Assembly (NCBI GenBank): GCA_017642485.1
Contig: JAGCPC010000055.1
Location: 1-40,631 of the forward strand
DNA length: 40,631 bases
Reading direction: 5' to 3'
Source of the DNA: Prevotella sp.
GTDB lineage: Bacteria; Bacteroidota; Bacteroidia; Bacteroidales; Bacteroidaceae
The position numbers and the translations under genes were made by a program. The notes under the pieces were generated by a model. The model ran no database searches, was not told the DNA's origin, and worked only from the letters and a program-made list of their open reading frames with translations. Below, piece by piece: positions 1 to 40,631 of the stretch. Numbering within the stretch: the first letter of the stretch is position 1; each line of letters starts with the position of its first letter.

Positions 1-1688
1 ATCTGTGGCTCAATGGAGAATGTGCCGAGCAGGTGACGGTATCCTCGCTTATTTATAATGTACGCCTTATAGTGTCCTGCAGGCAGGTTGTCGGTCTTTA
101 TTGTTCCGTCTCTTACTATTGCCGAGGTGAAATCATTTCCCATGATGGTGGAGATGATGACGAGTGTACCGTCGGGCTGTTGACAGTTGGCAGTTGAGAT
201 TTGAGAGTTGACAGTTAGTGGTTGAAGATCCTGAACTGCGAACTGTGAACTGTGCACTGCGAACTGAGGGGTGTCTCCGTACTCTCTTACCGTCTTTCCG
301 CTTTGAGCATCAATGACGGCGAAGTAGCGTATGTGCTCCGTCTTGCTATGCTGCACGTCAGGTGTGGTGAGGTTGGCAGCGAGGAGGTTCTCGCCCTTGC
401 TCACATCGACGGGGTAGGTGTCAGAGCCGAAGAGATGGTATTTCTTTGGGGTTTGAGGTTTGAGGTTTGAGGTTTGAGATTTGAGATTTGAGGTTTGAGA
501 TTTGACAACTGTGAACTGTGAACTGTGAACTGTGAACTGTGAACTGTGCACTGTGCACTGTGAACTGATTGCGGGGTAGGGTGCAAAGGTCTCGGCATAG
601 TAGTCGTATATGCCCTTGGTATTGTCAGTAAAGAACTTGGAACGGAACATGCAGTTGCCCATGCCGTACTGTCGCAGAACGTGTAGTTCGCGAGTGATAT
701 CGGTGAGTGCCCAGTTCTTTTCCCTTGGATGCATGAAGTATATGCCCAGTCCTGGTGCTACGTTCTTGCCTGCTGAGCGTTCCTGCCAGTCTATGGCAAA
801 GGGATAGAAATTCTCATCCTTGAAGTACATCATAGGATATATGGCATCCATGAGTCCCTCCTTCATCCACAGTGCTGCGTCCTGACACACCACGTTGCGT
901 GCATTCCAGCCATGTGACCACTGTCGTCGTGTGTCGCTGTATTTTCCTACAGGCGACGAGGAGAGTTGTATCCACGGTTTGTGACGCTTCACCCTGTCGG
1001 ATATGGTGCGTACTATCCTCGTTATGTTACTGCGTGCAGCGTCCTTGTTGGATATCTTGCCCCACGTATCGGGGTAGCGTATATAGTCGAGGTGTATGCC
1101 GTCTATATCATAGCGTAGCGCAAGGTCTTCGCAGAAGCGTGCGAGATAGTCTGCCGTGCCACTTATCTCTGGGTTCATAAATCCCTCATCTCCAATCTTT
1201 TTTAGTAGATTTGGACAAGTTTTTCTTAAACTCCTGCAACCAGCGCCATTCCACTTGCCGACGGGTATTGTCACCACCCATGCATGTATCTCCATTCCGC
1301 GCTTATGACACTCCTCGATGGCAAATGCCAGAGCATCGTACCCAGGCGACTGTCCGGGTTTGCCACTGAGGCATCCGTCCCATGGCTCCATGTCCGATGG
1401 GAATATGGTGGTAGCACGCACGCGTGTCTGCAGTAAGACGGTGTTGATATTTGCCTCGCACAGACGGTCGAGGATGCTGCATAGCTCCTGTTGCTGTCGC
1501 TTCATGGCGAGAGGGGTATTGGCATAGGTGTGAGGCCAGTCTATGCCCCCTATGGTAGTGAGCCATACGGCACGCGTCTCATGAAGCGGTGAGGCGGTGG
1601 GTGACTGAGGGTATAACATTACGTTCTCTGCCCTCAATTGGCTGAGGGAGAGGGCTATAAGCAGGGTGATAAGATATTTTTTTTTCAT
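1..1688 (-). CDS. Secreted GHL10-family glycosyl hydrolase, partial (3' end outside window)
   Basis: The minus-strand frame is open from an ATG at 1688 to the window edge, at least 562 codons with no stop. Residues 1-20 form a signal peptide (MKKKYLITLL followed by hydrophobic residues). The body matches glycosyl hydrolase-like 10 (PF02638) proteins: ETRAVWLTTIGGIDWP near the start, then DIDGIHLDYIRYPDTWG, the typical barrel strand with acidic residues, and a later MDAIYPMMY. After about residue 374 comes a C-terminal part that looks beta-rich. It carries two low-complexity in-frame loops (residues 375-415 and 475-504) encoded by heptanucleotide repeats. The family acts on extracellular polysaccharide or peptidoglycan; the substrate cannot be told here. 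The start lies only about 8 bases from its promoter -7 box, so the mRNA may be almost leaderless. Confidence 0.85.
   Translation of the reverse strand, partial: MKKKYLITLLIALSLSQLRAENVMLYPQSPTASPLHETRAVWLTTIGGIDWPHTYANTPLAMKRQQQELCSILDRLCEANINTVLLQTRVRATTIFPSDMEPWDGCLSGKPGQSPGYDALAFAIEECHKRGMEIHAWVVTIPVGKWNGAGCRSLRKTCPNLLKKIGDEGFMNPEISGTADYLARFCEDLALRYDIDGIHLDYIRYPDTWGKISNKDAARSNITRIVRTISDRVKRHKPWIQLSSSPVGKYSDTRRQWSHGWNARNVVCQDAALWMKEGLMDAIYPMMYFKDENFYPFAIDWQERSAGKNVAPGLGIYFMHPREKNWALTDITRELHVLRQYGMGNCMFRSKFFTDNTKGIYDYYAETFAPYPAISSQCTVHSSQFTVHSSQFTVVKSQTSNLKSQTSNLKPQTPKKYHLFGSDTYPVDVSKGENLLAANLTTPDVQHSKTEHIRYFAVIDAQSGKTVREYGDTPQFAVHSSQFAVQDLQPLTVNSQISTANCQQPDGTLVIISTIMGNDFTSAIVRDGTIKTDNLPAGHYKAYIINKRGYRHLLGTFSIEPQ
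177..268 (-). repeat. In-frame mixed heptanucleotide array inside the GHL10 gene (second loop)
   Basis: On the plus strand successive heptamers are TTGACAG, TTGGCAG, TTGAGAT, TTGAGAG, TTGACAG, TTAGTGG, TTGAAGA, then CTGCGAA, CTGTGAA, CTGTGCA, CTGCGAA. Several repeat families are joined in one continuous 7-base phase. The coding strand stays open (residues about 475-504, including FAVHSSQ). Confidence 0.85.
441..566 (-). repeat. In-frame heptanucleotide array inside the GHL10 gene (first loop)
   Basis: Read on the coding (minus) strand this is about seven TTCACAG-type units followed by about nine AAATCTC/AAACCTC-type units. Because 7 and 3 share no factor, three DNA units make one heptapeptide: the protein reads TVHSSQF repeats and then SQTSNLK repeats. 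No unit gives a stop in this orientation. The opposite orientation would give TGA. The same units form spacer arrays at 3901-3956, 4823-4878 and 36589-36630. Confidence 0.9.
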
Positions 1689-1696
1689 TTCGGTTG

Positions 1697-1728
1697 CAAA
1701 GTTAGCATTAAAATTTGGTTAAACCAAA
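1697..1728 (-). promoter_or_regulatory. Promoter of the GHL10 gene
   Basis: On the minus strand TTTGG (1728-1724), a 19-base spacer and TAACTTTG (1704-1697) match the Bacteroidetes sigma consensus. The start codon at 1688 is so close that the transcript would have a leader of only a few bases. Confidence 0.75.
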
Positions 1729-1745
1729 TATTTTTCGTAACTTTG
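1714..1745 (+). promoter_or_regulatory. Promoter of cstA, sharing its -33 palindrome with the divergent gene
   Basis: TTTGG (1714-1718), a 19-base spacer and TAACTTTG (1738-1745) form a consensus promoter. The -33 element is half of the inverted repeat TTTGGTTAAACCAAA (1714-1728), whose other half serves the opposite promoter with the same spacing. Confidence 0.8.
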
Positions 1746-1796
1746 CAGAGATAAAATAATCAAATAAATCAACCCCTCGATAAATAACAAAATACA

Positions 1797-3335
1797 ATGG
1801 TTACCTTCCTTGTTTCACTCATATTGCTCATATTCGGATACATATTCTACGGAAAGTTCGTAGAAAAGGTGTTCGGACCAGAAGACAAGCGCGTAGCTCC
1901 TGCTATACGCAAGGCTGACGGTGTGGACTATATCGCCATGCCGACGTGGAAGGTCTTTATGATACAGTTTCTTAACATCGCAGGTACAGGGCCTATCTTT
2001 GGTGCCATCATGGGCATGTGGTTTGGTCCGTCAGCGTACCTATGGATAGTACTGGGCTGTATCTTTGCCGGCGCTACGCACGACTATCTCAGCGGTATGA
2101 TAAGCATCAGGAAGGGTGGCATAGGACTGCCTGATATAGTAGGTCAGTACCTGGGCAAGAGCATGAGAAAGGTGATGCTGTGCTTTGCCGTGTTGCTGCT
2201 GGTGTTGGTGGGTGCCGTGTTTGTAAGCGCTCCAGCATCGCTTATCAACAACATGATAGTAGCAGAGGGAGGTTTTGACAATATGCTCCTGTGGATATGT
2301 GTCATCTTTGCCTACTACGTGATAGCAACGATGCTGCCTGTTGACAAGATAATAGGTAAGATATACCCCGTCTTTGCCGTTTCGCTCATCTTTATGGCTC
2401 TTGCCCTGATGGTGGTGCTATTTATGAAATGGCCTACACTGCCTGAGGTATGGGACGGTCTGGACAATATGGGGCCACAGATAGGTATAGCCAATCCCGA
2501 ACCCGTTTTCCCTGCACTGTTTATCACTATAGCATGTGGCGCCATCTCAGGTTTTCATGCTACGCAGAGTCCGCTCATGGCACGTTGTATGAAGTCGGAG
2601 AAGCTGGGCAGACCGGTGTTCTACGGTTCGATGATTACTGAGGGTATCGTAGCACTGATATGGGCAACGGTGAGCAGCTGGTTCTTCTATGCTGAGGGAT
2701 GGCGCGAGGTGTGTTCGCCAGACGTTATAGCACAGTATATGGGACAGTCGGAGAAGACCATCACACAGTTTTTTGCTGCTCCCAAGGTGGTGATGACGGT
2801 ATGTGAGGGATGGCTCGGACTCGCAGGTGGCATACTGGCGATACTCGGTGTCGTGGCTGCTCCCATCACGAGTGGTGACACAGCACTGCGTTCAGGACGA
2901 CTGATAGTGGCTGATGCCATGCATGTGGACCAGAAACCAATACTGAAGCGACTCATGGTCAGCGCACCATTGTTTGCTGCTGCCATCGCCATATTGGTAT
3001 GGCAAATGGACAATCCTGACTCATTTAATACTATATGGAAATACTTCGGATGGGCCAACCAGACACTCTCAGTGTTCACCCTGTGGGCTATAACGGTTTA
3101 CCTGGCACTGAAACGTAAGTTCTACATCATCACATTGATACCAGCAATATTCATGACCAGTGTGTGTGCCATATTCCTCTGCGTAAGCAAGGATACCCTC
3201 GGCATGTCAGCGGAGTATGGCTATGCGATAGGTGTAGTGGTGGCAATAATATGCACGGTAAACTTCTTTGTATGGCACAGTAGGAAGTTTGTGACGGAGT
3301 TGAGAACCAATAAGTACGGAGAACGAATTCGATAA
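1797..3335 (+). CDS. cstA: CstA-family carbon starvation / peptide transporter
   Basis: This is a 512-residue inner-membrane protein with hydrophobic segments along its whole length. The N-terminal part carries the CstA signature region (RKADGVDY at 38-45, then GTGPIFGA at 63-70 and ATHDYLSGM). CstA proteins import peptides or pyruvate during nutrient stress. The length fits the short Bacteroidetes form rather than the roughly 700-residue E. coli protein. It is read from a consensus promoter at 1714-1745 with a leader of about 45 bases. It is followed by a heptamer spacer and a small outer-membrane protein gene, which may be on the same transcript. The exact substrate is not visible from sequence. 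Confidence 0.92.
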   Translation: MVTFLVSLILLIFGYIFYGKFVEKVFGPEDKRVAPAIRKADGVDYIAMPTWKVFMIQFLNIAGTGPIFGAIMGMWFGPSAYLWIVLGCIFAGATHDYLSGMISIRKGGIGLPDIVGQYLGKSMRKVMLCFAVLLLVLVGAVFVSAPASLINNMIVAEGGFDNMLLWICVIFAYYVIATMLPVDKIIGKIYPVFAVSLIFMALALMVVLFMKWPTLPEVWDGLDNMGPQIGIANPEPVFPALFITIACGAISGFHATQSPLMARCMKSEKLGRPVFYGSMITEGIVALIWATVSSWFFYAEGWREVCSPDVIAQYMGQSEKTITQFFAAPKVVMTVCEGWLGLAGGILAILGVVAAPITSGDTALRSGRLIVADAMHVDQKPILKRLMVSAPLFAAAIAILVWQMDNPDSFNTIWKYFGWANQTLSVFTLWAITVYLALKRKFYIITLIPAIFMTSVCAIFLCVSKDTLGMSAEYGYAIGVVVAIICTVNFFVWHSRKFVTELRTNKYGERIR

Positions 3336-3370
3336 TTAGGAATTAAGACTTAGAAATTAATAATTAAGAT
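3336..3370 (+). repeat. Heptamer spacer array (TTAAGNN type)
   Basis: Directly after the cstA stop codon come five heptamers: TTAGGAA, TTAAGAC, TTAGAAA, TTAATAA, TTAAGAT. The array fills the gap to the next start at 3376. Confidence 0.7.
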
Positions 3371-3375
3371 AGATT

Positions 3376-3900
3376 ATGAGAAAAATGATTATGATGCTTG
3401 CCATGATGTTGGTGACAGTGGCAGCAAATGCACAGTTTGAGAAGGGTAAAACATTTATCGGTGCCTCAGTGACAGGTCTCGACCTTAGCTATAACGGTGC
3501 CAAGAAGTGGAACATCGGCATCGAGGGCCGTGTAGGTCAGTTTGTTACTGACAACTGGCTCGCTTTTGGTCAGATGGCATACCAGCACGTTGGTGCTTCA
3601 AAGACCAACGACTTCAAACTCGGTGTGGGTGGTCGCTACTATATCCAGCAGAACGGTCTGTTCCTCGGTCTCAATGCCAACTATGTACATGAGACAAAGA
3701 ACTACAACGACTTCATGCCAGCCATAGAGATTGGCTACGCTTTCTTTGTAAGTCGTTCGCTCACTATAGAGCCTGCCCTCTACTATGAGCAGAGCCTCAA
3801 TGACCACTCTAACCGTTCGACGATAGGCGTAAAGGTAGGTCTGGGTATATACCTGCCTAAGAACAAGATACAGAACTCTGTCAAGGAGTCGTTTAAGTAG
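3376..3900 (+). CDS. Small outer-membrane beta-barrel protein
   Basis: The 174-residue product begins with a clear signal peptide ending ANAQ (residues 17-20). The rest alternates short hydrophobic and polar strands (for example FKLGVGGRYYIQ, LFLGLNANYVH, IEIGYAFFV, SLTIEPALYYEQ, TIGVKVGLGIYL), as in eight-stranded outer-membrane barrels of the OmpX/PF13505 type. The function is unknown. It lies 40 bases after cstA and 68 bases before nadC, separated from both by heptamer arrays. The C-terminal residues KNKIQNSVKESFK do not end in the aromatic residue typical of proteobacterial barrels, apart from F at the next-to-last position. Confidence 0.8.
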   Translation: MRKMIMMLAMMLVTVAANAQFEKGKTFIGASVTGLDLSYNGAKKWNIGIEGRVGQFVTDNWLAFGQMAYQHVGASKTNDFKLGVGGRYYIQQNGLFLGLNANYVHETKNYNDFMPAIEIGYAFFVSRSLTIEPALYYEQSLNDHSNRSTIGVKVGLGIYLPKNKIQNSVKESFK

Positions 3901-3956
3901 TTCACATTTCATAATTCACAGTTCACAGTTCATAGTTCACAGTTCACAGTTAATTT
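3901..3956 (+). repeat. Heptamer spacer array (TTCACAG type)
   Basis: Eight consecutive heptamers start at the first base after the stop codon of the barrel gene: TTCACAT, TTCATAA, TTCACAG, TTCACAG, TTCATAG, TTCACAG, TTCACAG, TTAATTT. The array lies directly before nadC (start 3969). Confidence 0.95.
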
Positions 3957-3968
3957 GAAATTGTCTTC

Positions 3969-4820
3969 ATGTTGTCAGTAGAAGAACTTACCGATAGACT
4001 CATCGACCTGAGTTTTGCCGAGGATATAGGTGATGGCGATCATACCACCTTGTGTTGCATACCTGATGATGCAATGGGCAAGAGCCGTCTGATAGTAAAG
4101 GAGGACGGCATCCTGGCTGGTGTAGAGGTGGCAAAAGAGGTGTTTAGACGTTTTGACCCTACCATGCAGGTCGAGGTGCTCATACATGATGGAGCAGAGG
4201 TGAAGAAGGGTGATATCGCCATGATAGTCAGCGGCAAGGTGCAGAGTCTGTTGCAGACGGAGAGGCTGATGCTCAACATCATGCAGCGCATGAGCGGCAT
4301 AGCTACCATGACCCATAAGTACCAGCAGGCACTCATCGATGCAGGCACCAAGACACGTGTGCTCGACACCCGCAAGACGACGCCAGGCATGCGTATGCTG
4401 GAGAAGGAGGCAGTGAAGATAGGTGGAGGCATGAACCACCGTATCGGACTCTTTGACATGATACTTCTCAAGGACAACCATGTGGACTTTGCTGGTGGCA
4501 TACACAATGCTATATCACGTGCCAAGGAGTACTGCAAGGCGAAGGGCAAAGACCTGAAGATAGAGATAGAGGTGCGCAACTTTAAGGAACTGGAGGAGGC
4601 ACTGGCAGAGAAGCCCGACCGCATAATGTTTGACAACTTCACACCAGAAGATACGGAGAAGGCTGTCAAGATGGTAAATCATCAGTGCGAGACAGAGTCC
4701 TCCGGAGGTATAACATACGATACGATGATACCTTATGCTAAGGCAGGGGTGGACTATATATCATTCGGCGCACTGACGCATAGTGTCAAAGGTCTTGACC
4801 TGTCGTTTAAGGCATGCTGA
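3969..4820 (+). CDS. nadC: Quinolinate phosphoribosyltransferase (nicotinate-nucleotide pyrophosphorylase, carboxylating)
   Basis: NadC converts quinolinate and PRPP to nicotinate mononucleotide, CO2 and pyrophosphate in de novo NAD synthesis in the cytoplasm. The 283-residue product has normal family length. Visible signatures are RMSGIAT (107-113), DTRKTTPGMR (133-142), KIGGGMNHR (150-158) and KDNH (168-171), which build the phosphoribosyl and quinolinate site, and a C-terminal IDYISFGALTHS-like segment. The ATG at 3969 gives the normal N-terminus. The gene is flanked on both sides by same-orientation TTCACAG arrays (3901-3956 and 4823-4878). Its partners nadA and nadB are not in the window, but nadE is. 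Confidence 0.96.
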   Translation: MLSVEELTDRLIDLSFAEDIGDGDHTTLCCIPDDAMGKSRLIVKEDGILAGVEVAKEVFRRFDPTMQVEVLIHDGAEVKKGDIAMIVSGKVQSLLQTERLMLNIMQRMSGIATMTHKYQQALIDAGTKTRVLDTRKTTPGMRMLEKEAVKIGGGMNHRIGLFDMILLKDNHVDFAGGIHNAISRAKEYCKAKGKDLKIEIEVRNFKELEEALAEKPDRIMFDNFTPEDTEKAVKMVNHQCETESSGGITYDTMIPYAKAGVDYISFGALTHSVKGLDLSFKAC

Positions 4821-4822
4821 GG

Positions 4823-4878
4823 CAGTTCACAGTTCACAGTTCACAGTTCACAGTTCACAGTTTATAGTTCAGAGTTAT
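4823..4878 (+). repeat. Heptamer spacer array (CAGTTCA type)
   Basis: Five perfect CAGTTCA units (4823-4857) are followed by CAGTTTA, TAGTTCA and GAGTTAT. The array begins two bases after the nadC stop and ends one base before the rfbD start at 4880. It has the same unit and orientation as the array before nadC. Confidence 0.95.
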
Positions 4879-4879
4879 T

Positions 4880-5812
4880 ATGAATATATTGGTAACAGGT
4901 GCTAACGGCCAACTCGGCAACGAGATGCGTCTGAAGGCAAAAAAGACAAGCAACAAATACTACTTCACTGACGTAGTGGAGCAGGAAGGAGTGGAAACCA
5001 TCATCCTCGACATCACTAACATTGATGATGTGCGTGCTATAGTGAAAGAGCGTGGCATCGACGTCATCGTCAACTGTGCAGCATATACTAATGTGGATAA
5101 GGCGGAGAGCGATGAGGCACTGTGTAACAAACTCAATGCGGAAGCTCCCAGTCTGCTCGCTCAGGTGATGAAGGAGGCAAAGGGACTGCTGGTGCACATC
5201 AGCACTGACTATGTGTTTGGCGGTGACCCTTATAACACCCCATGCAAGGAGGATCAGAAAGGTACGCCAACAGGAGTGTATGGCAAGACGAAGCTGGTGG
5301 GAGAACAGAATATCATCGCCTCAGGAGTAAACTATGTCATAATACGTACGGCATGGCTGTACTCTGAGTTTGGCAAGAACTTTGTCAAGACGATGCTCAA
5401 CCTCACAGCAACGAAGCCATCGCTGAACGTGGTGTTTGACCAGTGTGGCACACCGACGTATGCAGCAGACCTTGCTGACGCCATATCACGCATACTCCTC
5501 GACTACAAGATAGAGACTGCTGAGGAGGGTGCTTCTACAAGTGCGAGAAAATACTCGAAGAAGGGTATATACAACTTCAGCAACGAGGGTGTGTGCTCAT
5601 GGTATGACTTCACTGTAAAGATAGCCGAGATAGCTGGACACAAGGACTGCGACATACGTCCATGCCACAGCGATGAGTTCCCATCACCCGTAAAGCGTCC
5701 GGCATACTCCGTACTCGACAAGACAAAGATAAAGGAGACCTTCGATGTAAGCATACCTCACTGGACTGTGTCACTGAAGAAGTGCATGAGAAAGTTGAAG
5801 GGTACGCTGTAA
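4880..5812 (+). CDS. rfbD: dTDP-4-dehydrorhamnose reductase
   Basis: RfbD (RmlD) catalyses the last step of dTDP-L-rhamnose synthesis, NAD(P)H reduction of dTDP-4-keto-L-rhamnose. The 310-residue SDR protein shows the nucleotide-binding GANGQLG (7-13), the STDYVFGG strand with T109, and the catalytic pair Y134/K138 in YGKTK. It is slightly longer than usual because of an insertion near residues 215-230 (EEGASTSARKYSKK). It is the first of three consecutive rhamnose genes (rfbD-rfbC-rfbB, gaps of 32 and 33 bases). The order differs from the common rfbABCD and rfbA is missing here, so glucose-1-phosphate thymidylyltransferase must be encoded elsewhere. Confidence 0.95.
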   Translation: MNILVTGANGQLGNEMRLKAKKTSNKYYFTDVVEQEGVETIILDITNIDDVRAIVKERGIDVIVNCAAYTNVDKAESDEALCNKLNAEAPSLLAQVMKEAKGLLVHISTDYVFGGDPYNTPCKEDQKGTPTGVYGKTKLVGEQNIIASGVNYVIIRTAWLYSEFGKNFVKTMLNLTATKPSLNVVFDQCGTPTYAADLADAISRILLDYKIETAEEGASTSARKYSKKGIYNFSNEGVCSWYDFTVKIAEIAGHKDCDIRPCHSDEFPSPVKRPAYSVLDKTKIKETFDVSIPHWTVSLKKCMRKLKGTL

Positions 5813-5844
5813 GCGTAAATACTTTTCAAAAATACAGATAGTAT

Positions 5845-6429
5845 ATGGACGTAATAACAACAGAAATAAAGGATGTACTGATAATAGAACCACGTGTATT
5901 CAAGGATGCACGCGGCTATTTTTTTGAGTCCTTCTCACAGAGGGAGTTTGATGAGAAGGTGACCCCTCTGCTCGGACACAAGATAAACTTTGTACAGGAC
6001 AACGAGTCGATGTCAAGCTATGGCGTGATGAGGGGACTGCACTTCCAGCGTCCACCATACACACAGTCAAAGCTGGTACGCTGCGTAAAGGGTGCCGTGC
6101 TCGATGTAGCGGTGGATATAAGAAAGGGTTCGCCAACATACGGCAAACACGTAGCAGTGGAGCTGACAGAGGATAATCACAGACAGTTCTTTGTGCCACG
6201 TGGCTTTGCTCATGGCTTTGCTGTGCTATCGGATGTGGCAGTGTTTCAGTATAAGTGTGACGAATTCTATCACCCAGAGGCAGACGGCGGAATATCCATC
6301 CTCGATGACAGTCTGGGGATAGACTGGAGGATACCAGCGGAGAAGGCCTTGCTGTCGGAGAAAGATACCAAGCACTCCTTGCTAAAGGATTTTGACACTC
6401 CATTTGATATCAATGTAAACCTTTATTAG
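5845..6429 (+). CDS. rfbC: dTDP-4-dehydrorhamnose 3,5-epimerase
   Basis: RfbC (RmlC) epimerises dTDP-4-keto-6-deoxy-D-glucose at C3 and C5. The 194-residue cupin protein has the expected length and motifs: ARGYFFESF (22-30), GLHFQ with the catalytic His66, FVPRGFAHGF (116-125), and QYKCDEFYHPE (135-144) with the conserved Tyr136. It lies between rfbD and rfbB in one transcription unit and supplies the middle step of the same pathway. Confidence 0.96.
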   Translation: MDVITTEIKDVLIIEPRVFKDARGYFFESFSQREFDEKVTPLLGHKINFVQDNESMSSYGVMRGLHFQRPPYTQSKLVRCVKGAVLDVAVDIRKGSPTYGKHVAVELTEDNHRQFFVPRGFAHGFAVLSDVAVFQYKCDEFYHPEADGGISILDDSLGIDWRIPAEKALLSEKDTKHSLLKDFDTPFDINVNLY

Positions 6430-6462
6430 TTTTAGGAAACGAAAAAACAAACAGTTAAGTAT

Positions 6463-7596
6463 ATGAAGAATATAGTAATAACAGGTGGTGCCGGCTTTAT
6501 AGGCTCTCACGTGGTAAGACTTTTTGTAAACAAGTATCCAGAGTATAATATCATCAACCTGGATAAGTTGACATACGCAGGTAACCTCGCAAACCTCAAG
6601 GATATAGAGGACAAGCCAAACTATAAGTTTGTGAAGATGGACATCTGCGACTTTGACGCCTTCTATAAGCTCATGCAGGATGAGAAGATTGACGGCATAA
6701 TACACCTCGCTGCAGAGTCACACGTGGATCGTAGCATCAAGGATCCATTCACCTTTGCACGTACCAATGTGATGGGCACCCTGTCACTCCTTCAGGCAGC
6801 AAAACTGTACTGGGAGTCATTGCCAGAGAAGTATGAGGGCAAGCGTTTCTACCATATCTCCACTGACGAGGTATATGGAGCACTCGAGATGACCAACCCC
6901 GAAGGTATCGAACCCCCATTCACTACTACGGCAAGTTCCAGCGAGCACCACCTCGCATACGGTAAGGACTTCTTCTACGAGACGACAAAGTACAATCCTC
7001 ACTCACCATATTCAGCATCAAAGGCGAGTTCGGATCACTTCGTGCGTGCCTTTCACGATACCTACGGTATGCCAACGATTGTCACCAATTGTTCTAACAA
7101 CTACGGGCCTTACCAGTTCCCAGAGAAACTCATACCTCTCTTTATAAATAATATAAGGAACAAGAAGCCTCTGCCAGTGTATGGCAAGGGTGAGAACGTA
7201 CGTGACTGGCTGTATGTAGTGGATCATGCAAGGGCTATCGATGTGATATTCCACAATGGCAAGATCGCCGAGACATATAACATCGGTGGTTTCAATGAGT
7301 GGAAAAACATAGACATCATAAAGACTGTCATAAAGACAGTGGACCGCTTGCTGGGCCGTGAAGAGGGTGAGGACCTCAACCTTATAACGTATGTCACAGA
7401 CCGCCTGGGACATGATGCACGCTATGCCATAGACTCCACAAAACTACAGAAGGAACTCGGATGGGAACCATCACTGCAGTTTGAGGAGGGCATAGAGAAG
7501 ACCGTAAAGTGGTATCTCGACAACGAGGAGTGGATGGACAACGTCACCTCTGGCGACTACGAGAAGTACTACGAGAATATGTACAAAGGAAGATAA
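6463..7596 (+). CDS. rfbB: dTDP-glucose 4,6-dehydratase
   Basis: RfbB (RmlB) forms dTDP-4-keto-6-deoxy-D-glucose with bound NAD. The 377-residue extended SDR enzyme shows GGAGFIGSH (8-16), the active-site triplet T134-D135-E136 in STDEVYG, and YSASK with Y183 and K187. It is somewhat longer than many homologues because of an insertion near 139-175 that is common in Bacteroidales. It is third in the rfb cluster. The product may go to O-antigen or capsular rhamnose or other deoxysugars. Confidence 0.96.
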   Translation: MKNIVITGGAGFIGSHVVRLFVNKYPEYNIINLDKLTYAGNLANLKDIEDKPNYKFVKMDICDFDAFYKLMQDEKIDGIIHLAAESHVDRSIKDPFTFARTNVMGTLSLLQAAKLYWESLPEKYEGKRFYHISTDEVYGALEMTNPEGIEPPFTTTASSSEHHLAYGKDFFYETTKYNPHSPYSASKASSDHFVRAFHDTYGMPTIVTNCSNNYGPYQFPEKLIPLFINNIRNKKPLPVYGKGENVRDWLYVVDHARAIDVIFHNGKIAETYNIGGFNEWKNIDIIKTVIKTVDRLLGREEGEDLNLITYVTDRLGHDARYAIDSTKLQKELGWEPSLQFEEGIEKTVKWYLDNEEWMDNVTSGDYEKYYENMYKGR

Positions 7597-7652
7597 GGTA
7601 TAAGGTATAAAGTATCAAGTATAAAGTATATAGTATAAAGGAGAAAGGATAA
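7597..7652 (+). repeat. Heptamer spacer array (AGTATAA type)
   Basis: Eight heptamers start at the first base after the rfbB stop: GGTATAA, GGTATAA, AGTATCA, AGTATAA, AGTATAT, AGTATAA, AGGAGAA, AGGATAA. The array ends two bases before the ffh start at 7655, so it fills the spacer almost exactly. Confidence 0.9.
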
Positions 7653-7654
7653 AG

Positions 7655-9016
7655 ATGTTTGAAAACCTCTCAGATAGATTAGAGCGCTCTTTTAAAATAC
7701 TCAAAGGTGAGGGAAAAATCACAGAGATAAATGTGGCTGAGACCCTCAAGGACGTGCGCAGAGCCCTGCTCGATGCCGACGTAAACTATAAGGTAGCCAA
7801 ATCATTTACTGACACAGTAAAGCAGAAGGCGCTGGGCATGAATGTGCTCACTGCCATCAAGCCTGGTCAGCTGATGGTGAAACTGGTGCACGATGAGTTG
7901 GCTGAACTCATGGGCGGACAGGCAGAGGAGCTGAACGTGAGCGGACACCCCGCTGTCATCATGATGGCAGGTCTGAATGGTGCTGGTAAAACCACCATGT
8001 CAGGCAAACTGGCACTGTACCTGAAGAATAAATTGCATAAGAAACCTCTCCTCGCTGCATGTGACACTTTCCGTCCTGCTGCTATGGAACAGTTGAAAGT
8101 GCTGGCAGACAAGGTAGAGGTGCCATGCTATATAGAGGAAGGTGCTACAGACCCAGTAAAGGTGGCTCTCGCTGCCATACAGGAGGCAAAGGCGAAGGCT
8201 TATGACGTAGTGATAATAGATACTGCCGGACGTCAGTCTATTGACGAGGAACTGATGCAGCAGGCAGAGAATATCAAGGCTGCTACCAATCCTAACGAGA
8301 CACTGCTCGTAGTGGACTCCATGACGGGACAGGATGCTGTCAATACGGCAAAGATATTTAATGAGCGCCTGGAGATAAACGGCGTGATACTCACCAAACT
8401 CGATGGTGACACACGTGGTGGTGCAGCACTCTCTATACGTACGGTGGTAGATAAACCTATCAAATTTATCGGTACGGGAGAGAAGATGGAGGCACTTGAC
8501 GTATTCCATCCTGACCGTATGGCTGACCGCATACTCGGCATGGGCGACGTGGTATCGCTCGTGGAGAGAGCACAGGAGCAGTTTGACCTGGAAGAGGCAA
8601 AACGCCTGCAGAAGAAGATTGCCAAAAACAAATTTGATTTTGATGACTTCCTTGGTCAGATACAGCAAATAAAGAAGATGGGCAACATCAAGGACCTCGC
8701 TGGTATGATACCTGGTGTAGGCAAAGCGATAAAAGACGTGGATATACCTGATGATGCCTTTAAGAGTATCGAGGCTATCATACAGTCTATGACACCTAAG
8801 GAGCGTCAGAATCCTGATATCCTAAACATGTCGCGCAAACAGCGAATAGCGAAGGGTTCGGGCACGGATATGCAGGAGGTGAACAGGCTGATAAAGCAGT
8901 TTGACCAGATGCGCAAGATGATGCGTATGTTCCAGGGTAACAAGATGGCCAACATGGCAAAGATGGCTGGTATGATGGGAGGCATGAAGGGCTTCCCCGG
9001 TATGCCGAGGATGTAG
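7655..9016 (+). CDS. ffh: Signal recognition particle protein Ffh (SRP54)
   Basis: Ffh binds signal sequences of nascent membrane proteins and, with 4.5S RNA and FtsY, delivers ribosomes to the Sec translocon. The 453-residue product has the helical N domain, the G domain with GLNGAGKTT (106-114), DTAGRQ (189-194) and [10 protein letters not shown] (247-256), and the M domain ending in a methionine-rich tail ([11 protein letters not shown] onward, with many MxxM pairs) that holds the signal peptide. The length is typical. It is separated from rfbB by a heptamer array and from folD by a nonamer array. Confidence 0.97.
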
Positions 9017-9020
9017 TGAT

Positions 9021-9074
9021 CAGAATAATCCGATTACTCAGAGTATTCAGAATAATCAGAAATAAACAGAAAAA
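9021..9074 (+). repeat. Nonamer spacer array between ffh and folD
   Basis: Units of nine bases follow one another from 9021: CAGAATAAT, CCGATTACT, CAGAGTATT, CAGAATAAT, CAGAAATAA, ACAGAAAAA. A GTG at 9016 would read through this array into folD, giving an Ile/Arg-rich 22-residue extension that is best seen as non-native. Confidence 0.75.
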
Positions 9075-9081
9075 TAAATTC

Positions 9082-9960
9082 ATGCAGTTAATTGACGGAA
9101 AAGCAACAGCTACGGCAATAAAGGCCGAGATAGCAGAGGAAGTGAAGGAGATAATCGCCAAGGGGGGCAAACAGCCTCATCTGGCAGCAGTTCTTGTAGG
9201 ACACGATGGTGGTTCGGAGACTTATGTAAAGAATAAGGTCCTGGCATGTGAGGCATGTGGGTTTAAGTCCACCCTGATACGCTATGAGGACACTATCACA
9301 GAGGAAGAGTTGCTGGCATGTGTTGACAAACTCAATAAGGATGATGATGTGGATGGCTTCATAGTTCAGTTGCCGCTTCCTAAGCATATCAACGAACAGA
9401 AAATCATCGAGGCTATAGACTACAAGAAAGATGTTGATGGTTTCCACCCCATCAATGTGGGACGTATGGCAATAGGACTCCCATGTTTTATCTCGGCTAC
9501 TCCGCTGGGTATCATCACACTCCTGAAGAGATATGGCATAGAGACCAGTGGTAAGAAGTGCGTAATACTTGGCAGATCCAACATAGTAGGCAAACCCATG
9601 GCTCAGCTGATGATGCAGAAGCAGTATGGTGATGCTACTGTCACAGTGTGCCACTCTCGTTCGGCAACACTGAAAAAGGAGTGCCAGGAAGCTGATATCA
9701 TCATAGCAGCTATAGGACGTCCTGGTTTTGTAACAGCTGATATGGTAAAGGATGGCGCCGTAATCGTTGACGTAGGCACCACACGTGTGCCTGATGCTAC
9801 TCGCAAGAGCGGATTCAGACTCTCTGGTGACGTTGACTTTGAGAATGTTGCTCCTAAGTGTTCTTTCATTACTCCTGTTCCAGGTGGAGTAGGTCCTATG
9901 ACAATCTGCTCGCTTATGAAGAATACTCTTGCTGCAGGTAAAAAAGAATACTATAAATAA
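9082..9960 (+). CDS. folD: Bifunctional methylenetetrahydrofolate dehydrogenase / methenyltetrahydrofolate cyclohydrolase
   Basis: FolD interconverts 5,10-methylene-, 5,10-methenyl- and 10-formyl-tetrahydrofolate in one-carbon metabolism. The ATG at 9082 gives a 292-residue protein of normal length starting [11 protein letters not shown] frame extending upstream to 9016 only translates repeat DNA. The substrate motif YVKNK (48-52, with catalytic Lys52), [10 protein letters not shown] (91-100), the NADP-binding GRSNIVGKP and the C-terminal PGGVGPMT are all present. The next gene starts 10 bases downstream. Confidence 0.96.
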
Positions 9961-9970
9961 TTCGTATTAA

Positions 9971-11659
9971 ATGGATACAATCATCAATCTGTTCTCCCTG
10001 CTTGGCTCGTTAGCTCTATTCCTTTACGGAATGAAGATAATGAGTGAGGGACTTGAGAAATTTGCCGGCAGTAAACTGCGTGCCATTCTTGCTGCCATGA
10101 CAAATAACCGTTTTATGGGAGTGCTGACAGGCATACTCATAACGGCGATAATACAGTCATCATCGGCTACTACCGTCATGGTGGTAAGTTTTGTAAATGC
10201 AGGACTCATGACACTGGCGCAGTCCATCGGCGTCATCATGGGTGCCAACATAGGAACGACGGTGACGGCATGGGTGATATCGGCCATCGGATTTAAAATG
10301 GACATCGCTGCATTTGCCATACCTCTCCTTGCTATAGGCATGCCACTGATGTTCTCCCGTAGGTCAAGTCGCAAGAGCGTGGGAGAGTTTATCTTCGGAT
10401 TCTCATTCCTGTTCATGGGACTTGCCTTTCTGCAGCAGGCAGCCACCAGTCTTGACATAGGCTCTCTGACAGCCAATATGCTGGCAGGACTGCCTGTTGA
10501 TAGTTTCCTGACGATACTGCTCTTTGTAATGGTGGGTGCTGTGGTCACCATGATAGTTCAGGCATCAGCAGCAACGATGGCTATCACGCTCATGCTCTTT
10601 AATATGCATATACCAGGCTTCGGATTTGAACAGGCTGCAGCCCTTGCCATGGGTCAGAACATTGGTACTACTATCACGGCATTTATGGCTTCTATGGCTG
10701 CTAATACGCAAGCAAGGAGAGCTGCTCTTGCCCACATGTTTTTCAACGTCTTTGGCGTGATAATGGTGCTCGTGGTGTTTTATCCTGCCTGCAATGCCGT
10801 TAGCTGGTTCTGTAATAACATAATGGAGACTGGTAACGACATGTATAAGCTGTCAACATTCCATACAGCCTTCAACTTGCTGAATACTCTGTTGCTGATA
10901 TGGTTTGTGCCTCAGATAGAACAGTTTGTGTGCACCGTATTGCCACAAAAGGAACAGGACGAGGAGTACAGACTGCGCTTCATCTCTGCAGGTTTGCTGT
11001 CAACAGCCGAACTGTCAATACTCGAGGCAAAGAAGGAGATAAACAACTTTGCAGAGCGTTGCTACAAAATGTTTGGGTTGGTAGTAGATATAATGGAAGT
11101 CCAGAAGGATGATGACTTCACAAAACAATTCTCACGCATAGAGAAGTACGAGAACATCACTGACTCTATGGAGGTGGAGATAGCCAATTACCTCAACAAA
11201 GTCAGTGAGGGAAGACTGTCTGATGAGTCAAAGGGACGCATTCAGCGCATGATGCGACAGATAGATGAACTGGAGTCAATAGGTGACTCTCTGTATAACC
11301 TGGCACGAACCCTTAACCGTCGTCGTAAGAATGTAAAGGAACAATTTACACAGGAACAGACAGAGCATCTTAACTCTATGCTCGTACTGATAGACAGTGC
11401 TATGACTGAAATGGTCAAGATGGTAGCTCACCCTGATGCGCAGGGTATATCGTACACCCGTTCGCAGAATATAGAGAATGAGATAAATAACTATCGTGCA
11501 CACCTGAAAGGCCAGAATCTGACAGATGTCACGAATGGACTTTACTCATATCAGTTGGGAGTGTACTATACTGATTTTATCAATGAGTGTGAAAAGCTCG
11601 GTGACTATATAATAAATGTAGTGCAAGCAGCTGCGGAATGTTCGCGCCATCAGCAATAA
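9971..11659 (+). CDS. Na+/phosphate cotransporter family protein with PhoU-like tail
   Basis: The 562-residue membrane protein has two inverted Na/Pi-cotransport repeats (PF02690). The first holds QSSSATTVMVVSFV and GANIGTTVTAW (about residues 58-100), the second VQASAATMAITLMLF and GQNIGTTITAF (about 195-240). Residues from about 340 to the end form a charged, helical, PhoU-like cytoplasmic domain. The family imports phosphate with sodium, though some members may have other roles. It follows folD by 10 bases, so the two are probably co-transcribed. Confidence 0.9.
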   Translation: MDTIINLFSLLGSLALFLYGMKIMSEGLEKFAGSKLRAILAAMTNNRFMGVLTGILITAIIQSSSATTVMVVSFVNAGLMTLAQSIGVIMGANIGTTVTAWVISAIGFKMDIAAFAIPLLAIGMPLMFSRRSSRKSVGEFIFGFSFLFMGLAFLQQAATSLDIGSLTANMLAGLPVDSFLTILLFVMVGAVVTMIVQASAATMAITLMLFNMHIPGFGFEQAAALAMGQNIGTTITAFMASMAANTQARRAALAHMFFNVFGVIMVLVVFYPACNAVSWFCNNIMETGNDMYKLSTFHTAFNLLNTLLLIWFVPQIEQFVCTVLPQKEQDEEYRLRFISAGLLSTAELSILEAKKEINNFAERCYKMFGLVVDIMEVQKDDDFTKQFSRIEKYENITDSMEVEIANYLNKVSEGRLSDESKGRIQRMMRQIDELESIGDSLYNLARTLNRRRKNVKEQFTQEQTEHLNSMLVLIDSAMTEMVKMVAHPDAQGISYTRSQNIENEINNYRAHLKGQNLTDVTNGLYSYQLGVYYTDFINECEKLGDYIINVVQAAAECSRHQQ

Positions 11660-11737
11660 CTCCTTAATTATGATAATTTTGCAAAGAAAAATTATAAAAA
11701 AAATGGCAAAAGATTTTCTTAACACATATTTTTTTTG

Positions 11738-11745
11738 TAACTTTG
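11738..11745 (+). promoter_or_regulatory. Promoter -7 element of the HU gene
   Basis: TAACTTTG at 11738-11745 followed by CA is a strong Bacteroidetes -7 box. The -33 region (about 11714) is only T-rich, without TTG. The leader would be about 60 bases. Confidence 0.6.
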
Positions 11746-11810
11746 CAACCGCTTTGGTAAAATCAACCCAGAGAATAACAGTATAAATCATAAAAAACAG
11801 TATATTACTT

Positions 11811-12107
11811 ATGACAAAAGCAGATATAATCAGCGAGATAGTAGCAACGACAGGCGTGGCTAAGCGTGATGCTACAGTATGTGTCGAAGCTACAATGAAG
11901 ATTATCCGTGATGCTATGTGTAACGAGGAAAATGTATATCTCCGCGGATTTGGCACCTTTATTGTAAAGAAACGTGCTGAGAAGACAGGACGTAACATCT
12001 CCAAGAATACTACGATAGTAATACCTGCTCATAACTATCCTGGATTTAAGCCTGCAAAGAGTTTTCAGCAGCGTATGAAGGGTGAAGAAGTAACATCAGA
12101 AGATTAA
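11811..12107 (+). CDS. HU/IHF-family DNA-binding protein
   Basis: The 98-residue protein has the HU fold: N-terminal helices (MTKADIISEIVATTGVAK), the GFGTFIVKKRAEKTGRN strand pair leading to the DNA-binding arm, and a VIPAHNYPGFKPAKSF segment. In the family the arm proline (here in VIPAHN or NYPGF) intercalates to bend DNA. The short C-terminal tail MKGEEVTSED is acidic. It probably heads a transcription unit with the tiny basic protein at 12141 and RNase G at 12372. Confidence 0.93.
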   Translation: MTKADIISEIVATTGVAKRDATVCVEATMKIIRDAMCNEENVYLRGFGTFIVKKRAEKTGRNISKNTTIVIPAHNYPGFKPAKSFQQRMKGEEVTSED

Positions 12108-12140
12108 AAAAAAAGAACTAATAATAAAAATATCAAGATT

Positions 12141-12230
12141 ATGCCTAACGGAAAGAAAAAGAAGGGCCATAAGATGGCAACTCACAAGCGTAAAAAGAGA
12201 TTGAGAAAGAATCGTCATAAGAGCAAGTAA
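12141..12230 (+). CDS. 29-residue very basic protein, AURKAIP1/COX24-like
   Basis: An ATG at 12141 opens a 29-codon frame ending TAA at 12228-12230. The product starts MPNGKKKKGHKMATHKRKKR and continues with LRKNRHKSK; nearly half of it is Lys or Arg. From memory, similar peptides are annotated across Bacteroidetes as AURKAIP1/COX24 domain proteins, a motif also present in mitochondrial ribosomal protein mS38, which suggests a ribosome-associated role. It sits 33 bases after HU. The strong composition and family resemblance support it as a real gene despite its size. Confidence 0.8.
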   Translation: MPNGKKKKGHKMATHKRKKRLRKNRHKSK

Positions 12231-12245
12231 AGACCATACGCTCGT

Positions 12246-12269
12246 GACCTCCGAAATACTAAGGAGGTC
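12246..12269 (+). promoter_or_regulatory. Hairpin carrying an SD-like sequence upstream of the RNase G gene
   Basis: GACCTCC (12246-12252) pairs with GGAGGTC (12263-12269) around a 10-base loop. The 3' arm is a perfect SD-like GGAGG held in the stem, but it is about 100 bases from the next start, so it is unlikely to act as a ribosome site. Confidence 0.5.
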
Positions 12270-12303
12270 TGTATAGACGACAAATTTTTCATATTAAGAA
12301 TTT

Positions 12304-12358
12304 AAAAGAGTGAGAGATGGCTTCGTAAGGAAGCACTCTTGCTCTTTTGTTTTTTTTG
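12304..12358 (+). terminator. Terminator-like hairpin before the RNase G gene
   Basis: AAGAGTG (12306-12312) pairs with CACTCTT (12334-12340), with an inner GCTTC/GAAGC stem. A second pairing of AAAAGAG with CTCTTTT (12342-12348) is possible. A U-rich run (CTTTTGTTTTTTTTG) follows. It could end the HU transcript or act as an attenuator or RNase-sensitive leader for the ribonuclease. Confidence 0.6.
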
Positions 12359-12371
12359 TAAACGTATTCAT

Positions 12372-13967
12372 ATGACAAGCGAACTGATCATAGATGTTAG
12401 AGAGAAGGAGATATCTATAGCATTGCTTGAGGATAAGGAACTGGTAGAATATCAGACCGAACCACGTGATGCCTCATTCTCTGTTGGTAACATCTACCTT
12501 GCCAAGGTAAGGAAGATTATGCCAGGTCTGAATGCTTCGTTTGTCAATGTGGGATATAGCAAGGATGCTTTCTTGCATTACCTTGACCTGGGTATTCCAT
12601 ATCACTCATACGAAAAGTGGTTGAAGCAGGTATGCAGTGACCGCAAGAAACTATTTCCTTTTGATAAAGCTACTCGTCAGCCCGACCTGCCTAAGGATGG
12701 TAGTGTAGCAAATATTCTCACCGTGGGTCAGGATATCCTTGTGCAGATAGTAAAAGAACCTATCTCAACAAAAGGACCGCGACTGACGGGAGAGATATCG
12801 TTTGCTGGCAGATATCTTGTGCTGATGCCTTTTGGACAAAAAGTCAGCGTATCAAACAAGATAAAGAGCAACCAGGAGCGTACAAGGCTGAAACAGATGG
12901 TGCAGGCTATAAAACCACGCAATTGCGGCGTTATAGTACGTACAGTAGCTGAGGGACTTCGTCTGGAAGATATACAGGCTGACATGGATCTCCTGACGAA
13001 ACGTTGGGAAGATGTGCAGCGTAAGATACAAACTGCAACCGACAGGCCACAACTCGTATATGAAGAGACAAGCCGTGCGGTGGCAATGCTACGTGACCTC
13101 TTTAATCCTACATACGAAAGTATATATGTCAATGATGATGATGTATATGATGAGATAAAGAAGTATGTAGAAGTAATAGCTCCTGACCGTGTACATATTG
13201 TAAAGAAATATACGGGCAAGGTGCCTATCTTTGATAATTTTAATGTCACAAAACAGATTAAGTCAGGATTTGGCAGGACAGTAAACTACAAGCATGGTGC
13301 ATACCTCATCATAGAGCATACGGAGGCTATGCATGTGGTAGATGTCAACAGCGGCAATAGGGCAAGAGGGGTAAATGGTCAGGAAGCTAACGCACTTGAC
13401 GTAAACCTCGGAGCTGCTGATGAGTTGGCACGTCAGTTGAGACTGCGTGATATTGGTGGTATCATAATTGTTGACTTTATTGATATGAATCTTGCAGAGG
13501 ACCGTCAGCAACTCTATGAGCGCATGTGTAAAAACATGCAGAAAGATCGTGCACGTCACAATATACTGCCACTAAGTAAGTTTGGACTGATGCAGATAAC
13601 TCGTCAGCGTGTTCGTCCTGCTATCGACGTACGTGTAGAAGAGGATTGTCCGACATGTATGGGAAGAGGCAAGATAAAGAGTAGCTTGCTCTTTACTGAT
13701 ATACTGGAACAGAAAATAGAATACCTCACAAGAAAGGTTGGCGAGAAACATTTTGTTTTGTATGTGCATCCTTATGTTGCATCATACATAAACAAAGGAT
13801 TATGGAGCCTAAAGCGCAAATGGCAGCTTAAATATGGTGGTGGAATACCTCTGATAGCTCCGTCGTTTGATATCATAGCTTCGCAAGAACTTGCTTTTCT
13901 CGATTATCGTTTCGTTAACATAAAGAACGAAGTAATCGACATGCTACAGGAGAACGATGGCAATTAA
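12372..13967 (+). CDS. rng: Ribonuclease E/G family protein (RNase G-like)
   Basis: The enzyme cleaves single-stranded RNA in rRNA maturation and mRNA decay. The ATG at 12372 (MTSELIIDVREKE) is preferred. An upstream ATG at 12339 would start inside the terminator hairpin. The 531-residue product has an S1 RNA-binding domain (about 35-130), the DNase I-like catalytic core with Asp residues in HVVDVNSG and IIIVDFIDM, and the Zn-link CPTCMGRGK used for dimerisation. It lacks the long disordered tail of E. coli RNase E, so it is RNase G-sized. No promoter is visible directly upstream, so it is probably co-transcribed with HU through an attenuator. Confidence 0.92.
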   Translation: MTSELIIDVREKEISIALLEDKELVEYQTEPRDASFSVGNIYLAKVRKIMPGLNASFVNVGYSKDAFLHYLDLGIPYHSYEKWLKQVCSDRKKLFPFDKATRQPDLPKDGSVANILTVGQDILVQIVKEPISTKGPRLTGEISFAGRYLVLMPFGQKVSVSNKIKSNQERTRLKQMVQAIKPRNCGVIVRTVAEGLRLEDIQADMDLLTKRWEDVQRKIQTATDRPQLVYEETSRAVAMLRDLFNPTYESIYVNDDDVYDEIKKYVEVIAPDRVHIVKKYTGKVPIFDNFNVTKQIKSGFGRTVNYKHGAYLIIEHTEAMHVVDVNSGNRARGVNGQEANALDVNLGAADELARQLRLRDIGGIIIVDFIDMNLAEDRQQLYERMCKNMQKDRARHNILPLSKFGLMQITRQRVRPAIDVRVEEDCPTCMGRGKIKSSLLFTDILEQKIEYLTRKVGEKHFVLYVHPYVASYINKGLWSLKRKWQLKYGGGIPLIAPSFDIIASQELAFLDYRFVNIKNEVIDMLQENDGN

Positions 13968-14050
13968 AGTGGGAAAAGAATTTGACATATAACAGATGGG
14001 TGCGAAAGATACGCTCTTATCAGTTAAAAAAACTTAAGGAGAGAGAAACT

Positions 14051-14080
14051 TTCACCTGTCACCTTTCAACTATCAACTAT
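14051..14080 (+). repeat. Heptamer array upstream of the rubrerythrin promoter
   Basis: Four units are in 7-base phase: TTCACCT, GTCACCT, TTCAACT, ATCAACT. They occupy the place where a -33 element would lie. Confidence 0.7.
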
Positions 14081-14086
14081 TCTTTG

Positions 14087-14094
14087 TAACTTTG
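14087..14094 (+). promoter_or_regulatory. Promoter -7 element of the reverse rubrerythrin gene
   Basis: TAACTTTG followed by CC is a consensus -7 box, 52 bases before the start. No TTG -33 is seen because a heptamer array occupies that place. Confidence 0.6.
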
Positions 14095-14146
14095 CCAATG
14101 ATCAAATAGCAAAAATCATTTATAATTAAATCTAACCAAAAACATT

Positions 14147-14704
14147 ATGAAAAAGAAGTTCATCTGTACTGTGTGTGGATATGTTTACGAAGGAACAGAG
14201 CCACCAGCAAACTGTCCTCAGTGTAAAGTTCCTGCTTCAAAGTTTAAGGAGCTTGAAGAAACAAGTGGTGCACTGCAGTTTGTGCAGGAGCACGTAATAG
14301 GAATAGCCAATGAGTATGGCATAGATGACGAAATGCGTAAGGATCTTAATGCTCACTTTAACGGCGAGTGCACCGAGGTGGGTATGTATCTGGCAATGTC
14401 ACGTCAGGCAGACCGCGAGGGATATCCCGAGGTCGCTGATGCATTCAGACGCTATGCATGGGAAGAGGCTGAGCATGCAGCAAAATTTTGTGAGTTGCTC
14501 GGTGATAACGTATGGGACACCAAGACAAACTTGGAGAAACGTATGAATGCAGAGGCTGGCGCTTGCGAGGATAAATTCCGTATAGCAAAGAATGCTAAGA
14601 CTGCTGGCTGGGATGCAATACATGATACCGTACACGAAATGGCAAAGGACGAAGCACGCCACGGAAAGGGTTTCGAGGGACTGTACAACCGCTATTTCAA
14701 ATAA
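14147..14704 (+). CDS. Reverse-order rubrerythrin (rubredoxin domain first)
   Basis: The 185-residue protein starts with a rubredoxin-like FeS4 site (C7, C10, C23, C26) and continues with a ferritin-like diiron domain ([31 protein letters not shown]). Classic rubrerythrin has the rubredoxin at the C-terminus. The reversed order is known from anaerobes, where such proteins reduce hydrogen peroxide using NADH-linked electron donors. It fits an anaerobic gut organism with oxidative stress defence. It has its own promoter and stands apart from the carboxypeptidase 46 bases downstream. Confidence 0.92.
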
Positions 14705-14750
14705 AGGTTGAAAATTAGTTGTTATAAAAAACATTATTACAAATAAGAAT

Positions 14751-15992
14751 GTGAAAAAGGTAGTTTTACCTACTTTGTTAATAATATTCGTTTTTATCAT
14801 CGCCTTCTCTTATTGCGCTTGCAGAAGTGAGGGCGATGATTCTGCTAATATACACGAACCTCCTGTGTCTGTAGATACTGTATTACAGGAGAGGATCGAC
14901 TCTTTTGTCACTAATGTGCCACACATCGGCAGGCTCGGTATGATGATATATGATGCCACCGCCAGTCAGGAGGTGTACAGCTTTAATGCTGATACACTAA
15001 TGAGCCCTGCTTCATGCATGAAACTTCTCACATGCATTACCGCTCTGAAGAAGTTTGGTACTTCATGCATGCATAAAACACGCCTATATACATCTGGTAT
15101 CATGGTGAATGACACACTCATGGGAGATATAACGCTAAAAACACAGTTTGATCCAATATTTAATCGTGACAGTCTCTACAAAATGACCGAAGTGCTGACT
15201 GCCAAAGGAATAAAACACTTAAAGGGTAGGGTAGTGCTCGATATGGCTGACTATACTCTAATGAGCCACGAACAGCATTGGACACCAGGTGATTTGCGTA
15301 CACGTTATCTTGGACTCCCCTTTTCTGGTGGAGCAAAGCTACAACGTGAGATGCTTTATGCCTTAGCACATGCGAGTATTGCAGTTCAGAGTAAGGATAT
15401 TGTCTATGGCAGACTGAATTATTCAAAATCTCGCTTAGTGGCAGAGATACATACCCCCATGCGCATTTCTATAGAAAAAGCCTTGAAAAACTCCTCAAAT
15501 ATAAATGCTGAAGCATTGCTATATCCTTTGGGTTACATAAAAAGTAAAAAAGGAACTTATCGTACTGATGGTATAAAAGTGTTGAAAGAATTTGTTGGCA
15601 ATGAACTACATATGCCTATAGAGGGGTCGTGTGTCATTGATGATGGATGTGGTCTGTGTCCTAATGACAAATTAACTCCTCGTTTGCTCGTAAACCTATT
15701 GGCATACGCATATATGCATAAAAGATTATTCAAAGAAGTATATTATGACCTGCCACTCTCTGGTACCGATGGCACTTTGCATGACAGACTGTACAAAAAA
15801 AATGTAGTTGGGAAAATAAAGGCAAAGACAGGAACACTTACGAAGAATGGTGGGATTAGTTCGCTTTCTGGCTATTTTACTGGTAATGATGGACACATGA
15901 TTATATTCTCAATAATCAATAACGAATGTCCTGTAATGGACGGCAGACAGTGGCAAGACAAACTGCTTACCAGTATAATGAGAGAGGAATAA
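14751..15992 (+). CDS. dacB: PBP4-type D-alanyl-D-alanine carboxypeptidase (S13 family)
   Basis: The enzyme trims or cleaves peptidoglycan peptides in the periplasm. The start is GTG at 14751 (the bases before it read AAGAAT), followed by a lysine-rich, hydrophobic export signal. Cys22 or Cys24 may be a lipoprotein site. The three penicillin-binding motifs are seen: SCMK (S88 to K91), SSN in NSSNINAEAL, and KTG in KAKTGTL. At 413 residues it is shorter than typical PBP4 (about 470), suggesting a reduced middle domain. It may share the rubrerythrin transcript. Confidence 0.9.
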   Translation: MKKVVLPTLLIIFVFIIAFSYCACRSEGDDSANIHEPPVSVDTVLQERIDSFVTNVPHIGRLGMMIYDATASQEVYSFNADTLMSPASCMKLLTCITALKKFGTSCMHKTRLYTSGIMVNDTLMGDITLKTQFDPIFNRDSLYKMTEVLTAKGIKHLKGRVVLDMADYTLMSHEQHWTPGDLRTRYLGLPFSGGAKLQREMLYALAHASIAVQSKDIVYGRLNYSKSRLVAEIHTPMRISIEKALKNSSNINAEALLYPLGYIKSKKGTYRTDGIKVLKEFVGNELHMPIEGSCVIDDGCGLCPNDKLTPRLLVNLLAYAYMHKRLFKEVYYDLPLSGTDGTLHDRLYKKNVVGKIKAKTGTLTKNGGISSLSGYFTGNDGHMIIFSIINNECPVMDGRQWQDKLLTSIMREE

Positions 15993-16125
15993 TCTTTACG
16001 ATAAATTGTTGATATCTCCCCAAAATTGTTTTGTTTTTTCGATGTAGCATACCTTTTGATGTGATATCATGACGTTTGACAAACGTCAATAAATCACCTA
16101 CTTACGTTACTTTTTGAGAAAACTG

Positions 16126-16157
16126 TTTGCGCACACAGTTTTTTGTTTGTAACTTTG
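16126..16157 (+). promoter_or_regulatory. Promoter of the structured small RNA
   Basis: TTTG (16126-16129), 20 bases, then TAACTTTG (16150-16157) followed by CA match the Bacteroidetes consensus. No coding frame starts near the predicted start of transcription (about 16163). Confidence 0.8.
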
Positions 16158-16162
16158 CACTC

Positions 16163-16405
16163 GCAAAACAGAGACTGTGCCTATATGGTAGGTACTCCGT
16201 AATGCGTAAATAATGTTGCGTTGGTTCTTATGTGTGTAGGCTTTCGCAGCATAGTATTAACCAGAAGTCGGAAGAGACTTATAGACAGGTGTGACACAAC
16301 TTAGTTCTTGAACTAAGGACACCACTCTTCCAGAGCTGCACCAGAACTGCTGCCATTTAGCATTTTGCTCCGCAATAAGCAATGCACTCTACCACGTACC
16401 CACTA
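16163..16405 (+). ncRNA. Structured small RNA, 6S-like fold (possible 6S or Bacteroidales-1 RNA)
   Basis: Between the carboxypeptidase and the lysozyme-like gene lies about 240 bases without a credible gene but with strong fold signals behind a consensus promoter. The ends pair: GTG (16177-16179) with CAC (16401-16403) and TGGTAG (16186-16191) with CTACCA (16389-16394). Further in, TTGCG (16216-16220) can pair with CGCAA (16371-16375). The centre is a nested hairpin: GGAAGAG (16270-16276) with CTCTTCC (16325-16331), GGTGT (16288-16292) with ACACC (16319-16323), and CTTAGTT with AACTAAG at the tip. A long irregular rod with an open middle and a hairpin tip resembles 6S RNA. The 3' end is not marked by a clear terminator, and family identity is inferred. 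Confidence 0.65.
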
Positions 16406-16412
16406 ATAATGG

Positions 16413-16420
16413 TAGTTTTG
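16413..16420 (+). promoter_or_regulatory. Possible -7 element of the lysozyme-like gene
   Basis: TAGTTTTG fits TAnnTTTG. No good -33 is seen because it would fall inside the small RNA. The leader contains a weak stem, TCAGGAG with CTTCTGA, just before the start at 16470. Confidence 0.35.
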
Positions 16421-16469
16421 GCAAGACGTCAGGAGGCAAACGAACTCAGACTTCTGAAATTCTAACATT

Positions 16470-16904
16470 ATGCGTTTTAACAAGATTGCAAAGGTAGTAT
16501 TATTTACACTGATTATCAACAGCTTTGTTTTTGAAGCTAATGCCCGTGAAAACGGGAAAAAATTTAACTGGGACCCATTGATGGATGCTATCACCCAGGT
16601 AGAAAGTGAAGGAAACAGTCGTGCAGTAAGTGGCAAGAGTTGCGGAGCCATGCAGATTACCCCCATATTGGTGGAGGACTGTAATGCTATACTAAAAAAG
16701 CGTGGAGTATCAAAACGTTATACTCTCAACGATCGCTTTAGTGTAAAGAAGAGCAGAGAAATGTTTGTGCTCATAATGAGCCACTATAATCCTACAAACA
16801 ATATCGAACGTGCAATACGTCTGTGGAATGGCGGAGTACGTTATACAATTAAAGGCACACAGAACTATTACAACAAGGTAATGCGTCTGTATGCCTCTAA
16901 GTGA
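16470..16904 (+). CDS. Small secreted lysozyme-fold (lytic transglycosylase-like) protein
   Basis: The 144-residue protein has a signal peptide (about residues 1-25, ending FEANA) and a short SLT-like domain. QVESEGN with the presumed catalytic Glu45, GAMQITP (59-65) and RAIRLWNGG near the end match the goose-type/transglycosylase pattern. It probably cleaves peptidoglycan glycan strands in the periplasm. It stands alone, between the small RNA and the convergent pheS. Confidence 0.85.
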   Translation: MRFNKIAKVVLFTLIINSFVFEANARENGKKFNWDPLMDAITQVESEGNSRAVSGKSCGAMQITPILVEDCNAILKKRGVSKRYTLNDRFSVKKSREMFVLIMSHYNPTNNIERAIRLWNGGVRYTIKGTQNYYNKVMRLYASK

Positions 16905-16930
16905 TAAGTTAGGAAAATATAATCGCTAAT

Positions 16931-16997
16931 ATCAATTTTGCAGCTGTAAATTCCTCAAGGAAACATCAATTTGCAGCTGTAAATTCCTCAAGGAAAC
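16931..16997. repeat. Tandem duplication of the pheS 3' end
   Basis: A 34-base segment (16931-16964) is repeated at once as a 33-base copy (16965-16997), identical except for one T in a T run. The right copy holds the last codons and stop of pheS. The left copy lies just downstream of the gene and is out of use. Confidence 0.9.
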
Positions 16998-18018
16998 GCT
17001 TGTCGTTCTCTGAGAACATGCGGAGATCACTGACCTGATACTTCAGGTTGGTGATACGCTCTACGCCAAGTCCGAAAGCATAGCCTGAGTATTTCTTGGA
17101 GTCTATGCCGCAGAGTTCGAGTACGTTGGGGTCAACCATTCCGCAACCAAGAATCTCCACCCATCCTGTGTGCTTGCAGAAGCCACAGCCTTCGCCACCA
17201 CAGATATGACATGAGATGTCCATCTCGGCTGATGGTTCGGTGAAGGGGAAATAGGAAGGACGCAGACGTATCTTGGTGTCAGGACCGAAGAGTTCCTGTG
17301 CGAAGGTGAGCATAACTTGCTTGAGGTCGGTGAAACTGACGTTCTCATCTATATAGAGTCCCTCTATCTGGTGGAAGAAACAGTGAGCACGTGCTGTGAT
17401 AGCCTCATTGCGATATACCCTACCAGGACAGATGACACGGATGGGGGGCTGTTGCTTCTCCATTACGCGTGCCTGTACGCTTGAGGTATGACTACGCAGG
17501 AGGATGTTCTTGGTTACATCGCCCAACTTGCTTTCTTCTACGAAGAAGGTGTCCTGCATATCGCGAGCGGGATGGTCGGCGGCAAAATTCATCTTGGTGA
17601 AGATATGGAGGTCGTCCTCCACCTCGGGACCGTCGGCAAGGGTGAAACCCATGCGCTGGAAAATCTCTACTATCTCGTTTTTGACAATAGAGAGAGGATG
17701 GCGAGTGCCGAGCTGAATGGGGTAGGGAGTACGAGTGAGATCGAGGTCGGCACTTCCGTTGCTACCCCCATTGGCACTGTTAACTTGATCACGAAGACCG
17801 TTGATTTTGTCGAAGGCGAGTTGCTTGACCTGATTAATGAGGGGACCGAAGATGCGCTTCTCCTCAGGAGCCACGCTGCGGAAGTCTGCCATGAGGTCAT
17901 TTATGGCTCCTTTTCGCGATAAATACTTGATACGTAGTGTCTCAATATCATCAAGATTCTGAGCGTGGAGTTCTTTTATCTCTGAGATGAGAGAATCTAT
18001 TTTTTCTTTTAATATCAT
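16966..18018 (-). CDS. pheS: Phenylalanyl-tRNA synthetase alpha subunit
   Basis: PheS is the catalytic subunit of the alpha2beta2 enzyme that charges tRNA-Phe. The 350-residue product has the N-terminal coiled coil (about 1-90), class II motif 1 (HPLSIVKNEIVEIFQRMGF), motif 2 region (RPSYFPFTEPSAEMDI, GRVYRNEAITARAHCFFHQ) and motif 3 (GLGVERITNLKY). A CHICGGEGCGFCKHTGW segment with four cysteines is an insertion seen in some bacterial PheS. pheT is not adjacent. Its own promoter lies at 18083-18113. The 3' end is tandemly duplicated. Confidence 0.96.
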   Translation of the reverse strand: MILKEKIDSLISEIKELHAQNLDDIETLRIKYLSRKGAINDLMADFRSVAPEEKRIFGPLINQVKQLAFDKINGLRDQVNSANGGSNGSADLDLTRTPYPIQLGTRHPLSIVKNEIVEIFQRMGFTLADGPEVEDDLHIFTKMNFAADHPARDMQDTFFVEESKLGDVTKNILLRSHTSSVQARVMEKQQPPIRVICPGRVYRNEAITARAHCFFHQIEGLYIDENVSFTDLKQVMLTFAQELFGPDTKIRLRPSYFPFTEPSAEMDISCHICGGEGCGFCKHTGWVEILGCGMVDPNVLELCGIDSKKYSGYAFGLGVERITNLKYQVSDLRMFSENDKRFLEEFTAAN

Positions 18019-18082
18019 GATATAATATAATTAACCTATCTAATCAGAGTATTCGGGTTGATACAATTTGAGATTCCGAATG

Positions 18083-18113
18083 CAAAGGTACAAAATAATT
18101 TTCAACTATCAAC
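18083..18113 (-). promoter_or_regulatory. pheS promoter using a heptamer repeat as its -33 element
   Basis: On the minus strand GTTG (18113-18110), 19 bases, then TACCTTTG (18090-18083) followed by CA fit the consensus. The TTG belongs to the CAACTAT array. Confidence 0.65.
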
Positions 18114-18130
18114 TATCAACTATCAACTAT
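18103..18130 (-). repeat. CAACTAT heptamer array overlapping the 3' end of the NhaC-type gene
   Basis: Four perfect units, CAACTAT on the plus strand or ATAGTTG on the minus strand. The minus-strand reading provides the last residues (VDS) and the TGA stop (18118-18116) of the antiporter gene. Confidence 0.95.
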
Positions 18131-19390
18131 TTTCTTTGGAAAGCGGAATGTTATTGACAATAGTGCAACAAATAACAAAGAGTAGGTGTAATATAGATAG
18201 GGAATAATGCTAGCAGGATTACATTGTGCAAGGGCGGCAGCCATAAGCAACTGTGCACCATAAGGAATGAATCCTTGCATGATGCACGAGAAGGTGTCGA
18301 GGATACTTGCCACACGACGAGGGTTGAGATGGAATCTCCCTGATATCTCACGTGCTATGCCTGAAACGGTGATGATGGCTATGGTGTTGTTTGCCGTGCA
18401 GGCATCGACAAGGCTCACCAGAGCAGCAATGGAGAATTCTGCCTTCATCGGACTGTTGACATGCCTCAGTATCTTGTTGATGATATAGCGTATGCCGCCG
18501 TTGGCACGTATCACCTCAAGGATGCCTCCTGCAAGGAGCGACACGATGATTAGTTCACCCATGCCGGCGATGCCATCGCCCATAGCACCAAACCAGGCAA
18601 GGAGAGGAAAGTCACCAGACACTGGCATGAGGATGTTGAGTAGCCCAGTAAGGAAGATACCGAGAGTGAGCACGATGAAAACATTGACACCCATGACTGC
18701 CACGATGAGTACGGCGAGGTAGGGGACTACCTTTATGAGATTCTCGGTGTCGGTTGCGTTGGCAGGTGCAACGTTGCTCCCCATTAGAGCATAGATGAAT
18801 ATCACCACGATGGCTGCTGGTAGGGCGATATGGATATTGGTCTTGAATTTATCGCTCATGGAGCAGCCCTGTGACTGAGTTGCTACAACGGTGGTGTCGG
18901 AAATGAACGAGAGATTGTCTCCAAAGAAAGAACCACCCACCACGATGCCCGTCACAAGAGGGACTGACATGTCCGTGGCTTCGGCTATGCCTGCTGCTAT
19001 TGGGGTGAGTGCCACTATGGTGCCCACACTGGTGCCTATGCTGAGCGACAGGAGGGCAGAGGAGAGAAAGAGACCAGCAAGGAGCGCGTCTGATGGTACG
19101 ATGTAGAGGGTGAGATTTACGAATGCCTCCACACACCCCATCTCCTTGGCTGAATTGGCAAAAGCGCCCGCAAGGATGAAAATCCATAGCATGAGCATGA
19201 GATTCTTACGTCCAGCACCACGATTGAATGTCTTGATGCGATTATTGAACCTTCCCTTACTAACAGCAATGGAGAAGACTGCCGTGAGCAAGAATGCTAC
19301 GGTAATAGGTACTTTATAAAAATCCCCCGCAACGACTGACGTTGCGAGGTATATTATAATAAAGAATATTAGCGGACTAATTGCCTTCAC
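18116..19390 (-). CDS. NhaC-family Na+/H+ antiporter-like membrane protein
   Basis: The 424-residue protein consists of about 11-12 hydrophobic helices, with motifs of the NhaC group: IGTSVGTIVALTPIA, GGSFFGDNLSFISDTT and DACTANNTIAIITVSG. It is usually described as a Na+/H+ antiporter, and some relatives exchange organic acids. It starts 10 bases after the altronate dehydratase stop, so the two are co-transcribed. This raises the possibility that it serves uronate metabolism, for example ion balance or acid transport, but nothing in the sequence proves the substrate. Its last codons and stop come from a heptamer array. Confidence 0.87.
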   Translation of the reverse strand: MKAISPLIFFIIIYLATSVVAGDFYKVPITVAFLLTAVFSIAVSKGRFNNRIKTFNRGAGRKNLMLMLWIFILAGAFANSAKEMGCVEAFVNLTLYIVPSDALLAGLFLSSALLSLSIGTSVGTIVALTPIAAGIAEATDMSVPLVTGIVVGGSFFGDNLSFISDTTVVATQSQGCSMSDKFKTNIHIALPAAIVVIFIYALMGSNVAPANATDTENLIKVVPYLAVLIVAVMGVNVFIVLTLGIFLTGLLNILMPVSGDFPLLAWFGAMGDGIAGMGELIIVSLLAGGILEVIRANGGIRYIINKILRHVNSPMKAEFSIAALVSLVDACTANNTIAIITVSGIAREISGRFHLNPRRVASILDTFSCIMQGFIPYGAQLLMAAALAQCNPASIIPYLYYTYSLLFVALLSITFRFPKKIVDS

Positions 19391-19400
19391 TAATTGTGAA

Positions 19401-20894
19401 TTACAGAGTTACACCATTCTTGAAGATGGAAATCTCACGATAGCCGTTCTCCTCATTCTTGGCTTTCTCACCTGATGCTATGGCGAGCACCTTGTCGATA
19501 AACTCTGGTACGAGTTCCTTCATGGTCTTGCCATCAACAAGCTGACCTGCATTGAAGTCTATCCAGTTCTTCTTGCGGTTGTAGAGGTTGGAGTTTGTTG
19601 AAACCTTCATCGTAGGAACGAAAGTGCCAAATGGTGTGCCACGACCTGTGGTGAAAAGCACCATGTGACATCCTGCAGAAGCCAGTGCTGTAGATGCTAC
19701 GAGGTCGTTGCCTGGGGCAGAGAGTAGATTGAGACCTGTGGTCTGAAGACGGTCGCCATATTCAAGTACACCGCTGACAGGGGCACGTCCGCACTTCTGG
19801 GTACATCCGAGTGCCTTGTCCTCAAGGGTGGATATACCACCAGCCTTGTTACCTGGTGAAGGGTTCTCGCCAACAGGTTCGCCGTGAGAGAGGAAATAGT
19901 TTTTGAAATTGTTGATGAGAGAAACGGTCTGATCGAAGAGTTTCTCATTCTCACAACGATTCATGAGGATGGTCTCGGCACCGAACATCTCAGGCACCTC
20001 GGTAAGGATTGATGTTCCGCCCTGTGCCACAAGCCAATCGCTGAATTCGCCCTCAAGAGGGTTGGCGGTGATACCAGAGAAACCATCGGAACCACCACAC
20101 TTCAGACCTACACGGAGCTTGCTTACGGGTACTTCCTCACGAACGTCCTGCTTGGCCTTCTGATATAGTTCACGCAGAATTTCCATGCCTGCCTCAACCT
20201 CGTCACCGTCCACTTCCTGTGTGATGAGCAACTTGATGCGATCCTGGTCATAGTCGCCGAGAGTTTTCATGAAGTCGTGTGGCTGGTTGTTCTCACAACC
20301 GAGAGAGAGCACTAATACGGCTCCTGCATTTGGATGGAGCACTATGTCGCGAAGTATCTTGCGAGTATTCTCGTGGTCCTCAGAGAGCTGTGAACAACCG
20401 AAATTGTGGTGCCACGCGTGGATAGCATCGATGCCCTCGAGTTTAGTCTCATCCTTAAGCTTCTTTACCAACTCCTCGGCGATGCCATTGACACAGCCAA
20501 CGGTGGGAACAATCCATATCTCGTTACGTACGCCAACCTCGCCATTCTTACGTTTGTAAGCCTTAAAGAAACGGTTTTCTTTTGCGATATTAAGTTGTTC
20601 GTTTACAGGACTATATGTGTACTCGAGAGTACCAGAGAGATTAGTCTTCAGATTGTTCTCGTTTACCCATGTGCCAGCCTTGAGGTCTTCCCTTGCGTGT
20701 CCGATTGGGTAACCATACTTGATGATGTCTTCACCTTCCTTCTTGTCGGAAAGAAGAACCTTGTGACCTGCGGGGGTATCTTCGAGCAGGGTTACATCTT
20801 TGCCGTCAACGTTGATAACAGTACCTTTGGACATAGGTTGCAGACAAACCACTACGCTATCGGCAGGGTTGATTTTCAGAAATGTTTGTTCCAT
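19401..20894 (-). CDS. uxaA: Altronate dehydratase
   Basis: UxaA dehydrates D-altronate to 2-keto-3-deoxygluconate (KDG) in galacturonate breakdown. The 497-residue product has full length, with an N-terminal SAF domain (about 1-90, including PAGHKVLL and YGYPIGHA), followed by the UxaA/GarD core with VPTVGCVN, HNFGCSQL, LGCENNQPH, KCGGSDGFSGITANP and a C-terminal TTGRGTPFG. The Cys and His residues of these motifs hold the catalytic iron. It is downstream of a LacI regulator on the same strand (gap 61 bases) and upstream of an NhaC-type antiporter. KDG is then used by the divergently encoded KdgK and Eda. Confidence 0.95.
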   Translation of the reverse strand: MEQTFLKINPADSVVVCLQPMSKGTVINVDGKDVTLLEDTPAGHKVLLSDKKEGEDIIKYGYPIGHAREDLKAGTWVNENNLKTNLSGTLEYTYSPVNEQLNIAKENRFFKAYKRKNGEVGVRNEIWIVPTVGCVNGIAEELVKKLKDETKLEGIDAIHAWHHNFGCSQLSEDHENTRKILRDIVLHPNAGAVLVLSLGCENNQPHDFMKTLGDYDQDRIKLLITQEVDGDEVEAGMEILRELYQKAKQDVREEVPVSKLRVGLKCGGSDGFSGITANPLEGEFSDWLVAQGGTSILTEVPEMFGAETILMNRCENEKLFDQTVSLINNFKNYFLSHGEPVGENPSPGNKAGGISTLEDKALGCTQKCGRAPVSGVLEYGDRLQTTGLNLLSAPGNDLVASTALASAGCHMVLFTTGRGTPFGTFVPTMKVSTNSNLYNRKKNWIDFNAGQLVDGKTMKELVPEFIDKVLAIASGEKAKNEENGYREISIFKNGVTL

Positions 20895-20925
20895 AGTCTT
20901 GGATTGAATTGTTGTTAATATTTTT

Positions 20926-20965
20926 GTATGATTTATATCTTGAGTATTGGAGTTGTCAGATTTGA
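20926..20965 (-). repeat. Degenerate heptamer array at the 3' end of the LacI gene
   Basis: On the plus strand TTGAGTA, TTGGAGT, TGTCAGA, TTTGAGT follow in 7-base phase from 20940. The array includes the last codons (RTQI) and the TGA stop of the regulator and lies in the spacer before uxaA. Confidence 0.5.
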
Positions 20966-22026
20966 GTTCTGCGATAAAAGTTTACGTTCTCTTTTGATAG
21001 AATCTCTATAGGCATATAGTTAACAGGTGTCACTTGCTTTTTCAATATGGTATAACGTACAAGTGCATCTACACTGTAATATCCTTGTTGATATCCATGC
21101 TGCGCTATTAGAAAGGATATACTTCCTTTGCGTATGCATTCTGCATTTTTGGCTACCATATCATATCCCATTATCTGCACATCACTTCTCTTTGTCTTTA
21201 GTAGGAATTCTCCAATGATATGTGCTTTGGAGCTTACAGTAATACAGTGATGAGTATCAGGATGTGTACTAAAATATTCCTCCATGAGCATAGCGTGCTG
21301 CTTCTTGGTTTGGGTTAGTGAGAGGTCGAGGGTATTGATCTTGACATGTGGGAAATGTTCTGTCATATAGTGCATGAAACCCACCTCACGATTTTCCTGC
21401 TGTTTGGATGGTAATTTTTCACCATCTACAGTCTGTTTCATTAGTAATATTTCTTTTTCCTGTGCCGCAAGCAACATCAACATTTTGGCTGCGAAATAAC
21501 CACTGGCAAAGGAATCTTGACCGTAGAATGCCAAAGGGTTAAGGTCCGGCAGGTATGAATCGAGCAATATGAAAGGAATCTCCTCCTTATGAAGTATATC
21601 GGTAAACACCTTAGTTGTTTCCTTCTTTGTGGGAACTATTATCACACCATCAGGATTCTCTGCAAGGATGGACTGATATTGCTCAGTAAATGACTTGTCA
21701 TCGTTTCGCTTGTAGTATTTGATGTTAATGTGGACATGAAAGTCACGACGGGTATTGCAACATTTTTTCTGACCTTCTTCCACTTCTTGCCAATATGCTT
21801 CACTCTCATGTTTTGGTATGAGACAGAAGAAGTCATATCGTCGTGTATTAGCAAGTGCGCTGGCATACATGTTAGGCTCAAAGTCAATCTCTGCCAAAAC
21901 CTTGTTGACTTTTTCCAGAGATTTTTTTGATACGTTCGGACGATGGTGTATAACCCTATCCACAGTGCCAGTTGATACTCCTGCTCTTTCTGCTATGTCT
22001 TTAATTGTAAATCTTTCGTACGACAT
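20956..22026 (-). CDS. LacI-family transcriptional regulator, probable uronate regulator
   Basis: The 356-residue protein has an N-terminal LacI helix-turn-helix (FTIKDIAERAGVSTGTVDRVIHH, residues about 6-28), a hinge and a periplasmic-binding-like ligand domain (for example NPDGVIIVPTK, GQDSFASGYFAAKML, VQIMGYDM). It heads the minus-strand unit with uxaA and the NhaC-type gene and is divergent from kdgK-eda. It therefore probably controls both, with KDG or a uronate as ligand. The ligand is inferred from the neighbours. Confidence 0.9.
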   Translation of the reverse strand: MSYERFTIKDIAERAGVSTGTVDRVIHHRPNVSKKSLEKVNKVLAEIDFEPNMYASALANTRRYDFFCLIPKHESEAYWQEVEEGQKKCCNTRRDFHVHINIKYYKRNDDKSFTEQYQSILAENPDGVIIVPTKKETTKVFTDILHKEEIPFILLDSYLPDLNPLAFYGQDSFASGYFAAKMLMLLAAQEKEILLMKQTVDGEKLPSKQQENREVGFMHYMTEHFPHVKINTLDLSLTQTKKQHAMLMEEYFSTHPDTHHCITVSSKAHIIGEFLLKTKRSDVQIMGYDMVAKNAECIRKGSISFLIAQHGYQQGYYSVDALVRYTILKKQVTPVNYMPIEILSKENVNFYRRTQI

Positions 22027-22063
22027 GTCGTTTGTTAATCCCTAATGTGTTTTTATCAGTTTG

Positions 22064-22071
22064 CAAATATA
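22064..22071 (-). promoter_or_regulatory. Likely -7 element of the LacI gene
   Basis: On the minus strand TATATTTG (22071-22064) followed by CA matches TAnnTTTG. The -33 place (about 22092-22095) reads TTCG, a weak match. Confidence 0.5.
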
Positions 22072-22153
22072 GCAAAAAAAAATGAATTGTGCGAACACAT
22101 CGTCAATAATTTAAAAAAAATAGCATAAAAAAGTTATTTTTTTGTATTATTCC

Positions 22154-22184
22154 TTTGTGCATTGAGAAAAACTTGCTAAATTTG
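22154..22184 (+). promoter_or_regulatory. Promoter of kdgK-eda
   Basis: TTTG (22154-22157), 19 bases, then TAAATTTG (22177-22184) match the Bacteroidetes consensus. Transcription would start near 22190, giving a leader of about 100 bases. Confidence 0.75.
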
Positions 22185-22189
22185 TACAC

Positions 22190-22200
22190 CGCTTATAGCG
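22190..22200 (+). promoter_or_regulatory. Candidate operator at the kdgK transcription start
   Basis: CGCTTATAGCG is a perfect inverted repeat (CGCT, TAT, AGCG) placed at the expected start of transcription, where a LacI-type repressor could block initiation. The arms are short, so this is a suggestion only. Confidence 0.35.
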
Positions 22201-22290
22201 TAATCGTGCTATTTTTGAAACAAAAATCCGATAATGTGACTTGTAATATTTAAGTTTTTTATATACATTTTTTAAATCTAATTACAAACA

Positions 22291-23313
22291 ATGGCAAAAG
22301 TAGTAACTTTGGGCGAGATTATGCTCCGCCTTTCTCCAAACGGTCAGGACCGTTTTGTTCAGACAGACATCTTCCGTATCATCCCTGGTGGTGGTGAGGC
22401 TAACGTTGCCGTAAGCTGTGCCAACTATGGTCACGATGCTTACCTTGTAACTAAGCTTCCTGCTCATGAGATTGGTCAGATTGCTGTTAATTCTCTGCGT
22501 CGCTACGGTGTAAACACCAAGTTTATTGCTCGTGGTGGTGATCGCGTAGGTCTTTATTACTGTGAGACAGGTGCTTCTATGCGCCCATCTAAGGTTATCT
22601 ACGACCGCGCAAACTCTGCTATTGCTGAGGCTGATCCTTCTGACTTCGATTTCGATGCTATCATGGAAGGTGCAGACTGGTTCCACTGGTCAGGTATTAC
22701 TCCTGCTATCTCTGACAAGGCTGCTGAGCTCACCAAGCTTGCTTGTGAGGCTGCAAAACGTCATGGCGTAACTGTATCTGTTGACCTCAACTTCCGTAAG
22801 AAGCTCTGGACTTCTGAGAAGGCTATCTCTATCATGCGTCCTCTCATGCAGTATGTTGACGTATGTATCGGTAATGAGGAGGATGCTGAGCTTTGTCTTG
22901 GTTTCAAGCCTGAGGCTGACGTAGAGGGTGGCGAGACTAACGCTGCTGGTTACGAGGGCATCTTCAAGCAGATGAAGGAGCAGTTTGGCTTCAAGTATGT
23001 GGTTTCTACACTCCGTGAGTCATTCTCTGCAACATTCAATGGCTGGAAGGCTCTTATCTACGACGGTAAGGAGTTCTATCAGTCAAAGCGTTATGAGATC
23101 AACCCAATCATCGACCGTGTAGGTGGTGGTGACTCATTCTCTGGCGGCCTTATCCATGGTCTGCTCACAAAGCCTACTCAGGGCGAGGCTCTTGAGTTTG
23201 CTGTTGCAGCATCAGCTCTTAAGCACACTATCAACGGTGACTATAACCTCGTAGGTATTGCTGAGGTAGAGTCTCTTGCAGGTGGTAACGCTAATGGTCG
23301 CGTACAGCGCTAA
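22291..23313 (+). CDS. kdgK: 2-dehydro-3-deoxygluconokinase (PfkB family)
   Basis: KdgK phosphorylates KDG to KDPG with ATP. The 340-residue PfkB protein has the N-terminal substrate signature PGGGEANVAVS and the C-terminal GGGDSFSGGLIHG with the catalytic Asp. Linkage to uxaA and eda supports KDG over other sugars. Its codon use is strongly biased: no ATA isoleucine codon is visible, and GCT, CGT and CTC/CTT are preferred, unlike the ATA-rich genes nearby. This suggests high expression. It is followed by a spacer with a stable hairpin and then eda. Confidence 0.92.
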   Translation: MAKVVTLGEIMLRLSPNGQDRFVQTDIFRIIPGGGEANVAVSCANYGHDAYLVTKLPAHEIGQIAVNSLRRYGVNTKFIARGGDRVGLYYCETGASMRPSKVIYDRANSAIAEADPSDFDFDAIMEGADWFHWSGITPAISDKAAELTKLACEAAKRHGVTVSVDLNFRKKLWTSEKAISIMRPLMQYVDVCIGNEEDAELCLGFKPEADVEGGETNAAGYEGIFKQMKEQFGFKYVVSTLRESFSATFNGWKALIYDGKEFYQSKRYEINPIIDRVGGGDSFSGGLIHGLLTKPTQGEALEFAVAASALKHTINGDYNLVGIAEVESLAGGNANGRVQR

Positions 23314-23331
23314 GAAATTTAATTCAATAAT

Positions 23332-23361
23332 GTCCTTAGGGTCCTCGACAACCTTAAGGAC
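23332..23361 (+). terminator. Hairpin with U-rich tail between kdgK and eda
   Basis: GTCCTTAGG (23332-23340) pairs with CCTTAAGGAC (23352-23361) with one bulge, and TTTAACTTTTTATT follows. It could be a leaky terminator or an mRNA-stabilising hairpin that sets the ratio of the two enzymes. Confidence 0.55.
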
Positions 23362-23386
23362 TTTAACTTTTTATTAAAGGCATAAG

Positions 23387-24055
23387 ATGGCAAAATTCGA
23401 TAAATTTCAGGTGATGGCAAAGATTGCTGCCGCACCTATGGTTCCTGTTTTTTACAACAAGGACGTTGAGGTATGTAAGAACGTAATCAAGGCTTGCTAT
23501 GAGGGTGGCGTACGTGCTTTCGAGTTCACTAATCGTGGCGACTTTGCTCACGAAGTGTTCGGCGAGCTCTCAAAGTGGGCTAACAAGGAGTGCCCTGAGT
23601 TGGCTCTCGGCATTGGCTCTGTTGTTGACGCTCCTACAGCTTCTCTCTACATCCAGTTGGGTGCTAACTTCGTTGTTGGTCCTCTCTTCAACCCTGACAT
23701 CGCTGTTGTCTGCAACCGTCGTTGCGTGACATATTGCCCAGGCTGTCTCACACCATCAGAGATTGGCAAGGCTCAGGAGGTTGGTTGTGACTTCACTAAG
23801 GTATTCCCAGGCGACGTTGTAGGTCCTAACCTCATCAAGGGTATGATGGCTCCAATGCCTTGGTCAAAGATTATGGTAACTGGTGGCGTTGCTCCTGAGA
23901 AGGAGAACCTCGAGAAGTGGTTCAAGGCAGGAGTATTCTGCGTAGGTATGGGCTCAAAGCTCTTCCCTAAGGACAAGGTGGCTGCTGGTGATTGGCAGTA
24001 TGTTACCGACAAGTGTAAGGAAGCACTTGGCTACTGCGCTGAGGCTCGTGCTTAA
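23387..24055 (+). CDS. eda: KDPG aldolase (2-dehydro-3-deoxy-phosphogluconate aldolase)
   Basis: Eda splits KDPG into pyruvate and glyceraldehyde 3-phosphate. The 222-residue class I aldolase shows RAFEFTNRG with the catalytic Glu, GSVVDAPTA, the FVVGPLF strand, and [13 protein letters not shown] with the Schiff-base Lys. Codon use is as biased as in kdgK. The stop lies in an A-rich stretch 8 bases before the large sensor gene, so the three are probably one transcription unit. Confidence 0.95.
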
Positions 24056-24063
24056 AAAAAAGC

Positions 24064-27045
24064 ATGAACATCATAAAACCAACATATCAGGGCTCTGCAT
24101 GGCTTTGCGCCATGTGGAGTCTTGTTTTTTTGTCTTTTATGTGTCTCTCATGCAAAAACAGCAGTGAGGACAGCGACATGGAAAGACTTTCTGCAGAAAT
24201 CTATGGAATGCACACATGCCAAATAAAGGCAGACAACATCAATTTTTACTTGCATAAATACAATGCAGAAAAACTGCTCGACAAATATGAAGAAGAGGAG
24301 GCATCACTGACAGAAAAGAACCGACACGCCTTCCTACTTTCAAGAGGCAGATATTCAATCGTTTATTCGGATTACTTACTACAAATTGGAAACAAGAAAG
24401 AGGCAATCAAAGTCATAGACAAATTCTCGCAAGATAAGCTGATTAGTATGAATGTTGACACCCTGTTGTGGCTCAACTATCTGTCGCACCAGGGAAGCGT
24501 CAACTATTTCCGATATAACCTGACAGAACATCGTAAAAATATAGAGAAAGGCTATGACTGTCTTGTGCAATGTTATATTTTGGCATCAAGAAACAATAAG
24601 GACATGTATAAAGCTGTATCCATGCAGCTGCTTAGTCAGTATTTGCTTAATGACAGCATATTTCAGATAGTACGTCAGTTCGATCCCGCTTCCGTGCGAT
24701 ACCTCAACGAAGATGGTGTAGCCGACTCGCTTCTTGCTGGCAACCTTGCGGAGAAGGCACTTGGCATATTCCTCAACCAAGAAGATTTCTACTACACGGC
24801 AAACGCATGGCGCAGTCTTGCGAGATGTTATTTCCACATAGGCGATGCTCATAATTCCATAGAATGTCTCAACAATGCCCTTGCCAATCCAGTTATAGAC
24901 TCTATGCCAGACATCAAGGCAAGTATCAGCGAGCAGATGTCTATGTCGTATGCAGCCTTGAATGACAAGAATATGAGCGACTATTACCGCAACCAGTATC
25001 TTGATTTGCAGGACTCCACTCGTCAGGACCGCCAATATGAGGCTCGTATCATATCACTTGATTCTACAACACGTAAAATATGGATTTGGGCAGCTATCGC
25101 ATTTGTTGTTTTTGTTGTATTGTGTCTGCTTACGATATTTCTTGTACGTCTGAGACATCGTAACACTGCCATAAATACGCAACAAGATGAGGTTGATATG
25201 TTGTCAGACGATTTGCGTGCTATGCATATACGAAATGTTGACACACTTCGTGCTATGGTTGAACAACACGCGCGCGTGTATATAGTAAAAGGTATTTTGT
25301 CTCTGATAGATCGTATCAATAATGCTGTACAGCGTAAAGATTACACATATGCCATCGAAGTAACCAAAGATATAGAGCGGCAGAACGCTATGTTGACAAG
25401 TTGGATACGACTTGACCAAGGTAAAGTAATGCCCAAGATCGAAAACGTTAAGTTGTCCGATATATTTGATATTATAAGCCGTTTAACCTCTCGTCTTGCT
25501 ACTCATGGAGTAACACTTACAGTTCATCCGACAACAGAGGTTGTTAAGGCAGACAAAAGCCTGACACTGTTTATGCTTAATACCCTCATAGATAATGCAC
25601 AAAAGGCAGGAGCACGCATTATAGAGGTAGGTACAGAAGAAATAGAAAATGGCATCAATATTTATGTTTCTGACACAGGTCGAGGCATGACCACCGAACA
25701 GTTAGAGCATCTCTTTGATATAAAACCAATAAGAGATGATGGACAACAGCCTTCATCTCATGGCTTCGGTTTGCAGAATTGCAGAGGTATTATCGAACGC
25801 TATCGTAAGATATCCAGTACTTTCTCTGTATGTAGTATCAAGGCACAATCCACCTTGGGTAAAGGCACGCGAGTCTCTTTCTCATTGCCAATTGTTAGAT
25901 TCATCCTCGCCTTTTTCTTCATGCTTTTCAGTTTTATTCCAGCAGAAGCTTCTGTTAGTAATCTTGAAAAATATGCAGATTCTTTGTATCGTTGCAATGT
26001 AGAAGGGAGATATGCAGAAGCAGAGAAATACGCCGACTCTTGCAAGATATATACCCACAATAGACTCATCGTACCCAAAGGGCAGGAGGATATATACCTC
26101 TCCGTATATAATGAAACAGCAGTTACTGCTCTCGTGATGCACCAATGGCATAAATACCAGTATTACAACTACTTATATACTAAACTTTACAAACAAACGA
26201 CGGAAGATGCAACACTTCCTGATTATTGTCGAAAGAAGCAGCAAACGGAGTTTTTGGCCAATATCAGTATGCTCATCGTGCTATTACTGATAATAAGTTT
26301 ACTACCTATATTTTGGTTTGCCTATCTCCACCCGTTATTAGCTTCACGTAGTCGTATCGCTCAGGAGAAACAGCAGTTGCGTGATAATCTTTTAAAGGAG
26401 CAAAGAGAGTTTGAACGCATACACGTTGCAAACAATATAATCAGCAATCAACTTAGCACATTAAAGCACGAAACTATGTACTATCCTTCAAGGATACGCC
26501 AGTTGCTTACATCAGCTTGTACAACAGATAGCCCAAATGATCTCAATACAGAACTCCTTGACACCACAAGTTACTACTCGCAACTATATGGGGAGTTATG
26601 CAACCAAATGATAAGCATGACTTCTTCCATAAGGACATTCACTGTCTCAAACATTGCACTTTCCGATATACTGCCTACCCTTGACAGTACCCAGGCAGTT
26701 CTTGCCAATGGTGAATTACTGACCTTCCTAATGATGCTGCTCAAGCGACAGTGTGGGGGAGAGATGCCACTGTGCGTAGTTAAAAAGTCGCCAAGTCCTG
26801 GCAACGGCAAATATATAACATTATCATTTGATGTTAGACGTGCTAATATACCTGAAGAAGAATTACCTCATCTGTTCAACTATGACAGTGTAAAAACGGA
26901 CTACCTCGTAATGCGTCAGATCATACGTGAAATCGTTGATGCCACCCTTGCTTATGGTTCCGGTATAAAAGCTGTTATGCAAGATGGAGTGCCTACGATA
27001 CTCATCACATTGCCAAAAGGGAAGTTAGTTAGTACGGGATTATAA
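24064..27045 (+). CDS. Large two-module membrane sensor kinase-like protein (DUF5112-HATPase-DUF5113)
   Basis: The 993-residue protein starts with an export signal and a possible lipoprotein Cys30. Residues 30-335 form a helical, TPR-like periplasmic sensor (DUF5112-like). Next come a membrane helix (about 339-363) and a coiled linker, then a canonical HATPase domain: N box NTLIDNAQKAGA (N506), G1 DTGRGM (from D537), G2 GFGLQNC (from 567). A second hydrophobic segment (about 614-630) looks like another export signal. It leads to a short periplasmic domain (to about 728), a further membrane helix (about 729-752) and a cytoplasmic part with an H-box-like LKHETMYYPSRI (His802) but degraded ATP-site motifs. 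Catalysis and phosphoacceptor thus seem to sit in different halves. Genes of this layout are known in Bacteroidales by domain name only. It lies 8 bases after eda, and no response regulator is adjacent. Confidence 0.8.
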   Translation: MNIIKPTYQGSAWLCAMWSLVFLSFMCLSCKNSSEDSDMERLSAEIYGMHTCQIKADNINFYLHKYNAEKLLDKYEEEEASLTEKNRHAFLLSRGRYSIVYSDYLLQIGNKKEAIKVIDKFSQDKLISMNVDTLLWLNYLSHQGSVNYFRYNLTEHRKNIEKGYDCLVQCYILASRNNKDMYKAVSMQLLSQYLLNDSIFQIVRQFDPASVRYLNEDGVADSLLAGNLAEKALGIFLNQEDFYYTANAWRSLARCYFHIGDAHNSIECLNNALANPVIDSMPDIKASISEQMSMSYAALNDKNMSDYYRNQYLDLQDSTRQDRQYEARIISLDSTTRKIWIWAAIAFVVFVVLCLLTIFLVRLRHRNTAINTQQDEVDMLSDDLRAMHIRNVDTLRAMVEQHARVYIVKGILSLIDRINNAVQRKDYTYAIEVTKDIERQNAMLTSWIRLDQGKVMPKIENVKLSDIFDIISRLTSRLATHGVTLTVHPTTEVVKADKSLTLFMLNTLIDNAQKAGARIIEVGTEEIENGINIYVSDTGRGMTTEQLEHLFDIKPIRDDGQQPSSHGFGLQNCRGIIERYRKISSTFSVCSIKAQSTLGKGTRVSFSLPIVRFILAFFFMLFSFIPAEASVSNLEKYADSLYRCNVEGRYAEAEKYADSCKIYTHNRLIVPKGQEDIYLSVYNETAVTALVMHQWHKYQYYNYLYTKLYKQTTEDATLPDYCRKKQQTEFLANISMLIVLLLIISLLPIFWFAYLHPLLASRSRIAQEKQQLRDNLLKEQREFERIHVANNIISNQLSTLKHETMYYPSRIRQLLTSACTTDSPNDLNTELLDTTSYYSQLYGELCNQMISMTSSIRTFTVSNIALSDILPTLDSTQAVLANGELLTFLMMLLKRQCGGEMPLCVVKKSPSPGNGKYITLSFDVRRANIPEEELPHLFNYDSVKTDYLVMRQIIREIVDATLAYGSGIKAVMQDGVPTILITLPKGKLVSTGL

Positions 27046-27052
27046 AAAAAGA

Positions 27053-27079
27053 AAAAGTGCTCTTTTGTAGAACACTTTT
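27053..27079. terminator. Bidirectional terminator between the sensor gene and tRNA-Met
   Basis: AAAAGTG (27053-27059) pairs with CACTTTT (27073-27079). T runs follow on both strands, so it can end both the plus-strand operon and the minus-strand tRNA transcript. Confidence 0.65.
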
Positions 27080-27085
27080 CAGATG

Positions 27086-27158
27086 TTGCGGAGGCTCGAC
27101 TCGAACGAACGACCTCCAGGTTATGAGCCTGGCGAGCTACCAACTGCTCCACTCCGCG
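27086..27158 (-). tRNA. Initiator tRNA-Met (anticodon CAT)
   Basis: The minus strand folds into a full 73-base cloverleaf: acceptor CGCGGAG/CTCCGCA, D stem GAGC/GCTC, anticodon stem CCAGG/CCTGG around CTCATAA, T stem GTTCG/CGAGC, discriminator A, CCA not encoded. Initiator hallmarks are the C1 x A72 mismatch and the A11-U24 pair. Of the usual three G-C pairs at the base of the anticodon loop only two are present (30-40 and 31-39). The pair 29-41 is A-U. Confidence 0.93.
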
Positions 27159-27205
27159 ATGTCATAAAAATGCAGACTTTTGGTCGCATTGCGATTTTGC
27201 GAGTG

Positions 27206-27236
27206 CAAAGGTACAAAGTTTTTTTTAAACAACAAA
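27206..27236 (-). promoter_or_regulatory. Promoter of initiator tRNA-Met
   Basis: On the minus strand TTTG (27236-27233), 19 bases, then TACCTTTG (27213-27206) followed by CA form a near-perfect consensus about 48 bases before the tRNA. Confidence 0.8.
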
Positions 27237-27284
27237 ATATTAAACAAGAAAATCTATCTTTTTTTCAAAAAAAAACATACAAAT

Positions 27285-28196
27285 ATGCTGAGATATATTA
27301 TAAAAGGTGTACTCCTGACCATTACAATCATGTTGTGTAATGTCGTGGCAACTGCCCAAGTGACTTATTTAAAAGAAGACAGTCTTAAGGTTGTCGAGCT
27401 TCTAAAATCTGGTGCCAAACATAAATATAATAAGCCCAAAGAACTTATGCTATATTATGGCAACAAATTAAAGGGAGTACCATACGTTGCATCCACACTT
27501 GAAAAAAACACTACGGAAAAATTGATTGTTAATCTGCATCAGTTGGACTGTACTACATTTGTGGAGACTGTGTTGGCGTTGGCTTTGACGACCTCGCAAG
27601 GATCTGTAACGTGGAATGATTACTGTGCCAATCTACAAAAAATAAGATACAAAGACGGGGTAATCAATGGCTATCCCTCACGCAATCACTATTTCCTGTG
27701 GTGGGTAGAGAGTAATAGAAATCTGGGCATAGTCGCAACCCCTATGGATGATGACTATCGGCGAAACAAATCACGCAATCACCATATCTACAGGCGGCAG
27801 AATATCTCGATAAACTGGATGAGCACCCACACTTCATCATATCCTATGCTTAAGGGCAACAAGAAGTTTATCCGTGAAATAGCCGAATATGAGAAATCTT
27901 CCAGAGGCAAGTTTATGATGTATATCCCATATGCCAACCTCGGACTGTCAAAGCAGAAAATGAAATGGGTGGAAAGTGGTGACATACTTGCAATATGTAC
28001 CAAGAAGAAAGGGCTTGACACAACACATATCGGCATCGCGGTATGGGTCACTGACGGCAAACTGCACTTACTCAATGCCTCACAGATTCATAAAAAGGTT
28101 GTTTTGGAGCCAATGCCCATCAAGGAGTATATGTCACATCATCCGTCACAGATTGGAGTATGGGTTATAAAACCCACATTTTCTCCTTCGCGATAA
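27285..28196 (+). CDS. Secreted DUF1460 protein, N-acetylmuramoyl-L-alanine amidase-like
   Basis: The ATG at 27285 gives a signal peptide ending ATAQ (22-25). Upstream in-frame starts lie within the tRNA promoter and A/T-rich DNA and are not used. The 303-residue protein matches DUF1460 (PF07313), an NlpC/P60-like papain-fold group. HQLDCTTFVET contains the presumed catalytic Cys89, DTTHIGIAVW the His, and a WVESGDIL segment precedes it. Family members cleave cell-wall muropeptides or related amides. Codon use is A/T-rich. It stands alone between the tRNA promoter and the TetR gene. Confidence 0.85.
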   Translation: MLRYIIKGVLLTITIMLCNVVATAQVTYLKEDSLKVVELLKSGAKHKYNKPKELMLYYGNKLKGVPYVASTLEKNTTEKLIVNLHQLDCTTFVETVLALALTTSQGSVTWNDYCANLQKIRYKDGVINGYPSRNHYFLWWVESNRNLGIVATPMDDDYRRNKSRNHHIYRRQNISINWMSTHTSSYPMLKGNKKFIREIAEYEKSSRGKFMMYIPYANLGLSKQKMKWVESGDILAICTKKKGLDTTHIGIAVWVTDGKLHLLNASQIHKKVVLEPMPIKEYMSHHPSQIGVWVIKPTFSPSR

Positions 28197-28243
28197 TCTT
28201 CGCAATATTCATTTGTTGATAATCATAAATAAATGCTAAAAAT

Positions 28244-28275
28244 CTTGCATAGATAAAAATTAAATAGTAATTTTG
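28244..28275 (+). promoter_or_regulatory. Promoter of the TetR gene and probably the downstream cluster
   Basis: CTTG (28244-28247), 20 bases, then TAATTTTG (28268-28275) followed by CA match the consensus. Because the ATG at 28273 lies in the -7 box, it argues for the start codon at 28318. Confidence 0.7.
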
Positions 28276-28317
28276 CACACGATAAACCAATGTGCAACAA
28301 TTGCAAGATTAAGGCAT

Positions 28318-28908
28318 ATGTCTATTAGTAAAACTAGGCAGATATTAGTTGATGTGGCTCGACAGCTTTTCGCAAAGAACGGCATGGAGAATACCACAAT
28401 GAATGATATTGCCCGCTCTTCTGGCAAAGGACGTCGTACGCTATATACTTATTTCAGTAGTAAAGAAGAAATTTATGCTGCCGTTATAGAGTCAGAATTG
28501 GAGCGCCTCTCCGATAAACTTGACGAAGTACTTGCCATGAAGATGAGCCCTCAGGAAAAGATTATAGAGCTTATCTACACCCATTTGCGCTCCATACGTG
28601 AGTCTGTAGTAAGAAATGGTAATCTTCGAGCAGAATTCTTTCGCAACATCTGGATGGTAGAAAAATGCAGAAAGAAATTTGATGCTGATGAGATAGAGAT
28701 ATTCCGCAAGGTGTATGCCGAAGGAAAAGCTGAAGGTGAGTTTGATATCGAAAATGTTGATATCGTAGCTGATATAACTCATTACTGCATCAAAGGATTG
28801 GAGGTGCCTTATATCTATGGTCGTATAGGTCATGGTATGACAGAAGACAGTTCACGACCTATCGTAGCAAAATTTGTATATGGAGCACTGCGTAAGGGGG
28901 GATTGTAG
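28318..28908 (+). CDS. TetR-family transcriptional regulator
   Basis: The 196-residue protein (ATG at 28318) has the TetR DNA-binding domain: ARQLFAKNGMENTTMNDIARSSGKGRRTLYTYFSSKEEIYAAVI (shown in part). The C-terminal helical ligand domain is not like any well-known class. It lies 50 bases before fabG on the same strand, so fabG and perhaps fatty-acid metabolism may be its target. Both that target and any ligand are inferred. Confidence 0.88.
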   Translation: MSISKTRQILVDVARQLFAKNGMENTTMNDIARSSGKGRRTLYTYFSSKEEIYAAVIESELERLSDKLDEVLAMKMSPQEKIIELIYTHLRSIRESVVRNGNLRAEFFRNIWMVEKCRKKFDADEIEIFRKVYAEGKAEGEFDIENVDIVADITHYCIKGLEVPYIYGRIGHGMTEDSSRPIVAKFVYGALRKGGL

Positions 28909-28925
28909 TAATAAGAAACACGAAT

Positions 28926-28953
28926 AATTATAAATTATAAAATTTGAAATTAT
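28926..28953 (+). repeat. Degenerate A/T-rich heptamer array before fabG
   Basis: AATTATA, AATTATA, AAATTTG, AAATTAT follow in 7-base phase just before the fabG start at 28959. Low complexity makes this a weaker case than the others. Confidence 0.45.
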
Positions 28954-28958
28954 ACAAA

Positions 28959-29717
28959 ATGGGACTTTTAACAGGTAAGACAGCACTCATCACTGGTGCT
29001 GCACGTGGCATCGGCAAGGCTGTTGCCATCAAATTTGCTCAAGAAGGTGCTAACATAGCATTTACTGACCTCGTTCTTAATGATGATATGGCCAAGGGTC
29101 TTGAGGAAACTCGCAAGGAGATCGAGGCATTAGGTGTCATCTGCAAGGCTTATGCTGGTAATGCAGCAGACTTTGAAGAGACAGAGAACGTAGTGAAGCA
29201 AATCAAGGAAGACTTTGGCTCTATCGATGTCTTGGTCAATAATGCTGGTATCACCAAGGATGGTTTGATGCTTCGTATGTCAGAAGCCCAGTGGGACGCC
29301 GTATTGAATGTCAATCTTAAGTCAGCATTCAATTTCATTCACGCTTGTGCTCCTATCATGTTGCGCCAGCGTGGAGGCTCTATCATCAATATGTCAAGTG
29401 TAGTAGGTGTTCATGGCAATGCCGGACAGTGTAACTACTCTGCTTCTAAGGCCGGAATGATAGGCCTTGCTAAGTCTATCGCTCAGGAACTTGGTCCGAA
29501 GGGTGTTCGTGCTAATGCTGTAGCGCCAGGATTCATTGAGACAGCTATGACAGCACAGCTTCCTGAGGAGATTCGTGCCGACTGGATGAAGAAGATTCCT
29601 CTGCGTCGTGGTGGCCAGGTTGAGGACATTGCCAACGTTTGTCTGTTCCTTGCATCTGATATGTCAAGTTACGTATCAGGCCAGGTTATCCAGATTGACG
29701 GTGGTATGAATATGTAA
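28959..29717 (+). CDS. fabG: 3-oxoacyl-[acyl-carrier-protein] reductase
   Basis: FabG reduces 3-ketoacyl-ACP with NADPH in fatty-acid elongation. The ATG at 28959 gives a 252-residue SDR protein of normal length; an upstream in-frame ATG at 28944 adds only five residues. Visible motifs: TGAARGIG (12-19), NNAG (94-97), catalytic Ser146 (or 147), Tyr160 and Lys164 in YSASK. It follows the TetR gene and begins a tight series of housekeeping genes; the next starts 16 bases downstream. Confidence 0.93.
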   Translation: MGLLTGKTALITGAARGIGKAVAIKFAQEGANIAFTDLVLNDDMAKGLEETRKEIEALGVICKAYAGNAADFEETENVVKQIKEDFGSIDVLVNNAGITKDGLMLRMSEAQWDAVLNVNLKSAFNFIHACAPIMLRQRGGSIINMSSVVGVHGNAGQCNYSASKAGMIGLAKSIAQELGPKGVRANAVAPGFIETAMTAQLPEEIRADWMKKIPLRRGGQVEDIANVCLFLASDMSSYVSGQVIQIDGGMNM

Positions 29718-29733
29718 ACTCTACAGAATAACG

Positions 29734-30402
29734 ATGACAGTTCTTTACGAGGATAATCACGTTATCATAGTAAATAAAGAAAGTGGGGAAATCGTACAGG
29801 GTGACAAAACTGGCGATACCCCTCTTTCTGATATTGTCAAGCAGTGGATTAAGGAGAAGTATGCCAAGCCTGGAAATGTATTTCTCGGTGTAGTGCACAG
29901 ACTTGACCGTCCTGTCAGTGGTGTAGTTGTTTTTGCAAAGACATCAAAGGCTTTATCACGGCTTAATACCATGTTTTCTGGTCACGAAGAGGTCCGCAAG
30001 ACTTATTGGGCGATATCAGCCAACCGTCCAACGGCGGATGAGGGCACCCTTGCTCATTGGCTTATCAGAAATGAGAAACAAAACAAGTCGTATGCCTATG
30101 ACCGTGAGGTGCCTCGTTCTAAAAAAGCGATACTCCGCTACAGGGTTGTAGGCAGTAGTGAGCGATATCACTTGATAGAGGTGGAACTCTTAACAGGACG
30201 TCATCATCAGATAAGATGCCAACTGTCAAAAATAGGATGTCCTATCAGGGGTGACCTCAAGTATGGTGCCAAGCGTAGCAATCCTGATGGAAGTATCTCG
30301 TTGTTGGCAAGGGAGATAGAATTTGTTCATCCAGTTTCCAGAGAGGTTGTTAAAGTGACAGCTCCATTGCCACAAGATAAGATATGGCAATTATTCAAAT
30401 AG
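29734..30402 (+). CDS. RluA-family pseudouridine synthase
   Basis: The 222-residue protein converts uridine to pseudouridine in rRNA or tRNA. The family motif HRLDRPVSG contains the catalytic Asp58, followed by TGRHHQIRCQL and GDLKYGA. No S4 domain precedes it, and the short length fits RluA/RluE-like or TruC-like single-domain enzymes. The exact target uridine is not decidable. It sits 16 bases after fabG and 33 before nadE. Confidence 0.9.
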   Translation: MTVLYEDNHVIIVNKESGEIVQGDKTGDTPLSDIVKQWIKEKYAKPGNVFLGVVHRLDRPVSGVVVFAKTSKALSRLNTMFSGHEEVRKTYWAISANRPTADEGTLAHWLIRNEKQNKSYAYDREVPRSKKAILRYRVVGSSERYHLIEVELLTGRHHQIRCQLSKIGCPIRGDLKYGAKRSNPDGSISLLAREIEFVHPVSREVVKVTAPLPQDKIWQLFK

Positions 30403-30435
30403 TCTATTCATATAAGTTTTTCTCATAGTATCAAT

Positions 30436-32385
30436 ATGAATTATGGTTTTATCAAGGTAGCATCAGCTGTTCCCAGGGTCAAGGTAGCTGATTGCGCATA
30501 CAATGTGCGTGAGATGGAACAGATGATTGTAAGGGCAGAGGGACAAGGTGCTGAGATTATCGTCTTTCCTGAGTTGTCCATTACTGGTTACACCTGTCAG
30601 GACTTGTTCAATCAGAGACTCCTGCTTGATGCTGCCGAGCAGTCGGCTATGATGCTGCTCGACTTCACACGCCAGTTGGATATCATAACCATATTTGGAG
30701 CCCCTATCATTGTGGGCAATCTGCTTCTCAATTGTGCAGTAGTCATCCAGAAAGGGTCGATTTTGGCTATCATCCCCAAGACTTTTCTGCCTAACTATAA
30801 AGAGTTTTACGAGAAAAGGTGGTTTGCTTCTGCACAGGATCTTCATGATACCGATATCATCTATGCCGGCAGTCATATCCACGTATCCCCACAGCCTATT
30901 ATCTTCAATACCTATACTGGTGCTACCTTTGGCGTGGAGTTGTGTGAAGACGTATGGGCGCCAGAACCTCCTTCCACCAAACTCACTTTGGCTGGTGCCG
31001 ACATCATATTCAATCTTAGTGCCAGCGACGAGTTGATAGGCAAGAATGCCTATCTCCGCCAACTCCTTTCTCAGCAGAGTGCACGTACCATGAGTGGATA
31101 TGTGTATGCTGGATGTGGATTTGGTGAGAGCACTCAGGATGTGGTGTATGGTGGCAATGCCTATGTCTATGAGAATGGCAAATGCATAGCAGAGAGCGAG
31201 CGCTTCAGTTTCGAACCCCAGATGATTATCACGCAGATAGATTATGAGAAGCTGCGTACAGAGCGTGCTTGCAACACTACCTTTGTCAATGCACAGCGGA
31301 ATGTCAATAACAAGCATCACATGGAGTCATGCGTGAAGTATATTGATTGCCAGAGCATCAACCCCAAGGACTTTACCCTCCTTCGCAAGGTCAATCCTAC
31401 ACCCTTTATACCTGATACCAAGGATATGTCTGCTTCATGTGAGGAGATATTCAGCATACAGGTTGCAGGATTGGCAAAACGTCTCACCCACACTGGTTGC
31501 AACACTGTTGTGATAGGTATCAGCGGTGGTCTTGACTCTACGCTGGCACTGCTTGTGTGTGTTAAGACTTTCGACAAACTGAAGCTGCCACGCACAGGTA
31601 TAGTGGGAGTTACGATGCCAGGATTCGGCACTACCGACCGCACTTACTCCAATGCCATGAGCCTTATGAAGTCACTCGGCATCACCATACGTGAGATAAG
31701 TATCAAGGAGGCTTGCATACAACATTTTAAGGATATCGAGCATGACATCGATGTTCATGATGTGACATACGAAAACAGCCAGGCTCGCGAGCGCACTCAG
31801 ATACTCATGGATCTGAGCAATCAACTTGGAGGACTCGTAATAGGTACGGGTGATCTGTCCGAACTGGCCCTCGGTTGGGCTACGTATAATGGTGACCACA
31901 TGTCTATGTATGGTGTCAACGTGTCTATTCCTAAGACTCTGATTCGTTACATCGTCAATTATGTTGCTGACAGCGGCATCGATCCTGCCAGTCGTCTTAC
32001 CTTGCTCGACATCATCGACACACCGATATCACCCGAACTGATACCTGCTGATGAGAATGGTGACATAGCCCAGAAGACAGAAGACCTCGTAGGTCCTTAC
32101 ATACTTCACGATTTCTTCCTTTACTACCTGTTGCGCTATGGCTTCAAGCCCTCAAAGATACTGATGCTCGCCAAGCATGCCTTTGCCAATGACGCCGTAC
32201 ACAAGTATGATGAGGAGACTATCCGCAAGTGGCTCACCACCTTCCTCCGTCGCTTTTTCTCTCAGCAGTTCAAGCGTTCTTGTCTGCCTGACGGTCCTAA
32301 GGTGGGTTCGGTATCACTGTCACCACGTGGCGACTGGCGTATGCCGAGCGATGCATGTTCTACTATGTGGCTGGAGGACATATAA
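30436..32385 (+). CDS. nadE: Glutamine-dependent NAD+ synthetase
   Basis: NadE amidates nicotinate adenine dinucleotide to NAD+, the last step of the pathway in which NadC also works. The 649-residue two-domain form has an N-terminal nitrilase glutaminase with the Glu46 (FPELSITG), Lys (IPKTFLPNYKE) and Cys170 (GVELCEDVW) triad, and a C-terminal ammonia-using synthetase with the PP-loop SGGLDS (363-368) and IGTGDLSELALGW. It is followed 8 bases later by ispE. Confidence 0.96.
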   Translation: MNYGFIKVASAVPRVKVADCAYNVREMEQMIVRAEGQGAEIIVFPELSITGYTCQDLFNQRLLLDAAEQSAMMLLDFTRQLDIITIFGAPIIVGNLLLNCAVVIQKGSILAIIPKTFLPNYKEFYEKRWFASAQDLHDTDIIYAGSHIHVSPQPIIFNTYTGATFGVELCEDVWAPEPPSTKLTLAGADIIFNLSASDELIGKNAYLRQLLSQQSARTMSGYVYAGCGFGESTQDVVYGGNAYVYENGKCIAESERFSFEPQMIITQIDYEKLRTERACNTTFVNAQRNVNNKHHMESCVKYIDCQSINPKDFTLLRKVNPTPFIPDTKDMSASCEEIFSIQVAGLAKRLTHTGCNTVVIGISGGLDSTLALLVCVKTFDKLKLPRTGIVGVTMPGFGTTDRTYSNAMSLMKSLGITIREISIKEACIQHFKDIEHDIDVHDVTYENSQARERTQILMDLSNQLGGLVIGTGDLSELALGWATYNGDHMSMYGVNVSIPKTLIRYIVNYVADSGIDPASRLTLLDIIDTPISPELIPADENGDIAQKTEDLVGPYILHDFFLYYLLRYGFKPSKILMLAKHAFANDAVHKYDEETIRKWLTTFLRRFFSQQFKRSCLPDGPKVGSVSLSPRGDWRMPSDACSTMWLEDI

Positions 32386-32393
32386 TCAAGGGT

Positions 32394-33269
32394 ATGAAGT
32401 ACTTTCCATGTGCAAAAATAAATCTGGGACTGAACGTTGTTGCTAAGAGGGCTGATGGATATCATGACCTCGAGACGGTGTTCTATCCCGTAGGTATCTA
32501 TGACGAACTTGATGTTCGTATATCCGATGTCCCTGGTTGTCATCTTGACATAGAGGGAGTGGATTATCTGTGTCCTTCACCCAATAATCTTGTGGTTAAG
32601 GCATACGAACTTCTCAGTAGCCACTATGCCCTTCCTGGTATAGACGTCACCCTTGCCAAACATATACCTACCCAGGCAGGAATGGGTGGCGGTAGCAGCG
32701 ATGGTGCCTATATGATACGTGCTGTCAACGAGGTATGCTCCCTGGGTATGTCCACAGACCAGATGCAACAGTATGCCTCACAGTTGGGTGCCGACTGTCC
32801 ATTCTTCATTACCTCGCAACCTGCTTATGCTGAGGGGATAGGTGACAAATTATCTCCAATCAACTTCAGCGAACAGTCGTATCCTCTTGAGCATCATAAT
32901 CTTATCCTCATCAAACCTGATGTTGCCGTAAGTACCCGAGAGGCATATTCAGACATCACGCCTCACAGTGCGAGTCACAATTGCCGAGAGGTCGTAGAGA
33001 GCATGCCGATAAGCGAATGGCGAGGACTGCTCACCAACGATTTTGAGGACAGCATCTTTGTAAAGTTGCCCATCCTCAAGGCTGTCAAGGATGCCATGTA
33101 TGCCAGTGGTGCCACGTACGCTTCTATGTCAGGTTCGGGCAGTACTATCTACGGACTCTTTCCTGATACTATCAATCAGCATGATCTGTTAACACAAAGC
33201 AATATATCACAATATGCCAACAAATACTTCTTCCAATTCATCACGCAGGAAGCCGAAGACCGCCATTGA
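32394..33269 (+). CDS. ispE: 4-diphosphocytidyl-2-C-methyl-D-erythritol kinase
   Basis: IspE phosphorylates CDP-methylerythritol in the MEP isoprenoid pathway. The ATG at 32394 (MKYFPCAKINLGL) is preferred. An upstream frame from 32355 would overlap the end of nadE. The 291-residue GHMP kinase shows the CAKINLGL start, the ATP loop TQAGMGGGSSDGA and the C-terminal SMSGSGSTIYG. Its 3' end overlaps the dnaB start by 56 bases in another frame. Confidence 0.95.
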   Translation: MKYFPCAKINLGLNVVAKRADGYHDLETVFYPVGIYDELDVRISDVPGCHLDIEGVDYLCPSPNNLVVKAYELLSSHYALPGIDVTLAKHIPTQAGMGGGSSDGAYMIRAVNEVCSLGMSTDQMQQYASQLGADCPFFITSQPAYAEGIGDKLSPINFSEQSYPLEHHNLILIKPDVAVSTREAYSDITPHSASHNCREVVESMPISEWRGLLTNDFEDSIFVKLPILKAVKDAMYASGATYASMSGSGSTIYGLFPDTINQHDLLTQSNISQYANKYFFQFITQEAEDRH

Positions 33270-34749
33270 CCCCTCTATGGGCCACATGCCTCCTCAGGCG
33301 CTCGATATCGAGAGGGTAGTGCTCGGTGCACTGATGATTGATGCTGATGCCTTTACCATCGTCAGCGAGATACTCCATCCTGAGACGTTCTACGACCCTC
33401 GTCACCAGAAGATATACAGTGCCATACTGTCGCTCAACCTTGCAGAGAAACCCGTTGACCTCGTCACTGTGTGTCAGGAGCTCAAGCAGCAGGGTACTTT
33501 CGACCAGGTGGGTGGCAATAATTATATCATCGAACTCACCAACACTGTGGCTTCATCTGCCAATATCGAGTATCACTCTCATATCCTGGCACAGAAGTAC
33601 ATAGCCCGTCAGCTCATCACCTATGCTTCCAACGTTGAGACCAAAGCACTCGATGAGGGACAGGATATCGACGACCTCATGGAGGAGGCTGAGAATGACC
33701 TCTTTGTCTTGTCGCAGAAAAATATCAAGCAGGACTACGTACAGATAGATCCTATCGTGAAGCAGGCACGTCTCATCATTGAGAAGGCTGCAAGCAATAC
33801 CGGAGGTATCACAGGACTGTCCACAGGCTATACCGACCTCGACAAGATTACTTCTGGTTGGCAGGAGTCCGACCTTATCATCATCGCTGGTCGTCCTGCT
33901 ATGGGTAAGACTTCGTTTGCACTTTCACTTGCCAAGAATATAGCTATTGACAACAAGGAGCCTGTAGCATTCTTCTCTTTGGAAATGACCAATGTGCAGC
34001 TTGTCAACCGTCTCATATCCAATGTCTGCTCCATTCCTGGCAGCAAGATTCTCAATGGTCAGCTCAGTCAGGATGAGTGGTCACGTTTTGACAATAATGT
34101 AGGCAGGATGCAGGGAGCACCTCTCTATATCGACGACACTCCAGGACTGTCCGTCTTCGAACTGCGTACCAAGGCTCGCCGACTGGTCAAGGAGCAGCAT
34201 GTCAAACTCATTATGATAGACTACCTCCAGCTGATGAATGCTACGGGTATGAAGGTCAACTCCCGTCAGGAGGAGGTATCCATGATATCACGTTCGCTAA
34301 AAGGACTCGCCAAAGACCTCAATGTGCCTATCATAGCCCTCTCACAGTTGTCACGTGCCGTAGAGCAGCGTCAGGGACCCAGTGGCACACATCACAATCG
34401 TCCCCAACTCAGTGACCTGCGTGAGTCGGGTGCCATAGAGCAGGATGCCGATATGGTACTCTTTGTGCATCGTCCTGAATACTATGGTATCGATATGGAC
34501 GATGATGGCAACTCGCTGAAGGGTATGGCACAGATAATCATAGCTAAGCACCGTAAGGGTGCCACCAAGGATGTCACGCTATCATTCAAGGGTGAATACA
34601 CACGTTTTGCCAATCCTGATGAGTACGACCCCTACGCTTCTTCCGATGGTGGAGGAAATATTCGTAGCTCTGGCATCAATACATCGTTCGACCCTGATGA
34701 CGACCCCCTGAGTGGTGGACGTATATCCAATGACGATGTACCATATTAA
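33214..34749 (+). CDS. dnaB: Replicative DNA helicase
   Basis: DnaB is the hexameric fork helicase. The 511-residue product has the N-terminal helical domain (PPQALDIERVVLGALMIDADAF onward), a linker, and the RecA-like motor with Walker A GRPAMGKTS (226-234) and Walker B IMIDYLQLM; no intein is present. The ATG at 33214 lies inside ispE and gives the basic, Ser/Thr-rich leader common in the group. ATG 33277 is an alternative that would remove the overlap. A C-terminal tail rich in Asp, Ser and Gly follows the motor. Confidence 0.96.
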   Translation: MPTNTSSNSSRRKPKTAIDPSMGHMPPQALDIERVVLGALMIDADAFTIVSEILHPETFYDPRHQKIYSAILSLNLAEKPVDLVTVCQELKQQGTFDQVGGNNYIIELTNTVASSANIEYHSHILAQKYIARQLITYASNVETKALDEGQDIDDLMEEAENDLFVLSQKNIKQDYVQIDPIVKQARLIIEKAASNTGGITGLSTGYTDLDKITSGWQESDLIIIAGRPAMGKTSFALSLAKNIAIDNKEPVAFFSLEMTNVQLVNRLISNVCSIPGSKILNGQLSQDEWSRFDNNVGRMQGAPLYIDDTPGLSVFELRTKARRLVKEQHVKLIMIDYLQLMNATGMKVNSRQEEVSMISRSLKGLAKDLNVPIIALSQLSRAVEQRQGPSGTHHNRPQLSDLRESGAIEQDADMVLFVHRPEYYGIDMDDDGNSLKGMAQIIIAKHRKGATKDVTLSFKGEYTRFANPDEYDPYASSDGGGNIRSSGINTSFDPDDDPLSGGRISNDDVPY

Positions 34750-34760
34750 TAGTAAGAAGA

Positions 34761-35438
34761 TTGAAAGTACTTTATAATAAATATGACAAGAAACTGATAC
34801 CCACCTTGCCGAGAATAGTATTTCCTGGACGTAAGGTGGTTATCATCTCCCAGCGCGAGGCGGAGAAGGCTGTCGATTACCTACTCAGTCAACCGATGTT
34901 AGGATTCGACACTGAGACACGTCCCTCGTTTAAGAAGGGATGCTCCCACAAGGTGGCACTGCTGCAGGTGAGCACCTATGACACCTGTTTCCTCTTTCGT
35001 CTCAACAGGATAGGACTCTGTCCTGCTGTGATACGACTGATGGAGTCCACCTCTGCCAAGAAGATTGGTCTGTCGTGGAAAGACGACCTCGCAGCACTTC
35101 ACCGACGTGGCGATTTTGATTCCTCGGGCTTTATCGACCTGCAGGATCACATGAGTGAGTTGGGTATCGTTGACAAGAGCCTCGCCAAGCTCTATGCCAA
35201 CTTCTTCGGCGAGCGCATATCCAAGCGCGAACAACTCTCCAACTGGGAGGCTGATGTGCTCAGCGAGAAGCAGCAGAACTATGCTGCTACCGATGCTTGG
35301 GCGTGCCTGAAACTATATGATGAATACGTGAGGCTGAAGGAGACTGGCGACTACCAACTCGTCGTAGTGCCTGAGCCTGAAGCGACAAACACCGAAAACA
35401 TATCTACTGATGAAGAAAATATATCTAAAGAAGGGTAA
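34761..35438 (+). CDS. RNase D-like 3'-5' exonuclease domain protein
   Basis: The 225-residue protein starts at a TTG (34761); no in-frame ATG is near. It has the DEDDy exonuclease layout: Asp50 and Glu52 in GFDTETRP, a middle Asp in SWKDDLAAL or IDLQDH, and Tyr174 with Asp178 in NYAATDAWA. It lacks an HRDC domain, so it is a single-domain form that may act on RNA or DNA ends. Its 3' end overlaps the next gene by 29 bases. Confidence 0.87.
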   Translation: MKVLYNKYDKKLIPTLPRIVFPGRKVVIISQREAEKAVDYLLSQPMLGFDTETRPSFKKGCSHKVALLQVSTYDTCFLFRLNRIGLCPAVIRLMESTSAKKIGLSWKDDLAALHRRGDFDSSGFIDLQDHMSELGIVDKSLAKLYANFFGERISKREQLSNWEADVLSEKQQNYAATDAWACLKLYDEYVRLKETGDYQLVVVPEPEATNTENISTDEENISKEG

Positions 35439-36588
35439 GGAGGAGAGTCTGAAGCGTTTCCACCCCTGGGTATTCTCTGGTGCCATACAGAGCATGGACG
35501 AGGGTATCATGGAGGGTGATGTGGTTGATGTCATCACCTCACGTGGCGACTTCATAGGCAGAGGCCATTTTCAGATAGGTTCCATAGCGGTAAGGATACT
35601 CACCTTTGACGACAAGCCCATCGATGCTGACTTCTGGCACCAGCGTATCGCTAAAGCACTCCAGATGCGTAGGGATATCGGCATCGCCGACAATCCCAGC
35701 AACAATACCTATCGCCTCGTGCATGGTGAGGGTGACAACCTCCCTGGACTTGTCATCGACTGCTACGGTGATACCGCCGTCATGCAGGCACACTCCGTAG
35801 GTATGCATATGGTACGCAAGGAGGTGGCTCAGCAACTTATGGATGTCATGGACGGACGCATAAGCAATGTGTATTACAAGAGCGAGACGACACTGCCATA
35901 CAAGGCCGACCTCATGCAGGAGAATACCTTCCTCTATGGTCATACCGATGACACCATCGCTATTGAGAATGGGCTGAAGTTTCGTGTCGATTACCTACGT
36001 GGCCAGAAGACGGGTTTCTTTGTTGACCAGCGCGAGAATCGTTCCTTGCTTGAGCGATTCGCCTTTGGCAAACGTGTGCTCAATATGTTCTGCTACACTG
36101 GTGGCTTCTCCTTCTATGCCATGAGGGGTGGGGCAGAGGTGGTTCACTCTGTTGACAGTTCACAGAGGGCTATAGAACTCACCACAGAGAACGTGAACCT
36201 CAATTTCCCTGATGACCCACGCCATACTGCGATATGCGAGGATGCCTTCAAGTACCTTGAGAAGGCAGCAGGCAACTACGACATCATCATTCTCGACCCT
36301 CCAGCCTTTGCCAAGCACCGTGCTGCTCTTCACAATGCACTGAAGGGCTATACACGTCTAAATATGAAGGCACTGGAGAAGATAAAGCCTGGTGGCATCA
36401 TCTTCACCTTCTCCTGTTCGCAGGTCGTTACAAAGGACAATTTCCGCAACGCCGTCTTTACCGCTGCTGCACAGGCAGGACGCAAGGTGCGCATACTCCA
36501 TCAGCTGCATCAGCCTGCCGACCATCCTATCAACATATACCATCCTGAGGGTGAATACCTCAAAGGCTTGGTGCTTTATGTGGAGTAG
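35410..36588 (+). CDS. RlmI-like class I SAM-dependent rRNA methyltransferase
   Basis: The 392-residue protein has an N-terminal PUA RNA-binding domain (FHPWVFSGAIQSM, DFIGRGHFQIGSIAVRI), then a Rossmann methyltransferase with FFVDQRENR, VLNMFCYTGGFSFYAMRGGA, DPPAFAKH and TFSCSQ. RlmI in E. coli makes m5C1962 in 23S rRNA, and the layout fits. It overlaps the exonuclease gene by 29 bases. A heptamer array starts at the first base after its stop. Confidence 0.92.
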   Translation: MKKIYLKKGKEESLKRFHPWVFSGAIQSMDEGIMEGDVVDVITSRGDFIGRGHFQIGSIAVRILTFDDKPIDADFWHQRIAKALQMRRDIGIADNPSNNTYRLVHGEGDNLPGLVIDCYGDTAVMQAHSVGMHMVRKEVAQQLMDVMDGRISNVYYKSETTLPYKADLMQENTFLYGHTDDTIAIENGLKFRVDYLRGQKTGFFVDQRENRSLLERFAFGKRVLNMFCYTGGFSFYAMRGGAEVVHSVDSSQRAIELTTENVNLNFPDDPRHTAICEDAFKYLEKAAGNYDIIILDPPAFAKHRAALHNALKGYTRLNMKALEKIKPGGIIFTFSCSQVVTKDNFRNAVFTAAAQAGRKVRILHQLHQPADHPINIYHPEGEYLKGLVLYVE

Positions 36589-36630
36589 GGTTTGAGATTT
36601 GAGGTTTGAGATTTGAGGTTTATAGTTTGC
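36589..36630 (+). repeat. Heptamer spacer array (GRTTTGA type)
   Basis: Six units begin right after the stop codon of the methyltransferase gene: GGTTTGA, GATTTGA, GGTTTGA, GATTTGA, GGTTTAT, AGTTTGC. The same unit, in the other orientation, forms an in-frame loop in the GHL10 gene. Confidence 0.9.
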
Positions 36631-36663
36631 TTAACGGTAATCATAATTTTCAATTTAAAAAGA

Positions 36664-38001
36664 GTGCTTGACAGAGTAAGGCAATACATAGACAGACACA
36701 AGCTGCTGCATTCAGGTGGCAAGTACCTCGTGACATTGTCAGGAGGAGCCGACTCTGTATGCCTGTTGCGCATGATGCTGACACTGGGGTATGATGTTGA
36801 GGCCATACACTGCAATTTCAGACTGCGTGGCGAGGAGAGCGACCGTGATGAGAAGTTTTGTGAGCTACTGTGCGACAAGTTGGGGGTAGCACTTCACAGG
36901 GTACACTTCGACACCCGTGAGTACGCACTCCTGCATAATGTGAGCATCGAGATGGCAGCTCGCGAACTGCGCTACGACTACTTCGAACGACTGCGCCAGA
37001 CCATCGCAGCCGATGGCATACTCGTTGCCCACCACAGGGATGACAACGTCGAGACCATACTGCTCAATATGATACGTGGTACTGGCATACGCGGGCTGGA
37101 GGGTATCAAGCCCCTCAATGGCCATATCATACGTCCGCTCTTGTGCCTCTCACGTGAGGAGATACTCTCTTACCTCGCTGACTGCCATCAGGACTATATC
37201 ACTGATAGTTCCAACCTCGTGGACGATGTGCAGCGCAACAAACTGCGCCTCAATGTCATACCACAGTTGAAGGCCATCATACCCTCAGCCTCTGAAGGTA
37301 TCGACACCACGTCAAAACACGTTGCTGAGGCCATACATGTGTACGACGATGCCATATCACGAGGCATCGATGCTTGTGTGCATGACAATGTGATAGATAT
37401 CGAGCAACTCATGCAGCAGCCTTCGCCCGAAGCACTGTTGTATGAGATACTCAGCCGATACGGTGTCACATCGGGCATGGCGCAGCAGATATACGACAAC
37501 CTCCTCACATCTATGCCAGGCAAGCTATGGCATGCTGAGCCGTACATCATAGCAAAGGACAGAGACACCCTCATAATAGGCCGCAATACACCTCCGCCAC
37601 CCCCTCTCATCATCCCAGAGTGCGGAAAGTATATCGTTGACGATCTCGTCAACGTCAACTGTGAACTGTGCACCGTGAACTGTCAACCATCAACCGCTCC
37701 CTACCATGCTACTCTCGATGCCGACAAGGTACGTTTTCCACTTACCATCAGGGGAGTGATGCCAGGCGACCGCTTCACACCATACGGCATGAAGGGCAGC
37801 AAACTCGTCAGTGACTACCTCACAGACCGTAAGCGCAACTACTTCCAACGATGCCGCCAACTCGTGATGCTCGATGCTACGGGCACCATACTATGGCTCA
37901 TCGGAGAGAGGGTAGCAGCACAGGCAGCCATCACCGACCACACAATAAACGTGCTCTCCGTGCGTTATATAATAGATGAAAGTAACAGCCCACAAGAATA
38001 A
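36664..38001 (+). CDS. tilS: tRNA(Ile)-lysidine synthase
   Basis: TilS adds lysine to C34 of tRNA-Ile(CAU), so that it reads AUA codons, which are abundant in this genome segment. The GTG at 36664 gives a normal N-terminus (LDRVRQYID). A TTG at 36613 lies in repeat DNA and is unlikely. The 445-residue product has the PP-loop SGGADS (26-31), HHRDDNVET, RPLL and the C-terminal FPLTIRGVMPGDRF and SDYLTDRK domains. Residues about 325-344 (VDDLVNVN, then Cys-rich CELCTVNC) are an in-frame insertion of a palindromic segment plus heptamers, in the linker before the C-terminal domain. It overlaps the next gene by 26 bases. Confidence 0.93.
   Translation: MLDRVRQYIDRHKLLHSGGKYLVTLSGGADSVCLLRMMLTLGYDVEAIHCNFRLRGEESDRDEKFCELLCDKLGVALHRVHFDTREYALLHNVSIEMAARELRYDYFERLRQTIAADGILVAHHRDDNVETILLNMIRGTGIRGLEGIKPLNGHIIRPLLCLSREEILSYLADCHQDYITDSSNLVDDVQRNKLRLNVIPQLKAIIPSASEGIDTTSKHVAEAIHVYDDAISRGIDACVHDNVIDIEQLMQQPSPEALLYEILSRYGVTSGMAQQIYDNLLTSMPGKLWHAEPYIIAKDRDTLIIGRNTPPPPPLIIPECGKYIVDDLVNVNCELCTVNCQPSTAPYHATLDADKVRFPLTIRGVMPGDRFTPYGMKGSKLVSDYLTDRKRNYFQRCRQLVMLDATGTILWLIGERVAAQAAITDHTINVLSVRYIIDESNSPQE
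37635..37695 (+). repeat. In-frame palindrome plus heptamer array within tilS
   Basis: GTTGACGATCTCGTCAAC (37636-37653) is a palindrome apart from its two central bases. Units GTCAACT, GTGAACT, GTGCACC, GTGAACT, GTCAACC, ATCAACC follow in phase (37654-37695). Where a TGA could arise, the units carry changes that keep the frame open (GTGCACC). Confidence 0.85.
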
Positions 38002-39535
38002 TACACTTCTGCTGCTATCATACCTCTTTGTTATGATAACAGCCGTATGCAGTTGTGATGACAATGACTCATTCACCACTTCATACACCAATCAGCTTAC
38101 TATATCCAGAAGCACACTGTCTTTCGACACCGTATTCTCCAAGGTGCCCTCGGCATCCAAGAAGCTTATGGTGTACAACCACTCTGGCGACGGCGTGCGC
38201 ATCACCTCTGTTGAGCAAAGTCGCGGTGCAGAGAAGTCAGGCTTCAGGGTCAATGTCAATGGCATGTATATCAGTCCCGATGCCGACAACCGTCTCACCA
38301 CCCCCATCGAGCTACGCTCTGGCGACTCCCTCAGGGTATGGGTGGAGATAACATCGCAGAAGGAAAACAATACCATAGAACCACAGAAGGTGGAGGACAA
38401 CATACTCTTCAACCTCGAGAGCGGCCGTCAGCAGGCTGTCAACCTCTATGCTTGGACATGGGATGCCGACACCTTGCAAGACCACACCATCGCCACCGAC
38501 TCGCTCATAGACAATAAGGGTGAGCGACCACTCGTGGTACACGGCAAACTCACCGTAGCACCCGAGGCGACACTCACCATAGCAGCAGGCTCCATAGTAT
38601 ATTTCCATCAGGATGGCGAACTCAATGTCGATGGCAGACTGGTGATAAGCGGCGAAAAAGACAAACTGGTGACACTACGCTGTGACCGTCTCGACTCATT
38701 GCTCCAGATGAGTTATGACGAGATACCCGGCAAGTGGCAGGGCGTCACACTCAGCAAGTCATCACATGACAACGTCATAAGCTACCTCGACCTGCACGGT
38801 TCGGAGTATGGCATAAAGATTGACGGCGATGGCAGCGACAAGGCAGGGCTGTCCATAGACCACTCCATCATCATGAATACTCTCGGCGATGGCATCACAT
38901 GCAACAATGCCCAGCTCGCCATCAACAACTGTCTCATAGCCAATTCCAGTGGCTACCAGCTCAACGTCACTGGGGGCAACGTCAGCGTCAATAGCAGCAC
39001 CCTTGCTTCATTCTACGGATACACCTCATCACGTAAGTACGCACTGCGTATGACGGATATCAACCCCAACGTTGACGATATCGTCAACGTTAACGAAAAC
39101 GATAACGAAAACGAAAACCCCAAGTCCCTCCCATTGACCTTCCGTATGACAAACTCCATCGTCACGGGTTATGCCGATGACCAGGTGTACTGGTTTCCTT
39201 ACGATATGACTGCCGACCCCGACATACTCATACAGCACAGCTATCTGCGTACCCACAAACCCACTGACGAGTACTCTTCCAAGATGCTCCAGGACAACCT
39301 CTACGACGGCGACACCGACGAGACCATGCAGGGTAGGGGACTCTTCCAGTATGTCAATGACGACGGCACCAGTTTCAAGTACGATTTCACCCCCAAGGCA
39401 GGCACTCCTGTCATCGCCTCTGCCGATCCCACCACGTCATGCTCTGACGACATACTCGGTACTACCCGCAAGGCGACACCCGACATGGGATGCTACGAAA
39501 CCACTGCGAGCGAAAACGAAAACGAAAACAAGTAG
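37976..39535 (+). CDS. Lipoprotein with right-handed beta-helix domain
   Basis: The 519-residue protein has a lipoprotein signal with Cys25 or Cys27 (ITAVCSC) followed by Asp residues. An N-terminal beta-sandwich-like region (about 35-160) precedes a beta-helix: KLTVAPEATLTIAAGSIVYF, ELNVDGRLVISG, VISYLDLHGSEYGI, SIDHSIIMNTLGDGITC, LAINNCLIANSSG, VSVNSSTLASF (rungs given singly). Such surface proteins bind or cut polysaccharides, but no catalytic site is seen. Two in-frame repeat insertions occur: VDDIVNVN plus Asn/Glu-rich residues (366-382), and the C-terminus SENENENK. It sits between tilS (26-base overlap) and cdd (6-base gap). Confidence 0.8.
   Translation: MKVTAHKNNTLLLLSYLFVMITAVCSCDDNDSFTTSYTNQLTISRSTLSFDTVFSKVPSASKKLMVYNHSGDGVRITSVEQSRGAEKSGFRVNVNGMYISPDADNRLTTPIELRSGDSLRVWVEITSQKENNTIEPQKVEDNILFNLESGRQQAVNLYAWTWDADTLQDHTIATDSLIDNKGERPLVVHGKLTVAPEATLTIAAGSIVYFHQDGELNVDGRLVISGEKDKLVTLRCDRLDSLLQMSYDEIPGKWQGVTLSKSSHDNVISYLDLHGSEYGIKIDGDGSDKAGLSIDHSIIMNTLGDGITCNNAQLAINNCLIANSSGYQLNVTGGNVSVNSSTLASFYGYTSSRKYALRMTDINPNVDDIVNVNENDNENENPKSLPLTFRMTNSIVTGYADDQVYWFPYDMTADPDILIQHSYLRTHKPTDEYSSKMLQDNLYDGDTDETMQGRGLFQYVNDDGTSFKYDFTPKAGTPVIASADPTTSCSDDILGTTRKATPDMGCYETTASENENENK
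39068..39117 (+). repeat. In-frame perfect palindrome plus hexamer array within the beta-helix gene
   Basis: A perfect 24-base palindrome (39068-39091) with core GTTGACGATATCGTCAAC is followed by AACGAA/AACGAT hexamers coding NENDNENEN. The stretch 39070-39094 matches 37635-37659 in tilS at 23 of 25 bases and has the same reading phase. Confidence 0.9.
39512..39529 (+). repeat. GAAAAC hexamer array at the 3' end of the beta-helix gene
   Basis: Three GAAAAC units encode ENENEN just before the stop codon. Confidence 0.85.
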
Positions 39536-39541
39536 TTAAGT

Positions 39542-39949
39542 ATGGACACCGAGCTTCTCATATCCAAGGCACGTGAGGCGACAGCCCTCGCCTATGCCCC
39601 CTATAGCCAACTGCACGTAGGAGCCGCCGTGCTGCTCGAGAACGGCGAGATCGTCACGGGTGCCAATCAGGAGAACGCCTCCTATCCGTGTGGTATCTGT
39701 GCAGAGCGGTCGGCACTCGCTACAGCCCAAAACCTCTTTCCTGGTGTCCCTGTCCTTGCCATCGCCATCGCAGCATCACGTGATGGTGTCATGACCCCCG
39801 ATATCATCACCCCATGTGGCATGTGCCGACAGGTAATAGCCGAGACAGAGCAGCGCTACGGCATGCCTATCACCATTATTTCAACATCAGCCACCGATAC
39901 CTCTATAGCTCATAGCATCAAGGAACTCTTACCCCAGTCATTCCTCTGA
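39542..39949 (+). CDS. cdd: Cytidine deaminase
   Basis: Cdd deaminates cytidine and deoxycytidine for pyrimidine salvage. The 135-residue homotetrameric type has zinc ligands Cys53, Cys92 and Cys95 and the proton-shuttling Glu55 in CGICAERSA and PCGMCRQ, plus VGAAV and GANQENASYP near the substrate site. It is the last gene of the plus-strand series that begins with fabG. Confidence 0.96.
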   Translation: MDTELLISKAREATALAYAPYSQLHVGAAVLLENGEIVTGANQENASYPCGICAERSALATAQNLFPGVPVLAIAIAASRDGVMTPDIITPCGMCRQVIAETEQRYGMPITIISTSATDTSIAHSIKELLPQSFL

Positions 39950-40190
39950 CGTTGCTTACCACCGGTGTTCTTGACTTATTGATTAAATAAGCATTGTTCA
40001 CTTTTGTAACTTTTGTAACTTCTAAACAAAAGCGACACCCTGCTATTTTTTTTAGTAAGATGTCTATGTAGTAATAACTATAATCAGCGAAGCACACCTT
40101 TCAGCCTGCAAAACAAACCTCTCTGCATGTTGAAGCTAATTATTCAAATTTTGTTGTTTATTCCTTCTATCTTTCCTTTAGAGATATGAT

Positions 40191-40235
40191 TGTTGACAAT
40201 GTTGACAATGTTGACAATGTTGACAATGTTGACAA
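40191..40235 (+). repeat. Five perfect nonamers TGTTGACAA
   Basis: TGTTGACAA occurs five times without interruption. The shifted unit GTTGACAAT differs by one base from GTTGACGAT, the half-site of the palindromes in tilS and the beta-helix gene. Confidence 0.95.
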
Positions 40236-40246
40236 AATAAATAAAA

Positions 40247-40276
40247 TGTGCACCGAACTTCACAGCCCAGTGCACA
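40247..40276. terminator. Inverted repeat, possible terminator
   Basis: TGTGCAC (40247-40253) pairs with GTGCACA (40270-40276) around a 16-base loop. It lies between convergent genes, but U runs are weak on both sides. Confidence 0.4.
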
Positions 40277-40312
40277 TACTAACACTTATCTTTATGAAAA
40301 CCAAAAAAAAGA

Positions 40313-40631
40313 TTATCTGAAGAAATTATCTGTTGTCACCGCAAGGTCATAGCCTACGCTTGCCCACACTTTCATGTTATGTAGCTGTGCAGCACTGGCT
40401 CCCATCTCCACTCGGGTCATCGCCATCAGTAGGTTTATAACCTCCTCACGGTCACGGAGGTTTATCTGCGTACGAGTGCAATACTCCTTCGGCTCTATTG
40501 CAAACACGCCGTTCATGTAGTCAAGTACAGCCTTTACGTAAGCCTTGGTGTTGTTCTCCGTTTGTGGTGCCCACGTTTCTATTATCTTACCTATTGACTT
40601 GATATCCCTCTTGGCATACGAGCGCAGTATC
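40313..40631 (-). CDS. C-terminal part of a protein resembling phage structural protein P5 or a cell-wall-associated protein (partial)
   Basis: The minus-strand frame is open from the window edge to TAA at 40315-40313, giving 105 C-terminal residues; the start lies outside. The segment YAKRDIKSIGKIIETWAPQT followed by ENNTKAYVKAV resembles the C-terminal region found in phage structural protein P5 and prophage lysis proteins (pattern: W-A-P-x-x-E-N-x-T). The last part (LHNMKVWASVGYDLAV) is not recognised. No further phage genes are visible in the window, so prophage status is open. Confidence 0.55.
   Translation of the reverse strand, partial: ILRSYAKRDIKSIGKIIETWAPQTENNTKAYVKAVLDYMNGVFAIEPKEYCTRTQINLRDREEVINLLMAMTRVEMGASAAQLHNMKVWASVGYDLAVTTDNFFR

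Follow-up and report, generated by a model that had tools for sequence, protein, structure and literature searches.

Hexanucleotide arrays read in frame in Prevotella genes, with a genome-specific spelling, and a palindromic stretch shared by tilS and a neighboring beta-helix gene

When simple repeats occur in bacterial genes, they are commonly interpreted as products of slippage that turn genes on and off. According to PMC4679880, such repeats have a scattered distribution among prokaryotes, with Bacteroidetes among the hosts, and unit lengths that are a multiple of three are the likeliest in coding regions. The same paper recounts the survey of Mrazek et al. 2007, which described dispersed short tandem arrays with heptamers as the commonest unit in most genomes, and it treats heptamer repeats found in Beggiatoaceae, in Cyanobacteria, and in Bacteroidetes; in a Beggiatoaceae genome, sets of TAACTGA lie mostly just upstream of start codons. 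Another report (PMC12699852) describes a high density of repeats in Bacteroidota, within genes too. Two other systems involve coding repeats. As given in PMC2996958, the Rickettsia palindromic elements are in-frame coding repeats in housekeeping genes, typically in non-structured segments, and PARCEL is an amphipathic coding repeat of many membrane proteins that spreads horizontally.

We analyzed a window of 40,631 nucleotides from Prevotella sp. (contig JAGCPC010000055.1, forward strand), in which two neighboring genes share a short stretch. One is tilS (36664..38001, plus strand), for tRNA(Ile)-lysidine synthase (PF01171 at 3.8e-45, and homologues), whose GTG start we placed from the length of the homologue P0121. 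The other is a beta-helix lipoprotein-like gene of 519 aa, bh (37976..39535, plus strand); its homologues carry PF13229, and bh itself has no Pfam match at 1e-3. Recomparison of tilS 37635-37659 (CGTTGACGATCTCGTCAACGTCAAC) with bh 39070-39094 (CGTTGACGATATCGTCAACGTTAAC), about 1.4 kb apart, bore out the sequence-only reading that had drawn attention to them: 23 of 25 bases are identical, and the two are read in a common frame as GTT GAC GAT NTC GTC AAC (V D D L/I V N). With up to three mismatches allowed, this motif has six matches in the window versus 0.03 expected, a count that was reached in 0 of 100 shuffles of the window; four of the six are the tilS and bh sites, each matched on both strands. 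Two unrelated proteins do share an in-frame module, as had been proposed, and the module is repeat-derived and of recent origin.

Both copies had been called palindromic. The bh copy is a perfect palindrome of 24 nt (AACGTTGACGATATCGTCAACGTT, 39068..39091, plus strand) with the halves AACGTTGACGAT and ATCGTCAACGTT, and the tilS copy is an imperfect one (37635..37654, plus strand), with 9-nt arms and a 2-nt centre. The tandem repeats that were said to follow each copy are there as well. In tilS, the palindrome passes straight into six heptamers (CGTCAAC TGTGAAC TGTGCAC CGTGAAC TGTCAAC CATCAAC; 37653..37694, plus strand), which make 42 nt or 14 in-frame codons; the STRR heptamers of cyanobacteria have the same period and similar-looking units. 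In bh, the palindrome passes into hexamers that end at 39118, and the array as a whole (39068..39118, plus strand) encodes residues 365-381 (NVDDIVNVNENDNENEN). Because the bh palindrome is in the hexamer register, it belongs to the array and does not precede it. The array has AACCCCAA on both sides: on the left (39062..39069, plus strand), where it is also one hexamer unit in register, and at the right end (39116..39123, plus strand), 54 nt from the left copy. No DNA with an empty site was close enough for comparison, and the pair could be a target duplication or merely one further hexamer unit. A second short hexamer run (AACGAAAACGAAAAC) lies at the C-terminus of bh (39515..39529, plus strand).

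The palindrome motif is rare outside these two genes. Its exact form occurs at only the tilS and bh loci in the 2.09 Mb genome from which the window comes, and among 398 genomes of the genus only two have it, this genome included. In the second of these, it lies within an unrelated ORF of 1,006 codons, which we take to resemble an RNA polymerase subunit, and near-matches in C14 and C100 are inside ordinary ORFs. The exact pattern was also matched in 32 viral contigs. With two loci in the genome and two genomes in the genus, the palindrome lacks the many-copy dispersal of a Rickettsia-type element, and we ruled it out as a dispersed element. Nor did the suggestion hold that the palindrome carries or seeds a tandem array: apart from the one in bh, the hexamer arrays that we inspected do not contain this palindrome. 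Since hexamer arrays are widespread without it, the array family is the likely source of the palindrome rather than the reverse, and the palindrome in bh and tilS is likely a rearranged piece of the hexamer family, not a separate mobile element.

The unit of this family is AAC followed by GNN or CNN. A pattern of three such units (AACGNNAACGNNAACGNNAAC) has 45 matches in the genome of the window and none in the reversed direction. The genomes L098, L099, and L100 have 90, 217, and 80 matches (0, 1, and 1 reversed). Among 249 genomes of the genus, the pattern is present in 62 and has no match in 187, and a few genomes have dozens to hundreds of matches; the array-rich genomes include G180 (217 matches) and G206 (203), as well as G000, G008, G098, and G156. 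The bh stretch is a local member of this genome-wide family. The tilS stretch is likely a member as well; it fails the strict unit pattern and is for that reason outside the 58 hexamer arrays discussed next.

To compare placement, we took contiguous samples from three genomes. Long ORFs there held 43 of the 58 hexamer arrays and 85 of the 270 period-7 runs; for random 30-mers the figure was 2595 of 3160. Hexamers are thus in genes at nearly the chance level, and heptamers are depleted there yet present. Exact runs of at least 21 nt, in 334 kb of the genome of the window, numbered 19 for period 7, 4 for period 6, 2 for period 8, and 7 for period 9. Five of these 58 arrays touch a period-7 run, versus 2.2-2.3% of random placements; these numbers are small, and they are suggestive of composites of hexamers and heptamers.

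We pooled 114 arrays from four genomes, which were partly picked for holding arrays. Of these, 86 are inside ORFs of at least 200 codons and 28 are outside such ORFs. The 86 are read mostly as Asn-X (62 arrays), with 12 read as Val-X and 10 as Leu-X from the opposite strand, and one array in each of two other frames. By eye, 8 of the 10 opposite-strand Leu-X arrays resemble signal peptides. One of the rare frames is free of stop codons in 83 of the 86 arrays, so the preference for Asn-X is not accounted for by stop avoidance alone. We scanned ten chosen array-bearing ORFs for domains. The eight from the genome of the window matched TamB, phosphoesterase, sulfatase, class-I tRNA synthetase, MatE, aminotransferase, NAD-dependent DNA ligase, and DUF308, and of the two from L098, one matched DsbD_TM along with a thioredoxin domain, and the other a tRNA synthetase that has Val_tRNA-synt_C.

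The sequence-only reading had described both stretches as inserts, and comparison with relatives agrees for bh but not for tilS. Of the 223 matching genomes other than its own, we aligned bh with the best 29, and all 29 lack the segment, which is therefore an insertion. In tilS, residues are replaced and no length is gained over 9 relatives. Among 15 further bh homologues (aligned from 120 listed of 409 found), P0001 (98% identity) has the segment, P0002 (89%) and P0003 (67%) have different Asn-rich residues at the site, and the other 12 have neither the segment nor Asn-rich residues there. The array of P0001, a single further allele, is of the same length as that of the window, so no present-day movement is seen. 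Among 17 TilS homologues (aligned from 120 listed of 7973 found), only P0121 (98%) has VDDLVNVN. P0122 (86%) has NENES and mostly retains the heptamer-coded portion, P0123 and P0136 have NGNVNGNGN at the site, and 13 have none of the three. The sequence-only reading had named two observations that together would count against it, and one of the two was made: the motif is missing elsewhere in the genome, but conservation in TilS homologues was not found (1 of 17).

Repeat-coded residues with another spelling are found at the same sites in a relative. L098, at 67% identity, is the genome of Prevotella sp. RGIG5030, from roe deer rumen; its DNA has differently spelled arrays at both sites of the window, with AACGTTAACGGGAACGGGAAC in tilS and bh alike, and its bh protein reads like P0003 and its TilS protein like P0123. 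(Other named relatives are Prevotellaceae bacterium UBA2738 and UBA4332.) If P0002 and P0122 are taken to be from one organism, as we assumed, these alignments suggest that more than one lineage has repeat-coded residues at both sites, with a different spelling each time. In a structural model of the bh protein (mean pLDDT of 76.0), confidence falls below 50 at residues 367-381, inside the insert (365-381), which is flanked by two strands. In the model, the insert thus coincides with a low-confidence and presumably tolerated loop. The TilS model is middling (mean pLDDT of 69.7) and shows the repeat-coded stretch as a strand at a pLDDT of about 60; this modelled strand (residues 328-335) is only a hint.

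A loop in a DsbD-like protein, which we compared across 24 genomes, also gained repeats relative to its relatives. Hexamers fill it in G398, in the forward direction, and in G180, where they are reversed. In G000 the insert is GC-rich and contains CTCCCCCTGCAGGGG twice, and in G008 it is a different GC-rich sequence. The loop has no repeat insert in the other 20 genomes, of which G109 and G098 have a short unrelated extension. In the genome of the window, CTCCCCCTGCAGGGG has 23 matches with at most one mismatch (strands counted apart) and none when reversed. If repeats are indeed copied into such sites, the four states of this loop offer a ready comparison for the rate at which this happens.

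The spelling of the arrays is specific to the genome. For example, AACCTT accounts for 31 of 71 units in our sample from the genome of the window, versus 0 of 112 in G180. Within each of G000, G180, and G008, coding arrays and other arrays are led by one common unit (the L098 sample contains coding arrays only). Slippage by a single unit should leave identical hexamers side by side, and in none of the four genomes were these more common than in shuffles: we observed 25/124, 35/144, 6/83, and 10/37 adjacent identical units, versus shuffled means of 22.5, 44.2, 12.5, and 10.1, so that identity at lag 1 is near or below the shuffled mean. Identity at lag 2 is above shuffles in G000 and G008 and below the shuffled mean in G180, identity at lag 3 is above shuffles in G000 and G180, and L098 has neither enrichment. 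The enrichment at lags 2 and 3 favors duplication of blocks of 12-18 nt inside arrays.

Arrays also cluster in G180. For 42 arrays on 12 of its contigs (the listed part of its 217 matches, with the C19 rows excluded), 28 pairs are within 5 kb; permutation within contigs gave a mean of 12.4, and none of 2000 permutations reached the observed count. At 3 kb there are 15 pairs versus 7.5 (15 of 2000), and at 2 kb there are 9 versus 5.1 (130 of 2000). Near arrays in G180 are no more alike than far ones. At least three units are in common for 2 of 42 near pairs versus 143 of 1039 other pairs, and four units for 0 of 42 versus 9 of 1039. Local copying as a general rule is therefore without support in G180, and the likeness of tilS and bh remains a special case. 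In L098, three of the six copies of one 21-mer are within 9.4 kb of one contig, in tilS, in bh, and in the tRNA-synthetase gene with the Val_tRNA-synt_C domain.

We think that these observations are probably best explained, as a whole, by membership in the hexamer family together with recurrent copying or expansion, fold-back, and a templated copy between tilS and bh. Repeat DNA that is already in the genome would be copied recurrently into protein sites that tolerate loops, or would expand there, and purifying selection would then retain mainly the orientation and frame that give Asn-X. Val-X and Leu-X readings would be minor outcomes, with Leu-X mostly signal-peptide-like. One common unit, AACGTT, reads identically on both strands, which allows an array to fold back on itself, and the perfect palindrome in bh may have arisen by fold-back repair of the array. 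The near-copy in tilS may be due to a single templated copying event. Our analysis found no enzyme behind the spread of the repeats. We also considered loss of mismatch repair as the cause and rejected it: MutL was found in 32 of 32 genomes and MutS in 31 of 32, and the sole genome in which MutS was missed (G009) is array-free. Several results weigh against our explanation: the tilS stretch departs from the strict pattern and adds no length, the array of P0001 is unchanged in length, no clean target-site duplication emerged at bh, and near arrays in G180 show no excess likeness.

Gene conversion or template switching between tilS and bh, as the reason for the 23/25 match, is compatible with this explanation; taken by itself, we lean against it to some extent but consider it a real possibility. 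The off-pattern units GACGAT and A/CTCGTC are consecutive only in these two genes, 1.4 kb apart, and the clustered 21-mer of L098 is consistent with such events. On the other side are the near arrays of G180, which show no excess likeness, and the fact that a single pair is beyond statistical testing. A broader proposal is that repeats are actively written: hexamer arrays, heptamer arrays, and GC-rich palindromes would be copied around the genome, perhaps with a templated enzyme at work, and would compete for the same insert-tolerant loops in core proteins (TilS, tRNA synthetases, DNA ligase, and the DsbD-like protein), so that new loops and even signal peptides would come from one vocabulary. 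We consider this rather doubtful. Slightly less probable still, and in our judgment unlikely, is that each array grew in place by slippage of native Asn-X codons and that selection for Asn-rich loops made the arrays alike. The Asn-X frame of 62 of the 86 coding arrays fits growth in place, and both relatives that we compared are Asn-rich at some array sites (for example, G180 L181 and G008 L216). Block repeats at lag 2 or lag 3, in three of four genomes, would also be expected from slippage of 12-18 nt blocks within an array, which counts against our preferred explanation. Furthermore, PMC12699852 reports that hexanucleotide repeats are enriched in most prokaryotic phyla and that Bacteroidota are repeat-dense, genes included. 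Growth in place does not account as well for the single lead unit that coding and other arrays have in common within a genome and that differs between genomes, for arrays in the opposite orientation (one of them in the DsbD-like loop that bears forward hexamers in a relative), or for the lack of excess adjacent identical units.

The sequence-only reading had likened the palindrome to the Rickettsia elements, and one could suppose that it is a mobile coding element of that type, which entered both genes and left the repeats as by-products. It is palindromic, in frame, and in two unrelated genes, and the next-closest alleles (P0002 and P0122) are without it in both genes. Yet it has just two exact copies in its genome, only one other genome of the genus has it (within an unrelated ORF), and the bh copy is in register with hexamers that are found elsewhere without a palindrome. 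We consider a mobile palindrome very improbable. An assembly error seems hardly credible, even though repeats are hazardous to assemble and the metagenome-assembled genome is fragmented (193 contigs, 78.87% completeness), because P0001 and P0121 carry the same segments and, at 98% identity, are sequences distinct from those of the window.

What we observe is one small vocabulary that recurs dozens to hundreds of times per genome, is read mostly in frame, extends to core enzymes, and differs among genomes as copied sequence would. If the copying that we propose is real, then new protein loops and signal peptides arise directly from repeat DNA.

Our literature searches turned up no description of these hexamers in Prevotella. 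The broader picture is one of in-frame repeat arrays with genome-specific spelling, which are kin to simple repeats in coding DNA; their spread between genes would be a further feature. Like long simple sequence repeats, they are dispersed short tandem arrays, with units of 5-11 nt beyond chance. Unlike those repeats, they are built from one degenerate hexamer with a spelling particular to each genome, and different inserts occupy one loop across related genomes. They also lie mainly within genes and in a preferred frame, which sets them apart from long simple sequence repeats and from TAACTGA. PARCEL is similar in that a coding repeat sequence is found across unrelated genes, but the arrays described here encode short Asn-X loops, in enzymes among other proteins, and by description are distinct from it. 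The likeness to the Rickettsia elements holds at the level of the outcome, which is repeat DNA read in frame inside housekeeping genes, and does not extend to the palindrome as the element: the Rickettsia elements are palindromes, whereas here the dispersed unit is a tandem hexamer.

Heptamer repeats also occur at the other end of the window, where a long open reading frame on the reverse strand (window 3-1688) contains two array blocks, at about 179-266 and 445-567, whose in-frame translation gives repeats of TVHSSQF and SNLKSQT. Within a MatE-family gene in another stretch of DNA (L110:4912-4983), a hexamer array is followed without a gap by AACTGTG heptamers, and this order of hexamers and then heptamers matches the order in tilS. 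Downstream of the cytidine deaminase gene, five copies of a 9-mer, TGTTGACAA, lie at window 40191-40235; the 9-mer shares GTTGAC with the palindrome of tilS and the beta-helix gene.

Of the 10 hexamer arrays that lie in genes as Leu-X on the opposite strand, 8 seem, as judged by eye, to build the hydrophobic cores of signal peptides (similar to LALTLALVGC).

Other short sequences are dispersed as well. The genome that contains the window has scattered copies of CTCCCCCTGCAGGGG, a GC-rich palindromic motif; on C129 (C129:26866) a copy with one mismatch and a hexamer array are 15 nt apart. The array-rich related genomes G008 and G180 contain further dispersed 18-mers, some with inverted arms (stretches L179-L238): GCAAGCCAACAAGTTGGA is found at 21 places in G008 (786 kb examined) and CAGGCGAGCAAGCTCGGA at 7 places in G180 (389 kb examined). 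The sequence read as RACSPEHRLERK beside some arrays may correspond to these dispersed 18-mers.
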